NCBI GenBank assembly: GCA_000299115.1
Contig: CP003801.1
Location: forward strand, 806,001-870,000
Reading direction: 5' to 3'
From: an alpha proteobacterium HIMB59
Lineage (GTDB): Bacteria > Pseudomonadota > Alphaproteobacteria > HIMB59
Length of the DNA stretch: 64,000 nt
Position numbers and translations under genes: made by a program. Positions 1 to 64,000 of the stretch are shown here, in pieces. Numbering within the stretch: the stretch's first letter is position 1; every line of letters begins with the position of its first letter. Under the pieces are notes generated by a model that was not told the DNA's origin, made no database searches, and was given only the letters and a program-made list of their open reading frames with translations.

Positions 1-1034
1 GGGTAGGAGAAATTAACCTATATTCTGCAGCAGGTGGTAATCTTGAACCTTGGGCTATTAGTCAATTAAAAAGATTTATTATATTTTTACCTATTGTATT
101 TTTTATTTTGTTACTTCAGCCAAAATTTATTTTTAATGTTACAGAATTAATACTCATAGCAGTCATGTTAGGCCTCCTTATTACTCTTTTTTTTGGTTAC
201 ACGGGCATGGGAGCCAAAAGATGGATAAGAGTAGGTGGTTTTAATTTGCAGGTATCTGAATTTGCAAAAATTTCTTTAGTTATATTTATGGCCAAATATT
301 TTCATAAATTAAATGCTCAAAAAACCATTGGGTTAATTAGATCAATCATCCCTTTGTTGATATCTATAGCGTTGTTTTTATTAGTGGCTGTACAGCCAGA
401 TCTTGGAACTGCTTTAATCATCTTAATTCTTGGCCTAGTCGCCATTTTTTATGCGGGAATAAAATTAATTTACCCAATTCTTTCTTTAATATTAATTGCT
501 CTGGTAAGCCCATTTTTGTGGACTTTATTAAAACCTTATCAACAAAATAGAATTATGATTTTTTTAAATCCTGATTTAGACCCCTTGGGTAAAGGCTATC
601 ATATTATTCAATCAAAAATAGCAATCGGATCTGGAGGATTAAATGGAAATGGCTTTCTTGAGGGTTCTCAAAGTAGCTTGGATTTTCTGCCTGAAAAAGA
701 AACTGATTTTGTTTTTGCTATTTTTTCTGAACAATTTGGATTTACGGGATCGTTAATATTAATTTCAATTTTTTTAATATTTTTTCTTATACCTATTTTT
801 AAAACTTTCAAATTAACCCAAGTGTTTAATAAAATTATCCTATTTGTTTTATCATTTAAAATATTCTTTGAATTTTTGATTAATGTTTCAATGACAATTG
901 GATTGCTTCCTGTAGTTGGAGTAGCGCTACCTTTTATGTCTTATGGAGGTAGTTCACTATTGAGTAATATGATTATTTGTGCATTATTAATGAACTTAAT
1001 GTCAGTAGAAGAAAAAAAGAGAATGTTTTCATGA
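1..1034 (+). CDS. rodA: Rod shape-determining SEDS glycosyltransferase RodA (5' end missing)
   Basis: Peptidoglycan polymerase of the elongasome; it joins lipid II units in the inner membrane together with a class B PBP (PBP2). The open frame runs from base 3 without a start, so the N-terminus lies left of the window. The first visible residues, including GGNLEPWA, match the RodA region just before a transmembrane helix. Several hydrophobic helices follow. The family-typical DPLGKGYHIIQS stretch carries the catalytic-region aspartate, and the C-terminus has FMSYGGSS. The last four bases overlap the next start codon (ATGA). RodA rather than FtsW is preferred from the GGN..PWA region; FtsW is the only serious alternative. 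Confidence 0.93.
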   Translation, partial: VGEINLYSAAGGNLEPWAISQLKRFIIFLPIVFFILLLQPKFIFNVTELILIAVMLGLLITLFFGYTGMGAKRWIRVGGFNLQVSEFAKISLVIFMAKYFHKLNAQKTIGLIRSIIPLLISIALFLLVAVQPDLGTALIILILGLVAIFYAGIKLIYPILSLILIALVSPFLWTLLKPYQQNRIMIFLNPDLDPLGKGYHIIQSKIAIGSGGLNGNGFLEGSQSSLDFLPEKETDFVFAIFSEQFGFTGSLILISIFLIFFLIPIFKTFKLTQVFNKIILFVLSFKIFFEFLINVSMTIGLLPVVGVALPFMSYGGSSLLSNMIICALLMNLMSVEEKKRMFS

Positions 1035-1381
1035 GTAAACTAGTCAAACGACCATGGGGCACATATACCGTATTAGCTAAATCCAAAGATTTTCTTCTAA
1101 AAAAAATCACTGTACTGCCTGAAGGTGTACTCTCATATCAATCACATAATTATCGCTCAGAACATTGGATAATAATTGAGGGTAAAGCTACAGTAATCAT
1201 TAACAATCGAACTTATTATAAAACTGAAAACGAAAATATATTTATTCCCAAAAAAGCTAAACATAGGGTTTTAAACGAAAGTGCTAAAAAAAAGCTTGTG
1301 ATTATTGAAGTTCAAACAGGAACTAAGTTTCTTGAGAGTGATATTAAGAGATACTCAGATATTTATGGGAGAAATAATTAA
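1031..1381 (+). CDS. Stand-alone cupin, mannose-6-phosphate isomerase type II C-terminal domain
   Basis: Small cupin of 116 aa resembling the C-terminal isomerase domain of ManC/AlgA enzymes, here without the nucleotidyltransferase domain. Visible motifs are RPWGTY at the start, SEHW in the metal-binding strand, an IPKKAKHR segment and the ending VQTG.....DI.RY.D.YGR, all family-typical. ATG at 1031 is chosen over an in-frame ATG at 977 because it overlaps the rodA stop by 4 bp and starts at the conserved region. In the usual H-x-H metal pair the second histidine appears to be tyrosine (SHNYR), so metal binding may be weakened. It may act in sugar-phosphate supply for surface glycans; the exact substrate is unknown. 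Confidence 0.82.
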   Translation: MSKLVKRPWGTYTVLAKSKDFLLKKITVLPEGVLSYQSHNYRSEHWIIIEGKATVIINNRTYYKTENENIFIPKKAKHRVLNESAKKKLVIIEVQTGTKFLESDIKRYSDIYGRNN

Positions 1382-1771
1382 ATGAAAATATTAGTTGAGA
1401 TTTCTGTAGGAGAACTTTTCGATAAAATTACAATCTTAAATATAAAAACCCAAAAAATCCAGGACTCAGAAAAACTTACCAATATTAAGAATGAATTAAA
1501 TTTTCTTAATAACCAAGCTTCAAATATTAATGTCAAAGATCAAGAGTCTTTGAATCAAAATATTAATAAACTTCAATCAATAAATGAGGAATTATGGGAT
1601 ATAGAAAATTATAAAAGAGAGTGTGAAGCCAATAAAGATTTCGGAGAAAAATTTATTGAATTATCTAGGGATGTTCATTTCAAAAATGATATTCGTGCAC
1701 AAATAAAAAAAGAAATTAATCTATTAACTGACTCAATAATAGTTGAAGAAAAAGAATATTCTAAGTATTAA
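1382..1771 (+). CDS. DUF6165 family protein
   Basis: Small soluble protein of 129 aa matching the DUF6165 family by its opening VEISVGELFDKITIL, the central LWDIENYKRE and the terminal NLLTDSIIVEEKEY. It is largely helical, with a likely coiled coil at residues 20-65. No catalytic function is known to me. Relatives often sit beside lipopolysaccharide or glycosyltransferase genes in Alphaproteobacteria. Here it directly abuts the sugar-isomerase cupin, with ATG immediately after the previous stop, so a shared operon and a surface-polysaccharide link are plausible. The 3' end overlaps the convergent apt gene by 11 bp. Confidence 0.8.
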   Translation: MKILVEISVGELFDKITILNIKTQKIQDSEKLTNIKNELNFLNNQASNINVKDQESLNQNINKLQSINEELWDIENYKRECEANKDFGEKFIELSRDVHFKNDIRAQIKKEINLLTDSIIVEEKEYSKY

Positions 1772-2279
1772 CTCTATAAAGACTTACTAACTTTTCTTTC
1801 ATTTTAGATCTGCCATGAAGAAAAGCTAACTCTAATAAAATTATAACTCCGAGTGTCTTTGCTTTTGTCTTCCTAATTAGTTTAAGTGAGGCTTGTATGG
1901 TACCGCTAGTAGCAAAAATATCATCTATTATTACCACTTTATCTTTTTCTTGAAGCATATCTTTTTGTATTTCTAATTGATTTTTTCCATATTCAAGTTT
2001 GTAACTAGTACAAAATGTTTTTCCAGGTAACTTTCCCTTTTTTCTAATCATAACTAATTTAAGTTTTAGTTTGTAGGCTACAGCTGCCGCAAAAATAAAA
2101 CCTCGAGAGTCAATTCCTACTATAGTATTTGCTCTCATTTTTTTTACCTCACTAGTCATCTTGTTTACAATCTTATTAAATTCTTTTGGGTTAGCGAGAA
2201 TTGTGGCAATATCATAAAAAGCAATACCTTTTTTTGGAAAGTCTTTTATAATTCTTATACTTTTAGGTGCGCCTTTCAT
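1761..2279 (-). CDS. apt: Adenine phosphoribosyltransferase
   Basis: Purine salvage enzyme converting adenine and PRPP to AMP plus pyrophosphate. The PRPP-binding signature VVIIDDIFATSGT is intact. The N-terminal IIKDFPKKGIAFYDI matches the family opening, and GIDSRGF is the conserved substrate loop. The start at 2279 gives 172 aa, the normal family length. An in-frame ATG at 2318 would add 13 residues that lie inside panB and are not family-like. The ATG at 2279 shares two bases with the divergent panB ATG: the tetramer CATG at 2277-2280 holds both start codons. Confidence 0.93.
   Translation of the reverse strand: MKGAPKSIRIIKDFPKKGIAFYDIATILANPKEFNKIVNKMTSEVKKMRANTIVGIDSRGFIFAAAVAYKLKLKLVMIRKKGKLPGKTFCTSYKLEYGKNQLEIQKDMLQEKDKVVIIDDIFATSGTIQASLKLIRKTKAKTLGVIILLELAFLHGRSKMKEKLVSLYRVNT
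2247..2252 (+). promoter_or_regulatory. Candidate -10 element for panB inside apt
   Basis: A perfect TATAAT lies 25 bases before the panB ATG, within the apt coding sequence. No convincing -35 is visible at 16-18 bp spacing. If used, transcription would start near 2259, leaving a leader of about 19 bases. Such hexamers are common by chance in AT-rich DNA. Confidence 0.35.
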
Positions 2280-3066
2280 GAAGAAACAGATTAAATCAGT
2301 ATTTAACAAAAAAAACAAAAAGAAAATTATTTGTTTAACTTCCTATAGTTATAATTTCACAAAAATTATTGATGGTTTTGTTGATGTAATACTTGTTGGT
2401 GACTCGATGGGAATGGTTCTTTACGGGATGGATAACACAAGAGAAATTACTGATGAAATCATGATTAGGCATGCATCTGCAGTTAAAAAAGCTTCTAGAA
2501 AATCTTTAGTATTCTTCGATCTTCCATATTCAAAAAAGTTTTCTGAGGATAATATTATTAGAAGATCCATAAAGATTTTTAATCAAACAAAATGTGATGG
2601 TGTTAAAATTGAGGGAAATTCAGAATTAGTAGATGTCATTAAATATTTAACAAAAAAGAGTATTCCGGTGATGGCCCATGTCGGTCTTCAACCTCAAAAA
2701 TTTTCATCTGCGAGTAAATTTAAAATATATGGACGCAAAGAAGATGATTTAAAAAACATATTAAGCGATTGTAAAGCTCTAGAAAAAGCTGGTGCAACCT
2801 CATTATTATTAGAGGGAATGGTTACAAAAATTGCAAAGCAAATTACTTTTGCATCAAAAATTCCAACAATTGGTATAGGCGCCTCTGAATTTTGTGATGG
2901 TCAGATTTTAGTATCCGAAGACATGTTAGGTATGTTTACAGAGTACCATCCTAAGTTTGTAAAGAAATATGCAAATTTATCTTCCAATATACAAAATGCT
3001 ATAAAAAGATTTAGTTCAGAAGTAAATAGCAATAAATTTCCAAACAGAAAGTTTAGATACGATTAA
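2278..3066 (+). CDS. panB: 3-methyl-2-oxobutanoate hydroxymethyltransferase
   Basis: First committed step of pantothenate (vitamin B5) synthesis: adds a hydroxymethyl group from methylene-tetrahydrofolate to 2-oxoisovalerate, giving ketopantoate. It is cytoplasmic with a TIM-barrel fold. Visible motifs are LTSYSYNFTKI, VGDSMGM with the magnesium-binding Asp, VFFDLPY, GVKIEG, MAHVGLQPQ, LLLEGM with the catalytic Glu, and IGIGAS. The length of 262 aa is normal. There is no panC neighbour. The start codon overlaps the divergent apt start, so the promoter must lie inside apt. The 3' end overlaps ispB by 4 bp. Confidence 0.95.
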   Translation: MKKQIKSVFNKKNKKKIICLTSYSYNFTKIIDGFVDVILVGDSMGMVLYGMDNTREITDEIMIRHASAVKKASRKSLVFFDLPYSKKFSEDNIIRRSIKIFNQTKCDGVKIEGNSELVDVIKYLTKKSIPVMAHVGLQPQKFSSASKFKIYGRKEDDLKNILSDCKALEKAGATSLLLEGMVTKIAKQITFASKIPTIGIGASEFCDGQILVSEDMLGMFTEYHPKFVKKYANLSSNIQNAIKRFSSEVNSNKFPNRKFRYD

Positions 3067-4061
3067 TTTTTTCTTTGAATAGAGCTAACTAATAAGTCTT
3101 TAAAAAGTCCTGATTGTTTATTGTTATATTTATTTAAGATAATTTCAGATTTTATTTGGTATTTTTTTGCATAGTTTAAACAATCTCTTTTGATTTCATT
3201 TTTTTTCAATTGACTTAAAATTAAATTTAAATCTTTTTGATTTCTTTTATTTTTTGTAAACAATTTTTTAATTATTATGTAGTCTAGTTTTGATAATTTC
3301 TCTAATAATAGAATGATAGGAAGAGTAACTTTTCCTTCCATAAAATCTTTACCAATTTCTTTTCCAGTTTTTTTATCTCCAAAATAATCCAAAGTATCAT
3401 CTATTATCTGAAAAATAATTCCAAAATTTATTCCTAATTTATAAAGATTAACAATTTCTTCATTCTTTTTTCCTGTAAGGATTGCTGGAACTTTCATCGC
3501 TGCACCAAAAAGTTCAGCTGTTTTTAATGAGATAATTTTTATATAATCACTGGACTTTAAGTTAACATTGTTTTCATTTGATAATTGTAAAAATTCTCCC
3601 TCTGAAATCTTACTACTAACTTCAGATAAATGTTCCATAGCTTTTAAAGATTTTCCCTGAGTCATTAGTTGAAATGATTTGGAGAACATAAAATCCCCTA
3701 GTAAAACACTAAACTTATTATTCCAAATCTCATTAATACTTTTTTGACCTCTTCTTATAGTGCCTTTATCAATAACATCATCATGCAATAAGGTTGCTGC
3801 ATGTATAAATTCTAAAGCAGCTGACATATAAGTATCTGTTTTTAATTTGGTATAGTTTTTGTTTATCATTTTGCTCGATAACAGACACATTACAGGCCTT
3901 AGTTGTTTTCCTCTTTTTTTAAAAAAATATTGCCCCAACTTAGGTATGATAGGAATGTCACTAGCTATGTAGTTATTAATGATACTATTTGTGTTATTTA
4001 ACTTACCTTGAATTTCTTTATGTATTAGTTGTATAGTTTTGTTAAATGAAACTTCAGACAT
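3063..4061 (-). CDS. ispB: Long-chain polyprenyl diphosphate synthase (octaprenyl/decaprenyl type)
   Basis: Trans-polyprenyl synthetase that makes the side chain of ubiquinone by adding isopentenyl units to farnesyl diphosphate. The first Asp-rich motif (LLHDDVIDKGTIRRG) and the second (IFQIIDDTLDYFGD) are both intact, as is GKDFMEGKVTLPII. From ATG 4061 (MSEVSFNK) it is 332 aa, the usual length. An upstream ATG at 4079 would overlap the divergent gene. The product chain length (C40 or C50) cannot be read from sequence by eye. With ubiG elsewhere in the window it supports ubiquinone-based respiration. Confidence 0.9.
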   Translation of the reverse strand: MSEVSFNKTIQLIHKEIQGKLNNTNSIINNYIASDIPIIPKLGQYFFKKRGKQLRPVMCLLSSKMINKNYTKLKTDTYMSAALEFIHAATLLHDDVIDKGTIRRGQKSINEIWNNKFSVLLGDFMFSKSFQLMTQGKSLKAMEHLSEVSSKISEGEFLQLSNENNVNLKSSDYIKIISLKTAELFGAAMKVPAILTGKKNEEIVNLYKLGINFGIIFQIIDDTLDYFGDKKTGKEIGKDFMEGKVTLPIILLLEKLSKLDYIIIKKLFTKNKRNQKDLNLILSQLKKNEIKRDCLNYAKKYQIKSEIILNKYNNKQSGLFKDLLVSSIQRKN

Positions 4062-4065
4062 CTTA

Positions 4066-4773
4066 ATGAATTTATACACTAAAGATCATTTACTGGAGAA
4101 TAAAATCGTTTATTTCCAGCCTCGACAAGGGTATCGAAGTGGTATAGAGCCCATAATTTTAGCCGCTCAAGCTAATTATAATGATAAATCTATATTAGAT
4201 TTAGGATCAGGATGTGGGCCAATATCGTTAATACTAGCTCATAGATTTCCAAACGCTGAAATCGTTGGTCTTGAAAACAATACTGTCCATTTTGAGCTGT
4301 CTCAAAAAAGTAAAAAGGAAAATAAATTTAATAATGTTGAATTTAAGTATGAAGATGTTTGTCTTTTAAATCAAAAATACATGAACTATTTTGATTTGGT
4401 CCTTTCTAACCCTCCCTTTTTTTTTGAAAATCAAATAATTAAATCTAAAAATGACTCAATTAACAATGCAAAGTATATTTCAAAAGAAAAATGTGAAATA
4501 TGGTTTAAAAATTTAATTAATTATACTAATGAAAAAGGAAGAGCTTTGATAATTAATCGTTTTGAGAATGTTGATTTTATGCTTGGAATTTTTAGTCATT
4601 ATAATCTAATAGTTGAAATTACACCTATTTTATCGTTTAAAGACACTAAACCGAAAAATGTCCTAATATCATTAAAGAAAAATGAGAATTATGTAGAAAA
4701 AACTAAAAATGAAATTATTATTCACTCAAATTCATCAAAGTATTCAAAGCAAGTAGAAGATTGGTTTAAATAA
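4066..4773 (+). CDS. tRNA1(Val) adenine-37 N6-methyltransferase-like (TrmN6/YfiC family)
   Basis: SAM-dependent methyltransferase of 235 aa. Motif I is LDLGSGCGPISL, and the adenine-methylating signature is SNPPFFF. The N-terminal FQPRQGYRSGIEPIILAA matches the YfiC/TrmN6 group, which methylates A37 of tRNA-Val. ATG 4066 is chosen because MNLYTKDHLLENK aligns with the family start and leaves just 4 bp to the divergent ispB start. Its stop overlaps the next ATG by one base (TAATG), implying coupling with the peptidase gene. Exact RNA substrate is inferred from family. Confidence 0.82.
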   Translation: MNLYTKDHLLENKIVYFQPRQGYRSGIEPIILAAQANYNDKSILDLGSGCGPISLILAHRFPNAEIVGLENNTVHFELSQKSKKENKFNNVEFKYEDVCLLNQKYMNYFDLVLSNPPFFFENQIIKSKNDSINNAKYISKEKCEIWFKNLINYTNEKGRALIINRFENVDFMLGIFSHYNLIVEITPILSFKDTKPKNVLISLKKNENYVEKTKNEIIIHSNSSKYSKQVEDWFK

Positions 4774-5567
4774 TGTTTTCAAATTCTAAAAACGTAATAT
4801 CGATTGATTTAAAAGGTATGATTGCTTCTGGGGGTAGGGCGCCTTTAAATATGGATAATCTCCATGGATTATTTGGAAAAATTAATAAAATGAAATTTGA
4901 TGCCCTCTCTTTAGTAATCAATTCACCTGGAGGATCTCCTGTTCAATCCTCTCTAATTGGACAAAAAATTAGAGAGATCACTGAAAAGAAAAATATTAAA
5001 TGTTATTGTTTTGTAGAAGACGTTGCGGCTTCAGGCGGATATTGGCTAGCATGTTCTGCAGATGAAATTTATGCTGATGTTAATTCGATTATAGGATCAA
5101 TTGGTGTCATATCTGGCGGTTTTGGTTTTACTGAACTTATCAAAAAAATCGGAGTGGAAAGAAGGGTATTTACAGCAGGAGAAAACAAAAGTTTTTTAGA
5201 TCCTTTTCTTAAAGTTAATAAAAAAGATGAGATAAAACTTAAAGATTTACAGAAAAAAATTCATCAAAATTTTATAAATTGGGTTAGTTCTCGACGAGGT
5301 AAAAAAATTAAAGAAAAAGATTTTAAACAGATTTTTTCAGGAACTTTTTGGTTATCAGAAGAGGCTAAATCGCTAGGTCTGATAGATGGTATTTCTTCAG
5401 AAAGTTCTTTTTTTAAAAAAAAATTTGGTGAAAAGGTAAAAATCAAAAAAATCAAACAACCCAAATCACTTAAGCAGAAACTTGGATTAGGGATCTTTTC
5501 TTCTTCATCAGATGAGTTAATAGCTAAAGCCAAAGAAGAGTTAATGTTTAATAAATATGGACTTTAG
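4773..5567 (+). CDS. S49 family serine peptidase (SppA/SohB-like)
   Basis: Signal-peptide-peptidase-type protease using a Ser/Lys dyad. Ser87 in VAASGGYWLA is the nucleophile and Lys139 in AGENKSFLDPF the general base. Their 52-residue spacing equals that of short bacterial SppA enzymes. The oxyanion-region NSPGGSP is at residues 50-55. At 264 aa this is the minimal single-domain form with no obvious N-terminal membrane helix, so it may be soluble or peripheral. Short S49 peptidases next to the trmN6-like gene are common in Alphaproteobacteria. Its likely role is clearing cleaved signal peptides. Confidence 0.88.
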   Translation: MFSNSKNVISIDLKGMIASGGRAPLNMDNLHGLFGKINKMKFDALSLVINSPGGSPVQSSLIGQKIREITEKKNIKCYCFVEDVAASGGYWLACSADEIYADVNSIIGSIGVISGGFGFTELIKKIGVERRVFTAGENKSFLDPFLKVNKKDEIKLKDLQKKIHQNFINWVSSRRGKKIKEKDFKQIFSGTFWLSEEAKSLGLIDGISSESSFFKKKFGEKVKIKKIKQPKSLKQKLGLGIFSSSSDELIAKAKEELMFNKYGL

Positions 5568-5576
5568 TTTTACATT

Positions 5577-6932
5577 ATGACTGCAAAAAACATGGAAGAT
5601 TTAGTCTCTCTTTGTAAAAGGAGAGGGTTTATTTTTCCTTCTAATGATGTTTATGGCGGTATGAAGGGCCTATATGATTTTGGCCCAATGGGTGTAGAGC
5701 TTAAAATGAATCTTAAAAACTCATGGTGGAAATCCATAGTATATGAGAGAGATGATATTGAGGGCCTAGACTCAACAATTCTTACTTCTCCTACTGTTCT
5801 CAAATATTCAGGTCATGAGGATACTTTTTCAGATCCATTAGTTGATTGCAAAAAATGTAAATCTAGATGGAGAGCAGATCAACTTGAAAACAATCAATGT
5901 CCTTCTTGTGCTTCTAATGATTTAACTGAACCAAGACCTTTTAATTTAATGTTCAAAACAGCCATCGGCCCCGTAGATGATGGTAGTTCTTTTGCATATC
6001 TTCGACCTGAAACGGCTCAACAGATTTTTGTGAATTTTAAAAATATTATTGACTCAACTAGCAGAACTCCTCCCTTTGGAATAGCTCAAATTGGAAAATC
6101 TTTTAGAAATGAAATTACACCAAGAAATTTCATCTTTCGTGTTAGAGAGTTTGAACAAATGGAATTAGAGTTTTTTGTAAAACCGGGTTCCGATGAAGAT
6201 TGGCATAAATATTGGGTTGATCAAAGGCTAAAATGGTGGTCTGAGCAAGGTGTCAGTTCTGATAAATTAAAATTATTGGAGGTTGAAAAGGAGGAGTTAT
6301 CCCACTATTCCAAAGCTACTTTCGATATCATGTATGAGTTTCCTCATGGCCTAGAAGAACTTGAAGGTGTCGCTAATAGAACAGATTTTGATTTAGGTTC
6401 TCATACTAAAAACCAAGAAGATTATGAAATTAAAGCTAAAGTAACTCCAAATAAGAGTTCAACAACTAAGCTAGCTATTCAAGATCTTGAATCCAAAAAA
6501 TGGTACATACCCTTTGTTATTGAACCTTCGGCAGGAGTAGAAAGAGGTGTCCTTGCTATTTTGAATGAAGCTTATACTCAAGAAGATGAAAATAATCGTA
6601 CTGTTTTGAAATTAAAATCACATTTATCACCAATCAAAGCAGCGGTAATACCGCTAAAAAGAAACAACTCAGACTTAGTTAACTTAGCTAATAAAATCAA
6701 AAGTGAACTACAATCTCTAGGTCTTGGAAGAGTCATGATTGAAAATTCTGGAAATATTGGAAAGAATTATCGTCGTCATGATGAAATAGGTACCCCAATG
6801 TGCATCACTATTGATTTTGAAACATTAGAAAACCAATCCGTGACTGTAAGAGATAGAGATACAATGAAGCAAGAAAGAGTTGATTTAAGTAACATATCTA
6901 CTTACTACTCAAATTACTTTAAAAATAACTAA
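5577..6932 (+). CDS. glyQS: Glycyl-tRNA synthetase, homodimeric (alpha2) type
   Basis: Class II aminoacyl-tRNA synthetase charging tRNA-Gly. The N-terminal [17 protein letters not shown] is diagnostic of the homodimeric type. A zinc-ribbon-like cysteine set sits at residues 91, 94, 108 and 111. Class II signatures are [11 protein letters not shown] and [16 protein letters not shown], followed by motif 3 [12 protein letters not shown]. The anticodon-binding domain occupies the last 110 residues. Total 451 aa. Most Proteobacteria instead use the separate glyQ/glyS alpha2beta2 enzyme, so this type is unusual here and may reflect ancient transfer. The 3' end overlaps ygfZ by 4 bp. Confidence 0.94.
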
Positions 6933-7549
6933 ACTTTTCTTAAACCTAATTCACTTTCAAAATTCAAAAATTCAATATTTTTTGACAATCTTAGAACTAA
7001 AAAATTTTTAAATTCAATTAATAGTTCAAAATCATCAGGTAAATTCAAGGTATTTTGATTAATTTTTTCAAAAATGAGGATATTTTTTTTTTGCAGTTGC
7101 CTATGTTTGATACGTGATACAACCTCTTGGCCCACAAAGCACCCTTTTTGATAATTTATATATTCATCATGGACTTCTGATGGATTTAAAGTGGAATGTG
7201 GGAGAAAATTTGTATCTATCTTTCCCATTTTCAAGGAGTCAAGGAAGTAACTTTCTCCAAAATTAGCTTTATCTAATTGAAATTTTTGTAAAGAAATATC
7301 TGATAGTTTTGCATATTTTTCAAGATATGAGAGTAAATCTGATTGGTCATTAGAACAAATTATCTCTAAACAATCGTTCATTAAGATAATTTTAATTTCA
7401 AATAATATTTTACCCTGAGGTGTTAGGATATAACTATAAAGACTTTTAGATTCATTCAAGATATCGTTAGTTATAATATTTTGAATAAAATCAATTCTTT
7501 CTTCTCCATAAATCAGAATTTTAATTGGATTTGGTGTTTCAATTTTCAT
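6929..7549 (-). CDS. ygfZ: YgfZ/CAF17-type folate-binding Fe-S cluster maintenance protein
   Basis: Tetrahydrofolate-binding protein related to the glycine-cleavage T-protein and needed for assembly or repair of some Fe-S enzymes. The diagnostic K-G-C-F-V-G-Q-E is at residues 135-142, with the conserved Cys137. The N-terminal [10 protein letters not shown] and LTPQGK match the family. At 206 aa it is markedly shorter than the usual 270-330, missing much of the C-terminal barrel, a common trimming in reduced genomes. It diverges from the GT9 gene with 26 bases between start codons. Confidence 0.87.
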
Positions 7550-7575
7550 CTAATATATTATCTATATTCTTTATA

Positions 7576-8496
7576 ATGCATTTACTTTTTATTTCCTCTA
7601 ATAGAATTGGTGACTCTTTGATCAATTTACAAGTATTAAATAAGTATATACGAAAAAATAAAAAAGAAATTGAAATTACACTAGTATCTGGAGAACTTCC
7701 TTTACCTATATACGATGATTACAGCATGATCACAAATAGAATTATTTTAAAGAAAGAAAAATATAATCTTCATTGGTGGAAGCTCTACAAAAAGCTTTCA
7801 CCTCTAAAATTTGACGAAATTGTTGACTTTAGATCTTCGCTAATTTCATATTTCTTAAGAACCAAAAAAAGAAATATTTTTAAAATGAATAAGAAAAAAA
7901 ATATCTATTCACAAATCCACGAGTCATTTGATACTGATAAAAAAAGAGACTTTAAAATTATTACAGATCGTGTCAGAAATATTTTCCCAAGTTCTAATTA
8001 TGCTTGTGTAGCTCCATTTGCCAACTGGCCTCCAAAAGAATGGCCAACCGAGTCTTATTTAAAAATTTGCGATAGTTTATTTAATCATGGTATTTCTAAA
8101 ATTTATATATTAGGTAGTGAAAGTGAAAGTGCCCGATTTAATATTTTTCAATCGAATTTTGGAAACAAAGTAATTAACCGATGTGGCAAACAACACATAT
8201 TGAATGATTATGGTTTATTACAAAAATCAAGAATATTCATCGGAAATGACTCAGCAATGATGCATATGGCAGCTTTAAGCAAAACTCCTACAATAGGCCT
8301 TTTTGGTCCAACGAATGATAAAATTTATTTTCCTGAGATGTTTGATCATTGTTATTTAGTAAGATCATCTGAAAGCTATGAAAGTTTAATTTCTCAGACT
8401 CAAAACTATACTTTAAATAATTGTTTAATGAATGATGTCTCTTATAATCAAGTAGAGAATAAAATTTTAAAAATTCTAAATGATCAAAATTTTTAA
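7576..8496 (+). CDS. Glycosyltransferase family 9 (heptosyltransferase-like)
   Basis: GT-B fold glycosyltransferase of the ADP-heptose:LPS heptosyltransferase family. Recognised from SSNRIGDSL near the N-terminus, FANWPPKEWP in the acceptor region, and IGNDSAMMHMAALSKTPTIGLFGPT, the nucleotide-sugar binding motif. ATG 7576 is chosen because MHLLFISSNRIGD aligns with the family start; an upstream TTG at 7525 would add non-family residues. The protein has 306 aa. It probably adds a sugar to the lipopolysaccharide core on the inner face of the inner membrane; donor and acceptor are unknown. The 3' end overlaps pyrC by 17 bp. Confidence 0.88.
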   Translation: MHLLFISSNRIGDSLINLQVLNKYIRKNKKEIEITLVSGELPLPIYDDYSMITNRIILKKEKYNLHWWKLYKKLSPLKFDEIVDFRSSLISYFLRTKKRNIFKMNKKKNIYSQIHESFDTDKKRDFKIITDRVRNIFPSSNYACVAPFANWPPKEWPTESYLKICDSLFNHGISKIYILGSESESARFNIFQSNFGNKVINRCGKQHILNDYGLLQKSRIFIGNDSAMMHMAALSKTPTIGLFGPTNDKIYFPEMFDHCYLVRSSESYESLISQTQNYTLNNCLMNDVSYNQVENKILKILNDQNF

Positions 8497-9493
8497 ACCA
8501 TGTGATTTCCATGTTCATTTAAGAGAAGGTGAGCTTGCGAAGCAAGTTTTGAATGAAAATAGTAAACATTTTCAAAAAATTCTTATTATGCCTAATTTAC
8601 AAGTTCCTATTACTAATAGTAATTTGTTAAATAAATATCGAAATCATCTTCTCAACAATAAAAAACATTTAGAAATCCTTTTTACTATTTACTTAAACCA
8701 AAATTGTATAATTAAAGATTTATCAGAAATGAAAAAAAAGAAATTATTTTTTTCAGTTAAGCTATACCCTCAAAATGCTACCACAAACTCAAGTTCTGGA
8801 GTAAGTGATATAAAAAAAATGACTAAATATTTTGAATTTTTAGAAAAAAATGACGTACCTCTTTGTATCCATGGAGAACATGTTCATTTCAATGATGATC
8901 CATTTGAAAGAGAAAAAAAGTTTCTTGATCTCGAACTTAATTGGATCAGAAAAAACTTTCCTAATCTAAAAATCACACTAGAGCATATTACCACTAAGGA
9001 CTCTATTGATTTTGTTAAACAACATAGATTAATAGGAGCTACTGTCACTACTCATCATTTATTAGAAAATACTTATACTTTTTTTGGTAATCATCTTAAA
9101 CCTGAATTATTTTGCAAACCCATAATTAAAAATGTCAAACACCAAAAAGCACTTCAAAAAGTTGTTTTATCTGGTCATAAAAAATTCTTCTTTGGTTCTG
9201 ACTCAGCTCCTCATTTGAAATCAAAAAAATTCACGGAATTTTGTTGTGCTGGTGTTTATTCAACGAAATACTCTATTTCAAATATTATTGAGTTTTTTTA
9301 TAGAAATAAAAAACAAGCAAATTTAGATAAATTTTTAACTTTGAATGGTAATATGCACTATGGTCTAGATTATTTTCCTGAAAAAATAACTTTTAAGAGG
9401 TTTCTTAATTATAAATTTAAAAGGTTTTCAAAATTCAAAAATGATTATTTAATTAATTATAACTTTTATCAAAATTACTGGTCTCAAATTTAA
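8480..9493 (+). CDS. pyrC: Dihydroorotase, class II (PyrC type)
   Basis: Zinc amidohydrolase closing N-carbamoyl-aspartate to dihydroorotate in pyrimidine synthesis. Metal ligands are all visible: His11 and His13 (DFHVHLR), carbamylated Lys94 (SVKLYPQ), His131 (CIHGEH) and His169 (LEHITT). The catalytic Asp is Asp241 (GSDSAPH). Total 337 aa, close to E. coli PyrC. The start overlaps the GT9 gene by 17 bp, and no later Met precedes the HVH motif. pyrD lies further along and carB at the right edge, but the pathway genes are not clustered. The 3' end overlaps purK by 4 bp. Confidence 0.94.
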   Translation: MIKIFKPCDFHVHLREGELAKQVLNENSKHFQKILIMPNLQVPITNSNLLNKYRNHLLNNKKHLEILFTIYLNQNCIIKDLSEMKKKKLFFSVKLYPQNATTNSSSGVSDIKKMTKYFEFLEKNDVPLCIHGEHVHFNDDPFEREKKFLDLELNWIRKNFPNLKITLEHITTKDSIDFVKQHRLIGATVTTHHLLENTYTFFGNHLKPELFCKPIIKNVKHQKALQKVVLSGHKKFFFGSDSAPHLKSKKFTEFCCAGVYSTKYSISNIIEFFYRNKKQANLDKFLTLNGNMHYGLDYFPEKITFKRFLNYKFKRFSKFKNDYLINYNFYQNYWSQI

Positions 9494-10524
9494 GATATAA
9501 TTTTTGTAATATGGCCCATTTTTCGGCCTTTTTTAGCCTCTTTTTTATAATAATCATGAAAAAAAGCATCTTTTTCAATTTTTGATTGATCTCTATATTT
9601 AAAGATATCATCCCCTAATAAATTTAACATTTGCGCTTTAGTTTTTAGCTCTGGTGCTATTGGATTTAAATCACATACTGCCCTTAAGTGTGATTGAAAT
9701 TGACTTACATTGTAAGATTCAATAGTTAAATGCCCAGAGTTATGAACACGAGGTGCTATTTCATTTACATACAAATTATCAAATCTATCTATAAAAAATT
9801 CTATACATATAACACCTACATAGTTTAGAGCTTCTATTATATCTTGAGACCATCTTATTGCTTTAGTCTGTAATTCTAAAGAAATAGAGGCAGGTGAAGT
9901 TGATGTATATAAAATTTGATCTTTATGAATATTTTCTATGGGCTTATATGAGAATAAAGAATTATCTTGATAACGTACTGTAATTACAGATATTTCTGTT
10001 TTAAGTTCTATTCTTTTTTCTAAAATATAATCATTTTTTTCTATCTGAAATTTTTCTGATTTTGAATCAATAACAGTCTGACCTTTTCCATCATAGCCAA
10101 GCCTTCTAGTTTTTAAAATTGCTGGAAAAAAATTTTCCTCTACAAATTGGAGCTGATTTGACTCTTCAATTGGTAAATAGGGAACAGTTGGAATATTTAA
10201 ATCATTGATAAATTTTTTTTCAGTGAGTCTATCTTGAATGATATTATTTATTTTAGGATCAGGATAAACGGGTTTCTTTTTCAATATATGATTTAAAGTT
10301 TTGTATGGAATATTTTCAAATTCGTATGTAACAACATTACAAGCCCTGATAAATCTTTCGAGTTTTTCAAAATCATCATATTGGGCAATTATATGTTCGT
10401 CAGAAAATTTAGTTGCTGGAGAGTCTTCTGCGTCTGTAAATATAAAAGTTGAAATTTCGAGGTCTTTTGCTTCTTGGCACATCATCATACCAAGCTGTCC
10501 ACCTCCTAATATTCCAAGCTTCAT
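9490..10524 (-). CDS. purK: N5-carboxyaminoimidazole ribonucleotide synthetase
   Basis: ATP-grasp enzyme of purine synthesis: makes N5-CAIR from AIR, bicarbonate and ATP. The N-terminal LGILGGGQLGMM is the Rossmann-like opening. PAILKTRRLGYDGKGQ is the ATP-grasp loop, and YVNEIAPRVHNSGH is the metal-binding stretch. Length 344 aa is normal. It is translationally coupled downstream of purE (4 bp overlap), the standard purEK order, and is the last gene of the leftward unit that begins at ctaA. The 3' end overlaps pyrC convergently. Confidence 0.95.
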   Translation of the reverse strand: MKLGILGGGQLGMMMCQEAKDLEISTFIFTDAEDSPATKFSDEHIIAQYDDFEKLERFIRACNVVTYEFENIPYKTLNHILKKKPVYPDPKINNIIQDRLTEKKFINDLNIPTVPYLPIEESNQLQFVEENFFPAILKTRRLGYDGKGQTVIDSKSEKFQIEKNDYILEKRIELKTEISVITVRYQDNSLFSYKPIENIHKDQILYTSTSPASISLELQTKAIRWSQDIIEALNYVGVICIEFFIDRFDNLYVNEIAPRVHNSGHLTIESYNVSQFQSHLRAVCDLNPIAPELKTKAQMLNLLGDDIFKYRDQSKIEKDAFFHDYYKKEAKKGRKMGHITKIIS

Positions 10525-11012
10525 CGGTTTGGAGTTTTTTTAACCTTTTTAGTTTGTGAAACCCTCCATTTAATTAATCTTTTTTCAAGATTAATATCTT
10601 CATTTCCCAATATTGCGGCAGCATAAAGAGCTGCATTTTTGGCTCCACTTTCTCCAATTGCTACTGTTCCGACTGGTATTCCAAAAGGCATTTGGACAAT
10701 AGATAGAAGACTATCAAGTCCTTTAAGTGTTTTTGATTCAATAGGGACCCCAATTACTGGAATATGTGTAATTGCTGCTATCATACCAGGTAGGTGAGCT
10801 GAACCTCCTGCACCTGCTATGATTATCTTAATACCATCTTTATGAGCTGACTCTGCAAATTCATATAATCTTTTTGGCGTTCTATGTGCTGAAATTATTT
10901 TTTTTTGATGTTTGATTTTTAGTTGGGTTAAAATCGTGCTAGTAAATTTAAGAGTTTTCCAATCACTTTGACTGCCCATAGCAATGATAACTTTATGAGG
11001 ATTATTTTTCAT
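10521..11012 (-). CDS. purE: N5-carboxyaminoimidazole ribonucleotide mutase
   Basis: Class I PurE moves the carboxyl group of N5-CAIR to give CAIR, acting right after PurK. Motifs are IIAMGSQSDW with the phosphate loop, ISAHRTPKRL with the catalytic His, IIAGAGGSAHLPGM, PVIGVPI and PVGTVAIG. Length 163 aa is normal. It overlaps purK by 4 bp and the upstream SDR gene by 11 bp, so purine genes here are co-transcribed with a photolyase-SDR-heme unit, probably a consequence of genome compaction rather than shared function. Confidence 0.95.
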   Translation of the reverse strand: MKNNPHKVIIAMGSQSDWKTLKFTSTILTQLKIKHQKKIISAHRTPKRLYEFAESAHKDGIKIIIAGAGGSAHLPGMIAAITHIPVIGVPIESKTLKGLDSLLSIVQMPFGIPVGTVAIGESGAKNAALYAAAILGNEDINLEKRLIKWRVSQTKKVKKTPNR

Positions 11013-11778
11013 TATTTTTTGAAATTTTGTTAGCTAATTTGAAGTATAATCTATATGGAAGTATTCTACCAAATTTCATTAAAATATTAAAAGGAAAAGG
11101 AAAGGAAATCTCAAATCCTTTTTGATAAATATTTGAAAATATTATTTTTGCTGCTTTTTCAGCAGATATAAGAAAAGGCATTTTAAACTGATTTACACTA
11201 GTTGCTGGTGTTTCAACAAAACCAGGATTAATTAGTTTGATATTGACCTCCGGTAAGTCAATTTTGAGCGCTTCAGCAAGATTTATTAATGCTGATTTTG
11301 AAGGTCCATAAAGAATCGATTTGGGAAGACCTCTGTAGCCAGCTACTGAGGAAATAATAGCTATAGTATGAGAGTGAGTTAGTTCAAAAAAAGATTTTAT
11401 TTTCTCGAGTATGAGATAAATACTTAAAACATTTACATTAAAAGTCTCTTGAGCATTGATAAATTTAAAATTTTGAAAGTCATCTGGGATGTATATGCCA
11501 GCATTTAATATAAACGAATTGATATTTTTAAATTTTGAAAAAATTTCATCAAAAATTATATTTGTCTTTTCAAAATTATTTAAATCTGCTTGATAGAAAT
11601 AAAAATTATTAGGAAAATCTAGAGAATATTCTTCAATTTTAGTCTTATCTCTACCTATTCCTATGACAGTCCAATCATTTTTTAAATATATTTTTGATAA
11701 AGCTTTACCAATGCCACTAGTTGCACCTGTAATTAAAATAGTCTTACGATGTGTATTGTTGGATAAAATTTCTTGCAT
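11002..11778 (-). CDS. Short-chain dehydrogenase/reductase (classical SDR)
   Basis: NAD(P)-dependent oxidoreductase of unknown substrate, 258 aa. The cofactor motif TGATSGIG is near residue 17, followed by NAG, the catalytic serine in ISSVAG and the intact YGPSK tetrad. The PGFVETP loop is also typical. The C-terminal segment, with PFPFNILMKFGRILP, is hydrophobic and may lie on the membrane, as in acyl or sterol-like SDRs. It overlaps the end of the photolyase reading frame by 35 bp. Lying between photolyase and purE, it is one of two SDRs flanking the photolyase. Confidence 0.82.
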   Translation of the reverse strand: MQEILSNNTHRKTILITGATSGIGKALSKIYLKNDWTVIGIGRDKTKIEEYSLDFPNNFYFYQADLNNFEKTNIIFDEIFSKFKNINSFILNAGIYIPDDFQNFKFINAQETFNVNVLSIYLILEKIKSFFELTHSHTIAIISSVAGYRGLPKSILYGPSKSALINLAEALKIDLPEVNIKLINPGFVETPATSVNQFKMPFLISAEKAAKIIFSNIYQKGFEISFPFPFNILMKFGRILPYRLYFKLANKISKNNEK

Positions 11779-13227
11779 TTTTAATGTGACTATCCAATTT
11801 GCTTTTTTCCATTTTTATAACAGAATGATACATCATTGAAAGTCTATGATTTGATTTAAAATAATCTTTATGCTTATAAATGAAACTCCAATATAGACCA
11901 TCAAATATGATCGACCATTCGTCTTTTTTATAATTACTCATCTTTAAAAGGTAATTAGAGCCGCAAAGATATGGTTTTGTTGCAAAGATACCCCCATCGC
12001 TAAATAATCCCATTCCAAAAACATTTGGTGTCATGACCCAGTCTGAAGAGTCTATGAAGCATTCCATAAACCATTTATATACCTCTTTAGGAGCTATTCC
12101 TGATAAATTCATTAAATTTGATATAACCATTAATCTTGGTATGTGGTGAACATAACCATATTTTTTTAAACTCATTATTGTGTCATCTAAAATTGGAATA
12201 TTAGTACTTCCTTCATACCAATCTTTTGTAAGTTTTTTTTTATGATTGAAGAAATTATTTTTATGAAAATGATCATAATTTTTCAAATTCATAAATCTTA
12301 TAAACTCTCTCCAGCCAATAACCTGTCTAGTAAAACCCTCTAAATTATTTAAACCCGGATCTTTATAGTCAATTTTTTTTAACTCATTAACTATATCCTC
12401 AGGAGTAATTAATCCCATATTTAAAGGGGCACTCAATAAGCTATGGTTAATAAATTCATCATCGGTGCTGATAAAATCTTCATAATCGCCAAAATGAGAT
12501 AATTTTTTCTGGATAAAAAAAGTTAAATTTTTTTGTGTGTCTTTTTGATTGAAAGGAAAAATTATATTTTCATTAATTTCTCCAAAGTGAGATTTAAAAT
12601 AGGTATCAATTAATTTTTTAATATCTTTATAAAATGGAGATTTAAAAGTAGGCTGAATTAATTTTGAATAGTCTTTTGGTAATCTTTTTCTGTTTTCACC
12701 ATCAAAACTCCATTTGCCTCCTAAGGGGTTTCCATTTTCTATAAGTATATTTAATTTTTTTCTTATATTGCTGTAAAAACTAGCAAGTTGAACTTTTTTA
12801 TTTTGAAAAATTGCATAATCATTTTCTTGAAGTAAAAACATAGGTGACTTGATAAACTCATATTGAATTTGAATTTTATTACAATATTGTTCGAATTTAT
12901 TTCGAAATAATTTATCTTCTATTTCAAAAAGATTTATTTTTTTTATATTATTTTTTTTATAAAAAAATATAATCCCTCAAAGTAATCTTTAAATTCTTTA
13001 ATATTTTTTTCTAAGTCAATGTAAGTAATATTAAAATTATTTTTTTTTAGATATTCACGATACTCTCTCATACATCCTAAAAAATAGTAAATTTTTTGTT
13101 TATGGTGTTTAAAGTACGTGCATAAGCCCATATCTTCCTGCATAAAGAAAATTGAATTCTTTTTAAAAGAAGACAAATATTTTTTATCAAATAATTGATT
13201 GCCGAGAATTAAAAAAGCTTCTTTCAA
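11744..13227 (-). pseudogene. Cryptochrome/photolyase, FeS-BCP (PhrB/CryB-like) clade, split by a frameshift
   Basis: Two frames encode one photolyase. The N-terminal frame (13227 down to 12943, 94 aa) has the Rossmann-type antenna domain with LILGNQLF, KHHKQKI and CMREYREYL. The C-terminal frame (365 aa from ATG 12841, open upstream to 12976) has the FAD domain with GWREFIRFM, YVHHIPRLMVI and NVFGMGLFSDGG. They join at a coding-strand run of eight A (12958-12951); one extra base gives a continuous protein of about 494 aa, the family length. Expected function is light-driven repair of UV lesions with FAD. All four cysteines that hold the 4Fe-4S cluster in PhrB appear absent. The upstream stop could mean decay, a sequencing error or slippage rescue. 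Confidence 0.8.
12951..12967 (-). other. Frameshift site in the photolyase gene (A/T homopolymers)
   Basis: On the coding strand seven T (12967-12961), AT, then eight A (12958-12951). The upstream frame reads ATA AAA AAA ATA and stops at TAA 12945-12943. A -1 shift, or one extra A, on the A run continues as N-N-I-K-K-I-N into the conserved C-terminal part. The A-AAA-AAA layout fits the slippery-heptamer pattern and also suits transcriptional slippage. Confidence 0.7.
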
Positions 13228-13233
13228 AGAAAA

Positions 13234-13938
13234 TTACTTTGTAAAGAGTGTTGAACGGCCACCATCAACATTAAAGTTTTGCCCTGTAATCCATGAAGAT
13301 TGGTTTGAAATCAAAAAGGCCGCTAGTTCCGCAATATCGCTGCCATTTCCTAATCTTGACATTGGATGTAGTTTGCCCAAACCTTCTGCCACCTTTTCAT
13401 TAGAAGTTATGAAATTTGACATTTTGGAATAAGACAAACTAGGTGAGATTGTATTAAATCTAATTTTTGGTGCAAAATCTGCTGCCAAAGACACACTCAG
13501 GCCTTTCAGAGCACTTTTTGCTGAAGATATGGCAGCATGGTTTTTGAAACCCCTAGATGCAGCTATGGAAGAAAAAAACACAACAGAAGAATTATCAGAG
13601 AATTTATCAATGCTATTATGTAGAAAATTAGCAACATTGAAAAAATTACTATTCATGACTTCTATAAATTCTTTAACCGATGTTTGTTTAAAGGGTTTTA
13701 AAACTATAGATCCTAGTGCAAAAATAATGCCTGATATTTCATAATCTATTGAGCTAATAAATTTTTGAGTATTTTCATAGTCATTTATGTCTAGAGTAAT
13801 TGAGGAAATATTAAGGGAGCTTTCGTTATCTTTATCTTTGCTCCTAGAGACTAGCACAAGATCATTATTATCTTTTAACTTTTGAACACAAGATTTACCA
13901 ACGGCACCATTAGCTCCAATGATAAGTATTTTACCCAT
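13234..13938 (-). CDS. SDR-family protein lacking the catalytic tyrosine
   Basis: Rossmann-fold SDR of 234 aa. The nucleotide-binding motif IGANGAVGKS is at the N-terminus, the serine in VFFSSIAAS is conserved, and the ending GQNFNVDGGRS matches family members. Thirteen residues after that serine, where the catalytic Tyr of YxxxK should be, the sequence reads I-S-S-A-K, so the Tyr is Ile while the Lys is kept. It is therefore either a non-canonical reductase or a cofactor-binding protein. It lies 6 bp upstream of the photolyase gene on the same strand; from memory, relatives with this layout occur beside photolyases in marine bacteria. Confidence 0.8.
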   Translation of the reverse strand: MGKILIIGANGAVGKSCVQKLKDNNDLVLVSRSKDKDNESSLNISSITLDINDYENTQKFISSIDYEISGIIFALGSIVLKPFKQTSVKEFIEVMNSNFFNVANFLHNSIDKFSDNSSVVFFSSIAASRGFKNHAAISSAKSALKGLSVSLAADFAPKIRFNTISPSLSYSKMSNFITSNEKVAEGLGKLHPMSRLGNGSDIAELAAFLISNQSSWITGQNFNVDGGRSTLFTK

Positions 13939-13964
13939 AAATATTTATACTTTTTAAATTTATT

Positions 13965-14990
13965 TTAGATTTTTCTTCGTTTTAAAAGAAGAAAATAGCT
14001 GAAAGTAAGAGCAAATAATAAAGAGCCTACAATTTGATGAATGGATCCAAGAGAAATTAATACATTGCTGAGCACAACATAAATACCAATAATGACTTGG
14101 ATGACCACTAATAAGATTATCAAAATAAAATGAACTTTTTGAGCTCCGTATTTTATTTTTTTAAAATGTAAAATTGAAATAATTAAAATAATTGCCACAC
14201 AAAGATAAGCCAAACTTCTATGAAAAAAATGAATAAAAATACTATTTTCAAAAACTCCAAAATACTTTTCTTCTATAAAAAATAAACCCTCAGGAAAAAA
14301 AGCTTCACCCATTTTAGGCCATGTATTAAAAGATTGACCCGCATCTAATCCGGCCATAAAAGCACCGTATGTTACAGTTATAAAAATTGAAAATGAGAAA
14401 ATAAAAAATAATGATGAATGCGAAATATCAATACTCTCATAGTCTTGTGAATTTACTCTTTTTAAGAATAAAAATATGATGAAAGATAAAATTATTTGAG
14501 CAATTAACAAATGAACTGCTAATCGAAAATGACTGACATATGGATTTAAATCTAACCCACTTTTGACCATCCACCATCCAATCAATCCTTGAGTGCCGCC
14601 CAAAAAGAGAAGAAATAAATAAGAATATAAATCTTTTTGGGAGAAACATTTCTTTATGAAAAAAAAGATAAAAGGAATAATGAAAAGAATTCCAATGAAT
14701 CTTCCAAGAACTCGATGTCCATATTCCCACCAAAAAATAAATTTGAATTCATTTAATGTCATACCTAAGTTTTTAATTTGGTACTCAGGAAAGAGTTGAT
14801 ATTGAGTAAACAAATAATTCCAATCAGTTTGTGAGAGTGGGGGGATAATTCCCATAATAGGATCCCAGTCCACCATCGAAAGCCCTGACTCAGTAAGTCT
14901 GGTAAGACCACCTACAGCGATCATTATCAAAATAATTGTGGCCAGTGAAAGTAACCAAATATTGATATATTTAGAATAAGAATTATTCAT
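13965..14990 (-). CDS. ctaA: Heme A synthase (COX15/CtaA family)
   Basis: Inner-membrane enzyme oxidising heme O to heme A for aa3-type cytochrome oxidase. About eight transmembrane helices in two repeated four-helix halves are visible. Conserved landmarks are GGLTRLTESGLSMVDW, FIFWWEYGHRVLGR with a heme-ligand His, GGTQGLIGWWMVKSGL, and IHFFHRSLAYL and GSIHQIVGSL with His residues of the second half. 341 aa is normal for the type 2 alphaproteobacterial/mitochondrial enzyme. It is the first gene of the leftward unit; a TATAAA about 20 bp upstream of the ATG may be its -10. Implies aerobic respiration with a heme A oxidase. Confidence 0.94.
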   Translation of the reverse strand: MNNSYSKYINIWLLSLATIILIMIAVGGLTRLTESGLSMVDWDPIMGIIPPLSQTDWNYLFTQYQLFPEYQIKNLGMTLNEFKFIFWWEYGHRVLGRFIGILFIIPFIFFFIKKCFSQKDLYSYLFLLFLGGTQGLIGWWMVKSGLDLNPYVSHFRLAVHLLIAQIILSFIIFLFLKRVNSQDYESIDISHSSLFFIFSFSIFITVTYGAFMAGLDAGQSFNTWPKMGEAFFPEGLFFIEEKYFGVFENSIFIHFFHRSLAYLCVAIILIISILHFKKIKYGAQKVHFILIILLVVIQVIIGIYVVLSNVLISLGSIHQIVGSLLFALTFSYFLLLKRRKI

Positions 14991-15071
14991 CTAATCTAAA
15001 TTTATAGTCTGTAAGAATACTATTTATAATGTGATTTAGGTCGCATAGAAGTTATTGCAGAAAGATAAAAT

Positions 15072-15080
15072 TGATATAAT
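15072..15080 (+). promoter_or_regulatory. Extended -10 promoter for the ferredoxin operon
   Basis: TGATATAAT combines the extended -10 TG with a perfect TATAAT (15075-15080). No strong -35 is seen (TTATTG at 15052-15057). Predicted start near 15087 leaves a leader of only about 9 bases before ATG 15096, with no Shine-Dalgarno sequence. Confidence 0.5.
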
Positions 15081-15095
15081 TTACAGAAATTCAAA

Positions 15096-15413
15096 ATGAC
15101 TTATTTTATTAATGTTACTGACCATGATGGCAAAATTCATCAACTTGAGGCTACCGTCGGATTTTCTTTAATGGAAATTATTCGAGATGCTGGTCTAGAT
15201 GTTGAAGCTATTTGTGGCGGCTGCTGTGCCTGTGCAACTTGTCATTGTTATATCCAAGAGGACTGGATCTCAAAAATTCAATCTGCTGATGATGATGAGG
15301 AATCAATGCTAGATCAGGCTTTTGATGTTCAAAAAAATTCAAGATTATCGTGTCAAATTCCATTTACTGAAGAACTTAATGGTATTAATGTTACTTTAGC
15401 ACCTAAGTTTTGA
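15096..15413 (+). CDS. 2Fe-2S ferredoxin, adrenodoxin type
   Basis: Small electron carrier of 105 aa with a plant/adrenodoxin-type 2Fe-2S cluster. Ligands are Cys40, Cys46, Cys49 (C-x5-C-x2-C) and Cys86 in RLSCQIP. The ISC-type ferredoxin FdxB usually sits in an isc cluster; this stand-alone copy may support Fe-S assembly, heme A synthesis (as Yah1 does with Cox15 in mitochondria) or P450-type enzymes. The heme A synthase gene is immediately divergent, which makes the heme A link attractive but unproven. It is the first gene of a long rightward operon, and its stop overlaps the lysS start (TTGA). Confidence 0.9.
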   Translation: MTYFINVTDHDGKIHQLEATVGFSLMEIIRDAGLDVEAICGGCCACATCHCYIQEDWISKIQSADDDEESMLDQAFDVQKNSRLSCQIPFTEELNGINVTLAPKF

Positions 15414-16954
15414 CAGATTACAATCAATATAAATCTTGGCCTTTTGTTGAGGCAAAAAAAATTCTTAAGCGATTAGATACGGAGCAGCCTAAGAAGAAAA
15501 TAATTTTCGAAACTGGTTATGGGCCATCTGGACTTCCGCATATTGGGACTTTTGGAGAAGTGTTAAGAACAAATATGGTGCGTTTTTGCTTTGAAAAGCT
15601 AACTGGATTAGAGACCGACCTTATCGCATTTTCTGATGATATGGATGGTTTTAGAAAAGTTCCTGATAATGTTCCCAATAAAGAACTGCTGTCTAAATAT
15701 CTTGATTATCCTTTAACTTCTGTTCCTGATCCCTTTAATAAATTTAATAGTTTTGGAGAACACAATAACGCTAAATTAGTTGAGTTTTTAAAAAGGTTTA
15801 ACTTGCCTTTTACTTTTCAGAGCTCTACAGAGGCATATAAATCAGGTGTCTTTAACGAAACAATTAAGAAAATCCTTTTGAATTATGAAAAAATTTTAAA
15901 TGTTGTTCTACCTACATTGGGAGAAGATCGCAGGAAAACTTACAGTCCTTTTTTTCCAATTGATGAAAATTCGGGTAAGATTTTACAAGTCCCAGTTAAT
16001 GAAATAAATACTGAGGAATTTACAATTTCATACATACACGAAGGAAAAACTCATGTTAAGTCAGTTTTGGATGGCCATTGTAAACTGCAATGGAAGGTAG
16101 ATTGGGCAATGCGCTGGGCAGCTTTTGGAGTTGATTATGAAATGTGCGGTAAAGATTTAACTGATAGCTACTTGTTATCATCAAAAATTTGCCGAATAAT
16201 TGGCTCAAAACCTCCAGAGAATTTAATATATGAACTATTTCTTGATGAGAATGCAGAAAAAATAAGTAAATCAAAAGGCAATGGCATAAGTATCGATGAC
16301 TGGCTGAAATATTCGATAGAAGAGAGTTTAGCCATGTTTATGTATCAAAGACCCACAACAGCCAAAAAATTATACTTTGACGTCATTCCCAAAAATACAG
16401 ATGAATATTTAAGTCATTTAAACAAATGGCAAAATGAAGAATTGCCTGATAATCCATCTTGGCATATTCATAAAAATATTAATCCCGGATACCAATCAAA
16501 AATTAATTATAGCTTAATTCTGAATCTAATTTCAGTTTGTAAATCAAATGATCCAAATGTAATCATGGGCCTCATAAAGAACTATCAAACATCATTTAAT
16601 CCAGTAGAACTGGATTATATTAATAGAATGATTTCTTGTGGGATTAATTATTTTAATGATTTTATTCAACCTACATTAAAATTTAAAATTCCAAACACCG
16701 AAGAATTATCTATACTGCAAAATGTGGTTTCAGAAATTAATAAAATTGATGCTACTGCTGAGGCAGATGAATATCAATCGGCTATTTTTAGCGTTGGTAA
16801 AAATTCAGTCTTTAAAGATGATATTAAAAGTTTCTTCAAACTAATTTATGAAGTAGTTTTTGGTCAAGAGAATGGACCTAGACTAGGATCTTTTATTAAA
16901 ATTTATACTAAAGATAAAACTATAGAGCTCTTTAACTCAAAGCTTAATGTATAG
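15410..16954 (+). CDS. lysS: Lysyl-tRNA synthetase, class I
   Basis: Charges tRNA-Lys with lysine. It is the archaeal/alphaproteobacterial class I form, unrelated to the class II enzyme of E. coli. The HIGH-type motif is PSGLPHIGTFGE and the KMSKS-type motif is KISKSKGNGIS, separated by the Rossmann fold, with a helical anticodon-binding C-terminus. 514 aa is normal. It starts at TTG 15410, overlapping the ferredoxin stop by 4 bp; the next Met lies beyond the HIGH motif, so the TTG start is required. Class I LysRS is common in Alphaproteobacteria and supports the assignment of the organism. Confidence 0.94.
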   Translation: MTDYNQYKSWPFVEAKKILKRLDTEQPKKKIIFETGYGPSGLPHIGTFGEVLRTNMVRFCFEKLTGLETDLIAFSDDMDGFRKVPDNVPNKELLSKYLDYPLTSVPDPFNKFNSFGEHNNAKLVEFLKRFNLPFTFQSSTEAYKSGVFNETIKKILLNYEKILNVVLPTLGEDRRKTYSPFFPIDENSGKILQVPVNEINTEEFTISYIHEGKTHVKSVLDGHCKLQWKVDWAMRWAAFGVDYEMCGKDLTDSYLLSSKICRIIGSKPPENLIYELFLDENAEKISKSKGNGISIDDWLKYSIEESLAMFMYQRPTTAKKLYFDVIPKNTDEYLSHLNKWQNEELPDNPSWHIHKNINPGYQSKINYSLILNLISVCKSNDPNVIMGLIKNYQTSFNPVELDYINRMISCGINYFNDFIQPTLKFKIPNTEELSILQNVVSEINKIDATAEADEYQSAIFSVGKNSVFKDDIKSFFKLIYEVVFGQENGPRLGSFIKIYTKDKTIELFNSKLNV

Positions 16955-17990
16955 TTTAGCTCATCGGATACTAAAAAATATAAACCCAGAAACAGCCCAT
17001 AACCTTTCAATCCAAGGACTAAAACTAGGATTATATCCAAAAGTTATTTTTAAAAATACTAATATATTAGAACAGACTATATGGGGTAGGAGATTCCAAA
17101 CCCCGATAGGATTATCGGCAGGCTTTGATAAGAATGCGGAAGTAATAAAACCTATTTTAAATATGGGCTTTAGTTTTACTGAATTAGGTACAGTTACACC
17201 ATTGCCTCAAAAAGGCAATCCTAAACCAAGAATTTTCCGATTTCCTAAACACCAAGCATTAGTTAATTCTCTTGGCTTCAATAATAGAGGACTAGATAGT
17301 TTTGAAAGAAATATAGTGAACACAAATACCAGTGAAAATTTTCAGGATAAAATTATAGGAATTAACATAGGCAACAATAAAGAAACCAAAGAGATTATAG
17401 AGGATTTAGAAAAACTTTTTGATCGCCTTTATAGACTTGGTGATTATATTGTCATTAATCTATCATCGCCAAACACACCTGGACTAAGGGAGAACTTAAA
17501 ATCACAATCTTTTGAAAAAATCGTAAATCACCTCCACAAACTAAGAGAAAAAAATAATTCTAAAATACCTATATTATTTAAGATATCTCCAGATATATCT
17601 GAGCAAGAAAAAAAAGACATAGCATTGATTTCTCTTGCTAACGATGTTGATGGACTAATATTGACCAATACATCAATAGACAAGTCTACACTAGGGATAG
17701 AAATGAATGGTGGTATAAGTGGTAGACCCCTCTTTTATAAATCTAATAAAATAATTCGAGATTTTTATACTTTAACTTCAGGTAAAATTAAAATAATAGG
17801 TGTTGGAGGAATATTCACAGCTAATGATATTTTAACAAAAATGAAATTAGGGGCTTCATTGGTACAACTATATTCAAGTTTTACCTATCAAGGACCGTAT
17901 CATATTAAAAAAATTACATTAGATTTAATGGCTTTAATTCAACAACAAGGGTATCGAAATATATCTGAAGTAATAGGTCAACATTCATGA
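16947..17990 (+). CDS. pyrD: Dihydroorotate dehydrogenase, class 2 (quinone-dependent)
   Basis: FMN enzyme of pyrimidine synthesis, oxidising dihydroorotate to orotate and passing electrons to the quinone pool at the inner membrane. It has the class 2 N-terminal helical extension (residues 1-40), GLSAGFDKNAEV, the LGTVTPLPQKGNPKPR loop, NSLGFNNRG, and INLSSPNTPGLR with the class 2 catalytic Ser. GVGGIFTANDI is the FMN phosphate site. 347 aa. Overlaps lysS by 8 bp and the next gene by 4 bp, so it is part of the ferredoxin-lysS operon. Confidence 0.95.
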   Translation: MYSLAHRILKNINPETAHNLSIQGLKLGLYPKVIFKNTNILEQTIWGRRFQTPIGLSAGFDKNAEVIKPILNMGFSFTELGTVTPLPQKGNPKPRIFRFPKHQALVNSLGFNNRGLDSFERNIVNTNTSENFQDKIIGINIGNNKETKEIIEDLEKLFDRLYRLGDYIVINLSSPNTPGLRENLKSQSFEKIVNHLHKLREKNNSKIPILFKISPDISEQEKKDIALISLANDVDGLILTNTSIDKSTLGIEMNGGISGRPLFYKSNKIIRDFYTLTSGKIKIIGVGGIFTANDILTKMKLGASLVQLYSSFTYQGPYHIKKITLDLMALIQQQGYRNISEVIGQHS

Positions 17991-18808
17991 AAAACATATC
18001 GTCTTTCAAGGATTTAGTTGATGATTATGAATACTTTTTATTTGACCAATGGGGCGTTTTGCACAATGGTCACAAAAAATTTGAAAAAGCTGAAAAGTGT
18101 TTAGAATTCTTAAAAGAAAGAAGTAAGAAAGTAGTACTTATTTCTAATAGCTCGTTACCGTCTAAGTTTTCAATCTCTAATTTAAAACGAATAGGTATAT
18201 CTGAGAGTTTGTATACATATTGCATTACTAGTGGTCAAATTGCTTTAGATAACTTAAAAAAAGATATTTACAAAAAATACGGTAATAAATGTTTTCCTCT
18301 GCGTCTTCCTAAGGAAAAGATTAAATACTTCAACTTAGACATTGAAAAAAATGCTTCCAAAGCAAATTTTGGAATGATAGCTGATATTGAAAAAGGACTC
18401 ACGATTCTTGATTTTTCAAATTTACTAGACAGTTTAATGAAAAATAACCTCCCATTGTTATGTTCTAACCCAGATTATTTAGTTGATGATGATAATAGAT
18501 TGTCTATGTGCGGCGGCACAATAGCTCAAATTTATGAGGATATGGGAGGAAAAGTTTATAGATATGGAAAGCCTTATGAGCCGATTTATTTGAATATTGA
18601 AAAGAAAATGAAAATTAAACATAAAAAAAAAGTCCTAGTTATTGGGGATTCTTTATGGCATGACATTTGCGGAGGCCTGAAAATGGGCTACGACAGGCTA
18701 TGGATTAAAAAAGGCATACACAAGACACAACTAAAAAATAATAATGAATTAAAGGCATTATTGGAACAATACCCTCCTACTTTTGCCCAAAATGAATTAA
18801 AACTTTAG
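17987..18808 (+). CDS. HAD-superfamily class IIA hydrolase (TIGR01459-like)
   Basis: Predicted phosphatase, 273 aa, of the NagD-like HAD-IIA branch. Motif I is LFDQWGVLHNG: the nucleophile Asp20 is present, and the usual second Asp is Trp, which is normal in this subfamily. Motif II is LISNSS and motif IV is VIGDSLWHDICGG. A cap domain lies in the middle. The substrate is unknown; NagD relatives act on UMP and sugar phosphates, so cleaning up nucleotides next to pyrD is a possible role. Overlaps pyrD by 4 bp; a 49 bp gap with a promoter-like site follows. Confidence 0.83.
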   Translation: MKNISSFKDLVDDYEYFLFDQWGVLHNGHKKFEKAEKCLEFLKERSKKVVLISNSSLPSKFSISNLKRIGISESLYTYCITSGQIALDNLKKDIYKKYGNKCFPLRLPKEKIKYFNLDIEKNASKANFGMIADIEKGLTILDFSNLLDSLMKNNLPLLCSNPDYLVDDDNRLSMCGGTIAQIYEDMGGKVYRYGKPYEPIYLNIEKKMKIKHKKKVLVIGDSLWHDICGGLKMGYDRLWIKKGIHKTQLKNNNELKALLEQYPPTFAQNELKL

Positions 18809-18820
18809 TAATAACTAGTA

Positions 18821-18849
18821 TTGTAAAAAAGGAACTTTTGTATTATAAA
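18821..18849 (+). promoter_or_regulatory. Predicted sigma70 promoter for rpmB
   Basis: TTGTAA (18821-18826), an exact 17 bp spacer, then TATAAA (18844-18849). The -10 ends only 8 bases before the rpmB ATG at 18858, so the transcript would start at or within about two bases of the start codon and be effectively leaderless. Confidence 0.5.
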
Positions 18850-18857
18850 CTCACTTC

Positions 18858-19151
18858 ATGTCAAGAGCTTGTGAAATAACTGGAAAAAAACATCAAACTG
18901 GTCATAACGTCAGTCACTCAAATATTAAGACTAAGAGACGTTTTATGGTTAATCTTAATAACGTCACTCTTTTTAGTGAGTCGCTTAAAAGAAAGTTTCG
19001 TTTTAGAATAGCCTCATCTACTCTCAGAACTATTGATAAGCATGGTGGTCTTGATCAATATCTTAATAAAACTAGCTCCAGATTACTTACCGATAAAGCC
19101 CTGAAACTAAAGAAGCAAATTGAGAAAAATGTTAGCCAAAAAGCTAACTAA
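18858..19151 (+). CDS. rpmB: 50S ribosomal protein L28
   Basis: Ribosomal large-subunit protein of 97 aa. MSRACEITGKK, NVSHSNIKTKRRF and FRIASSTLRTIDKHGGLDQYL are the family landmarks. It is very basic. Preceded by a well-formed -35/-10 pair, suggesting its own promoter within the larger operon, and followed directly by the transporter gene with no gap (TAA then ATG). No zinc-binding cysteine set is present, only Cys5. Confidence 0.95.
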   Translation: MSRACEITGKKHQTGHNVSHSNIKTKRRFMVNLNNVTLFSESLKRKFRFRIASSTLRTIDKHGGLDQYLNKTSSRLLTDKALKLKKQIEKNVSQKAN

Positions 19152-19922
19152 ATGTTTCAAGATTTTTTTCTAAACTTATCCTTTTCTTTAAATTCTCTTC
19201 CTGTCATCTCAATTTGGCTATTTCAAATTATTTTTTGTTATTTATCTATATTATTTGCCTTAAAGTTTTTTGGTAAAGTTGGCATTTATGTCTATGTTTC
19301 AATTGCAATTATTCTTGCAAATATTCAAGTTCTAAAAGTTGTTGAGTTTCCCTTTTTTCCTGAGCCAATGGCATTAGGGACAATATTATTTATTTCAATT
19401 TTCTTATGTACAGACATTCTTAACGAATACTATGATAAAAAATCTGCAACCAAGTGTATCTATATGGGCATAAGTGCTTATTTATTCTCGACGATTTTAA
19501 TGTTTCTAACTATCTCGTTTAATCCTATTGACCCAAGTATTCATGAAAATTGGGGGTGGAGCTATGAAATGCATCAATCAATAACAACAATTTTTTTACC
19601 TCAGTTCCCAATTATAGCTGCTAGCATTTGTGCTTTTTTCCTAAGTCAAAAGTTAGATATTTTTATTTTTTCTTATTTGAAAAATAAGGATATTAGTAAA
19701 CTTTGGCTAAGAAACAATGTATCCACAATTATTTCTCAATTTATTGATAACCTTATTTTTAGTATTCTTGCATTCAATCTTCTTTCATCTAATCCTGTAC
19801 CAATTTTTGATTTAATAATTTCTTATGGTATTGGTATTTATATAATTAGAATAATTTTAAGTTTATTGGATACTATTTTTATCTATTTAGCTAAAAATTT
19901 CTTACCAAAAAACATTGACTAG
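19152..19922 (+). CDS. Queuosine precursor transporter (YhhQ/QPTR, VUT family)
   Basis: Inner-membrane transporter of 256 aa with about six hydrophobic helices. FISIFLCTDILNEYYDKKSA is the characteristic family stretch, and NNVSTIISQFIDNLIFSILAF is the second signature region. The family takes up preQ0, preQ1 or queuine. The tgt gene, encoding the enzyme that puts these bases into tRNA, follows with an 8 bp overlap. The pairing argues for salvage of a queuosine precursor rather than full synthesis; no queCDEF genes are in the window. Confidence 0.88.
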   Translation: MFQDFFLNLSFSLNSLPVISIWLFQIIFCYLSILFALKFFGKVGIYVYVSIAIILANIQVLKVVEFPFFPEPMALGTILFISIFLCTDILNEYYDKKSATKCIYMGISAYLFSTILMFLTISFNPIDPSIHENWGWSYEMHQSITTIFLPQFPIIAASICAFFLSQKLDIFIFSYLKNKDISKLWLRNNVSTIISQFIDNLIFSILAFNLLSSNPVPIFDLIISYGIGIYIIRIILSLLDTIFIYLAKNFLPKNID

Positions 19923-21117
19923 CTTCTTTGAAGTTTCAAAACAGAGTCTCAAATCTAGAGCTCGATTGGGTACTATTAATACCACCCATGGAGAAATTAA
20001 AACTCCCTCATTTATTTTCTGTGGAACAAAAGCAACTGTAAAATCAATTCTCCCACAACAATTAAGATTAGCAAAAACTCAAATAATTTTATCCAATACT
20101 TACCATTTAATGCTACAGCCTGGGCCCGAAATTATAGCCCAAGAAAAGGGATTGCAAAACTTTACTCAGTGGAGAGGCCCGATGATGACAGATAGTGGGG
20201 GATATCAAATTTTTTCTCTAGGTCATGGTTCTGTATCAGAGGAGATCAAAGGTAAAAATAAAAATATTAAGAGAAAGTCTTTAATCAAAATATCCGAAGA
20301 GGGAGCAACATTTCGAAATTATCTCAATGGAGATAAGGTTTATTTAACACCTGAGAGATCTATAGAATTACAAAGGCATTTTGGTGCAGATTTGATTTTT
20401 GTACTTGATGAGTGCACTCCTTTTAATGTGACAAAAAAATATACTGAAAATTCAATGTACCTCAGTCACCGCTGGGCCAAAAGATGCTCAACTGCTTTTA
20501 AATCTGTATATGCAGACTATCACTCTCAAACAGGGTCATCTGGAAGACAATTTTTATATGGAATAGTTCAAGGAGGCGTTTACGAAGATTTAAGAAAAAT
20601 TGCTTGTGAAGAGACTTGCTCAGGAGACTATGATGGATTGGCTATAGGAGGATCTCTTGGAGGCACTAAAGAGCAAATGCATGATATTTTTTCTTTTTGC
20701 TCTGAATTAATTGATAAATATAAACCTGTTCATGTTTTAGGTATTGGAGGATTGGATGATATTTTGCATGGTGTTAGTTGTGGGTATGATACTTTTGACT
20801 GCGTTTCTCCAACTAGAATAGCTCGACACGGAATAATGTTATCTCGATTAAACCCTAAAGGAGTAAATTTAAATAATTCAAAGTTTAAAAATGACCATTC
20901 GCTGATAGATGAGGGATGTGAACTATCTGATATCAATAACTTTACTAAGTCCTATTTGCATCATTTATTTAAAGCTAATGAGATTTTAGGGATCGTGATT
21001 TTGTCTTTATACAATATTTGGTTTATGAATAAATTTTTTGAAGATATCAGGGCCAATATTCAAAGAGATACTTTTGAAAAATTCAAAAAAGATTTTTTTG
21101 ATAACTTAACTAAATAA
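19915..21117 (+). CDS. tgt: tRNA-guanine transglycosylase with degenerate zinc site
   Basis: Exchanges G34 of GUN-anticodon tRNAs for a queuosine precursor. The general base Asp93 (MTDSGGYQ), the substrate-binding VLDECTP and the nucleophile Asp295 ([13 protein letters not shown]) are present. The C-terminal zinc site is normally C-x-C-x2-C plus His. Here Cys335 and the YLHHL histidine remain, but the second and third Cys are Leu337 and Ile340. An insertion around residues 103-122 ([12 protein letters not shown] and Lys-rich follow-on) lengthens the protein to 400 aa. It starts at TTG 19915 inside the transporter gene; the next Met is at residue 66, so TTG is needed. Whether the enzyme is folded and active without zinc is open. 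Confidence 0.9.
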
Positions 21118-22899
21118 AGACTCTATTTTTTCGAACATAATTCCACCTAGTTCTTCTACGTCATGTATTGTGATAGCTTTTGAATAGTATTGCCCAACAT
21201 TGTGGCCAATTCCAATAGCTAATAACTCAATATTCGATCTTTCTTCAATAGATAGAATTGTGCTTTTTAAATGCTTTTCTAAATAATTACTGTTATTCAC
21301 TGAGAGAGTAGAGTCATCGACAGGGGCTCCATCAGATATAACTATTAATATTTTTCTACTTTCAGGTCTTTTAGTCATTCTTGAAGTCGCCCATAGCAAT
21401 GCCTCTCCATCAATATTTTCTTTTAAAAGACCTTCTTTTAACATTAAACCTAAATTAATTTTAGATTTCTTGGAATTTTGATCGGCAGATTTATAAATAA
21501 TATGTCGAAGATCATTCAATCGACCTGGATTTTTTTCTTTTCCATTTTTAAGCCAGTGCTCTCTAGTTTTGCCTCCTTTCCAGGCTTTAGTTGTAAATCC
21601 AAGTATTTCAACCTTTATTTTACACTTTTCTAATGTGGCAGCTATCATATCTGTAGTCAGTGCGGCTACCATAATAGGTTTTCCTCTCATAGAACCCGAA
21701 TTATCAATCAATAGCGTTACTGTTGTATCCTCAAATTTTATTTCTTTTTCTTTTTTGTAAGATAATGAGTTATTCGAATTTGTAATGATCCTTGTTAATT
21801 TGGAGGTGTCTAAAATACCTTCATCTAAATCAAAATTCCAAGAACGATTTTGTTTTGATTGTAACTTTCTGTAAAGCTTGTTTGCTAATCGTGATATTTG
21901 CTTTTGGTATATATCATTCTTTTCATCAAGTTGTTTTCTAAGAGCTATAAGCTCCTCAAGATCGCATAATTTATGAGCTTCAATAATTTCATCATATTGA
22001 CTAGTAGCTGCTTTATAATTTTGACTTAAGTTTTTATAACTCTCAATTGATTGAAGAGTATCTTCAATCTGTTGATCAGTAATTTCTATGTCAATCTCTT
22101 CTCCTTGAACGCTTGATTGTTGATTATCCAGGTCACTTTCAGGAGTATGGACGTCTTCAGTAATTTCTTGTTTTTCAGGACTTGACTGCTGCGTCTCTTC
22201 ATTATTTTGTTGTTGATTTACATCTTCTTCTTGAGGACCTTCATCAGTATTTTTATCTTCAGGTTGATTATCATCTTGTTGTTTTGGAAAAATAAGTCTT
22301 AAAAGTTCAACAGAATTTTTAGCAAAAAGTCTTTGGTTATCAATAAACTCAATCAAATTGGTAAGATATTCATATATCTTGATGTGATTATCCTTCGTAG
22401 ATATTTTTTTGAGATATTCATTTTTTTTGGTCCAAATTTTACCATTACTAGCATCTAGGAAAAAATGCGTTAAAGTGAAAAGTAATAAATCAAGAAGATC
22501 AGATTGTTTTTTTAGTTTAATACCTTCAAGTCTTTTAATCCATTTGGTTTGAATATTTCTTTTGATACCCAAAAAATTCTGGGAACCTAAATACTCGTAT
22601 CTTATTCTCTCTAAAAAAATAATTTCCTCTTTAATATCTATATTTTGATTAGTTATTTGATTAAGTATTTTTTCATTATGATGTTTTTTCTTTAGTGCAA
22701 ATGAGTCCGATGCTCCTCTCATATCCTCATAATTAAAAAGAGATGAAATAGAAGGGAGGTTAAGAGTATCGTCTTTTTCTAAAATAATATTCGAATTGAT
22801 ATTTATTTTTAAACTTTGATTGCTTGCGATAGTTTTATTAACACTATTTAGAGTGTTCGAAATTTGTTTTGGAATATTTGATAGTTGCTGTTTTGCCAA
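21106..22899 (-). CDS. cobT: Cobaltochelatase subunit CobT
   Basis: Subunit of the aerobic cobalt chelatase CobNST, which inserts Co2+ into hydrogenobyrinic acid diamide. The C-terminal third is a von Willebrand A domain with MIDAS motif DNSGSMRG. The middle is a strongly acidic Gln/Glu/Asp-rich linker typical of CobT. 597 aa is near the family norm. It follows cobS directly (stop then start with no gap). No cobN or corrin-ring genes are in the window, so complete B12 synthesis cannot be concluded. The 3' end overlaps tgt convergently by 12 bp. Confidence 0.92.
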
Positions 22900-23856
22900 C
22901 TAATAATCTTCGCCGAATGCTCTTTGGTAATATTCTTTATAAATATCTATTTCGCTCTCATCACATTTGTTTAAAAAGGTCATAGCGAGAGACTTTTGAA
23001 CATTGCTAATTAATTTATAGTTTTCAGCCCACATAATGACCGTTCTAGGGCTCATTACAATCGAGATATCTTTTTGTTCAAATCCTTTCCTTGTCAAATT
23101 AGCCATTTGAACCATTGATTTGATCAATTTTTTTTCATCTGAATTTGCTGATATTTTTTTAGAGATTATTTCTATTTCTTTTTCTTCTTCTAAATAATTT
23201 AACTTGGCAACTATATTCCATCGATCCATTTGACCTTGATTGATTTGATTGGTTCCGTGATAAATACCAGAAGTATCTCCTAGTCCAACAGTATTAGCTG
23301 TAGCAAAAATTCTAAAAAATGGGTGAGGTGTCAGAACTTTACTTTGATCTAATAAAGTTAATTTACCTTCTGTTTCTAATACTCTTTGAATAACAAACAT
23401 AACATCTGGTCTTCCAGCATCATATTCATCAAAAACTAAAGCTACGTTGTTCTGAAATGCCCAAGGCAAAATTCCTTCTTGGAATTCTGTTACCTGTTTA
23501 TTGTCTTTTAAGATGATTGAGTCTTTTCCTATTAGGTCAATTCTTGATACATGACTATCTAAATTAACTCTTATACAAGGCCAATTAAGTCTGGCACACA
23601 CTTGTTCGATATGAGAGGATTTTCCTGTCCCATGCAAACCTTGAAGAAATACTCTTTTGTTAAATTTTAAACCTAATAATATTGCAATAGTTGTATCTTC
23701 ATCAAAAACATAGTTTTTATCAACTGGTGGGCAATGATGATCTTTTTTAATAAATTGTGGGACCTCAAAGTCAGTTTTTATCCCAAAGAGTTCTGCTGAA
23801 GAGACACTAGTAGTTTCATTCAAATTTTCTTTTTTTATGGACTCAATTTTATTCAT
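22900..23856 (-). CDS. cobS: Cobaltochelatase AAA+ ATPase subunit CobS
   Basis: MoxR-like AAA+ ATPase that forms a chaperone-like ring with CobT and powers cobalt insertion by CobN. Walker A is GLHGTGKSS and Walker B is LVFDEYDAG; sensor 1 is FATANT. The N-terminal FGIKTDFEVPQF is a CobS signature. 318 aa is normal. One base overlaps the upstream J-protein gene, and cobT follows immediately. The J-protein-cobS-cobT order with bolA divergent is a recurrent alphaproteobacterial arrangement. Confidence 0.94.
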   Translation of the reverse strand: MNKIESIKKENLNETTSVSSAELFGIKTDFEVPQFIKKDHHCPPVDKNYVFDEDTTIAILLGLKFNKRVFLQGLHGTGKSSHIEQVCARLNWPCIRVNLDSHVSRIDLIGKDSIILKDNKQVTEFQEGILPWAFQNNVALVFDEYDAGRPDVMFVIQRVLETEGKLTLLDQSKVLTPHPFFRIFATANTVGLGDTSGIYHGTNQINQGQMDRWNIVAKLNYLEEEKEIEIISKKISANSDEKKLIKSMVQMANLTRKGFEQKDISIVMSPRTVIMWAENYKLISNVQKSLAMTFLNKCDESEIDIYKEYYQRAFGEDY

Positions 23857-24365
23857 TATTTGTATCTTTCTAAAAGGTAATTATAAGCTTCAACAATTTC
23901 TCTAAATTTATCAATACTATTCTTACTATTACCCTTTATATCTGGATGATGCTTTTTCGCCAATTCTTTGTATCTTTTTTTTATCAAGTTTAAATCGGTT
24001 TTTATATCTAAATCAAGCTTTGAAAGAGACCATAGTAACTTATTTGAATGTCCAGATTGTTTGGAATTTGGATTTTCAAAAGAACCCATATCTTCTCCAT
24101 TAATGGTGAAGTTATAAAATTTAGCACCTGATCCGAAACTTTTGGTAGGTCTTCTCCAGATAGTATCGAATCTTATATCGTTTTCTATTTGATCTGAGTT
24201 CATCTGGTTATGATAATTCCAGCTTTTATTAAATTCTTTGATATGTTCTAAGCAAAACCATTGATAGTTATTTAAATTTTCATATCCAAGAGGGGCACGA
24301 TAATCACCCTCTAATTCACAATCTGGAAAGTTACAAATTTTTTTTTCTTTATTGTCTTTATTCAT
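23856..24365 (-). CDS. J-domain (DnaJ-like) protein upstream of cobS
   Basis: Co-chaperone of 169 aa with a C-terminal J domain (about residues 105-169) containing the HPD motif in KKHHPDIKG, which stimulates DnaK. The N-terminal region has C-x4-C and a later FCLEH, likely a small metal-binding site, plus EFNKSWNY, conserved in alphaproteobacterial homologues. Its constant position beside cobS/cobT suggests it helps fold or load that machine, but this has not been shown to my knowledge. It diverges from bolA with 14 bases between starts. Confidence 0.87.
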   Translation of the reverse strand: MNKDNKEKKICNFPDCELEGDYRAPLGYENLNNYQWFCLEHIKEFNKSWNYHNQMNSDQIENDIRFDTIWRRPTKSFGSGAKFYNFTINGEDMGSFENPNSKQSGHSNKLLWSLSKLDLDIKTDLNLIKKRYKELAKKHHPDIKGNSKNSIDKFREIVEAYNYLLERYK

Positions 24366-24379
24366 TTATTATTCATTTT

Positions 24380-24637
24380 ATGAATTTAGAGAAGATTAAA
24401 ACCCTTTTAATCGATATTAGTCAATTTGAAATTATTAAAATCATTGATAATAGTTCTAGTCATGCTAGTCATAAAGGAGTTCAGGGTTTGACTAATGAAT
24501 TAACACATATTGAAATTCATATAAAAAATCCAAATGATTTGAAGCGATTAGATATTCATCGACAAATTTATAGTAATTTAAATTCTGAAATCCAACGAGG
24601 CCTTCACTCTATAGAGATAAAAATATTAAAGAATTAA
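24380..24637 (+). CDS. bolA: BolA family protein
   Basis: 85 aa BolA-fold protein. SSSHASHKGVQGLTNELTHIEI carries the conserved His and the family pattern, and HRQIYSNLNSEIQRGLHSIEI is the helix-turn-strand end. BolA partners monothiol glutaredoxins to carry 2Fe-2S clusters and can bind DNA. A TATTAT at 24367-24372 ends 7 bases before the ATG, so the transcript could be leaderless. The 3' end overlaps the CorC-like gene convergently by 12 bp. Confidence 0.92.
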   Translation: MNLEKIKTLLIDISQFEIIKIIDNSSSHASHKGVQGLTNELTHIEIHIKNPNDLKRLDIHRQIYSNLNSEIQRGLHSIEIKILKN

Positions 24638-25876
24638 TTTCACTTTATTTATTTTATTTATTGATCGAGAAATTATTTGTAGCTTAAATTCTTTATAAAC
24701 AATAATTTTACCCACTTTTGGAATCTCTTTCGCAATATCGTGGATTAAACCTGATAAAGTAACAAATTGATCAGGGAGCTCTATATTTAAACTTCGATTA
24801 ATTTCTCTAATGCTTGCATTTCCATTAAACAAAAAATTATTATCATCTATTTTTTCTAAATAACTTTCATCAGTATCTGTCTCATCAAAAATTTCACCTA
24901 TAATTTCCTCAATTATATCCTCCAAAGTTATCAACCCTTGTATTTCACCATACTCATCTACTACTAAAGCGATATGCTCACGCTGACTTTTAAAATCTAT
25001 TAATTGTTTTATCGCAAGCTTATTTTGGGGAATAAACACTGGTTGGAATGAATTTTTCTCTAAATAACTGTTGTCTGCATTCTCATTAAATGAAGAGTCT
25101 TTCAATAAATCTCTTATATCAATTACACCGATCAAGTTATTAAAATTATTTTTGATAAGAGGAATTCTTGTGAATGTTGAATTGTTTATTGCTTTTAAAT
25201 TACTCTTAAAATTATCTTCTAAATCTAGATAAAGAATTTCATTTCTATGAGTCATGAGTTCGTCTACTTTTAAATTTTTCAGCTCAAGTAAATTGCTCAT
25301 ATATTCTGCTTCATTTTCACCCTTTTTTGATAGTTGTCTTTGAAGCTGAACAGCACCCTCAAATTCCTCTTTGATAACTTTAGATTGATCGGTTTCAAGA
25401 CTAAGTCCAATTTTCTTGATAATTTTTTCAGAAATATAGTTAATAAGTCTTACTATTGGTTTGATCAATTTTGTGTAGAAATAAAAAAATCTAGCTACTT
25501 TGAGCGCATAGAGCATAGGTCTATTGATTGCAAAAATTTTTGGTGTCACCTCAGAAAAGATAACAATCATTATTGTCATGAATATGGTAGCCACCGTTAC
25601 ACCAAAACCTCCAAATTCAGAAACTAGTAACTCCGTCATTAGAGCTGTAGCTAGGATATTAAAAACATTATTAGCTAAAAGAATTCCAGTAATAAATTCA
25701 TCTTTCAAATCTTTTATTTTCAAAATAAATCTTGAATTTTTGATACCTTTTTCATTTTGTCTATGTGCTTGAAGTTTAGAAACAGCAGTCAATGCCGTCT
25801 CAGATCCTGATGAAATTGCAGATAGAAAAAGCAATATCAAAATTGCTAACAATTTTAATGATATCAGTAATGTCAT
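24626..25876 (-). CDS. CorC/HlyC family (CNNM-type DUF21-CBS) transporter
   Basis: Membrane protein of 416 aa. It has an N-terminal DUF21 domain of about four helices (residues 1-150, with SSGSETALTAVS and EVTPKIFA), a pair of CBS domains (about 195-320, with VDELMTHRNEI and GLITLEDIIEEIIGEI), and a C-terminal CorC_HlyC domain from about 330. The family is implicated in Mg2+ or Co2+ efflux and metal homeostasis. It lies downstream of aroB with a 1 bp overlap. Substrate not determinable here. Confidence 0.9.
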   Translation of the reverse strand: MTLLISLKLLAILILLFLSAISSGSETALTAVSKLQAHRQNEKGIKNSRFILKIKDLKDEFITGILLANNVFNILATALMTELLVSEFGGFGVTVATIFMTIMIVIFSEVTPKIFAINRPMLYALKVARFFYFYTKLIKPIVRLINYISEKIIKKIGLSLETDQSKVIKEEFEGAVQLQRQLSKKGENEAEYMSNLLELKNLKVDELMTHRNEILYLDLEDNFKSNLKAINNSTFTRIPLIKNNFNNLIGVIDIRDLLKDSSFNENADNSYLEKNSFQPVFIPQNKLAIKQLIDFKSQREHIALVVDEYGEIQGLITLEDIIEEIIGEIFDETDTDESYLEKIDDNNFLFNGNASIREINRSLNIELPDQFVTLSGLIHDIAKEIPKVGKIIVYKEFKLQIISRSINKINKVKLIL

Positions 25877-26934
25877 TAATTAATTTGAAGTAATATAGAC
25901 TCTAATCTTTTAAAAGAGATATTTTTAACAAAACCCCCTTTGTGATCAACACAGATCAAGCTAACATTTTCATCATTTGCTTTTTTATCAAATTTCATTT
26001 TATTGATTAAATTCTTAATATTTTTCTTAGTGATATACTTTGAATAATTATAGGGTAAGCCAAATTTGCTAATTAAGTCAATTATAGGCACGAGTGATTT
26101 TTTATAATAACCCATATGTTCAGATATTTTTAACTCAATTATCATTCCAATGGCTATCGCTTCACCATGTTTAATTGAATTATTATATGAGTTTGAGTTT
26201 TCTATTGCATGTCCAATAGTGTGACCAAAATTTAATACAGCTCTCGAATTTCTCAAATTAGATTTTTCTCGAAAGTCTGATACATAACTTAATTTTGTCT
26301 TAATTGAATTTTCAATTATTGAAGGTAGAGAATTTTTATTATTCTTTTGTTTTTCTAAAATCTTTTTTAAAGGGTGTGGTTTTATGATGGAATATTTTAT
26401 TACTTCAGCAAATCCACAAGCGATTTCTCTTTTGGGAAGAGTCTTTATGAATTCAGGACAAATAAGAACTCTTGTTGGTAAATAAAAAGCACCAATTAGA
26501 TTTTTTCCATACTTGCTATTTATTCCTGTTTTTCCCCCAATAGAACTGTCTACCATAGCTAATAGAGAAGTAGGTACCATAATATGATCAACACCTCTAA
26601 GCAGAGAGGAGGCTATGAATCCAGAAAAATCTCCAATAGTCCCTCCACCAAAAGAGAAAATTTTACTTTTTCTTTGTATTCCAATTTTGATTATTTTTTC
26701 AATAATCGTTTGAAAATTTTTTAAGTTTTTTATTTTTTCATTTCCGTGAGCTAATATAGTTCTTTGACGGTACTTTTTTATAAATTTCTTTATTATGCTA
26801 ATTTTGATTAAAGATTTATCTATTATTAAAATATCAAGATTTGTTATTTGATCGTTTAATTTTTTTTCTAAATCCTTAACATTTATTAAATCAATAATAT
26901 GCTTTTCTTTATTTATTAATTTCTTAATTATCAT
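25876..26934 (-). CDS. aroB: 3-dehydroquinate synthase
   Basis: Second step of the shikimate pathway, converting DAHP to 3-dehydroquinate with NAD and a metal ion. Motifs are FSFGGGTIGDFSGF, VPTSLLAMVDSSIGGKTGIN, CGFAEVIKYSI, and the metal-binding LNFGHTIGHAIE with KHGEAIAIGM. 352 aa. It is coupled to aroK by an 11 bp overlap, the usual aroKB pair. Conserved core enzyme with no oddities seen. Confidence 0.95.
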   Translation of the reverse strand: MIIKKLINKEKHIIDLINVKDLEKKLNDQITNLDILIIDKSLIKISIIKKFIKKYRQRTILAHGNEKIKNLKNFQTIIEKIIKIGIQRKSKIFSFGGGTIGDFSGFIASSLLRGVDHIMVPTSLLAMVDSSIGGKTGINSKYGKNLIGAFYLPTRVLICPEFIKTLPKREIACGFAEVIKYSIIKPHPLKKILEKQKNNKNSLPSIIENSIKTKLSYVSDFREKSNLRNSRAVLNFGHTIGHAIENSNSYNNSIKHGEAIAIGMIIELKISEHMGYYKKSLVPIIDLISKFGLPYNYSKYITKKNIKNLINKMKFDKKANDENVSLICVDHKGGFVKNISFKRLESILLQIN

Positions 26935-27433
26935 TACTTATTTCTTTTATAATTTCGTTAATTGTAGATTTTGGATTATCAGTCGCATTAATTGTAATAT
27001 CTGCTGCACTTTTGTAAATTTCTTTTCTTTCATTAAAAAGATTTTTCATTTGTAAGGAAGTGTCCTTATTGAGTAATGGTCTAAGATTATTTCTTGATGC
27101 TCTTTGAGTCAATATATCTAAATCACAATAAAGATAGATATTAAAAGATAATTTTAATTGTTTTAAGTTTTTAATAATAAGTCCACCTCCAGTAGAAATA
27201 ACAATTTTATTTTTATTCATTAAATCATTAAATATATCTGTTTCAACTGATCGAAAATAATCTTCTCCCTTTTTTAAGAAAATATCTTTTATTTTAGTTT
27301 TTTCTTTCTTTTCAATTTCCTCATCGGTATCAAAAAAAGAATATTTTAGTTTATCAGATAATTGTTTTCCTATGGTGGATTTTCCTGAACCCGGCATTCC
27401 TATTAAGCAAATACGTTCTTTATCTTTGTTCAT
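26924..27433 (-). CDS. aroK: Shikimate kinase
   Basis: Phosphorylates shikimate with ATP, step five of the aromatic pathway. The P-loop is GMPGSGKSTIG; FFDTDEEIE binds shikimate and Mg, YFRSVETDIF is the second substrate motif, ISTGGGLI the Walker B-like element, and NLRPLLNK the lid. 169 aa is normal. First gene of the leftward aroK-aroB-corC unit; 63 bases separate its start from the divergent small ORF. Confidence 0.94.
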   Translation of the reverse strand: MNKDKERICLIGMPGSGKSTIGKQLSDKLKYSFFDTDEEIEKKEKTKIKDIFLKKGEDYFRSVETDIFNDLMNKNKIVISTGGGLIIKNLKQLKLSFNIYLYCDLDILTQRASRNNLRPLLNKDTSLQMKNLFNERKEIYKSAADITINATDNPKSTINEIIKEISNDN

Positions 27434-27496
27434 CCAATATCTTGTTTATTTATTTGTTTTGAATATATAATAAAAGTTCCTATATAATAATTAACA

Positions 27497-27628
27497 ATGA
27501 GAAAAATTATAATAATTTCAGCAATATGTGCGCTTATACTCATAACATTTATCGCAATAAATAGTATCAAAATACCTTCTCCTTCAAAATTGAACAAATA
27601 CACCATTCCAACTGAAGAATTTCTATGA
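27497..27628 (+). CDS. Tiny single-pass membrane protein (43 aa), unknown
   Basis: A 43-codon frame starting ATG 27497: a basic start (MRK), one hydrophobic segment of about 18 residues (IIIISAICALILITFIAI), then a short polar tail ending PTEEFL. Its TGA overlaps the ATG of the next gene (ATGA at 27625-27628), the coupling pattern used across this window, which supports its being real. The topology fits a small inner-membrane protein with a periplasmic tail. I recognise no family. It could help the downstream exported protein or be unrelated. Confidence 0.55.
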   Translation: MRKIIIISAICALILITFIAINSIKIPSPSKLNKYTIPTEEFL

Positions 27629-29084
27629 AGAACTTTTTTCTTATGTTTTTATGTATTCTTAGCCCGAATATTTTAAAAGCTAATTTTGAGGAAGATATAG
27701 CATTTCAGCTTCAAACAATATCTCAAAATAATCTAATTACAGAAATTGAAACTCAGCAAGAATTGCTTAATTTAATAGAACAAGTTGAATACAAAGATAA
27801 CTTCTTTTATTCATTATTTGATCCTTTAACTAATTCTGATATTTTTCCAAAATATTCTGATAACAAAAAATTTTTTTTGAAAAAATAAATATATTCACAA
27901 ATAAACCTTATGGTTTTCAAATTAACTCTAATTTATTTGAGAAAATTTTATTTAATAACTTTCAAAATCCAGAAATAAATCAGGCATATCTCTTAAACCT
28001 TTTTCAATCAAATCAGGTAGATAACTTATGTGAATACTTAAATCAATTAGATAGTAATCAAAAAAATTTTAGCAATTTAATTCAGTTTAATATTATCTGC
28101 CTTCTGAATGATAAACAAAATCAACAAATTTCTTTATTATTAGAAATCTACAGTAAAGATGAATTTAATCAGCTTAATACCATTCTCTTAGTTGATTATC
28201 TAAATAAAAAAGAAATAAATGATGAATACAATTTATCTGAGTTGGGAATTATTGACTTATTTATACTTTCTTTGATAGATAATCCTAATTTCTATATAGA
28301 GTACATTTCAAATCTATTTGAATTAGAACTTTACAGAAAGTCAAATGATTTAAAATTATATGAATTAAATTATTTATATAAAAATAGAGTAATCAATAAC
28401 TCACAGTATTTATCATTACTTGCGACTTTAAAGGAGAAGCCAAAAGAATTAATTTTATTTGAAGAAATTAATAGAGAAATAAATTACAACAAAAAACTTT
28501 CCATCTTAGAAAAACATATTCCTCACATGCAATTAGATTTATATGATCTATCTCGTTTAATTTATAATCAATTTAGAGAAATGCGTATTACATCTAGAAA
28601 TTTAGATTATATGAATGCTTTAATCTTACTCTCTTTATATGAGAATTCCTCTTTTCTTGAGAATTTAAAAGTAGTTCTAAATGAAACCCCTGAAGAAAAT
28701 TTAGATGATAATTATCTAGCTATGGGTTTAAAAAGATATCTAACAACAAATGAACTATCTGACCTTTACTCAGATAAAATAAATGACTTAAAAAGCCCTT
28801 TGATGCGTTTTTTCTTTTTAAGTAGCAATTTAAAGTTTGCTAACTTAGATGAATCATTTGTCGAGGAAAAAAAAGAGATCCTTGTTGACCCCATATATCT
28901 ATTTTATTTATCAGAGAATTTTAATTTAATTCAAAGCTATATCTACTATATCCAATTAAGTGAAGAGTATTATACCCTAAACGAATTTGACCTGTATTTT
29001 GTAAATAAATACTTGATTGATAATGAATATTTAAAAAATGAATTTATTAAATTATTTTTCAAAGTTCATTTATCTAATTTATGA
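27625..29084 (+). pseudogene. Exported helical protein of unknown function, interrupted by a frameshift
   Basis: The first frame (27625-27888, 87 aa) has a signal peptide ending near ILKA and then a helical region. It stops at TAA 27886-27888. The next frame is open from 27864 through 29084 and lacks a good start near its beginning. The frames join at a run of eight T (27871-27878): one extra base gives an uninterrupted protein of about 486 aa. The protein is rich in Leu, Asn, Glu and Tyr and mostly helical, suggesting a periplasmic repeat-type fold; no motif is recognised. It overlaps xerD by 4 bp. The long open remainder suggests either a very recent lesion, a base-calling error, or slippage rescue. 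Confidence 0.7.
27865..27878 (+). other. Frameshift site: six A followed by eight T
   Basis: Coding run AAAAAATTTTTTTT. The upstream frame reads AAA AAA TTT TTT TTG AAA AAA TAA. One added T (or a -1 slip) gives K-K-F-F-F-E-K-I-N-I and continues to 29084. Same direction and same homopolymer length as the break in the photolyase gene. Confidence 0.7.
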
Positions 29085-29935
29085 ACTTAGAAAATTTTAT
29101 TGATATTTTTAAAGAATTTTTATTTTCTGAAAAAAATCTTTCTCAAAATTCCATTAATAATTACCTAATTGATTTAAAACAGTTTTTAATTTTTTTTAAT
29201 AAAAATGAAAACTTAAATAAAAATATTGAGAAATATATTTCTTCATTAAGAAAAAATAATATTTCTAATGCTACTATCAATAGAAAAATATCATCATTGA
29301 AAAATTTTCTAAAGTTTCTTCAATCTGAAAAAATTATTAAAAATATTAATTTAGATATTTTCGAGTCCTTAAATAATTCAAAAAAAATACCCAAAGCTAT
29401 TTCAAAAGATGAGATAAATAAAATATTTGACTCTTTGAATAGATCTGATTTTACAAATAAAAAAATTTACATAACCATTTTAAGGTTAATGTATATATCT
29501 GGTTTGAGAGTTTCAGAGGCTCTAGGTTTGAGATGGTCTGATCTATCAAAGGCTGATATGGCTATTAATGTATATGGAAAAGGTTCTAAAGAAAGAAAAT
29601 CTTACCTTACAAGTGAATTCATTGAAGTCTTATACTCTCAAAAAAAAGATGATGGTTTCATATTCAATATAAAAGGAAAAAAAATTTCTGTACGTTCAGT
29701 TAATCAATTTTTAGACAGAGCTTATAGGAAAGGTTTGATTAAATACAAAATTTCATCTCATGTTTTTCGACATTCATTCGCAACATCTATGTTAGAGAAT
29801 GATGCTGATATTAGGCATATTCAAAAATTATTAGGTCACTCAAGTATCTCAACAACAGAAATTTATACTAAAGTTGCGAAATCTCTTAAAAAGAGTGTTT
29901 TAGACACTTATCATCCCTTAAAAAATAAATTATAG
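29081..29935 (+). CDS. xerD: Tyrosine recombinase XerD (chromosome dimer resolution)
   Basis: Site-specific recombinase acting at dif, probably with XerC under FtsK control. The N-terminal SAM-like domain is residues 1-95. Catalytic residues are all present: Arg143 (GLRVSEAL), Lys167, His227 and Arg230 (HVFRHSFATSML), His253 (LGHSSISTTEIYTK) and nucleophile Tyr262. 284 aa. XerD is preferred over XerC by its alphaproteobacterial place before accA/secA, but this is not certain. It is not flanked by mobile-element features. Confidence 0.88.
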   Translation: MNLENFIDIFKEFLFSEKNLSQNSINNYLIDLKQFLIFFNKNENLNKNIEKYISSLRKNNISNATINRKISSLKNFLKFLQSEKIIKNINLDIFESLNNSKKIPKAISKDEINKIFDSLNRSDFTNKKIYITILRLMYISGLRVSEALGLRWSDLSKADMAINVYGKGSKERKSYLTSEFIEVLYSQKKDDGFIFNIKGKKISVRSVNQFLDRAYRKGLIKYKISSHVFRHSFATSMLENDADIRHIQKLLGHSSISTTEIYTKVAKSLKKSVLDTYHPLKNKL

Positions 29936-29942
29936 TCACGAA

Positions 29943-30884
29943 ATGTTTTATCTTGATTTTGAAGAGAAATTAGAAAAATTAGAAAGCGAAAAAAAATCTC
30001 TTCAAAAAGCATCAGAGGAAAGTGGAATTGACATAACTTCTAAAATTTTATCAATTGAGGAAAAAGAAAGAACTGAACTCGAAAAGATTTACTCAAACTT
30101 ATCTCCTTGGCAAATTGTAAAAATTGCTAGACATCCTCAAAGACCTAAAACTAAGGATTACATCCAAAATATTTTTGAAAATTTTACATCCCTTTATGGT
30201 GATAGACTTTACTCCGAGGATAATGCTGTTATTTCTGGGATGGCTTTTTTAGATCAAAATCCTGTCTTGGTTCTTGGTACTGAAAAAGGTCATGATATGA
30301 ACTCAAGAATAAAACATAACTTTGGTATGGCTAAACCCGAGGGGTATAGAAAATCACAAAGAATCATGAAATTAGCATCTAAACTAAATTTACCTTTAAT
30401 CTGCTTTATAGATACGTCTGGTGCATATCCGGGAAAAGATGCAGAAGAAAGGGGTCAGGCTGAGGCAATTGCACAGTCTATGAAAGTGGCTTTAAATTGT
30501 GAAGCCCCGTGTATTTCTGTTGTTATTGGCGAAGGTGGTTCTGGAGGGGCAATAGCCTTAGCTACAAGTGATAAAGTTTTAATGCTTAGCAATTCTATAT
30601 ACTCTGTTATTTCTCCTGAAGGGTGCTCTTCTATCTTGTGGAAGTCTTCTGACTATGCTGAGACGGCCTCCAACTCTTTAAAGATAACAGCCAAAGATTG
30701 CTTAAATTTAAAAATTATAGATGAAATTATTGAGGAACCTATCGGGGGAGCCCATAGAAATCATGAAATAATTTGTAGGGATCTAAAAAAATCTCTCCTA
30801 GAAAATTTGAATGAGCTACAAAAAATTGATTTAGCTTCTCTTCTAACAAAGAGGAATAATCGCTATTTAAATTACTTACCTTAA
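29943..30884 (+). CDS. accA: Acetyl-CoA carboxylase carboxyltransferase subunit alpha
   Basis: With AccD transfers the carboxyl group from carboxybiotin to acetyl-CoA, giving malonyl-CoA for fatty-acid synthesis. Landmarks are FEEKLEKLE at the start, LSPWQIVKIARHPQRP, FTSLYGDRLYSEDNAV, GMAKPEGYRKSQRIM, FIDTSGAYPG.DAEERGQ and IGEGGSGGAIA. 313 aa is normal. It lies 7 bp after xerD and overlaps secA convergently by 4 bp. Confidence 0.96.
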   Translation: MFYLDFEEKLEKLESEKKSLQKASEESGIDITSKILSIEEKERTELEKIYSNLSPWQIVKIARHPQRPKTKDYIQNIFENFTSLYGDRLYSEDNAVISGMAFLDQNPVLVLGTEKGHDMNSRIKHNFGMAKPEGYRKSQRIMKLASKLNLPLICFIDTSGAYPGKDAEERGQAEAIAQSMKVALNCEAPCISVVIGEGGSGGAIALATSDKVLMLSNSIYSVISPEGCSSILWKSSDYAETASNSLKITAKDCLNLKIIDEIIEEPIGGAHRNHEIICRDLKKSLLENLNELQKIDLASLLTKRNNRYLNYLP

Positions 30885-33346
30885 GCTACGTTCCCGTGAC
30901 ACTGTTTATATTTCTTTCCAGATCCACAGGGGCATGGATCGTTTCTTCCAATTTTTTTTGGTGAAGAAATATCTAAATTTTCATCTTCATTTTTTTTTGA
31001 ACCCTGATTAGTTATATTCATATTATTTAATACCAAAACTATTTGTTTTTGTATTTCATAAACTAAAGTGTTAAACGCTGCAAAAGAGGCTTTTCTAAAT
31101 TCATTCACAGGGTCTTTTCCTCCGTATCCACTCAAACTCACAGACATTCTGATATTTGTAAGTTCTTGAATATGATTATGCCAATTTCTATCCAAAATAG
31201 TTAAGCTTACTTGTCTTAATATTTTTTCATAGATATCTTTATGCTGTTCAAAATTTTGTTTTTTAATTTCATCAAAGGACTCAAGATACATTGATTTATC
31301 ATTCATATTTTTATTTTGCATGAAGGGTAGGGTATTATAAAAATTTTTGATTTCATCTTCTTCCCCCTCTAATAAGTTAGTAATAAATTCTTCTTCGGTT
31401 TCTTTGATAAAATTCAAAATATTTTCAGTAATTATCATTTCTCTTTTTGAGTAAATGATATTTCTTTGGTTATCGATAATATTATCAAATTCTAATAATT
31501 GTTTTCTAATATCAAAATTATGCCCTTCTACTCTTTTTTGTGCTCTTTCAATAGAGGATGTGAGCCACTTATGCTCAATCACTTCTCCTTTTTTTAATCC
31601 TAGAGTAGACAACATAGATTGAAGTTTTTCTGAACCAAAAATTCTCATAAGATCATCTTCAAGAGATACAAAAAATATACTTTCTCCCGGATCACCTTGT
31701 CGTCCAGATCTTCCTCTAAGTTGATTATCTATTCTTCTACTTTCGTGTCTTTCTGTTCCAATGATACAAAGACCTCCTAAATCTATAACTTTTTGATAAT
31801 CTGAGTCCCTAAAGTTTTTATCCACCTCAGGATTTCCTCCTAGTTTGATATCTGTCCCTCTACCAGCCATATTAGTAGCAACTGTAATTTGAAATGGCTT
31901 TCCAGCTAAAGCTATAATTTCAGCTTCATTTTCATGGTTTTTTGCATTTAATACATTATGAGGAACTTCTGCCTTGCTTAAAATTTCAGAAATATAGTTA
32001 GATTTTTCAATTGAAGTGGTACCTATCAGAAGAGGTTGTCCATTTTGATATTTATTCTTAACTAAGTTTAAGACTGCTTCATATTTTTCTTCACTGGTTT
32101 TATATATTTGATCATTTCGATCTAATCTTATCATGGTTTTATTGGTAGGTATTTCAATGACACTTAGTCCATAAATCTCCAAAAATTCTTCTGCTTCGGT
32201 TTGGGCAGTACCAGTCATGCCTGCTAATTTTTCATACTTTTTAAAATAATTTTGAAACGTAATACTCGCTAGAGTGATACTTTCAGCTTGAATTTTTACA
32301 TTTTCTTTTGCCTCAAGAGACTGATGTAGTCCCTCTCCAAATCTTCTTCCTTGAGCTAACCTTCCGGAAAACTCATCGATTACTACAATCTGCCCATCTT
32401 TAACTATGTAATCTTTATCTTTCTCATAGATAAATCTTGCTTTTAATGATTGATTGACTATCTGGTAAGCTTCTAAATTTTCATTATCAAATAAACTATT
32501 ACCTTTTAGATAGTTAATTTTTTTTAAGTTAAATTCAATTTTTTTGATCCCGCTATCTTTGAGCAGAACATTCTTTCTCTCCTCATTTATTTCCACATCA
32601 TTTAAAGATATATCTTCAGTAATTTCATAACAAAGCTTGAATAATTGAATGGGCGTCTTAACAGGACCAGAAATACCTAGAGGCGATCTTGACTCATCAA
32701 TTAATACAGAGTCAGCTTCATCTATAATAGCGACATTTAATGCATTTTGCATTTTGGGAGTATTGATAGAACGAAGATTATCTCTTAAATAATCAAAACA
32801 AAATTCATTATTATTTCCATAAACGACATCATTATTGTAGCTAGAAATTTTTTCATCAATAGTCTGATCATTTTGAATAAAAGAATTTGTAATATTTAAA
32901 TATTCATAAATAGGATTCATCCAATTAGAGTCTCTTTTGGCAAGAAAATCATTTACAGTTATTAAGTGAACTTTTTTCTTTAATAGGTTGTTTAACAAAA
33001 CCGGAATTGTTGCTACTAAAGTTTTTCCTTCTCCTGTTTTCATTTCGGCAATGAATCCATGAAATAATGCGAGACCGCCAATAAGTTGACAATCATAATG
33101 TCTTAACCCAATAGTTTTTGACGCTACTTCTCTAACAACAGCACAAGCTAAACAAATATCATCTTCTGAAAGAATGCCATCTGACTTATCTCTGATTTCA
33201 TCTAACTTTTCATGAATATCCTCTTTGCTTAGAGTTCTAATTTCATTTTCAAGAGAGTTTATTTTTTCTACATATTTACCAGAAATTTCTTTTAAAAGTT
33301 TAGAATTTTTTTGGTTAGCAAAAAAATCATTAATTTTCTGAAACAT
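30881..33346 (-). CDS. secA: Preprotein translocase ATPase SecA
   Basis: Motor that drives proteins through SecYEG. Walker A is EMKTGEGKTLVAT; the DEAD-type motif is IDEADSVLIDE; ATNMAGRGTDIKLGG and QLRGRSGRQGDPG are the helicase-half signatures. The C-terminus carries a SEC-C zinc motif, CPCGSGKKYKQCHG. At 821 aa it is shorter than the usual 850-900, with a trimmed linker before the zinc tail. It is the only gene between the convergent accA and the upstream methyltransferase-like gene. Confidence 0.96.
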   Translation of the reverse strand: MFQKINDFFANQKNSKLLKEISGKYVEKINSLENEIRTLSKEDIHEKLDEIRDKSDGILSEDDICLACAVVREVASKTIGLRHYDCQLIGGLALFHGFIAEMKTGEGKTLVATIPVLLNNLLKKKVHLITVNDFLAKRDSNWMNPIYEYLNITNSFIQNDQTIDEKISSYNNDVVYGNNNEFCFDYLRDNLRSINTPKMQNALNVAIIDEADSVLIDESRSPLGISGPVKTPIQLFKLCYEITEDISLNDVEINEERKNVLLKDSGIKKIEFNLKKINYLKGNSLFDNENLEAYQIVNQSLKARFIYEKDKDYIVKDGQIVVIDEFSGRLAQGRRFGEGLHQSLEAKENVKIQAESITLASITFQNYFKKYEKLAGMTGTAQTEAEEFLEIYGLSVIEIPTNKTMIRLDRNDQIYKTSEEKYEAVLNLVKNKYQNGQPLLIGTTSIEKSNYISEILSKAEVPHNVLNAKNHENEAEIIALAGKPFQITVATNMAGRGTDIKLGGNPEVDKNFRDSDYQKVIDLGGLCIIGTERHESRRIDNQLRGRSGRQGDPGESIFFVSLEDDLMRIFGSEKLQSMLSTLGLKKGEVIEHKWLTSSIERAQKRVEGHNFDIRKQLLEFDNIIDNQRNIIYSKREMIITENILNFIKETEEEFITNLLEGEEDEIKNFYNTLPFMQNKNMNDKSMYLESFDEIKKQNFEQHKDIYEKILRQVSLTILDRNWHNHIQELTNIRMSVSLSGYGGKDPVNEFRKASFAAFNTLVYEIQKQIVLVLNNMNITNQGSKKNEDENLDISSPKKIGRNDPCPCGSGKKYKQCHGNVA

Positions 33347-33371
33347 AGGATAGATTTATATCAAATTATAT

Positions 33372-34076
33372 TTATTTCCACGATGTAAATGTGGAAATTT
33401 CTATTTCTACCGGAATGTAATCATGTTTTGCAACTAATTCTTTAAATAAAGAAGTTGTTTTTTTATAAAATTTTTTATTGGTTCTACTTTTTTCTTTGTA
33501 ATAGTTTGAAATCCCTAATTCCTTAAAATCTTTTCTTATTTTATTAAGTGATTTGTAATTCACTTCTATATTTTCAGTACTTACAACTACATCTTTGAAA
33601 TTATTATTATTTAATTCTGATATTACATTGGGGATATTGTGAAAAGGACCAAATCTAAGCTGTGCGCCATTAAATACATGATCATCAATTTCTAGAAAAA
33701 TTTTCTCAAGAGTTCTAAATGAATTTAAGGTCAATAAGTTAAAGCAAAAAAAACCATTTTTATTAAGAATTTCATATAAATTTTTAAAATTTTTAGCATT
33801 ATTTGCCAAAAGTATTTGCAGATCAAAATTACAAATCAAAGCATCCACCTTTTTTTCCTTCTCAAAAATTAAGTCAATATCATTAATTATAAATTCATTA
33901 CCGGATGAGTTCTTTAACTTAAGTCTTTCATCAGAAAGTATTGAAGAATTAGGTTTATGAAGAATCAAATCAGTTTTTTTGTTGATTAATTCAATGCCTA
34001 GATCAGCAACAAAATTATTTTTTTTGTAGTATAATTCTTTTCTGGCTTGTTTTTTTTTTAAATTAAATTCTAACAT
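33372..34076 (-). CDS. Methyltransferase-like protein (NDUFAF5/BioC-related), SAM motif eroded
   Basis: 234 aa protein whose second half matches the alphaproteobacterial NDUFAF5-like methyltransferases: GAQLRFGPFHNIPNVI, NYKSLNKIRKDFKELGISNYY, and the ending VEIEISTFTSWK. The N-terminal Rossmann part lacks a clear GxGxG SAM-binding loop (FVADLGIELINKKTDLILH at the expected place), so binding of SAM is doubtful. The mitochondrial relative assists complex I by hydroxylating an Arg. Its start is 3 bp from that of the divergent gene. An in-frame run of ten A lies in its 5' end (34059-34050). Confidence 0.7.
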   Translation of the reverse strand: MLEFNLKKKQARKELYYKKNNFVADLGIELINKKTDLILHKPNSSILSDERLKLKNSSGNEFIINDIDLIFEKEKKVDALICNFDLQILLANNAKNFKNLYEILNKNGFFCFNLLTLNSFRTLEKIFLEIDDHVFNGAQLRFGPFHNIPNVISELNNNNFKDVVVSTENIEVNYKSLNKIRKDFKELGISNYYKEKSRTNKKFYKKTTSLFKELVAKHDYIPVEIEISTFTSWK

Positions 34077-34079
34077 TTT

Positions 34080-34403
34080 ATGTTAAATTACTTCATGATT
34101 TCTAGATTTAACTTAGATCAAAAAAGATTGAACTTCTACGAGGATATTGAAAAATTTAATAATGAATTTTCCTCAATCAATTCTATGACAAATAAAGAGG
34201 AGTTTGATTATTTAGCTGAAAAACCATCAGTAATAATTAATAAAGAGAAGACACTCAAGTTAAGTTTAATAAGGAAAGACAAAGAATTTACCTATATTCT
34301 ATTTGCTAATCATAGCCTATCCATTCTACCAGAGGAGAGCATCAAAGTTCATAAGGCTTCTAAGGAAAATACTTCTTTCGAATTATTTTCTCTTAAAGAT
34401 TAA
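34080..34403 (+). CDS. Uncharacterised small protein
   Basis: 107 aa from ATG 34080, or 102 aa from ATG 34095 (MISRFNLDQ). It is polar and mixed alpha/beta, with no signal peptide, cysteine or recognisable motif. It ends one base into the start of the nitrilase-family gene, implying coupling. In related genomes this spot between the methyltransferase-like gene and the amidase is often filled by other small genes (glutaredoxin, ComF). The sequence resembles neither, lacking any CxxC. Confidence 0.65.
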   Translation: MLNYFMISRFNLDQKRLNFYEDIEKFNNEFSSINSMTNKEEFDYLAEKPSVIINKEKTLKLSLIRKDKEFTYILFANHSLSILPEESIKVHKASKENTSFELFSLKD

Positions 34404-35191
34404 TGAGATTATCTCTTATCCAAATAACAGTTGGTCCCCAAATTGAAAAAAACTTTGAAAAAGTTGATAAATTTATTAATCAAGCTTTAAGCTTTAAGCC
34501 GAATTTAATTTTATTACCTGAGTGTTTTTTATTTCTATCTAATTTTAAGAAATTTTCATTCTCCATGGATCATGAATATATTTTGCATTATCAAAATTTT
34601 GCAAAACAAAACAAAATAAATCTTTTATTAGGATCCTTGCCTATTTTAGATAATGATAAAGTTTATAATAGATCAGTTCTTATTAATCATGAGGGAAGCA
34701 TTGCTTCATATTATGATAAGATACATATGTTTGATGTTATTTTAAAAAATAATGAAGCGTATAAAGAGAGTGATACCTATACTTCTGGGTCTTCGTTAAA
34801 AATAATGGAGATTGATGGACAATTGATTGGCCATTCAATATGCTATGATTTACGTTTCCCTAAACTTTATAGAGAATTATCTAAAAAATCTTGTAAAGCT
34901 ATCGTAGTTCCCTCAGCATTTACCTACACAACTGGAAAAGCACACTGGCATTGTCTTCTTAGAGCTAGAGCTATTGAGAATGGTGTTTTTATAATTGCCC
35001 CAAATCAATGGGGAACTAATGAGGAAAATAGGTCAACTTACGGCCATAGTCTTGTAGTAAATCCATGGGGGGAAATTATATCTGAGGCCACAGACTCCGA
35101 AATGGTTTTAAATTGTGAAATAGATTTAAATATTGTTGAAAATTTTCAAAATTCTATTCCTGTTTTAAAGCATGATAGAAATTTTAACTAA
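34403..35191 (+). CDS. Carbon-nitrogen hydrolase (Nit1/deaminated-glutathione amidase type)
   Basis: Nitrilase-superfamily amidase with the Glu-Lys-Cys triad at Glu40 (LLPECF), Lys106 (YDKIHMFDV) and Cys147 (GHSICYDLRFPKLYREL). The HMFDV and YDLRFP.LYREL pattern is that of the Nit1 branch, which hydrolyses deaminated glutathione, a metabolite-repair function. 262 aa. It starts at ATG 34403, one base overlapping the preceding stop, and 35 bp precede DUF1178. This amidase-DUF1178 pairing is frequent in Alphaproteobacteria. Confidence 0.88.
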   Translation: MRLSLIQITVGPQIEKNFEKVDKFINQALSFKPNLILLPECFLFLSNFKKFSFSMDHEYILHYQNFAKQNKINLLLGSLPILDNDKVYNRSVLINHEGSIASYYDKIHMFDVILKNNEAYKESDTYTSGSSLKIMEIDGQLIGHSICYDLRFPKLYRELSKKSCKAIVVPSAFTYTTGKAHWHCLLRARAIENGVFIIAPNQWGTNEENRSTYGHSLVVNPWGEIISEATDSEMVLNCEIDLNIVENFQNSIPVLKHDRNFN

Positions 35192-35226
35192 CTTGAAAAT
35201 ATAAATTTAAATATTAAATAATTAAC

Positions 35227-35661
35227 ATGATTAAATTCGACCTCAAATGCGATAAAGATCATATATTCGAAGCTAGTTTTGATGACTCCAACTCATTTGA
35301 AAAACAGAGAAAAAAAAAGCTGATAGAGTGTCCATTTTGTGGATCAAGTAAAGTTTTTAAGTCTGTAATGGCACCCAATATTGCTTCAAAATCAAATAGT
35401 ATTGCTAAACAAAAAAGAAATCAGGAAAAAGTTTTTGCAAATTACAATCAACAAATTAAAAAATTGAAAGAGGAGGTTGAAAAAAATTATACCTATGTGG
35501 GCAAAAAGTTTCCCGAAGAGGCGAGAAAAATTCATTATGGTGAAAAAGAAGATAAACCAATTTATGGAGAGGCTACAGAGAAAGAGAGTAAAGATCTTAT
35601 TGAAGAAGGGATACCTTTAATAAGATTGCCTTTTGAAAAAAAACAAAAGAAAAAGAATTAA
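35227..35661 (+). CDS. DUF1178 family protein
   Basis: 144 aa. The N-terminal zinc-ribbon-like part has Cys8 (KCDKDHIFEA) and a later CPFCGS, and is followed by a long charged helical tail (residues 50-144, Lys/Glu-rich). This matches DUF1178, a conserved alphaproteobacterial family of unknown function that follows the amidase. SVMAPNIA is a family feature. The 3' end overlaps the convergent ubiG by 4 bp. Confidence 0.88.
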   Translation: MIKFDLKCDKDHIFEASFDDSNSFEKQRKKKLIECPFCGSSKVFKSVMAPNIASKSNSIAKQKRNQEKVFANYNQQIKKLKEEVEKNYTYVGKKFPEEARKIHYGEKEDKPIYGEATEKESKDLIEEGIPLIRLPFEKKQKKKN

Positions 35662-36317
35662 TTTCTCAGACATATAAAGTAATTCACTAAGTCAATTTTT
35701 GATAATTTAAAACTTTTAAAAAAAGGGTTATAGGTCATTCCAGAAACATCAACTAAATGTAGTCGATTATTGTTAGCTAAATTTTGAATTTCTGATGGTT
35801 TTAAAAAATATTTATCATCATGGGTATTTTTAGGAAGTAATTTAAGATATTTTTCAGCCACATCGATAGCTAAAAATTTAGAAATTATATTTTTATTCAA
35901 AGTTGAAATAAAAATTAAAGAGTTTGTATTTAATAATTTGAATAGATTTTTAAATAAAAATTCCCTATCAGGGAAACTTAAATGCTCCAAAAACTCGAAT
36001 ATAAAAATAATATCGAATTTTTTTCTATTATTTTTAAAGAAATTTTTAAAGTCAGTATTTTTTAGGGTAAAACCAATTCTATTCTTAAATTTAAAGTTTT
36101 GTTGAATGTCTATACCCAAGCATTGGTTATTCAAATCATGATAGTTTTTAAGAAATTCACCAGTTCCACAACCTATATCTAATATCTTTTTATTCTTGAG
36201 ATATTCGTAAATATTCAAATGAGTAATATTTTTAATAATTTTACTCATATATTGATGCCTGACAGCTATCATTTGTTCTAAGGGTTCGTAATATTTATAA
36301 TTATAGTTCTGCATCAT
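35658..36317 (-). CDS. ubiG: Ubiquinone O-methyltransferase
   Basis: SAM-dependent methyltransferase carrying out both O-methylation steps of ubiquinone synthesis. Motif I is ILDIGCGTGEFL, followed by GIDIQ and FEFLEHL, then the UbiG signatures STLNKNIISKFLAIDVAEKYL, LPKNTHDDKYFLKPSEI and GMTYNP. 219 aa, a little shorter than usual because the N-terminal region before motif I is trimmed. Divergent from lysC with 39 bp between, the usual alphaproteobacterial layout. Confidence 0.9.
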   Translation of the reverse strand: MMQNYNYKYYEPLEQMIAVRHQYMSKIIKNITHLNIYEYLKNKKILDIGCGTGEFLKNYHDLNNQCLGIDIQQNFKFKNRIGFTLKNTDFKNFFKNNRKKFDIIFIFEFLEHLSFPDREFLFKNLFKLLNTNSLIFISTLNKNIISKFLAIDVAEKYLKLLPKNTHDDKYFLKPSEIQNLANNNRLHLVDVSGMTYNPFFKSFKLSKIDLVNYFICLRN

Positions 36318-36356
36318 CTTTACTTAACAATACTTAAATGTATATTACCGTAATTT

Positions 36357-37571
36357 ATGAAAGTAAAAGTTTTAAAATTTGGAGGCACATCTGTTGGTAG
36401 CCCAGAAGCGATTAAGAGATCAGCTTCAATAATTTCAGATTGGTCAAAGAAATTTAAGGTTATTGCAGTATTATCCGCAATGTCAGGTGAGACGGACCGA
36501 CTTATCAACTTAGCTAAAACTTTCTCAAAAAATCCAAATTCTATGGATTATGATAATGCTATTTCTACAGGAGAAAATGTTTCTTGTTCTCTAATGTCTA
36601 TTTATCTCAATAGCATTAAAATAAAATCTAGATCTCTGTTAAGTTGGCAGATTCCAATAATAACTTCTAATGAACATATGAAATCGAGAATTCTGTCTAT
36701 AGACCAAGAAAAAATATTTAAAGAACTTGAGGAATATGATGTATTGCTTATCCCTGGATTCCAAGGAATAAATGCAAAAAATGAAATTACCACTTTAGGC
36801 AGAGGTGGTTCTGATACTAGCGCTGTTGCCGTTGCAGCTGCTGTAGACGCAGAATGTATTATATATACTGATGTGGATGGAGTTTATACAACCGATCCTA
36901 ACTTAGTAAAAAATGCAAAAAAAATTCCTCAAATATCATATGAAGAAATGCTTGAATTAGCTTCGCAAGGAGCTAAAGTTCTTCAAACTCGATCAGTGGA
37001 GTTGGCAATGAGAAAAAAAACAAAACTAAGTGTAAGATCTTCAATGAAGCCAAAAACATCAGGCACTGTTGTTACTGAAGAAAATAGTAAATTAGAAAAT
37101 AATACAGTTAGTGGTATTGCTTACTCTAAGGATGAAGCAAAAATAACCCTTTCAAGAGTTTTAGACAAACCTGGAGTATCTTCAAAAATTTTCGGACCTT
37201 TAGCTAAAGGAAATATCAATGTTGATATGATTTTACAAAATGTTTCTCAAGATGGAAAATTTGCTAACTTGTCTTTTACCCTACCAAGAGGAGATCTCGA
37301 AAAAGCTCTAAAAATTTTAAAAAAAGAAAAAACTAATATTGGATATAAAAAGATTAACTCTTCAAATTCAATATCAAAAATTTCTGTGGTCGGAGTGGGA
37401 ATGAGATCGCATGCTGGAGTAGCTCAAACACTATTTGATACACTAGGTAAAAATAAAATTAATATTCAAGTGATCACAACTTCTGAAATTAAAATAAGTA
37501 TCTTAATTGATGAAAAATTTACTGATATTGCTGTTCAAAAGCTACATCAAGCATTTAAATTACATAAATAG
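36357..37571 (+). CDS. lysC: Aspartate kinase
   Basis: First step of lysine, threonine and methionine synthesis. The kinase domain opens with VLKFGGTSVG and has TLGRGGSDTSAVA and YTDVDGVYTTDP. Two ACT domains in the last 160 residues (GVSSKIFGPLAKGNINVDMI and VGVGMRSHAGVA) would give feedback control by lysine and/or threonine. 404 aa. First gene of a long rightward run through DUF4167. A TATATT at 36341-36346 lies 10 bases before the ATG and may be a -10 element giving a very short leader. Confidence 0.95.
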   Translation: MKVKVLKFGGTSVGSPEAIKRSASIISDWSKKFKVIAVLSAMSGETDRLINLAKTFSKNPNSMDYDNAISTGENVSCSLMSIYLNSIKIKSRSLLSWQIPIITSNEHMKSRILSIDQEKIFKELEEYDVLLIPGFQGINAKNEITTLGRGGSDTSAVAVAAAVDAECIIYTDVDGVYTTDPNLVKNAKKIPQISYEEMLELASQGAKVLQTRSVELAMRKKTKLSVRSSMKPKTSGTVVTEENSKLENNTVSGIAYSKDEAKITLSRVLDKPGVSSKIFGPLAKGNINVDMILQNVSQDGKFANLSFTLPRGDLEKALKILKKEKTNIGYKKINSSNSISKISVVGVGMRSHAGVAQTLFDTLGKNKINIQVITTSEIKISILIDEKFTDIAVQKLHQAFKLHK

Positions 37572-37576
37572 TTTTT

Positions 37577-38299
37577 TTGAATAATTCATCTTCCATCAAA
37601 GAAGCAAGACTTTCAAAAGGTCTTTCTATCGAACATCTTGCAGCTAAGCTTAAAATAAGTCCGTTGATTATCGAAAAAATTGAAAATGATGAGGATTTAC
37701 CTGATAGATTTAAGTCATATGAAAAAATTTTTAGAAACTCTATACTTAAATCACTTGGTCTATATGAGAGTTCATCAGTTGTTGAATTAAATCCAATTCC
37801 TGAAGATAATACAAAATTAATATTAACTATATTTTCTTTTATTTTAGTAAGTACAATTTTAATTTCTTTATCTTTTGATATGTATAAAAAATTTAATGCC
37901 ATATCTAAATTGAAAATAATTGAAAAAGACCAAATTTATCTAGATGTAGAAAATATTATGTCTAATTTTCATCACGAATTGATAAATCACAATCAATTTA
38001 TTAATAAATTATTATTAACTAAGACGAATAGCCCTCAAAATAATTTTCAAATAACAGTTCTAGATAACCATTCTATATTTTATAGAGTTACAGATAATAA
38101 ACAAAAAACAATAAATTTTGGCACGATTACCAATGATAATCCTTTAAAATTGGATTTTAACAATGATTTTTCTATTGATTTATCTAATATCAAATACATA
38201 GATAAAATATTTGTAAAAAACTCTATTTATCAAGTCGATGTAGATAAACCCTATGCAATTAAAGAACTTAGTTTAAATAAATTTTTGGACCCCCAATGA
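37577..38299 (+). CDS. RodZ-like helix-turn-helix membrane protein
   Basis: 240 aa: an N-terminal HTH domain (about residues 6-65, [20 protein letters not shown]), one transmembrane helix (about 82-103), and a periplasmic domain whose end resembles DUF4115. This is the RodZ architecture, linking MreB to the envelope; the position before ispG supports it. The start is TTG 37577: the HTH begins immediately and the next Met is after the membrane helix. rodA at the left edge is a potential functional partner. Confidence 0.8.
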
Positions 38300-39384
38300 A
38301 ATATTCACAAACCATAGTAAGAAAAAAAACAAAGCAGATTAAAGTAGGTAATGTCTTAGTGGGAGGAGATGCCCCTGTTTCTGTTCAAACTATGACCAAT
38401 ACTTTGACCCATGATATAGATGCCACTTTGGAGCAAATAAATTTAATTGAAAATGAGGGCTGTGATATTGTAAGGGTCTCTATTCCAGATGAAAAATCTT
38501 CAATCGCACTAAAAAAAATAATTCCAAATATTTCAATACCTCTTATAGCAGATATTCATTTTCATTATAAAAGAGCATTGGAGGCGGCGGAAAATGGAGC
38601 AGACTGTTTGCGTATTAATCCTGGAAATATAGGATCAGTTGAAAAGATAAAAGAAGTTATAGAGGCGGCTAAACAGAATAATATACCCATTCGAATAGGA
38701 GTGAATGCGGGCAGTTTAGAAAAGCAAATACTAGAAAAGTATAAAAGTCCTACTGCTCAAGCTTTATTTGAGAGCGCTAAATTAAATATTCAATTATTAG
38801 AAGATCAAAATTTTGATAATTTCAAAATTAGTGTAAAAGCCTCTAACATTTTTACCTCAGTAGAAGCATATCAACTTTTATCAAACTACTGTAATTATCC
38901 TCTTCATTTGGGAATTACTGAAGCTGGCAGTTATTTTAGCGGCTCTATAAAATCATCTATAGGTCTTGGTATGCTTTTATATCAGGGTATTGGTGACACA
39001 ATTCGGGTATCTCTATCAGATCATCCAACTCAAGAAGTAAAAGTAGGCTTCGAGATGCTAAAATCTCTTAATTTGAGGGATTATGGGGTAACTATTATTT
39101 CTTGTCCCTCTTGTGCCCGCCAGCAATTTGATGTTATTAAAACAGTTAAAAGTGTTGAGAGTCGCCTATCTCATATCAAAAAACCTATAACGGTATCTAT
39201 TATTGGTTGTGTTGTTAATGGACCAGGAGAGGCAACCATGACCAACATAGGTATCACGGGTGGGGGAAATGACACCCATATGGTATATGTTGATGGTGAA
39301 AAAAGCCATAGAATCCAAAATGAAGATCTTGTTGAGTATCTTGTTAAAACAATTGAAAATAAAGTAGAAGAAATTCACAATTAA
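38296..39384 (+). CDS. ispG: 4-hydroxy-3-methylbut-2-enyl-diphosphate synthase
   Basis: 4Fe-4S enzyme of the MEP isoprenoid pathway converting MEcPP to HMBPP. Landmarks are [49 protein letters not shown] with two cluster Cys, and [10 protein letters not shown] with the third. 362 aa. Overlaps the rodZ-like gene by 4 bp; hisS follows after 2 bp. Supplies precursors used by IspB in this window. Confidence 0.96.
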
Positions 39385-39386
39385 TC

Positions 39387-40631
39387 ATGAAGAAAAATAT
39401 TCAGTTAGTTAAAGGCACACATGATATTTATGGTGACGAAATAAAAAAATTTAATTTCATTATAGAAAAATTTTACTCTGTTACTGAAAAATTTAATTTT
39501 CATCAAGTTCAAACTCCTATTATTGAACACCAAGACTTATTTACTCGCTCTGTTGGTGAGCACACAGATATCGTCTCTAAAGAAATGTATTCTTTTACAG
39601 ACAAGGGAGATAGCACTATATGCCTCAGACCTGAAGCAACATCTAGCATTGCAAGATTGGTTGCAAGTGAGTACCAATCAGGTTCAATGAGGATTTCTAC
39701 CCACGGTCCAATGTTCAGAAGGGAAAGACCTCAAAAAGGTCGATATCGCCAATTTCATCAGATCAATTTAGAAAATATGGGAGAAAAATCTCCGTATCTT
39801 GATTTTGAAATTATTCTTATAGCAAGTAATTTATTAAATGAACTAGGAATTGATAAAAAACATTTCAAGCTTATTTTAAACTCTCTAGGTTCTCAGGAAG
39901 ATCAGAAAAACTACTCAAAAATTTTAATTGATTATTTAACTCAATATAAATCTAAGTTATCAGAAACATCACTTTCTCGATTGGAAAAAAACCCATTAAG
40001 GATTTTGGATAGTAAAGATGAACAAGACAAAGAAATACTTCAAAATGCACCATTTATCAGTGAAAATTTATCTCAAGAAAGCACCCATTATTTTAATCAA
40101 TTAAAAGAACTTTTAAAAAATAATGGTATTGATTTCACTATAGACCATAAATTGGTTAGAGGATTAGACTACTACACCGATACAGCTTTTGAATTTCAGA
40201 CAAACGAAGATAAAAGGCAAAATGCAATTCTTGCAGGCGGAAGATATGATAAATTGATCAGCCTAATTTCAACAAGAGACATTCCAGGAATTGGTTGGGC
40301 CGCAGGTGTGGAAAGATTAATGAGTCTAGTTCAGATTGAAAATCAAAAAGAAGATAAATTCAAAGTTCTCTTTGCTGTTCAAAATGAACAATTTTTGCTT
40401 AATTCAAAAATTCTAAATCAAATTTATAATTTAGACTGCATTCATGAAGTTAAAATCAATAAAAATATAAAAAAAATATTTACTTATGCTGATAAAAATA
40501 ATTTTGATTTTATTTTGCTAATTGGTGAAGAAGAAGAGTCAAAAAATAAAATTATTTTAAAAAATTTAAATACAAAAGAGCAAAAAATATTTAATCAATC
40601 TGAAATTAAACTACTCAATGAAATTAGATAA
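39387..40631 (+). CDS. hisS: Histidyl-tRNA synthetase
   Basis: Class II synthetase charging tRNA-His. Motif 2 is [23 protein letters not shown]; the His-specific motifs are [15 protein letters not shown] and AGGRYDKL; motif 3 is [15 protein letters not shown]-terminal anticodon-binding domain from about residue 325. 414 aa is normal. Overlaps prfA by 14 bp. Confidence 0.96.
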
Positions 40632-41697
40632 ACAAATATCTGACCTAAAAAGCAAATACGATCATTTGAATAATCAATTAATGAATTCAGAAAATTTAGA
40701 TAACAAACAAATTATTCAAATAAATAAGGATTTATCAAAGCTAGAGCCTATAATCTCTTTATCAGACGATATAAAAAAATTAGAGAATGAAATTGAAGGG
40801 TATAAGGAAATTTTAGAAAATGAAAATGATGAAGAATTACGATCATTGGCAAAGCAAGAATTGCCTATTTATGAAAAAGATCTTGAACAAAAAAATAGAG
40901 AGTTATTAATTGCTTTACTCCCAAAAGATGAGGCTGATGACAAAAATGTTATATTAGAAATACGTGCTGGAACCGGCGGAGATGAAGCCGCCTTATTTGC
41001 AGGAGATCTATTTAGAATGTATGAAAGATATTCCGCTATGAAAAACTGGAATTTTCAGCCGATGGAAAAAAATGAGACAGGATTAAAGGGAGTTAAAGAG
41101 GCAATTATCGAAATCAAAGGAGATGGTGTTTTTAAATTTTTAAAAAATGAATCAGGTGTTCATCGAGTTCAAAGAATTCCAGAAACAGAGTCTGGAGGAA
41201 GAATTCATACTTCTGCTGCCACAGTAGCTGTTCTTCCTGAGGCTGAAGAGGTAGATGTTGATATTAAAGAGTCTGACTTAAGAATAGATGTATATAGATC
41301 AGGCGGAGCTGGTGGCCAGTCCGTCAATACTACTGACAGTGCTGTAAGGATAACTCATTTACCAACTGGCATAGTTGTGACTCAACAAGATGAACGTTCG
41401 CAACACAAAAATAAAGCAAAAGCTCTTAAAATTTTGCGTTCTAGAATCTATGATGTTGAAAGACAAAAAAAACAGCAAGAAGAATCTTCTAATAGAAAAA
41501 GTCAAGTAGGATCGGGCGATCGTTCAGAAAGAATAAGAACTTATAATTTTCCTCAGGGAAGAGTTTCTGATCATCGAATTAATCTTACTCTTTATAAGTT
41601 AGATCAATTTTTAACCGGTGAAGCTTTAGAAGAAATGATATCTGCGCTATCAGCAAGTGAACAAGCTGAAAAACTAAGTCAGCTTGATGCTCAATAA
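40618..41697 (+). CDS. prfA: Peptide chain release factor 1
   Basis: Reads UAA and UAG stop codons and triggers peptide release. The catalytic GGQ lies in [15 protein letters not shown], and the surrounding [20 protein letters not shown] and [11 protein letters not shown] are family-typical. 359 aa. Followed by prmC, which methylates the GGQ glutamine, in the standard pair. RF1 is distinguished from RF2 by the lack of a programmed frameshift and by its full N-terminal length. Confidence 0.95.
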
Positions 41698-42544
41698 AAA
41701 AATACAAAATAAAACCGAACTAAGAGATGAAATTAATTTCATACTAAAAAAACACTCTTTGCTAAATGCCCATTTAGAGTCCCAGCTAATCATTTCCCAC
41801 TCTGCAAAAAAATCAAATTATTTAAATGTTAAATTTGATGAAATAAATATTCAAGAAATAGAAAAAATTATAGAAGAAAGACTTAAAGGAAAACCTTTAT
41901 CAAAAATTATTAAACAAAAAGGATTCTGGAAAGACCTATTCTACACTGATGAAAATACTCTAGACCCTCGCTCGGACTCCGAGGTTCTGATAGAGAATAT
42001 TATAAAAGACTTTAATTCTCTAAAAGATGATCAATTTAATTTTATTGACTTATGTTGTGGGACAGGCTGTTTAGGAATTTCTTTATTAAAGGAATTTAAA
42101 TCTTCAAAATGTGATTTTATTGATATTTCAAGTAAAGCATTATCAAATTGTAAAAGAAATATTTCTGCTTTATTTGTTGATAATAGATCTAGTTTATTTG
42201 AGTCTGATTTATTTGAGAGTTATCCCATTCCAAAAATTAGAAATGCAAGATTTATTATTTGTAATCCTCCCTATATTCCGACAAAGGAGTATTATTTATT
42301 AGATAAAGAAACCCTACATGACCCAAAGATTTCTTTAGATGGAGGATCAAAAGGTCTTGATTTTTACATCAGAATTATCGATTTTTTAGAAAATTTCCAA
42401 TATACAGGCGATGTCTATTTTGAAATAGATCCACTAATCATAGAAGAACTAGATAAATTTTTATTAGAAAAAGCTCTCAAAATAGTCTATAAAAAACAAG
42501 ATTATCTTAAATTAGATAGATTATTAAAGATAACATTCCCATAA
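41687..42544 (+). CDS. prmC: Release factor glutamine methyltransferase
   Basis: Methylates the Gln of the GGQ motif in release factors using SAM. Motif I is [15 protein letters not shown] and the catalytic NPPY is in [11 protein letters not shown]. The N-terminal helical domain ends near [21 protein letters not shown] (the usual LxPRxDTE). ATG 41687 is preferred over the preceding TTG 41684. 285 aa. It overlaps prfA by 11 bp and probably depends on it for translation. Confidence 0.93.
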
Positions 42545-42594
42545 AACTTAAATTGTAGGGCTTTTGTTTATAGATAATCAAATTAAAGAAATAT

Positions 42595-42987
42595 ATGAAA
42601 AATTATCCAAAGAGAAAACCTTTTGGTTCTTCAAGAAAAATTAACTCCGGTGGAAGAGGGGGTGTTGCTGACTCTCCTTATCTTCAAGCAAATGGGAACT
42701 CAAATGGTTTTAAAAGAAATGGAAAAAACCCTAAAGATCAATATAACGATTTTTTAAATAAGGCCAAAGATGCAAAAGGTCAAGGCGATGAGGTGCTTGA
42801 GCAATTTTATCTCCAGCATGCAGAACACTATTATCGTCAAATGGATCACTCTAATAGAGGTTCAGTCTCAAGAAAAATTATTTCAAAAGAAAAAACAGAA
42901 ATAGATCAAGATAAGAGTGAAGAAGTCAATGTTGATCCACAGACATCAACTACAGACTTTGATGATTTAGCTAGCCAATTAGCCTAG
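42595..42987 (+). CDS. DUF4167 domain protein
   Basis: 130 aa, basic and glycine/asparagine-rich at the N-terminus (RKINSGGRGG), then a conserved helical DUF4167 core at about residues 45-85 (YNDFLNKAKDAKGQGDEVLEQFYLQHAEHYYRQ). The acidic tail is variable. A conserved alphaproteobacterial protein, nearly always after prmC; RNA or ribosome binding has been suspected from composition only. The 3' end overlaps the M23 gene by 4 bp. Confidence 0.88.
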   Translation: MKNYPKRKPFGSSRKINSGGRGGVADSPYLQANGNSNGFKRNGKNPKDQYNDFLNKAKDAKGQGDEVLEQFYLQHAEHYYRQMDHSNRGSVSRKIISKEKTEIDQDKSEEVNVDPQTSTTDFDDLASQLA

Positions 42988-44465
42988 TTTACGATTTTTT
43001 CCTTAAAGTCTTTTATTTCTTGATTTTTTAAAACAACTAATTCCTTGAGTTCTTCTAATTGTTGTTCGTTCAATTTTCTTCCTGATGGAAGTTTCAAAGT
43101 TGCTGGATTTACTTGTTTGCCATTTACAATAATTTCATAATGAAGATGAGGGCCTGTTGATTTACCGGTTGATCCAACAAATCCTATGATATCTCCTTGC
43201 TTAACTCTTACCCCCCCATAAACACCTTTTTTAAAACCATTGAGATGAGCATAGGCAGTTTTATAGGTACTATCATGTCTTATACGAATATAATTTCCAT
43301 ATCCTCCATTTCTACCAGCAAACTCTACAACACCATTTCCAGCAGCAAAAATGGGTGTACCAGTAGGAGCTGCAAAATCTACTCCTTTATGCAACTTGTT
43401 GTATCCAGAAATAGGATGTTTTCTCATTCCATAACTTGAGCTTAATCGAGCACCATTTATTGGAGTTTTCATTAGACTCTTGGTCATGCCTTTCCCATTT
43501 TCATCAAAGTATTCGCTAAATTCATCATTCGAATAAAGGTAGTAAATTAAAGGGGTGCCTCTTGAGCTAAGTACTAGGTATTCAGGATCATCAATTTGAA
43601 CAGTTTTTCCCTGATCATTTTTTCTTCTTGTGAAAAGTGCTTCAAAATAATCTCCTTCATAAATATCTCTTTGAAAATCTACATCGAAGCTATAAATCCT
43701 AATAATTTCAGTAATAACTAATTCTGATAAGCCAGCTTCTTTCATAGCCTCATATAAGCTTGTTTTAATTTTTCCACTGACAAAAATTCTTTCTTCAGAA
43801 AGTTCGATTTCGCTTATTTCATATACAAAATTTTTATTGATATATTCAACTATAAGTTCTTGATCCTTAGAAAATCGATAAATAAGTTTAAATTTTTCTA
43901 AAACACCTTTGTCGTCATAATTGGAATTTATTTTAATTACATCTCCTATATAAATTTTAGAAAAATCATAAGAATCTTTACCATTAATCAATAATTGATC
44001 AATATCCCTTCCTTCCAAACCACCTTTTCTAAGTATCTTTGCAAAATTATCACCTTGATTAATAGATATTTCTTGGAATTGATCTTTTTCTATTTCATAA
44101 ATTAATTCTTCTTTAGTCTTAAATTTAATTGGAAGATCTTTTTTAGTGTCAGCATATGTAACTTGGTTTTCTTTTTCTTGATCAAATAAACTTAATAAAT
44201 TATCAAAAGTGATATCTTTAAAATAGTTTTTAGATTTTTCTTCATTGAATTGTGGATCTGATAGATTTTCAATATCTATTTTTTCATAATATTTTTGAAA
44301 TAATTCTTTATCAAAATAGTTAATATTCATGTCTTCTAAGAGAACCAAATCTTCTTCGTAATATTTTGAAAATTCCTGATAGCTAATATAGAAAAAAAAT
44401 AAGCTGAAACTAAAAAGCGTTAAACTTATCAATATTTTAACACTTAAACTGTTTGTTCTTATCAT
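42984..44465 (-). CDS. M23 family murein DD-endopeptidase (MepM-like)
   Basis: 493 aa peptidoglycan hydrolase. One N-terminal membrane helix (about residues 8-27), a long periplasmic region with two OapA/LysM-like domains (roughly 120-310), and a C-terminal M23 domain. Zinc ligands are in HKGVDFAAP (His and Asp) and in GPHLHYEI (the HxH). It probably cuts cross-links to let the wall grow, working with the RodA elongasome. Starts 44 bp from the divergent Gate-domain gene. Confidence 0.9.
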   Translation of the reverse strand: MIRTNSLSVKILISLTLFSFSLFFFYISYQEFSKYYEEDLVLLEDMNINYFDKELFQKYYEKIDIENLSDPQFNEEKSKNYFKDITFDNLLSLFDQEKENQVTYADTKKDLPIKFKTKEELIYEIEKDQFQEISINQGDNFAKILRKGGLEGRDIDQLLINGKDSYDFSKIYIGDVIKINSNYDDKGVLEKFKLIYRFSKDQELIVEYINKNFVYEISEIELSEERIFVSGKIKTSLYEAMKEAGLSELVITEIIRIYSFDVDFQRDIYEGDYFEALFTRRKNDQGKTVQIDDPEYLVLSSRGTPLIYYLYSNDEFSEYFDENGKGMTKSLMKTPINGARLSSSYGMRKHPISGYNKLHKGVDFAAPTGTPIFAAGNGVVEFAGRNGGYGNYIRIRHDSTYKTAYAHLNGFKKGVYGGVRVKQGDIIGFVGSTGKSTGPHLHYEIIVNGKQVNPATLKLPSGRKLNEQQLEELKELVVLKNQEIKDFKEKIVN

Positions 44466-44509
44466 TAATTTCTTTATAAAGGATTAAATTTCAACCAATA
44501 TATATATAA

Positions 44510-45466
44510 ATGAAAAATATCCAAAAAGTACTAACAAATATCATTCAAGAAACTAGCAATATATTTTGGGTATTATTTAAAGTTATTCTCCCAGTTATTA
44601 TTGTCATTCGAGTCTTAGAATTATTAGGAGCCATTCCTTATCTAGCGAAGTTTTTAGAACCCTTAACTGGTTTTATCGGAATCGATGGGTCTTTAGGTCT
44701 TGTTTGGATGGCAGCAATATTGGTCAATATCTATGCTGGTATGGCGGCATTTGCCAGTCTGCAACCTATCTTCGACTATACAGTTGCAGAAACCACAATT
44801 TTGGGACTCATTATTTTAATAGCACATAGTTTACCTATTGAGGTTGCAATTGCTCGAAAATCAAGAGTATCAGGAATATTTAATTTATTATTTCGATTTA
44901 TCAACGCAGTAATTGCAGGTAAAATTTTAAATTATATTTTTATTAAGTTCGATTTATTCAATGAAAAAAATCAATCAATATTAGAAATACCAGAAAAAAT
45001 AACTTCTAATTTGGATTGGCTAATTCTCCAGTCTAAAAATTTTTTTATTATCTTTTTGATAATTTTTTTGATTATTTCAACTATCAATATTTTAAAATTC
45101 ATAGGGCTTTGGCAATTTATTATTAATATCCTAAGAATTCCGCTTTCTTATTTAGGAATGTCTGAAAAAGTAGCCAACATTATTTTAATTGGTCTAACTT
45201 TAGGTATTTCTTTTGGTGGCGGCTTTTTGATAGAGGAGTCCAAGAAAAATAATATATCAAAAAGAGATATTCTTTTATCCCTGTCATTTCTAAGTCTTTG
45301 TCATAGTATTATTGAAGATACTATCCTTATTTTACTTTTGGGAAGCCATATAAGTGGAATATTATTTTTCAGACTTATATACACAATTGTAATTATTATG
45401 TTTATGAAATATTTATTAGATACAAAATTACAAAATAAAATATTAGATAAACTTACTTATGACTAG
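44510..45466 (+). CDS. Gate-domain (nucleoside recognition) membrane protein
   Basis: 318 aa, about eight hydrophobic helices arranged as two inverted Gate-type repeats; SLPIEVAIARKSRVSG and SFGGGFLIEESKKNN with the helix before SLCHSIIEDT are typical of the SpmA/YjiH-type Gate family. The transported substrate is unknown; members have been tied to nucleosides or other small molecules. The ATG directly follows a TATATATA stretch. It overlaps the DUF1045 gene by 8 bp, so the two are probably one unit. Confidence 0.78.
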   Translation: MKNIQKVLTNIIQETSNIFWVLFKVILPVIIVIRVLELLGAIPYLAKFLEPLTGFIGIDGSLGLVWMAAILVNIYAGMAAFASLQPIFDYTVAETTILGLIILIAHSLPIEVAIARKSRVSGIFNLLFRFINAVIAGKILNYIFIKFDLFNEKNQSILEIPEKITSNLDWLILQSKNFFIIFLIIFLIISTINILKFIGLWQFIINILRIPLSYLGMSEKVANIILIGLTLGISFGGGFLIEESKKNNISKRDILLSLSFLSLCHSIIEDTILILLLGSHISGILFFRLIYTIVIIMFMKYLLDTKLQNKILDKLTYD

Positions 45467-46079
45467 TTATATCCAATTTCCTCGATACTGTTTATTTTTA
45501 ATACCTGATAAAAAATTTAATAATGATTTTAATGTATTTTGTGATCAAAATTTGATTGAAAATTACTTACTAGATAAATCTACTTATGGATTTCACTCAA
45601 CCGTGAAGGCTCCATTTTATTTATCACATTTATACTCCGAAGAATTACTTTTAGAGAAATTTCAAAATATTGATAAAAAAATTATAAGCTCACTTTTATC
45701 AAATACATATATAGTTAACAAATTAGATCGATTTAAAAATTCATTAGTATTAAGATTTCATCAAGATAATGATTTCGACTTTATGGTTAATAATTTAATG
45801 AGAGAATTTGATTTATTTAGAAAAACTCTCAATAATTTTGAAATTAAAAAAGATATTTTGAGATTTGATAAACTTTCAAATAAGGAATTGATGTATTATC
45901 AAATTTGGGGATACCCATATTATTTTGAGTGTTCTTTTCACCATATTACTCTTCCTCTAAGTCAAGATTCAAATCATGATTACTTAAATTCAATCCATCA
46001 AGTCAAATATGAAAAACTTAGTTTAATGAGACAGAGAAATAAGGATGAGAAATTTGAAGAGATATCAAGTTTGTCATAG
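45459..46079 (+). CDS. DUF1045 protein, 2H phosphoesterase-like
   Basis: 206 aa. It shows two H-x-T motifs of the 2H phosphoesterase fold: HST in TYGFHSTVKAPF and HIT in FECSFHHITLPLS. WGYPYYFE and ARFxxxx-type spacing match DUF1045 (also named phosphonate metabolism protein). DUF1045 genes usually sit in C-P lyase operons; none is present here, so the substrate, perhaps a cyclic or nucleotide phosphate, is open. Its stop codon lies within the left arm of the hairpin at 46074-46100. Confidence 0.82.
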   Translation: MTSYIQFPRYCLFLIPDKKFNNDFNVFCDQNLIENYLLDKSTYGFHSTVKAPFYLSHLYSEELLLEKFQNIDKKIISSLLSNTYIVNKLDRFKNSLVLRFHQDNDFDFMVNNLMREFDLFRKTLNNFEIKKDILRFDKLSNKELMYYQIWGYPYYFECSFHHITLPLSQDSNHDYLNSIHQVKYEKLSLMRQRNKDEKFEEISSLS

Positions 46080-46100
46080 GGCTTAAAATAAGCCCTATGA
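46074..46100. terminator. Perfect 12-bp hairpin between convergent genes
   Basis: TCATAGGGCTTA, a 3-base AAA loop, then the exact complement TAAGCCCTATGA. The DUF1045 stop (TAG 46077-46079) is inside the left arm, and the livK stop is 16 bases to the right. No long T run follows on either strand, so it may act as a bidirectional terminator of weak intrinsic type or as a 3' stabiliser of the abundant livK message. It is the only such stem I noticed in the window. Confidence 0.6.
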
Positions 46101-46115
46101 TGTAAATGTTAGATT

Positions 46116-47219
46116 TTATAGATAGTCGTATCCACCATTTTCCCAAACATACCAAACGTATCCTGGGAGAGTAACGTCACCTTTATCATCAAAGCTTAGG
46201 CTACCTAAAACAGTATCAAAACTACCTGAATTTAAAGCATCTAATACTGAGTCAGAGTCATTACTGCCTGCTGCTGATGCTGCTTGAGCCCATGATTGAA
46301 TAGCTGCGTAAGTGTAAAGAACATAACCCTCAGGTGTAATACCTGCATCATTAAATTTCTTCACAAGATCAGCATTCGCTGGATCTTTAGCAGGATCTGG
46401 ACTAAATGTCATAAGAGTGCCTTGACCTGCATCACCTGTGATTGCCCAATACTCAAGAGTAACAAGAGCATCACCAGAGATTAATTGTGTATCCATGCCT
46501 TGATCTCTCATTTGACGAACCATAAGTCCAGCTTCTGTGTGATAACCACCAACATATAAAGCATCAATATTATTTTGTTTTAATTTTGATACTAAAGCTG
46601 AATAGTCTTTTTCACCAGCTGTGTAGGCTTCATATAAAGCTGTGTTTCCACCTAAAGCTTCAAAAGCAGCCATAGTTGCATCTGCTAAACCTTTTCCGTA
46701 AGCAGTTTTATCGTGAACGATCGCAACATTTTTGCCACTGTAGTTATCAAAAAGATATTGACCTGCAACTTGACCTTGTTGGTCATCTCTACCACACACT
46801 CTGTGAGTATAAGGACCAGGTCTTTCATCAGTTAGAGCAGGGTTAGTAGAAGCAGGGGAGATTTGAATAATTCCCTCTTCATTATAAACTGAAGATGCAG
46901 GAATTGATGATCCTGAACAGAAGTGTCCAGCTACAAAACTAACTCCTTGACCAGCAAGATCGTTTGCAACTGCAACAGCTTGTTTTGGATCACAAGCATC
47001 GTCACCCACGATTAACTCGAGCATAGCTCCATTAACACCACCATTAGCGTTAATATCTGCAACTGCCATCTCTGCTCCAGCTTTCATTTGCTCACCAAAT
47101 GAAGCGTATTGACCACTCATTGGTCCTACTGTTGCTATTTTTACTGCATGGCCTCCAGCAAAAGCTGTAGAAAAGGTCATTGTAAACAAAGCAACTAAAA
47201 TAGATGTAAGTTTATTCAT
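46116..47219 (-). CDS. livK: Branched-chain amino acid ABC transporter, periplasmic binding protein
   Basis: Solute receptor of 367 aa for leucine/isoleucine/valine or related amino acids. The signal peptide ends at AFA-GG near residue 21. VKIATVGPMSGQYASFGEQMKAGAEMAVADINANGG is the LivJ/LivK opening in pieces, and a Cys pair (GDDACDPK and GHFCSGSS) is the usual disulfide region. Base composition is visibly less AT-rich and a strong AGGAGG precedes it, both fitting high expression. Last gene of the liv unit, with its own likely promoter in the 64 bp gap. The ligand cannot be fixed from sequence. Confidence 0.93.
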   Translation of the reverse strand: MNKLTSILVALFTMTFSTAFAGGHAVKIATVGPMSGQYASFGEQMKAGAEMAVADINANGGVNGAMLELIVGDDACDPKQAVAVANDLAGQGVSFVAGHFCSGSSIPASSVYNEEGIIQISPASTNPALTDERPGPYTHRVCGRDDQQGQVAGQYLFDNYSGKNVAIVHDKTAYGKGLADATMAAFEALGGNTALYEAYTAGEKDYSALVSKLKQNNIDALYVGGYHTEAGLMVRQMRDQGMDTQLISGDALVTLEYWAITGDAGQGTLMTFSPDPAKDPANADLVKKFNDAGITPEGYVLYTYAAIQSWAQAASAAGSNDSDSVLDALNSGSFDTVLGSLSFDDKGDVTLPGYVWYVWENGGYDYL

Positions 47220-47224
47220 TGTTT

Positions 47225-47231
47225 TCCTCCT
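47225..47231 (-). promoter_or_regulatory. Strong ribosome binding site of livK in a small hairpin
   Basis: Coding strand TAGGAGGAA just upstream of ATG 47219, the best Shine-Dalgarno sequence seen in the window. Upstream TTCCT could pair with AGGAG across an ATAT loop (about five pairs), partly covering the site; a 10-bp palindrome CCTATATAGG (47229-47238) is part of this. A regulatory role is speculative. Confidence 0.5.
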
Positions 47232-47242
47232 ATATAGGAAGG

Positions 47243-47283
47243 TTCAAAATAAATAATTCTTAAAGTGGATACAAGCTAATTGA
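47243..47283 (-). promoter_or_regulatory. Possible livK promoter
   Basis: In the gap between the DUF6867 gene and livK the coding strand has TTGTAT followed, 17 bases later, by TATTTT, a weak -35/-10 pair. A separate promoter would explain extra binding protein relative to the membrane subunits, the normal stoichiometry for such systems. Confidence 0.3.
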
Positions 47284-47610
47284 TTATTTATTTTTATAGG
47301 AAAAAAAGCCTGTTTTTTGGTATTTCCAAGGATATTGATTAACCATATATCTTATTTTAGTAATTCTATAAGAGGTCATAGAAATCAAGGATAAAACAAT
47401 AAAATCAACTAAAAACATTGAAATTGATAGTAATTCTTGTTCAAAAAGTGCAAAAAGTAAAAAACGATCAAACGCAGTTAGTAAAAAAACATAAAATATC
47501 ATTAATGATATTGACTGCCATGTATTGGCCATGGCCTTTCCTAGTTGGTAGCTGCACCAACCAAAAAGTACGACAGTCATTAGCATAAATTCAAAAATGT
47601 GAAATTCCAT
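47284..47610 (-). CDS. DUF6867 membrane protein of the liv operon
   Basis: 108 aa with three hydrophobic helices (about residues 5-24, 31-52, 60-82) and a basic C-terminal tail (TKIRYMVNQYPWKY). It matches DUF6867, a small family found almost only between livF and livK in alphaproteobacterial branched-chain amino-acid operons. Function unknown; probably an accessory subunit of the transporter. One base overlaps livF. Confidence 0.83.
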   Translation of the reverse strand: MEFHIFEFMLMTVVLFGWCSYQLGKAMANTWQSISLMIFYVFLLTAFDRFLLFALFEQELLSISMFLVDFIVLSLISMTSYRITKIRYMVNQYPWKYQKTGFFSYKNK

Positions 47611-48311
47611 TAGGCTCCTTCTAAATATGCTTTTTTAATCTCAGGGTTCTCAAGTAATTCTTTTGAGTTACCACTTATTGTCACTTTGCCATTTACTAAA
47701 ACATATCCTCTATCAGATAATTTTAAAGCACCAAAAGCATTTTGCTCAACAAGTAAAATTGTTGTGTTGTTTTCTTTATTTATTCTTTTTATGGTATCGA
47801 AAATTTGTTTAACAATAATTGGTGCCAGACCTAAGGAAGGTTCATCTAAAAGAAGTAAGCTGGGTTGTGATACTAATGCACGACCAATTGAAAGCATTTG
47901 CTGCTCTCCACCAGACAACGTACCGCCTCTTTGACTTATTCTCTCTTTAAGTCTGGGGAATATTTCAAAAATAAAATCTAAATTTATATCTTTTTCTTTT
48001 TTTAAAGGATCTCCAATTAAAAGATTTTCATAAACGGTTAATTTGGGAAAAATTCTTCTGCCTTCTGGAGATTGTGAGACACCCATTCTAATAATTTCAT
48101 GAGTGGGTAGAGAAGAAATATCAATATCATTAAAAAAAATGGAACCTGATTTAGCAGGTACTATGCCACACAATGTCATCAATAAAGTTGATTTTCCTGC
48201 ACCATTAGACCCAATAATTGAAACTATTTCACCTTTATTAACTTCAATTGAAATATTATCCAAGGCCTGAATATTTCCATAATAGCTACTAATATTATTT
48301 GCTTTTAACAC
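47610..48311 (-). CDS. livF: Branched-chain amino acid ABC transporter ATPase LivF
   Basis: ABC ATPase of 233 aa. Walker A is GSNGAGKSTLLMTL, the signature is LSGGEQQMLSIGRAL, Walker B is LLLLDEPSLGL, and the H-loop-equivalent region has ILLVEQNAFGAL. The short LivF form. PEGRRIFPKLTVYENL is diagnostic of LivF. Pairs with LivG on the LivHM pore. Confidence 0.95.
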   Translation of the reverse strand: MLKANNISSYYGNIQALDNISIEVNKGEIVSIIGSNGAGKSTLLMTLCGIVPAKSGSIFFNDIDISSLPTHEIIRMGVSQSPEGRRIFPKLTVYENLLIGDPLKKEKDINLDFIFEIFPRLKERISQRGGTLSGGEQQMLSIGRALVSQPSLLLLDEPSLGLAPIIVKQIFDTIKRINKENNTTILLVEQNAFGALKLSDRGYVLVNGKVTISGNSKELLENPEIKKAYLEGA

Positions 48312-49097
48312 TTACTCTTCACCCAAATATGCTTTTATCACTTCAGGATTTCCTTTAACCTCACTCGGTTTTCCTTCAGCTATTTTTTTTCCATAGTCTA
48401 GGACGACTACTTTATCTGATATTCCCATCACCACGCTCATATCATGTTCAATCAGCAAGATGGATATTTTATGTTCATTTTTAATAAATTCTAATAAACT
48501 GTTTAATTCAAGTGACTCTGTTGCATTTAATCCAGCAGCAGGTTCATCTAAACACAATAAAGTTGGATCAGTACACATAGACCTGCAAATTTCAACTTTT
48601 CGCTGTTGTCCATAAGGCAAGTTTCCTGCCTCAATATCTGCTCGATCGGTTAAGTCAATTTTATCTAACCAATATTTAGCTAATTCTTTTGCTTTATTTT
48701 CTGCATTTAAAAAAGATTTAGCATTGATCAAACCTTTTAAAGTGTACATGGAAGCTTTCATTAACTTATTGTGTTGGGCAACTATAAGATTTTCTAAAAC
48801 AGTCATTTGTGGGAAAAGTCTAATATTTTGAAAGGTTCTTGCCACTTTAGCTTTTTGAGGAATGGTAAAATCATTCATCCTTTCTAGATTAAATTGTTTT
48901 TCAGAATTTAATAAGATTTCACCAATCGTAGGTTTATAAAAACCTGTGATACAGTTGAAGACAGTAGTTTTGCCTGCTCCATTGGGACCAATAAGAGATG
49001 TGATAGTGTTTTTTTCAACACTAAAAGAAACGTCATCAATGGCAATCAAGCCACCAAATTTCATTGTCAGGTGATTTATTTCTAAAATTTTATTCAT
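48312..49097 (-). CDS. livG: Branched-chain amino acid ABC transporter ATPase LivG
   Basis: ABC ATPase of 261 aa. Walker A is [12 protein letters not shown], the signature-equivalent is [15 protein letters not shown], Walker B is [12 protein letters not shown], and the H-loop is [30 protein letters not shown] and the conserved C-terminal IKAYLGE are LivG hallmarks. Overlaps livM by 8 bp and abuts livF. Confidence 0.95.
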
Positions 49098-50364
49098 TTT
49101 TTTTGTTTAAAAGAATTGACGGTTCACGATTAGCTAGAAGCCCTCGAGGTTTCATAATCATAATAATTATCATTGCTAATCCAAAAGCTAACATTCGAAA
49201 TTGCTCCAGCTCTCTGAAGAGTTCAGTACTGCCAATTAATACAATTGATGCAATAACAACTCCAATTTGACTGCCCATGCCGCCGAGAACAACTATTGCT
49301 AAAATTATTGCAGACTCAATAAATGTAAAACTCTCAGGGCTTATAAATCCTTGTCTTGTTGCAAAAAAAGATCCAGCGAAGCCACCAAACATTGCTCCAA
49401 TTGCAAAGGCAGTTAATTTAGTATTTGTTGGATTTATTCCTATAGCTCTACAAGCAGTTTCATCCTCTCTGAGAGCTTCCCAAGCCCTTCCAACAGGAAG
49501 ATTTCGAATTTTCATAGTAAAAAAATTCGTAATTAAAGCTAATATTAAAATTAAATAATATAAAAATATTATGCGGTGCATCGTTGAATACTCTAGTCCA
49601 AAGAGTTCATGAAAAGTTGTCTCTTCACTTTTTCGAGCAAATGGAAAACCAAAAAAACTAGGTCTTGGAATTCTACTTATACCATCAGGACCACCTGTAA
49701 ATTCATACCAATTAAGAAGTATCAATCTTATAATTTCACCAAAGCCTAGGGTAACGATTGCAAGGTAATCTCCTCGAAGTCTTAATACTGGAAATCCAAG
49801 CAGTATTCCGGCAAAAGCAGCTAAAATACCTGCTAAGGGTAGACATATCCAAAAAGAAAGATCAAAGGTAGTAGCTAAGAGAGCGTATGAGTAAGCTCCT
49901 ACTGCAAAAAAAGCAACATATCCTAAATCTAATAAACCAGCTAATCCTACTACTATATTAAGACCCCAGCCCAACATAACGTAAGTAAGAACTAAAGTTG
50001 CTACATCAACAACATACCTATTAGCAAATGGCATAAAAGGTAAAGTAAAAGCAATAATAGCTGCAGCGACCCCTAAATAAAAATTAAGTCTTTTTAAAAA
50101 TTGTTTTTTATTTTTTTCAGAGTCCTCTTGGGGTTTTTGTTTAATTTTTGAAAACCAATAAATGTGAAAAAGAAAACGCACACCTACAATAAAAGCAACT
50201 ACAAAAAATGCAGTAATAAAATTATAATTAAAAATTAAACCAGTGGAGTCAGCAGTTGAGATTTCAGTTCGAAAACCAACAATAGGGATTAGTAAAACTG
50301 TAGCAATTAATCCGGTAAAAATGAGATCTTTTACAATGATTGAGAAGTTTTTTTTGGAACTCAT
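49090..50364 (-). CDS. livM: Branched-chain amino acid ABC transporter permease LivM
   Basis: Inner-membrane permease of 424 aa with about ten helices. [34 protein letters not shown] region and [19 protein letters not shown] are the family landmarks; [23 protein letters not shown] is the cytoplasmic coupling loop touching the ATPases. It has an extra N-terminal segment (about 110 residues) typical of alphaproteobacterial LivM. Overlaps livG by 8 bp and livH by 1 bp. Confidence 0.94.
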
Positions 50365-51278
50365 TAGACTTTTTCAACTTCTGGTTTTCCAAGAATTCCA
50401 TAAGGTCTAAAAATTAAAACAATTACAAGGATACTAAACACAGCAACATCTTTGTATTCGATAGTAAAGTAAGCTGACCAAAATGTTTCGATTAATCCAA
50501 TTAGTAGCCCACCAATCACTGCTCCAGGAATAGATCCAATTCCTCCAAGTACAGCCGCTGTAAACGCTTTGATGCCAGTTAAAAAGCCGATAAAGAAATC
50601 AATAACACCATAGTAAAGTACAAACATCATACCAGCCACTGAAGCTAGGGAGGCACCAATAATAAAAGTTATGGATATAGTTCTATCGACATTAATGCCC
50701 AATAGTTTAGACATGGTAAGATCCTGCTCACAAGCTCTTTGAGATCTTCCCAATGGGGTTTTAGATATGATATATGAAAATATAGATAGTAAGATAACAG
50801 TAATAATTATTATAAAAATTTGTAAGTAACTTAAACTTACAACAAGTGAACCGTTTTCAAAAAAAGTAAACCCTCCCTGAATAATTGGTTGGATAGGTTT
50901 GATTTTTGCTCCTTGAGAAACTTGAACATAATTCTGTAAAAAAATAGAAGCACCTAGGGCTGTGATTAGTGCAGCAAGACGAAAGGACCCCCTTAAGGGA
51001 CGATAAGCAACTCTTTCTAAAGTCCAACCATAAACACTTGTTATTAGTATTGCTGCAAATAGAACAACTAAAAGCGCTAAAGGAAGAAATGCACCTGTGC
51101 CAACGCCTAATAAAACCATTGCTATAAGGGATACAAAGGAACCAATCATAAAAACATCACCGTGAGCAAAATTAATCATTCCAATGATGCCGTAAACCAT
51201 TGTATATCCAATGGCTATAAGGCCATAAATTGAACCTAATGTTAGAGAGTTTATTAATTGTTGAAGAAAATATTCCAT
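50364..51278 (-). CDS. livH: Branched-chain amino acid ABC transporter permease LivH
   Basis: Inner-membrane permease of 304 aa with about eight helices. [31 protein letters not shown] region, [20 protein letters not shown] (coupling loop) and [17 protein letters not shown] are typical. First gene of the leftward liv operon. It has a fair ribosome binding site, GAGGAA, at 51287-51292 on the opposite strand. Confidence 0.94.
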
Positions 51279-51397
51279 ACTTTTAATTCCTCGGGAAATA
51301 TACCTTAATAATACATAAAAATTAAGACAGTTAATCGTAAGTTAATTTGATTTATTTTGTTCAATATGATTAGCTAATTCAAGTAAATTAAGTAAAT
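51279..51397. promoter_or_regulatory. Divergent livH / DsbA-like promoter region
   Basis: At 119 bp this is the longest non-coding gap in the window. Leftward (livH): TATTAT (complement of 51308-51313) about 30 bases from the ATG, then the GAGGAA ribosome site. Rightward (DsbA-like): TATGAT at 51365-51370 with a weak upstream TTAATT, leaving a leader of about 21 bases. No operator-like repeat is obvious. Confidence 0.4.
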
Positions 51398-52291
51398 ATG
51401 GCAATTTATTCGAGAAAAAAGAAAAAATCTGGTTTTAGAATTTTTATCTATAGCCTTTTCTTTTTGTCAGTCTTTTTAATCTTAGGCTACTATTTCTTTT
51501 ATCCCACCAATTTAAAAACCGTCTTAGATGAAAATCTTGGTGGGACAGTTGTTGAAATGCAAAATGAACAAGAAAAAATAATTGAAATTGATGAAACTAA
51601 AAATTCTCAATCAGATATTGAAATTGATTTATCAAATTATCTTCAAATAAGCGATTTACATAAAAACCTAAAAGAATTTATCCAAAACAATCCTAAATTT
51701 ATTATAGACGTCCTTAGAAAATATCAAGATGAGCAGAACAAAATTGAACAAGAAAAAATAAGTCAACAAAATAACTCAAATATTATCAATTTAAATTTAT
51801 TTGATAATTCAATGATAGTCGGTAATAAAAATGCTACCAAAATTATTTATGAGTTTGTTGATTATAACTGTGGTTATTGTTTAAAATTTCATCAACAAGT
51901 ACAAAGTGTATTAAACGAAGATCAAAATACTAAATTAATTATCATGCAGATGCCTATTTTAGGTGAGAGTTCTATTACCTTTTCTAAAATTGCTGTAGCC
52001 GCAAGTTTTCAAAATAAATTCGAAGAGGTCCATAACTACCTGTATTCCTCTGATAGAAAGTCAAAAATGGCCGATATTTTAGGAGATTTATTTTTGATGA
52101 ATATAGATATTGCTCAATTAGAAAAAGATATGAATTCTGAAGAAGTTTCTAAAGTGATTTTATCACATGAACAATTTGTGAACGATTTTAAATTTAATGG
52201 AACTCCTGCAATTATAATCGGGGAAACAATTATTCCCGGTTACATAGAAAAAGATAAAATAATAGAAATTTTGGAAAATGAATTTTCCTAA
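51398..52291 (+). CDS. Membrane-anchored DsbA-family thioredoxin-fold protein
   Basis: 297 aa. N-terminal basic stretch (RKKKK), one membrane helix (about residues 15-35), a helical periplasmic stalk (60-125), then a DsbA-type domain with active site CGYC (in DYNCGYCLKFH) and the cis-proline loop GTPAIIIG. Resembles Com1/ScsC-like disulfide isomerases or oxidases with an N-terminal oligomerisation region. Substrates unknown; the adjacent liv binding protein and other envelope proteins with cysteines are possible clients. murJ follows after 5 bp. Confidence 0.86.
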   Translation: MAIYSRKKKKSGFRIFIYSLFFLSVFLILGYYFFYPTNLKTVLDENLGGTVVEMQNEQEKIIEIDETKNSQSDIEIDLSNYLQISDLHKNLKEFIQNNPKFIIDVLRKYQDEQNKIEQEKISQQNNSNIINLNLFDNSMIVGNKNATKIIYEFVDYNCGYCLKFHQQVQSVLNEDQNTKLIIMQMPILGESSITFSKIAVAASFQNKFEEVHNYLYSSDRKSKMADILGDLFLMNIDIAQLEKDMNSEEVSKVILSHEQFVNDFKFNGTPAIIIGETIIPGYIEKDKIIEILENEFS

Positions 52292-52296
52292 ATTCT

Positions 52297-53817
52297 ATGA
52301 AATTAAATAATTTTTCAAAAATATCTTCGAACATATTCAGCTCTCGTGTTACTGGATTTTTTCGGGATGTATTGTTTGCAAATTTTCTAGGAGCTAACAT
52401 CTTATCGGATGCTTTTTTATTTGCTTTTAGATTGCCAAACCTTTTTAGAAGGATTTTAGCCGAAGGGGCAATGAATAGTGTATTTATTCCTCTCTATATA
52501 AGACAAAGTAAGGAAAGTCAGTCACTTGCTAGCGATTTTACTTCTGCAGTTTTTTTAATTTTTTTATCAATTACCTCAATAATGACAATTTTTGTCTTTC
52601 TATTTAGTGAGCAAATTACCAGCTTCCTTGCCCCAGGTTTTATAGACAATGAAGATCAATTTAACTTCGCCATTCAATTAATTCCTATAATTTTCCCTTT
52701 TTTAATATTTGTAACACTCTCTGCAGTAATCAGCTCAGTTTTAAATATAAAAGGAAAGTTTTTTTTACCATCGTTTTTATCAGTCATTTTAAATGTGCTT
52801 ATGATAGGCACTCTTTTGATATTTAAATCTGAATCGCATTTTCCTCTAGCATGGTCAATTTTAATAGCTGGGATAATTCAATTATTTCTTTTAATGATAA
52901 ATGCTAATTTTTTTAAGTCATTATTTCAATTTGGCTTAAAAAAACTATCACTTTTAGGTTCTATTTTAAGAACGTTTTTTAAGAGGTTTCTTTTTTCTGT
53001 TTTAGGCTCGGGTATTGTTCAATTAAATATTTTTGTTTCGATGTTATTTGCATCTTTAGTAGGAGAGGGTGCGATCAGTCATATTTACTACGCTGATAGA
53101 ATTATAGATTTGCCTTTTGCTTTAATAGCAGTTGCGATGACATTTACTCTTTTACCTTACTTAAGCAAAAATATTCTAGATGAAGAAAAAAATGCAAATG
53201 CCTTTAATCAAACTATTATTTTTTGTTTTATTTTTGCTCTACCAAGCAGTTTTGCTTTATTTTTTATTTCTGAAGATATAGTAAGAGTTTTGTTTGGTCG
53301 GGGTGAATTTTTAAATAAAGATATTTTGATTACTAGTAATTTGCTTTTGATCTATTCTTTCTCTCTTCCTGGCTACATGATCTCCAGAATTTGCAATCAA
53401 GTTTTCTACTCATATGAAAGAGTAGATTTGCCAATTAAGGCATCTATTCCCACTTTCATTTTAAATTTGGTTTTGTGTTTTTCTCTTTATCGTCCACTAG
53501 GCGTCTATGGTTTGGCTATAGCAGGAGCTATAAGTGTTTGGATAAATGTATTTATTCAAATTTTTTATTTGAAGATTTATTTCTCTAATTTCTATAAGAA
53601 AATTAAATTTTTAAATATTATAAAAATAGCAAAAATATTAACCTCATCTTCAATAATGATATTTGTGATTTTATTTTTGCAAAATATCTTAAATCTCAAC
53701 ATATACATTGATTTGATAATTTTAATTGTAATTGGAGTTTTTGTTTTTTTTGCAGTCTTAAATTTATTAAAGTTGGAAGAATATCGTTTGATCTATAAGT
53801 CAGCACTATTTAATTAG
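52297..53817 (+). CDS. murJ: Lipid II flippase MurJ
   Basis: MOP-superfamily transporter of 506 aa with about fourteen helices that flips lipid II across the inner membrane for wall synthesis. The opening SRVTGFFRDVLFANFLGA and the RLPNLFRRILAEGAMNSVFIP loop with essential Arg residues are diagnostic, as is YYADRIIDLPFALIAVAM. Complements rodA and the M23 hydrolase in the window. Followed by tRNA-Val 53 bp downstream. Confidence 0.95.
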   Translation: MKLNNFSKISSNIFSSRVTGFFRDVLFANFLGANILSDAFLFAFRLPNLFRRILAEGAMNSVFIPLYIRQSKESQSLASDFTSAVFLIFLSITSIMTIFVFLFSEQITSFLAPGFIDNEDQFNFAIQLIPIIFPFLIFVTLSAVISSVLNIKGKFFLPSFLSVILNVLMIGTLLIFKSESHFPLAWSILIAGIIQLFLLMINANFFKSLFQFGLKKLSLLGSILRTFFKRFLFSVLGSGIVQLNIFVSMLFASLVGEGAISHIYYADRIIDLPFALIAVAMTFTLLPYLSKNILDEEKNANAFNQTIIFCFIFALPSSFALFFISEDIVRVLFGRGEFLNKDILITSNLLLIYSFSLPGYMISRICNQVFYSYERVDLPIKASIPTFILNLVLCFSLYRPLGVYGLAIAGAISVWINVFIQIFYLKIYFSNFYKKIKFLNIIKIAKILTSSSIMIFVILFLQNILNLNIYIDLIILIVIGVFVFFAVLNLLKLEEYRLIYKSALFN

Positions 53818-53843
53818 ATTTACTATTTACTATCCTGTTTTTT

Positions 53844-53852
53844 TATATAAAA
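53844..53852 (+). promoter_or_regulatory. Possible tRNA-Val promoter (-10)
   Basis: TATATAAAA lies about 20 bases before the mature tRNA 5' end. No clear -35 is visible. A separate promoter is expected for a tRNA gene after a weakly expressed membrane-protein gene. Confidence 0.3.
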
Positions 53853-53870
53853 GTAAGAAACCCAATCTTT

Positions 53871-53947
53871 GGGCGTGTAGCTCAGCTGGTTAGAGTACTT
53901 GCTCGACACGCAAGGGGTCACAGGTTCGAATCCTGTCACGCCCACCA
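53871..53947 (+). tRNA. tRNA-Val(GAC), with C33
   Basis: A complete 77-nt cloverleaf: acceptor GGGCGTG/CACGCCC, D stem GCTC/GAGT with one G-U pair, anticodon stem CTTGC/GCAAG, 5-base variable loop, T arm ACAGG-TTCGAAT-CCTGT, discriminator A and encoded CCA. The seven-base anticodon loop is TCGACAC, giving anticodon GAC (valine, reads GUC/GUU). Position 33, almost always U, is C here. All stems pair, so it looks like a functional gene rather than a decayed one. Confidence 0.93.
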
Positions 53948-53982
53948 TTTACTTTTAAGTTACTTAGTGTAAATTTTCACTA

Positions 53983-54462
53983 ATGAGAATATTTATATTT
54001 GCTGTTACTTTTTTACTCTTTCATTTAAATTTATCTGCCAATAGCTTTTCTATTTTTGGGGGCTCTTACGACTATGACGATGACAATACTTCTACGCTTT
54101 ATGGTCTAAATTATCATCTTTCTGATAATAAATTTAGCGTTTTTAATGTTATCGATCTAAATCCTGTAATTGGAGGATTTGTGACAGCTAAATCTGCAAC
54201 TATGTTTTATAGTGGTTTTGAGACAAATATTGGCCAAGATTCCATATATCTTAATTTATCCTCTTCAGCTGGTATTTATTCTAATGGTGACGGAAAAGAT
54301 CTAGGCAATGCATTGCAGTTCAAATCTGAAGTAAATCTTTTCTATAGATTAGGTAAATCATCTAGCGTTGGTTTGGGATCACATCATATTTCTAATGCGG
54401 GTCTTAGTTCGGTTAACCCTGGTACAAATAATTTTTACTTGATTTTTAATAGAGATTTTTAA
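53983..54462 (+). CDS. PagL-like outer-membrane protein (lipid A deacylase family)
   Basis: 159 aa with a signal peptide (cleavage near SAN, residue 20) and alternating hydrophobic strands of a small beta-barrel, ending in Phe. The catalytic block H-x-S-N of PagL is visible at His135, Ser137 and Asn138 (HHISNAGL), followed by NPG. The third catalytic residue (Glu, 14 after the His in PagL) is Asn149 here, so 3-O-deacylase activity is uncertain. No close operon partner upstream; 54 bp precede the proton-channel gene. Confidence 0.75.
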   Translation: MRIFIFAVTFLLFHLNLSANSFSIFGGSYDYDDDNTSTLYGLNYHLSDNKFSVFNVIDLNPVIGGFVTAKSATMFYSGFETNIGQDSIYLNLSSSAGIYSNGDGKDLGNALQFKSEVNLFYRLGKSSSVGLGSHHISNAGLSSVNPGTNNFYLIFNRDF

Positions 54463-54516
54463 TTTAAATCTAAATTAAGTAATTGTTTAACTCTCTCTAA
54501 TCGTTTATTTTTAGTT

Positions 54517-55386
54517 ATGGTAAAAAATTTTTTAGCCTACTTATTTCTTTCTGCTCTTCTAGCGATAGTGCTAGTAATTGGATACGATCCAATAATTGGT
54601 TACTACAAAGCTAATCCCTATATTAATGGGCTAATTCTTTTAACTCTTATTATTGGCTTCTCAATTTATACAGTAAAAATTATTTCATTGAGTTCAGAAT
54701 ATAGGTTCATGAATTCTGTTGCATTTGGAAAATTAAAGATCAATGACACAAGTCTCAATAATTATCCTATTACTAAAAATATTGCCAAAAACTTAGGAAT
54801 AATTTCCTCAAGTAAAACTATTCATAAGTCTTTAGAAGAAATTTTAGATGAACTTTACTCAAGCATTGAGAATGGAAAAGATATTTCAAAATATTTAATT
54901 AATTTAGCAGTTTTTTTAGGATTAATAGGAACCTTTTATGGACTATTACTTACTATAGGAAGTGTCTCTAATGTTATTGATGGCCTATCTATTGAGCAAC
55001 AAGACTTTGGAGTATTTTTTGACTCACTAAGAAATGGACTAAAATCTCCACTATCTGGAATGACTATAGCCTTTAGCTCTTCTTTATTTGGCTTAGTTAC
55101 ATCATTAATACTGGGGCTATATGAGATTATCACCAAAGGAATTAAACAAACTTATTTTGAGTTCTGCGAAAGTCAGATCAGACTTTATTATAAAGCTAGT
55201 TCTAAATCAAAAAGCACTGGCAACAATAATGATAATTCAGAGTTGATATCCAAACTATCTGAGCTCGTTGAAGGTATTAATAAGATAAATAATAATTTTT
55301 CAAATTCCAATGAAGAGATAAAAAAAGAAATTTCTTCTGAAATAAAAGATCTTAGTAAAAGTATTAAAGATTTAGTAAAGAAGTGA
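54517..55386 (+). CDS. MotA/TolQ/ExbB-type proton channel protein
   Basis: 289 aa inner-membrane protein with helices at about 5-22, 37-57, 127-149 and 181-205. The region LAVFLGLIGTFYGLLLTIGSV and the long fourth helix SGMTIAFSSSLFGLVTSLILG are the channel-forming MotA/TolQ signature. A cytoplasmic tail (about 230-289) is Ser/Asn-rich and then coiled-coil. It overlaps the OmpA-tailed partner by 4 bp (GTGA), so both are made together. No flagellar or tol genes are nearby. The pair resembles stator units, and superficially ZorA/ZorB, but no Zorya effector is present. Confidence 0.85.
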   Translation: MVKNFLAYLFLSALLAIVLVIGYDPIIGYYKANPYINGLILLTLIIGFSIYTVKIISLSSEYRFMNSVAFGKLKINDTSLNNYPITKNIAKNLGIISSSKTIHKSLEEILDELYSSIENGKDISKYLINLAVFLGLIGTFYGLLLTIGSVSNVIDGLSIEQQDFGVFFDSLRNGLKSPLSGMTIAFSSSLFGLVTSLILGLYEIITKGIKQTYFEFCESQIRLYYKASSKSKSTGNNNDNSELISKLSELVEGINKINNNFSNSNEEIKKEISSEIKDLSKSIKDLVKK

Positions 55387-56855
55387 GTTACTATTCTAAG
55401 TCCCAAAGTTCTGAGGATAATAGCTTAATTTGGCCTGGTTTTGTAGATGTCCTAGCTTCTACATTAATGGTAATTATATTTGTTGTATTGCTTTTTACTG
55501 TAGCTCAAGTTTATTTAGGCGATTTAGTAGTCGGAAAAAATGAACAAATTCAAAACTTAGAAAAAACTATAGAAATTCAAGATGAAACTATAGTTGAACA
55601 AGATCTTTCATTATCTGATAAAGAACTAGCGCTAATTGAAAGACAAGAAGTAATAAGTCAATTAGATACCGAACTCGAAATTCTTGATGAGGAGATCAGA
55701 CTGAAACAGTCTGAAATTTCTGAGAAAGAAAATCTATTAACAGCCAAAGATGAAGAAATATTTGAAAAAGAGAGTCTCATAACAGCTAAAGATCAAGAAA
55801 TATCATTACAAGATGAACTCTTAAAACAAAAAGATGAAACAATAATAACTTTAGACGACTTAATCGATAAACAGGCCTTAGATATTACTGAGTTAAACGA
55901 AATTATTGCACGTATTACTGAAGAATTATCTTTATCATTGGAGGAAAAAGAAGAACTAAGAGGAAGGTTATCCTCTCTAAATGAAGAGCAAGAACTTTTA
56001 AAAAGCCAATTGCAAGAATTAGGTGGAGAAAATCAAGCTTTAGTAGGACAATTATCAGACTCTCAAGGAAGGATTCAGTCTCTTCTTGAGTCATTGAGTT
56101 CTTCAGCAGATGAAAATGAAATTTTAGAAACTCAAATATCTTCAGTAGAAAGCCAAAATCAGTCGCTTAGAGATCAGATTACATCTTTGGAGCAAGACTC
56201 CGTAATCCAAACTACAAGCTTAAATGATGCTTTAGCGCAAATTTCAAGATTATCTGAGGATATTAAGATCCTGAGCAATGAAATCCAATTACTCAACAAT
56301 TTGCTTGACTCAAAAGAAGCTGAAATAGCTTCCAATAAAATAGAACTAGGAGAATTAGGAGACAGGTTAAATAGAGTTTTAACAAGTGAATTATATAAAT
56401 TACAAAAATATAAATCTGAGTTTTTTGGTCAACTATCTGAAACCCTAGGGCAAAGAGAAGACATACAAATCAAAGGTGATAGATTTATTTTTCAGTCAGA
56501 AATTTTATTTGAGTCAGGAAGTGCAGATATTCAAGCAGGCGGAAGGGTAGCATTGTCTTTAATAGCTAAAACTTTAATTGATTTATCTAATCAAATTCCT
56601 ACTGATTTGAATTGGATTTTACAAGTAGACGGACATACAGATAAAATTCCAATAGCTACAGCCAGGTTTCCCTCTAACTGGGAGCTTTCACACGCAAGAG
56701 CTTTAGAAGTTGTAAAGTTTTTTATTCAACAGGGAATACCTGCTGACAAATTATCAGCTAATGGTTATGGCGAACACCAACCAATTAGCTTGGGTAGTTC
56801 GCCTGAAGATTTAAAATTAAATAGAAGAATTGAATTAAAAATTACTCAAAGGTAA
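55383..56855 (+). CDS. OmpA/MotB-family rod protein with long coiled coil
   Basis: 490 aa from GTG 55383. One membrane helix (about residues 22-45), then some 300 residues of coiled coil rich in Glu, Leu, Ser and Gln, including a near-repeat EKENLLTAKDEEI (114-126) and EKESLITAKDQEI (128-140). A C-terminal OmpA domain (about 360-490) has DGHTDKIP, SHARALEV and NRRIEL, the peptidoglycan-binding pattern. It is the likely stator partner of the preceding channel protein, with the coiled coil spanning the periplasm to reach the wall. Energy use and target are unknown. Confidence 0.86.
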   Translation: MSYYSKSQSSEDNSLIWPGFVDVLASTLMVIIFVVLLFTVAQVYLGDLVVGKNEQIQNLEKTIEIQDETIVEQDLSLSDKELALIERQEVISQLDTELEILDEEIRLKQSEISEKENLLTAKDEEIFEKESLITAKDQEISLQDELLKQKDETIITLDDLIDKQALDITELNEIIARITEELSLSLEEKEELRGRLSSLNEEQELLKSQLQELGGENQALVGQLSDSQGRIQSLLESLSSSADENEILETQISSVESQNQSLRDQITSLEQDSVIQTTSLNDALAQISRLSEDIKILSNEIQLLNNLLDSKEAEIASNKIELGELGDRLNRVLTSELYKLQKYKSEFFGQLSETLGQREDIQIKGDRFIFQSEILFESGSADIQAGGRVALSLIAKTLIDLSNQIPTDLNWILQVDGHTDKIPIATARFPSNWELSHARALEVVKFFIQQGIPADKLSANGYGEHQPISLGSSPEDLKLNRRIELKITQR

Positions 56856-56857
56856 CT

Positions 56858-57415
56858 TTATTCAATCCACATTTTGATGATCTTGTCAGGATCGTCGACC
56901 ATTCCGTTTTTAATAGGATCTCCTTTTTTGATCATATCAACGAATTCCATTCCCTCAATTACTTCTCCCCAAACAGTATATTGGCCATCTAAATGAGGAG
57001 TATCATCGAAACAAATAAAAAATTGGCTATCCGCACTATTTGGGTCCTGTGCCCTTGCCATGCTCAGCGTACCTCTTTTATGAGGTGTATCATTGAATTC
57101 AGCATTTATATTATTACCAGATCCACCAGTTCCAGCGCGTCTTAGGTCAAAAGACTCAGAGTTTGAGTTCCCAAACTGAACATCTCCAGTTTGAGCCATA
57201 AAACCATCTATAACACGATGAAAAACCACTCCGTCATATTTGCCTTGAGCTACTAGATCTTTGATTTGTTGTACGTGGTTTGGTGCCTTATCATCTAAGG
57301 TCTTGATTTTGACGATACCGTCTTTGAGTTGTAAGTTAATGACATCCTCCTTTGATAAAACATTATTAGAAAAAAATAGAAATATGAGTGAAAAGAAAAT
57401 TTTTGTCAATTTCAT
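56858..57415 (-). CDS. Periplasmic cyclophilin-type peptidyl-prolyl isomerase
   Basis: 185 aa with a signal peptide (cleavage near residue 21, VLS-KED). Cyclophilin core: FHRVIDGFMAQTGD carries the catalytic Arg, then GGSGNNINAEFN, GTLSMARAQDPNSADSQFFI and WGEVIEGMEFVD. Speeds proline isomerisation during folding of exported proteins. It is convergent with the OmpA-family gene, 2 bp apart. Confidence 0.93.
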   Translation of the reverse strand: MKLTKIFFSLIFLFFSNNVLSKEDVINLQLKDGIVKIKTLDDKAPNHVQQIKDLVAQGKYDGVVFHRVIDGFMAQTGDVQFGNSNSESFDLRRAGTGGSGNNINAEFNDTPHKRGTLSMARAQDPNSADSQFFICFDDTPHLDGQYTVWGEVIEGMEFVDMIKKGDPIKNGMVDDPDKIIKMWIE

Positions 57416-57450
57416 CAGATCAAACTAACACAATTTAAAAACGATAAAAT

Positions 57451-57867
57451 TTAATTTTTCGATAATTCTGTCGCTATGGACATGATCTTTTTTTTTAAAG
57501 AATTAAGTCCATTGGAGCGAGAAGGCCCCAAATGACTTGATAAACCTATTTCTTCAAAGAAATCTAGAGGTTGTTTTAATATAGTTTGAGGTTCTTCATC
57601 ATTATATACAAATTGAACCAAATAAAATAACCCCTGAACGATCACTGAGTCACTGGCGCCAATAAATTTCAATTTGTCATCAGATAATTGAGGAATTACC
57701 CATAAATTAGAGGTACATCCCTGAACTCTGAAATCCTCAGTTTTATATTTATCCTCTAATTTTGGTAACTTTTTGCCAAGGTCAATAAGATATTGATATT
57801 TGTCCTCCCAATTATCAAAATAAGAAAAATCCTCTTTAATTTGGTTGATTTTTTCTTGAATTAACAT
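57451..57867 (-). CDS. sufE: Cysteine desulfuration protein SufE
   Basis: 138 aa sulfur carrier that takes persulfide from SufS for Fe-S cluster assembly. The active Cys is in FRVQGCTSNLW (residue 51); DLGKKLPKLE and GLSSHLGPSRSNGL are the family landmarks. 138 aa is normal. No suf operon is in the window. Divergent from rpmJ with 37 bp between starts. Confidence 0.92.
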   Translation of the reverse strand: MLIQEKINQIKEDFSYFDNWEDKYQYLIDLGKKLPKLEDKYKTEDFRVQGCTSNLWVIPQLSDDKLKFIGASDSVIVQGLFYLVQFVYNDEEPQTILKQPLDFFEEIGLSSHLGPSRSNGLNSLKKKIMSIATELSKN

Positions 57868-57904
57868 AAATTCCCACTCTATTAAATTAACTTAAGAATT
57901 AAAC

Positions 57905-58030
57905 ATGAAAATTAAAAGCTCACTTAAATCTGCTAAAACTAGAGATAAGAACAATCAATTAGTTAGAAGAAAAGGTAGATTATACGTTATTAACAAAACA
58001 AACCCAAGAATGAAGGCCCGTCAGGGTTAA
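57905..58030 (+). CDS. rpmJ: 50S ribosomal protein L36
   Basis: 41 codons from ATG 57905 to TAA 58030. [21 protein letters not shown]-type [15 protein letters not shown] and the ending KARQG identify the zinc-free L36 form common in Alphaproteobacteria; the four zinc Cys/His residues of the other form are absent. TTGAAT (57856-57861) and TATTAA (57880-57885), 18 bp apart, form a plausible promoter giving a 13-base leader. Confidence 0.93.
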
Positions 58031-58034
58031 TATA

Positions 58035-58955
58035 CTAGCTTAGAAACTTTTCTGCCTCTAAAGCAGCCATGCAACCCATCCCCGCAGCAGTTATAGCTTG
58101 TCTATAAACCTTATCTTTTACGTCACCTGCAGCATAAACTCCCTTTAATGAGGTCTCCGTACTATCGGGTTTAGTAATTATATATCCTTCTGAGTCCATA
58201 TCGATTTGTCCTTTAAAGAGTTTAGTCGCGGGATCATGACCAATAGCAATAAAAACCCCATCTAAATCAAGGTTTGAGTTTTCATTTTTATCTTTATGGT
58301 AAAGTTCAATAGATTTTAAGTCTTGATCGCCAATAAATTTGGAAACCTCAGTGTTCCAAATGAATTTAATTTTAGAATTATTTTTTAGGCGATCTTGTAA
58401 AATTTTTTCTGCTCGAAGTTGATCTCTTCGGTGAATAAGAAATACTTCAGATGCAAATTTGGTAAGAAACAAAGCCTCTTCAGCAGCACTGTTTCCCCCA
58501 CCAATAACTGCAACTTTTCTATCTTTAAAAAAGAATCCATCGCATGTAGCGCATGCCGATAAACCATGTCCTTGAAATTTTTCTTCATTTTCCAGTCCTA
58601 GCCACCTTGCTTGCGCTCCAGTGCTTATGATTACAGTTTTAGATTCTATAATACTACCATCATCCAGAAAAATTTTTTTTAATGAGTTATTAAGTTCAAC
58701 TTTAGTTACTTGAGTATTTAATATTTCTGTACCAACTAATTGTGCTTGCTTTTGCATTTGTTCCATAAGCCACGGGCCTTGGATAGGGTATTCATAACCA
58801 GGATAATTCTCAACATCCGTAGTAATTGTCAACTGACCACCGGGTTGAAGACCGCTTATAAGAGTAGGATTTAAATTAGCTCTAGACGAATAAATTGCTG
58901 CCGTATAACCAGCAGGACCTGAACCAATAATTGTAACTTCTTTAATATTAGCCAT
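58035..58955 (-). CDS. trxB: Thioredoxin reductase
   Basis: FAD/NADPH flavoenzyme of 306 aa that reduces thioredoxin. The FAD site GSGPAGYTAAIYS is at residue 11, the redox-active Cys135-Ala-Thr-Cys138 (CATCDG) in the NADPH domain, GGGNSAAEEALFL binds NADPH, and YAAGDV is the second FAD motif. Overlaps the upstream oxygenase gene by 8 bp. Confidence 0.95.
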   Translation of the reverse strand: MANIKEVTIIGSGPAGYTAAIYSSRANLNPTLISGLQPGGQLTITTDVENYPGYEYPIQGPWLMEQMQKQAQLVGTEILNTQVTKVELNNSLKKIFLDDGSIIESKTVIISTGAQARWLGLENEEKFQGHGLSACATCDGFFFKDRKVAVIGGGNSAAEEALFLTKFASEVFLIHRRDQLRAEKILQDRLKNNSKIKFIWNTEVSKFIGDQDLKSIELYHKDKNENSNLDLDGVFIAIGHDPATKLFKGQIDMDSEGYIITKPDSTETSLKGVYAAGDVKDKVYRQAITAAGMGCMAALEAEKFLS

Positions 58956-59577
58956 TTATTGGCCAGCTAGTAGGGAAGGTAACGTAGTTAATTTGCATAC
59001 ATCTTCTCTCGATTTTAATTTCTTTTTTTTCTAGTCCGTGCCAAGTATTATTTCCTGAAGCAAAAAAATACCCCGAGTTATGTTTATAAGGTATTGTTTT
59101 AACAAGCTTCATATCAAGATCATAAAAATCAGTACCTAGTTTTTCAGACTCATCATAGGTATTAATAAAAAGCATCATTGTCATAAGTTTCTCTGGAATA
59201 TCTAAATGGGGTTTTAGCCAAAATCCTTTTCGATCAGCAATGTACTCAATTCGAATATAGCTATTAGTTAAGTCCTTTTTGATTTTTTCTTGGACCGCAT
59301 CAATTACCTCTTTGTCTTTTAAGTCCTCGATAAGTTTCATTCCGTTAGGTAAGAGATTAGAATTATCTTTTTCTAAAAAAACTCTTAGTTTGCCGTCTAT
59401 GCCGTCTCCACCTGCATCAGCGGCTCTTGTACCATCAAAAGAACGAGGAGCATCAGAGATTTTGACATTTTGAAGTTCACCTATCATTTCTTCTGAAAGA
59501 GGCTTGTCTAGCTCCCAATGAGGAAAAGGGTCATTATAGGATTGAATTTTATGTAATATTGAATCTTTAAGAGACAC
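58948..59577 (-). CDS. 2-oxoglutarate/Fe(II)-dependent oxygenase
   Basis: 209 aa double-stranded beta-helix oxygenase. Iron ligands His124 and Asp126 (KPHLDIPEK) and His180 (NNTWHGLEK) form the 2-His-1-carboxylate triad, and Arg191 is in place to bind 2-oxoglutarate. The substrate is unknown; relatives include prolyl hydroxylases and sugar- or protein-modifying enzymes. It overlaps ELM1 by 11 bp and trxB by 8 bp, placing it in a carB-greA-ELM1 operon. Confidence 0.82.
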   Translation of the reverse strand: MSLKDSILHKIQSYNDPFPHWELDKPLSEEMIGELQNVKISDAPRSFDGTRAADAGGDGIDGKLRVFLEKDNSNLLPNGMKLIEDLKDKEVIDAVQEKIKKDLTNSYIRIEYIADRKGFWLKPHLDIPEKLMTMMLFINTYDESEKLGTDFYDLDMKLVKTIPYKHNSGYFFASGNNTWHGLEKKEIKIERRCMQINYVTFPTSWPING

Positions 59578-60508
59578 TATTTTTGAACCATAAATTACTT
59601 TTTATCTTATTCAAGATCTTACTTTTTAACTCTGAATTATAACTACTCATTGAGACAGTGTAGGGTTTCATTTTTCTACTGAAACTTTTAATAAAACCTT
59701 TTTGTTTAACCATTTGATGGAATAATTGATATCTTTTAGGACAACTATCTTCTTCGAACTCATAGAGGAATGTTCCTGTTTCAGATGAGATTGCTTCAGA
59801 AATCATTGAAATAGAGTCCCAAGTTACAATTTGCATATTAGACTCTGATAGAAGATTACCATAGGTGACAGGATCAAATAAATTAGTAAATAATTTTATA
59901 TTATGATTCTTTAGCATTGATAAATTTTTAATAAATTCAGAAGGCGTTCTTCTTGAGGGAATAACGTTTACAGAAGAAATTTCTGATAAAAAATATATAT
60001 CATTTAATATTTTATTTTGTGTTTCTTCGTTGAACTTGAAATACTTGTTAGAACCTCCAATAATAAAGTTAATGCTATTTGTCTTTTTTTTATTTAAATC
60101 AAAATTAATATTATGAAGAGCGAGTAATGTTGAAATACTATTTGGTTTTTTTAGCCGATCATGCTCTGGAGATATTATTAAATCAAAAAGATCATGATTT
60201 GATTTAGGATCTTGGATATGAATATTGAAAACAAGACCTTTAAACTTTTTTTTTAAGTAAATAGAAGCTTTAACACTTTTTTTACCACAGCTGATCACTA
60301 ATACTTTTGATTGGATTTTTATTTGATCAATATTTTGATAAGCATTTGCACTGGCAGGAATAAGCTGAATTGGGAGATTTTTAAAAAAAGGTTTAATTTG
60401 AACATCAAAGTTTCGGTATGAATTGCAAATTAAATTTGCAAGACCTTCTATTTGACTTCTCATCCCAGCAGCCCCCTCGCTGATGGTGATAGCTTTTAAG
60501 TCAATCAA
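59567..60508 (-). CDS. Mitochondrial fission ELM1-like protein
   Basis: 313 aa, matching the ELM1 (Mito_fiss_Elm1) family by ITISEGAAGMRSQIEGLAN at the start, HIQDPKSN, LLALHNINFD, IGGSNKYF, IPSRRTPSEF, and WDSISMISEAISSETGTFLYE. The fold resembles GT-B glycosyltransferases. Plants use ELM1 to recruit dynamin to mitochondria; the bacterial role is unknown and may concern envelope glycans. Lies between greA and the oxygenase gene. Confidence 0.88.
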   Translation of the reverse strand: MIDLKAITISEGAAGMRSQIEGLANLICNSYRNFDVQIKPFFKNLPIQLIPASANAYQNIDQIKIQSKVLVISCGKKSVKASIYLKKKFKGLVFNIHIQDPKSNHDLFDLIISPEHDRLKKPNSISTLLALHNINFDLNKKKTNSINFIIGGSNKYFKFNEETQNKILNDIYFLSEISSVNVIPSRRTPSEFIKNLSMLKNHNIKLFTNLFDPVTYGNLLSESNMQIVTWDSISMISEAISSETGTFLYEFEEDSCPKRYQLFHQMVKQKGFIKSFSRKMKPYTVSMSSYNSELKSKILNKIKSNLWFKNSVS

Positions 60509-60513
60509 ATGAT

Positions 60514-60987
60514 TTATTTAAAACGAACAGATTTAATTTCATAAGAAGTCACACCTTTGGGTGTAGAAACCTCTATGTAATCGCCTTTTTTCTTACCAAT
60601 TAAAGCTCGTGCAATAGGACTGGTGACAGAAATTTTTTTTTGTTCTATGTCTGCTTCAACCTCACCCACAAGTTGATATTTTGATTCTTTATTGTCATCT
60701 AAGTTGATGATGGACACTGTGGCTCCAAACTTTACAACAGTTCCTGATAACTTAGAAACATCAATGATTTCCGCTTGAGCTATTGTGCTTTCTATTTCAG
60801 CAACTCTACCTTCAATAAAGCTTTGTTTTTCTCGAGCTGCATGGTACTCAGCATTCTCAGATAAGTCACCGTTACTTCTTGCGTCTGCAATTGCTTTAAT
60901 AATAATTGGACGTTCAACGGTCTTTAAGTGTTTTAACTCGTCAAGGAGCTTTTTTTGCCCCTCTTCTGTCATTGGTATTTTTTCCAT
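60514..60987 (-). CDS. greA: Transcription elongation factor GreA
   Basis: 157 aa factor that rescues backtracked RNA polymerase by promoting transcript cleavage. The N-terminal coiled coil has [26 protein letters not shown] with the acidic tip (Asp/Glu), and the C-terminal FKBP-like domain ends [13 protein letters not shown]. Alphaproteobacterial greA follows carB, as it does here, after 68 bp. Confidence 0.95.
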
Positions 60988-61055
60988 ATTTCTATCTCAA
61001 TAAATAAGTGGTAGAAAATATTTAATTTTCAAGAGGTTTTCAAATGAATTTTTAC

Positions 61056-64000
61056 TTAATAAATATGATGATTTTGAATAGCTTTAACCGAAATTTCACT
61101 ATTTTTCAAAGATATCAGTGATTTATATAGTATTTTAGCACTTCTTAAGTTGGTAAAATAGGGAACATTTAAATCAACAGCAGTTCTTCTAATTGTGAAA
61201 CTATCTTTGATTGCTTGTTTATTCTCAGTGGTATTGATTACCATGTCAATTTTACCATCTTTAATGAACTCAACCACATGTGGGGAACCCTCAGCCACTT
61301 TATTCACCAAATTGGTAGAAATCCCTTTTTTTGTAAGAAACTCATGAGTTCCTCGGGTTGTATAAATATTATAGCCACTTTTGCTTAGTGAATTAACAAT
61401 CTCAAAAATATCCTCTTTATCCTCGTCTTTAACTGAAACAAAGATATTTTTAAGATCATATAGCTTATGTCCAGAGCCTATCTGACTCTTCAAATATGCC
61501 ATGTTGAAATCCTCATCTATACCCATTACTTCTCCAGTGCTTTTCATTTCTGGTCCTAAAATTACATCTGTGTTTGGAAACTTATTAAAAACAAAGACTG
61601 CCTCTTTAATAGCAAAGTAAGGTAAGGACTCAGGTTCAAAGTCGATGAATTCTTTAGATAACGATTTCCCAGCAATTAATTCTGCAGCAATTTTAATAAA
61701 TGGTATACCAATGGCTTTTGCTAGAAAAGGAATTGTTCGACTGGCTCTAGGGTTAGCTTCGAGAATATAAATTTCATTATCTTTAATTGCATATTGCACA
61801 TTCATTAACCCTATTGTACCTAATTCATTGGCAAGGCTTTTACTAAAACTTTTAATGGAGTTAATTATTTCATTGCTTAGAGAAAATGGGGGAATGCAGC
61901 AAGCGCTATCTCCTGAATGAACACCAGCTTCTTCTATGTGTTCCATAATTCCAGCGATCATGCAATTGCCCGCCTTATCTCTTAAAACATCTACATCTAC
62001 TTCTTTGGCATCTTTTAAAAATTCATCAATCAAAATTACATTATTTTCAAGTGCCCAATAATTTTGATCAATATAATTTTGAACATCCTCAGAACTATTC
62101 ATTTTTTCCATCATCCTACCCCCAAGAACATAAGAAGGACGAAGCAAAATAGGGAAATTTAATTTAGTTGTCTTTTTGAGAAGCTCTTTGGTTCCAATAG
62201 ATATGTCGCTTTTAGGTTGTTTTAATCCTACTTTTTGAATTAATTGCTGAAATCTCTCTCTGTCTTCAGATATATCGATAGCATCAAAAGATGTGCCGAG
62301 GATTTCATATCCAAACTCTTTTAATTTATTAGCTATACGTAAGGGAGTTTGACCGCCAAATTGCACAACGACCCCTTTAACAGTACCTTCAGAGCTTTCT
62401 CTATCTATGATATTTTTAACAAATTCAAAGTCTAAAGGTTCAAAATATAGTTTGTCTGATGTGTCATAGTCTGTTGATACGGTTTCAGGGTTGCAATTAA
62501 CCATGATTGTTTCATAGCCTAATCTTTGAAAAGATTTTACAGCTTGAACACAGCAATAATCAAATTCTATTCCTTGACCAATTCTATTAGGCCCTGATCC
62601 AAGAATTATGATCTTTTCTTTGTTTGCTGGCCTAGCTTCACAGCTAAATGGATTTATATCTTTACTGAAACTGGAGTAGAGATAGGCCGTAGAAGAGTCA
62701 AATTCATTGCCGCAAGTATCAACTCTTTTAAAAACATTTTTGGCACCATTTTTACTTAACATGTCATAAATGTCTCCAACTTCTTTTTTAATTAAGCTAG
62801 CAATATGTGTATTAGAAAAACCAATTTTCTTAGCTTGAATGATCAAATTCAAATCTAATATTCCTTGGGATTTTATAAGTAATTTTTCAATATCAATTAT
62901 TTCGTTAATTTCTCTTAGGAAAAAATTATCAATTCCAGTTATTGAGTTAATATCGTCAATAGTAAAATCTCTTCTTATAGCTTCAGCTACTAAAATCAAT
63001 CTATCAGGCCTTTGTATTGATAGCTGTTCCCTTAACTCATCATCTTTTAAGTTCAATAACTCGTGAGAAATATCAAAACCTAAATTATCACCTTCAATAG
63101 AATATAAGCCTTTTAAAATAGACTCCTTAAAGCTCCTTCCAATTGCCATAATTTCCCCAACTGACTTCATGGCTGTATTCAAAACTTTTGGTGTTCCTTG
63201 AAATTTTTCAAAATTAAATTTAGGGATTTTTGTTACAACATAGTCAATGACAGGTTCAAAACTAGCTGGAGTGACTTTGGTAATATCGTTTTGTAATTCA
63301 TCTAATGTGTAACCTACAGCCAAGAGAGCGGCAATTTTAGCAATTGGAAACCCTGTTGCTTTTGATGCAAGTGCAGAGGATCTGCTTACTCTAGGGTTCA
63401 TTTCGATGATTAATATTCTTCCATTGGAAGGATTAACGGCAAATTGAACGTTAGACCCTCCTGTTTCAACTCCTATTTTTCTTAAAATAGCGATACTCTG
63501 ATTTCTTAGTTTTTGAAATTCTTTATCTGTCAGCGTTAGAGCAGGGGCGATCGTAATGCTATCGCCAGTATGCACACCCATTGGATCTAGGTTTTCTATA
63601 GAGCATACAATTATTGAGTTATCTGATTTATCGCGAACAACTTCGAATTCAAATTCTTTCCAACCAATTAGGGACTCTTCAACCAGAGTCTTGGAAACGG
63701 GGCTAAGATCAATGGCATTTTTGACTTTAGGCAAAAATTCATCTTTATTAAAAACAATACCACCGCCAGTGCCTCCAAGGGTATAAAAAGGTCTCAGAAT
63801 AAGAGGATAGGTGACCTCTGAGGCTATTTTTTCTAAATCAGATTTATCATCTACGATTATACTGAAAGGAGTTTCAAGACCTATTTCAGTCATCGCTTCT
63901 GCAAATAGTTTTCTATCTTCAGCTACATCAATTGACCTTGGACTAGCACCAAGAATTTTAATAGGGCTATTAGAGAAGTAATTTTCCTTATTTAACTCTC
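61056..64000 (-). CDS. carB: Carbamoyl-phosphate synthase large chain (5' end missing)
   Basis: Makes carbamoyl phosphate from bicarbonate, ammonia (from CarA) and two ATP for arginine and pyrimidine synthesis. The frame continues through the right window edge, where [18 protein letters not shown] of the first ATP-grasp half is read. Visible parts: rest of the first ATP-grasp ([26 protein letters not shown]), the oligomerisation domain, the second half ([40 protein letters not shown]) and a C-terminal MGS-like allosteric domain. About the first 90 residues are missing. Confidence 0.96.

Follow-up and report, generated by a model that had tools for sequence, protein, structure and literature searches.

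A uridine at position 33, the hinge of the anticodon U-turn, is a near-invariant base of tRNA. The only tRNA gene that ARAGORN and Rfam recognise in the 64,000-nucleotide stretch of DNA analysed here (the window), a tRNA-Val(GAC) gene of the alphaproteobacterium HIMB59, encodes cytidine at this position. This raises the question of whether such a gene is an error, a decaying copy, a tRNA repaired by editing or a working elongator tRNA of another type. HIMB59 has been described as a coastal tropical isolate (PMC3815206), and its genome consists of one contig, 1,410,127 bases long.

An intact and conserved tRNA-Val(GAC) gene with C33

The gene folds into a cloverleaf with paired stems and the anticodon GAC (ARAGORN, Rfam and sequence), scores 68.6 bits against an Rfam gathering score of 29, and encodes its own CCA at 53945-53947 (Table 1). 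A35, C36 and A73, which we take to be the valine identity bases, are all present, and charging with valine is predicted. The loop, UCGACAC, lacks the usual U33 and fits the pattern of the wider C33 class, in which C33 stands with A38 or C38 and rarely with U38. The anticodon GAC also separates this tRNA from eukaryotic-type initiators, whose CAU anticodon and initiator features it does not have. A shifted anticodon register was ruled out, as the five-pair stem fixes the seven-base loop. The initial annotation had placed the gene and its C33 at the positions given in Table 1, which the sequence and ARAGORN confirm; its view that the stems pair, CCA is encoded and the gene looks functional is upheld by ARAGORN, Rfam, the sequence and the conservation of the gene.

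Table 1. Features of the tRNA-Val(GAC) gene, in window coordinates.
Feature	Coordinates	Strand	Basis
tRNA-Val(GAC) gene, CCA encoded	53871..53947	+	ARAGORN; Rfam RF00005, 68.6 bits; sequence
Anticodon arm, positions 27-43, CTTGC TCGACAC GCAAG	53898..53914	+	Sequence; all 5 stem pairs Watson-Crick
C33, where U33 is usual	53904..53904	+	Sequence; C in 30/30 same-genus copies read
Anticodon GAC, positions 34-36	53905..53907	+	ARAGORN
C38, the base covarying with position 33 across bacteria	53909..53909	+	Sequence; contingency tables

The gene lies between ORFs at 52297-53817 and 53983-56855. The upstream neighbour is presumably MurJ-like, and the ORFs downstream (by 53983-56855) presumably encode a PagL-like outer-membrane protein and MotA/ExbB-like and OmpA/MotB-like proteins. 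Bases 53840-53870, immediately upstream, are conserved in the genus, and an inverted repeat, CCCAAxCxxxGGG, extends from this region into the start of the gene, where it is predicted as a minus-strand terminator-like site (53874-53860). A promoter scan found none.

Each of the 35 RF00005 matches in the genome was read with ARAGORN. U33 is present in 34, so that its near-universality, as initially claimed, holds in this genome; the sole C33 belongs to tRNA-Val(GAC), the only GAC tRNA encoded. A second valine tRNA gene, Val(UAC), which the initial annotation had raised as a possible cover for the same codons, is present with U33. In the window, 59 mechanical ORFs reach 150 codons or more; their valine codons number 432 GUU, 259 GUA, 99 GUC and 80 GUG, with GUU and GUC together making up 61%.

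The comparison with sister genomes that had been proposed as a check gives a uniform answer within the genus. A close copy of the gene is present in 30 of 36 same-genus relatives, and all 30 readable copies carry C33; the remaining six genomes are incomplete assemblies (50-81% complete) with just weak matches to other tRNAs. The loop is UCGACAC in 28 of the 30 copies and UCGACAU in two (G015 and G024). Where the assembly extends 200 bases or more to either side of the gene, as in 28 relatives, mean identity to the HIMB59 copy, used as the reference, is 99.0% for the tRNA and 54-63% for its flanks. The sister family within the order is represented by 23 genomes, and C33 is found in 17 of the 18 copies read there, the exception (G038) having U33 in the loop UUGACAU; one genome (G046) has no match, and the matches in G045, G048, G053 and G054 lie outside the 18. 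Since all 30 relatives carry C33 and conservation falls off steeply in the flanks of the gene, C33 is neither a sequencing error nor, with the stems also intact, the mark of a decaying pseudogene.

tRNA-Val(GAC) with C33 is spread over many groups of bacteria

A pattern for C33 tRNA-Val(GAC), scanned over one genome per species, matched at least 117 places, and ARAGORN reads all 117 listed places as tRNA-Val(GAC) with C33. Position 38 is A in 67 of them, C in 40, U in 10 and G in none. Grouped by record title, among the matches listed, 77 of the 80 titled places fall into approximately 18 bacterial groups and three are unassigned. These are minimum figures, as the patterns insist on a D arm with AGAG, a variable region of five bases and the motif GTTCRA, and miss many tRNAs. 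The distribution rules out an oddity of a single lineage.

Evenly drawn phylum samples show how unevenly the C33 form is distributed; those of Planctomycetota, Actinomycetota, Bacteroidota and Bacillota each contain one genome that was picked as a seed for its C33. In Planctomycetota, C33 is present in 67 of 115 recognised genomes (139 searched), with U33 in 49 and both forms in one, and in Actinomycetota in 33 of 64 (139 searched). The corresponding figures are 4 of 52 for Bacteroidota (118 searched) and 1 of 61 for Bacillota (139 searched), the one being the seed. Among 240 Alphaproteobacteria, 161 were recognised, with C33 in 10 and U33 in 152, one genome (G114) having both, while 79 matched neither pattern; three of the ten are HIMB59, a congener and a member of its order. 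Two genomes, G585 and G114, contain both C33 and U33 tRNA-Val(GAC) genes, possibly through contamination. Many groups of bacteria thus have C33 tRNA-Val(GAC) genes, and the initial statement that C33 is mainly a feature of eukaryotic initiators is not supported: bacterial tRNA-Val(GAC) frequently carries it, as both the at least 117 places and the phylum samples show.

C33 is concentrated in one isoacceptor

An any-anticodon C33 pattern, applied to 50 C33 genomes taken from the 80 listed loci, matched 51 places: 50 tRNA-Val(GAC) genes and one place, in G328, that does not resemble a tRNA on inspection of its sequence. Once either C or T was allowed at position 33, the pattern matched 805 places in these genomes, and the other tRNAs within the 80 listed loci have U33 in 44 of 44 cases. 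Across the 240 Alphaproteobacteria the any-anticodon C33 pattern matched 23 genomes, 10 with tRNA-Val(GAC) and 13 with other matches, of which ARAGORN accepts three; part of these 13 are chance matches, because a reversed control pattern gave 6 places in the same genomes. In a sample of 120 Pseudomonadota it matched 12 places in 11 genomes, namely the HIMB59 tRNA-Val(GAC) and 11 others, and ARAGORN recognised one tRNA, Thr(CGT), among the seven of these that it was given. C33 in bacterial chromosomes is therefore strongly, though not absolutely, concentrated in tRNA-Val(GAC).

The other bacterial C33 tRNAs accepted by ARAGORN are Ala(CGC), Arg(CCT), Phe(AAA) and Thr(CGT), one of each, at loci L213, L219 and L222 in Alphaproteobacteria and L230 in Pseudomonadota.

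Position 33 covaries with position 38

A table of 470 tRNA-Val(GAC) rows, of which 150 are U33 rows from Alphaproteobacteria (representing 146 of the 152 U33 genomes), was used to compare the two forms of the loop; the rows are not independent, and the counts ignore kinship. With U33 (n=352), position 38 is U in 281 rows, C in 55, G in 14 and A in 2, and with C33 (n=118) it is A in 71, C in 42, U in 5 and G in none. A38 or C38 therefore accompanies C33 in 113 of 118 rows, and A38 is found in 2 of 352 rows with U33. Reduction to 89 distinct arms gives U33 with U38 in 36, C38 in 11, G38 in 10 and A38 in 2, and C33 with A38 in 14, C38 in 11 and U38 in 5; stratified by group, the comparison of A38 with the rest in these arms gives a chi-square of 22.6 (p = 2e-6).

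A prediction set beforehand for Actinomycetota held, with A38 or C38 in 32 of 33 C33 rows and A38 in none of 37 U33 rows. C38 does not discriminate there, being present in 34 of the 37 U33 rows, and the firm part of this result is consequently A38. On viral contigs the same prediction for C33 failed. At least 120 places there match the C33 Val(GAC) pattern, 112 of them confirmed as C33 tRNA-Val(GAC), and A38 or C38 is present in 88 of the 112 (79%, against 90% predicted), with one C33-G38 combination. U33 with A38 is again rare, occurring in 15 viral stretches, of which 13 are tRNA-Val(GAC); 10 of the 13 have no U32 and so cannot form a U32-A38 pair. U33 with G38 occurs in 48 viral stretches, 41 of them tRNA-Val(GAC). 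Bases 33 and 38 change together, and the clearest sign of this is A38, which accompanies C33 and is all but absent beside U33.

The pair that closes the loop is C31-G39 in 111 of the 118 C33 rows (80/85, and 31/33 in Actinomycetota), and U33 rows have G31-C39, C31-G39 and others at this position.

Predicted folding of the anticodon loop

Cytidine lacks the N3 hydrogen that U33 uses in the U-turn. In that structure, the residue 36 phosphate accepts a bond from N3-H of U33 (PMC8080527). The anticodon loop of unmodified E. coli tRNA-Phe has been reported to collapse through U32-A38 and U33-A37 pairs (PMC5485724), and t6A37 to block the U33-A37 pair (PMC9654439). If its A37 is unmodified, a loop of the type U32-U33-GACA-A38 could likewise collapse through U32-A38 and U33-A37, leaving a triloop of GAC, whereas C33 would be unable to pair with A37 and the A38 loop would stay open. 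ViennaRNA predictions agree: the probability of a 33-37 pair is 0.67 for UUGACAA and 0.00 for UCGACAA, and natural arms with C33 and A38 form no such pair but reach 0.67 if base 33 is made U. A38 may thus keep company with C33 because U33 with A38 is predicted to form the 33-37 pair and C33 is not. That C33 serves to keep A38 loops open is a possibility suggested by this modelling, on which we would place less than even weight.

Loop collapse does not explain the gene in the window, because its C38 loop is predicted to be open with U33 as well (probability of the 33-37 pair 0.017). Two natural U33 loops are also predicted to close, UUGACAG (0.56, 14 rows) and GUGACAU (0.79, 11 rows), and the Gly(GCC) loop of HIMB59, UUGCCAA, has a predicted closure equal to that of UUGACAA yet keeps U33. 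As a full account, loop collapse therefore fails for these loops and for C38 loops, and it is retained as a partial explanation. Direct pairing of 33 with 38 around a GACA tetraloop (U33-A38 or C33-G38) was rejected, having a probability of at most 0.03 in all loop types. It has been argued in general that a Watson-Crick 32-38 pair is tolerated with a GC-rich anticodon (PMC6720975), and its GC-rich anticodon may let Gly(GCC) tolerate such a pair. In yeast, U33C abolishes modification of the wobble uridine by Elongator (PMC11096365), which suggests, by analogy, why tRNAs with a modified U34 keep U33.

A working reading for tRNA-Val(GAC) can be assembled from these elements. In C38 loops such as that of the window, C33 would be a tolerated alternative rather than a loop-opener. 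A purine at position 35, here A35, perhaps preserves the 33-35 contact of the U-turn. We take G34 and A37 of tRNA-Val(GAC) to be unmodified, so that neither a wobble nor an A37 modification needs U33; tolerance of C33 could then arise from the contact kept by A35 together with the lack of any modification that requires U33. Decoding of both GUC and GUU would fall to such a tRNA, Val(UAC) serving as a partial backup, and C33 may, as initially suggested, alter decoding or modification. The reading that we favour, at slightly under even confidence, is that HIMB59 encodes a functional, conserved elongator tRNA-Val(GAC) of a C33 type, in which C33 is unedited, opens A38 loops and is tolerated in C38 loops. 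A broader proposal is more speculative: bacterial tRNA-Val(GAC) might come in two loop designs that can replace each other, one having U33 and a weak 32-38 contact, the other C33 and either A38 or C38, between which lineages switch by a coupled change at 33 and 38, the C33 design decoding without the canonical hydrogen bond of U33 and the choice of base replacing A37 modification in keeping the loop open.

Alternative explanations and the phage tRNAs

One alternative is relaxed constraint, in which tRNA-Val(GAC) is partly redundant with Val(UAC) and position 33 drifts, with C33 bringing no gain. Val(UAC) is indeed present, the scattered distribution of C33 fits repeated change, and the combination C33-U38 also occurs (5/118 rows; 10/117 listed places). 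Drift, however, predicts no covariation of 33 with 38, and neither the retention of C33 in all 30 genus copies nor the identity of 99% in the gene against 54-63% in the flanks would be expected. A and G are moreover absent at position 33 (the main pattern accepts C or T; this was tested in the 35 HIMB59 tRNAs and the viral loci), and GUU and GUC provide 61% of valine codons in the 59 mechanical ORFs of the window. We regard relaxed constraint as unlikely.

The viral contigs bear on a second alternative, that C33 is an escape from an anticodon nuclease, or from another loop-reading enzyme that needs U33, and makes the tRNA resistant. Mutated loops have been suggested to let phage tRNAs escape the anticodon nucleases of their hosts, in passages that name no position 33 (PMC10264068). 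In 255 viral loci, a biased set, the distinct non-GAC tRNAs have U33 in 2395 cases, C33 in 155, G33 in 6 and A33 in 1, so that C33 makes up 155 of 2557; viral loci not chosen for C33 give 15/357 and 23/771, together 38/1128. This C33 in many phage isotypes fits the nuclease-escape proposal without proving it. Bacterial chromosomes, on the other hand, have C33 almost solely in one isoacceptor, where a particular base change at position 38 accompanies it, and for these genes nuclease escape seems improbable.

The C33 tRNAs on viral contigs include Asn, Glu, Asp, Ile, Leu, Val(CAC) and others, and loci with C33 across many isotypes include L275, L304, L298, L319, L278, L282, L283 and L296, among others. 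At a single viral locus C33 reaches 9 of 29 non-GAC tRNAs (L275), and on L399 a tRNA that ARAGORN reads as tRNA-Pyl (anticodon CTA) with C33 lies beside a Ser(TGA) with C33. Phage tRNAs with a purine at position 35 have C33 more often than those with a pyrimidine (97/1208 against 58/1342, p = 1e-4; 74/1111 against 58/1342 without Val, p = 0.012). In loci not chosen for C33 the difference is not significant (20/476 against 15/493, p = 0.39), and purine 35 is at best weakly indicated as a permissive factor for C33.

Under C-to-U editing, the encoded C33 would be deaminated to U33 in the mature tRNA and a normal loop restored. The near-universality of U33 speaks for this, as does the report that yeast tRNAs mutated at position 33 translate poorly (PMC3664417). 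Editing of A38 genes would, however, yield U33-A38, a combination shunned by U33 genes (2/352 rows) yet the one that C33 genes prefer (71/118), and the comparison of sequences therefore makes it likely that C33 is not edited to U. This argument is indirect, but none stronger against editing emerged. An editing enzyme would also be needed in many groups, and the account could be rescued only if that enzyme required A38 or C38; we give editing little credence.

Least probable of all is that one ancestral C33 tRNA-Val(GAC) spread horizontally, with the 33-38 pattern as a founder effect, a spread for which the C33 genes common on viral contigs could be a vehicle, since arm sequences differ among groups and resemble those of local U33 genes (in Bacteroidota, TTACC-TCGACAA-GGTAA of G559 beside TTACC-TTGACAG-GGTAG of G555, and likewise G892 beside G970 in Actinomycetota) and the HIMB59 gene is conserved across its genus and in the sister family.

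Relation to known C33 tRNAs and implications

The eukaryotic initiator has the anticodon CAU, and hence A35 as in GAC. Animal initiator tRNA-Met carries C33 (PMC9023262; PMC8080527) and, like the tRNA described here, is a working tRNA with a natural, conserved C33; it differs in being an initiator rather than an elongator, in its anticodon and in its domain of life. Sulfolobales tRNA-Cys(GCA) is likewise a natural elongator tRNA with C33 confined to one isoacceptor of a clade, although it is archaeal, specific for cysteine and limited to that one clade, and the paper that describes it could not isolate that tRNA (PMC7668247). Phage tRNAs with altered anticodon loops (PMC10264068) share changes at loop positions that are rigid in their hosts, C33 being the change seen here, but extend over many isotypes where bacterial chromosomes show one isoacceptor. 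The ordinary bacterial tRNA-Val(GAC), for example with the loop UUGACAU, has the same anticodon and fold as the C33 form, and differs in combining U33 with U38, C38 or G38 where the C33 class has A38 or C38.

In the literature searched we found no account of C33 in bacterial tRNA-Val(GAC), which may already be in print; the surveys of Saks and Conery (2007) and of Marck and Grosjean (2002) would be the likeliest to include it. The C33 tRNAs known from earlier work are animal initiator tRNA-Met and Sulfolobales tRNA-Cys.

The frequency of C33 across whole phyla makes this isoacceptor a natural experiment on the need for U33: evolution has supplied both a U33 and a C33 version of one tRNA, whose decoding, loop structure and modification can be set side by side. 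The coupling of positions 33 and 38 provides a concrete, testable rule, and real tRNA genes will be lost wherever annotation filters or engineering rules insist on U33.
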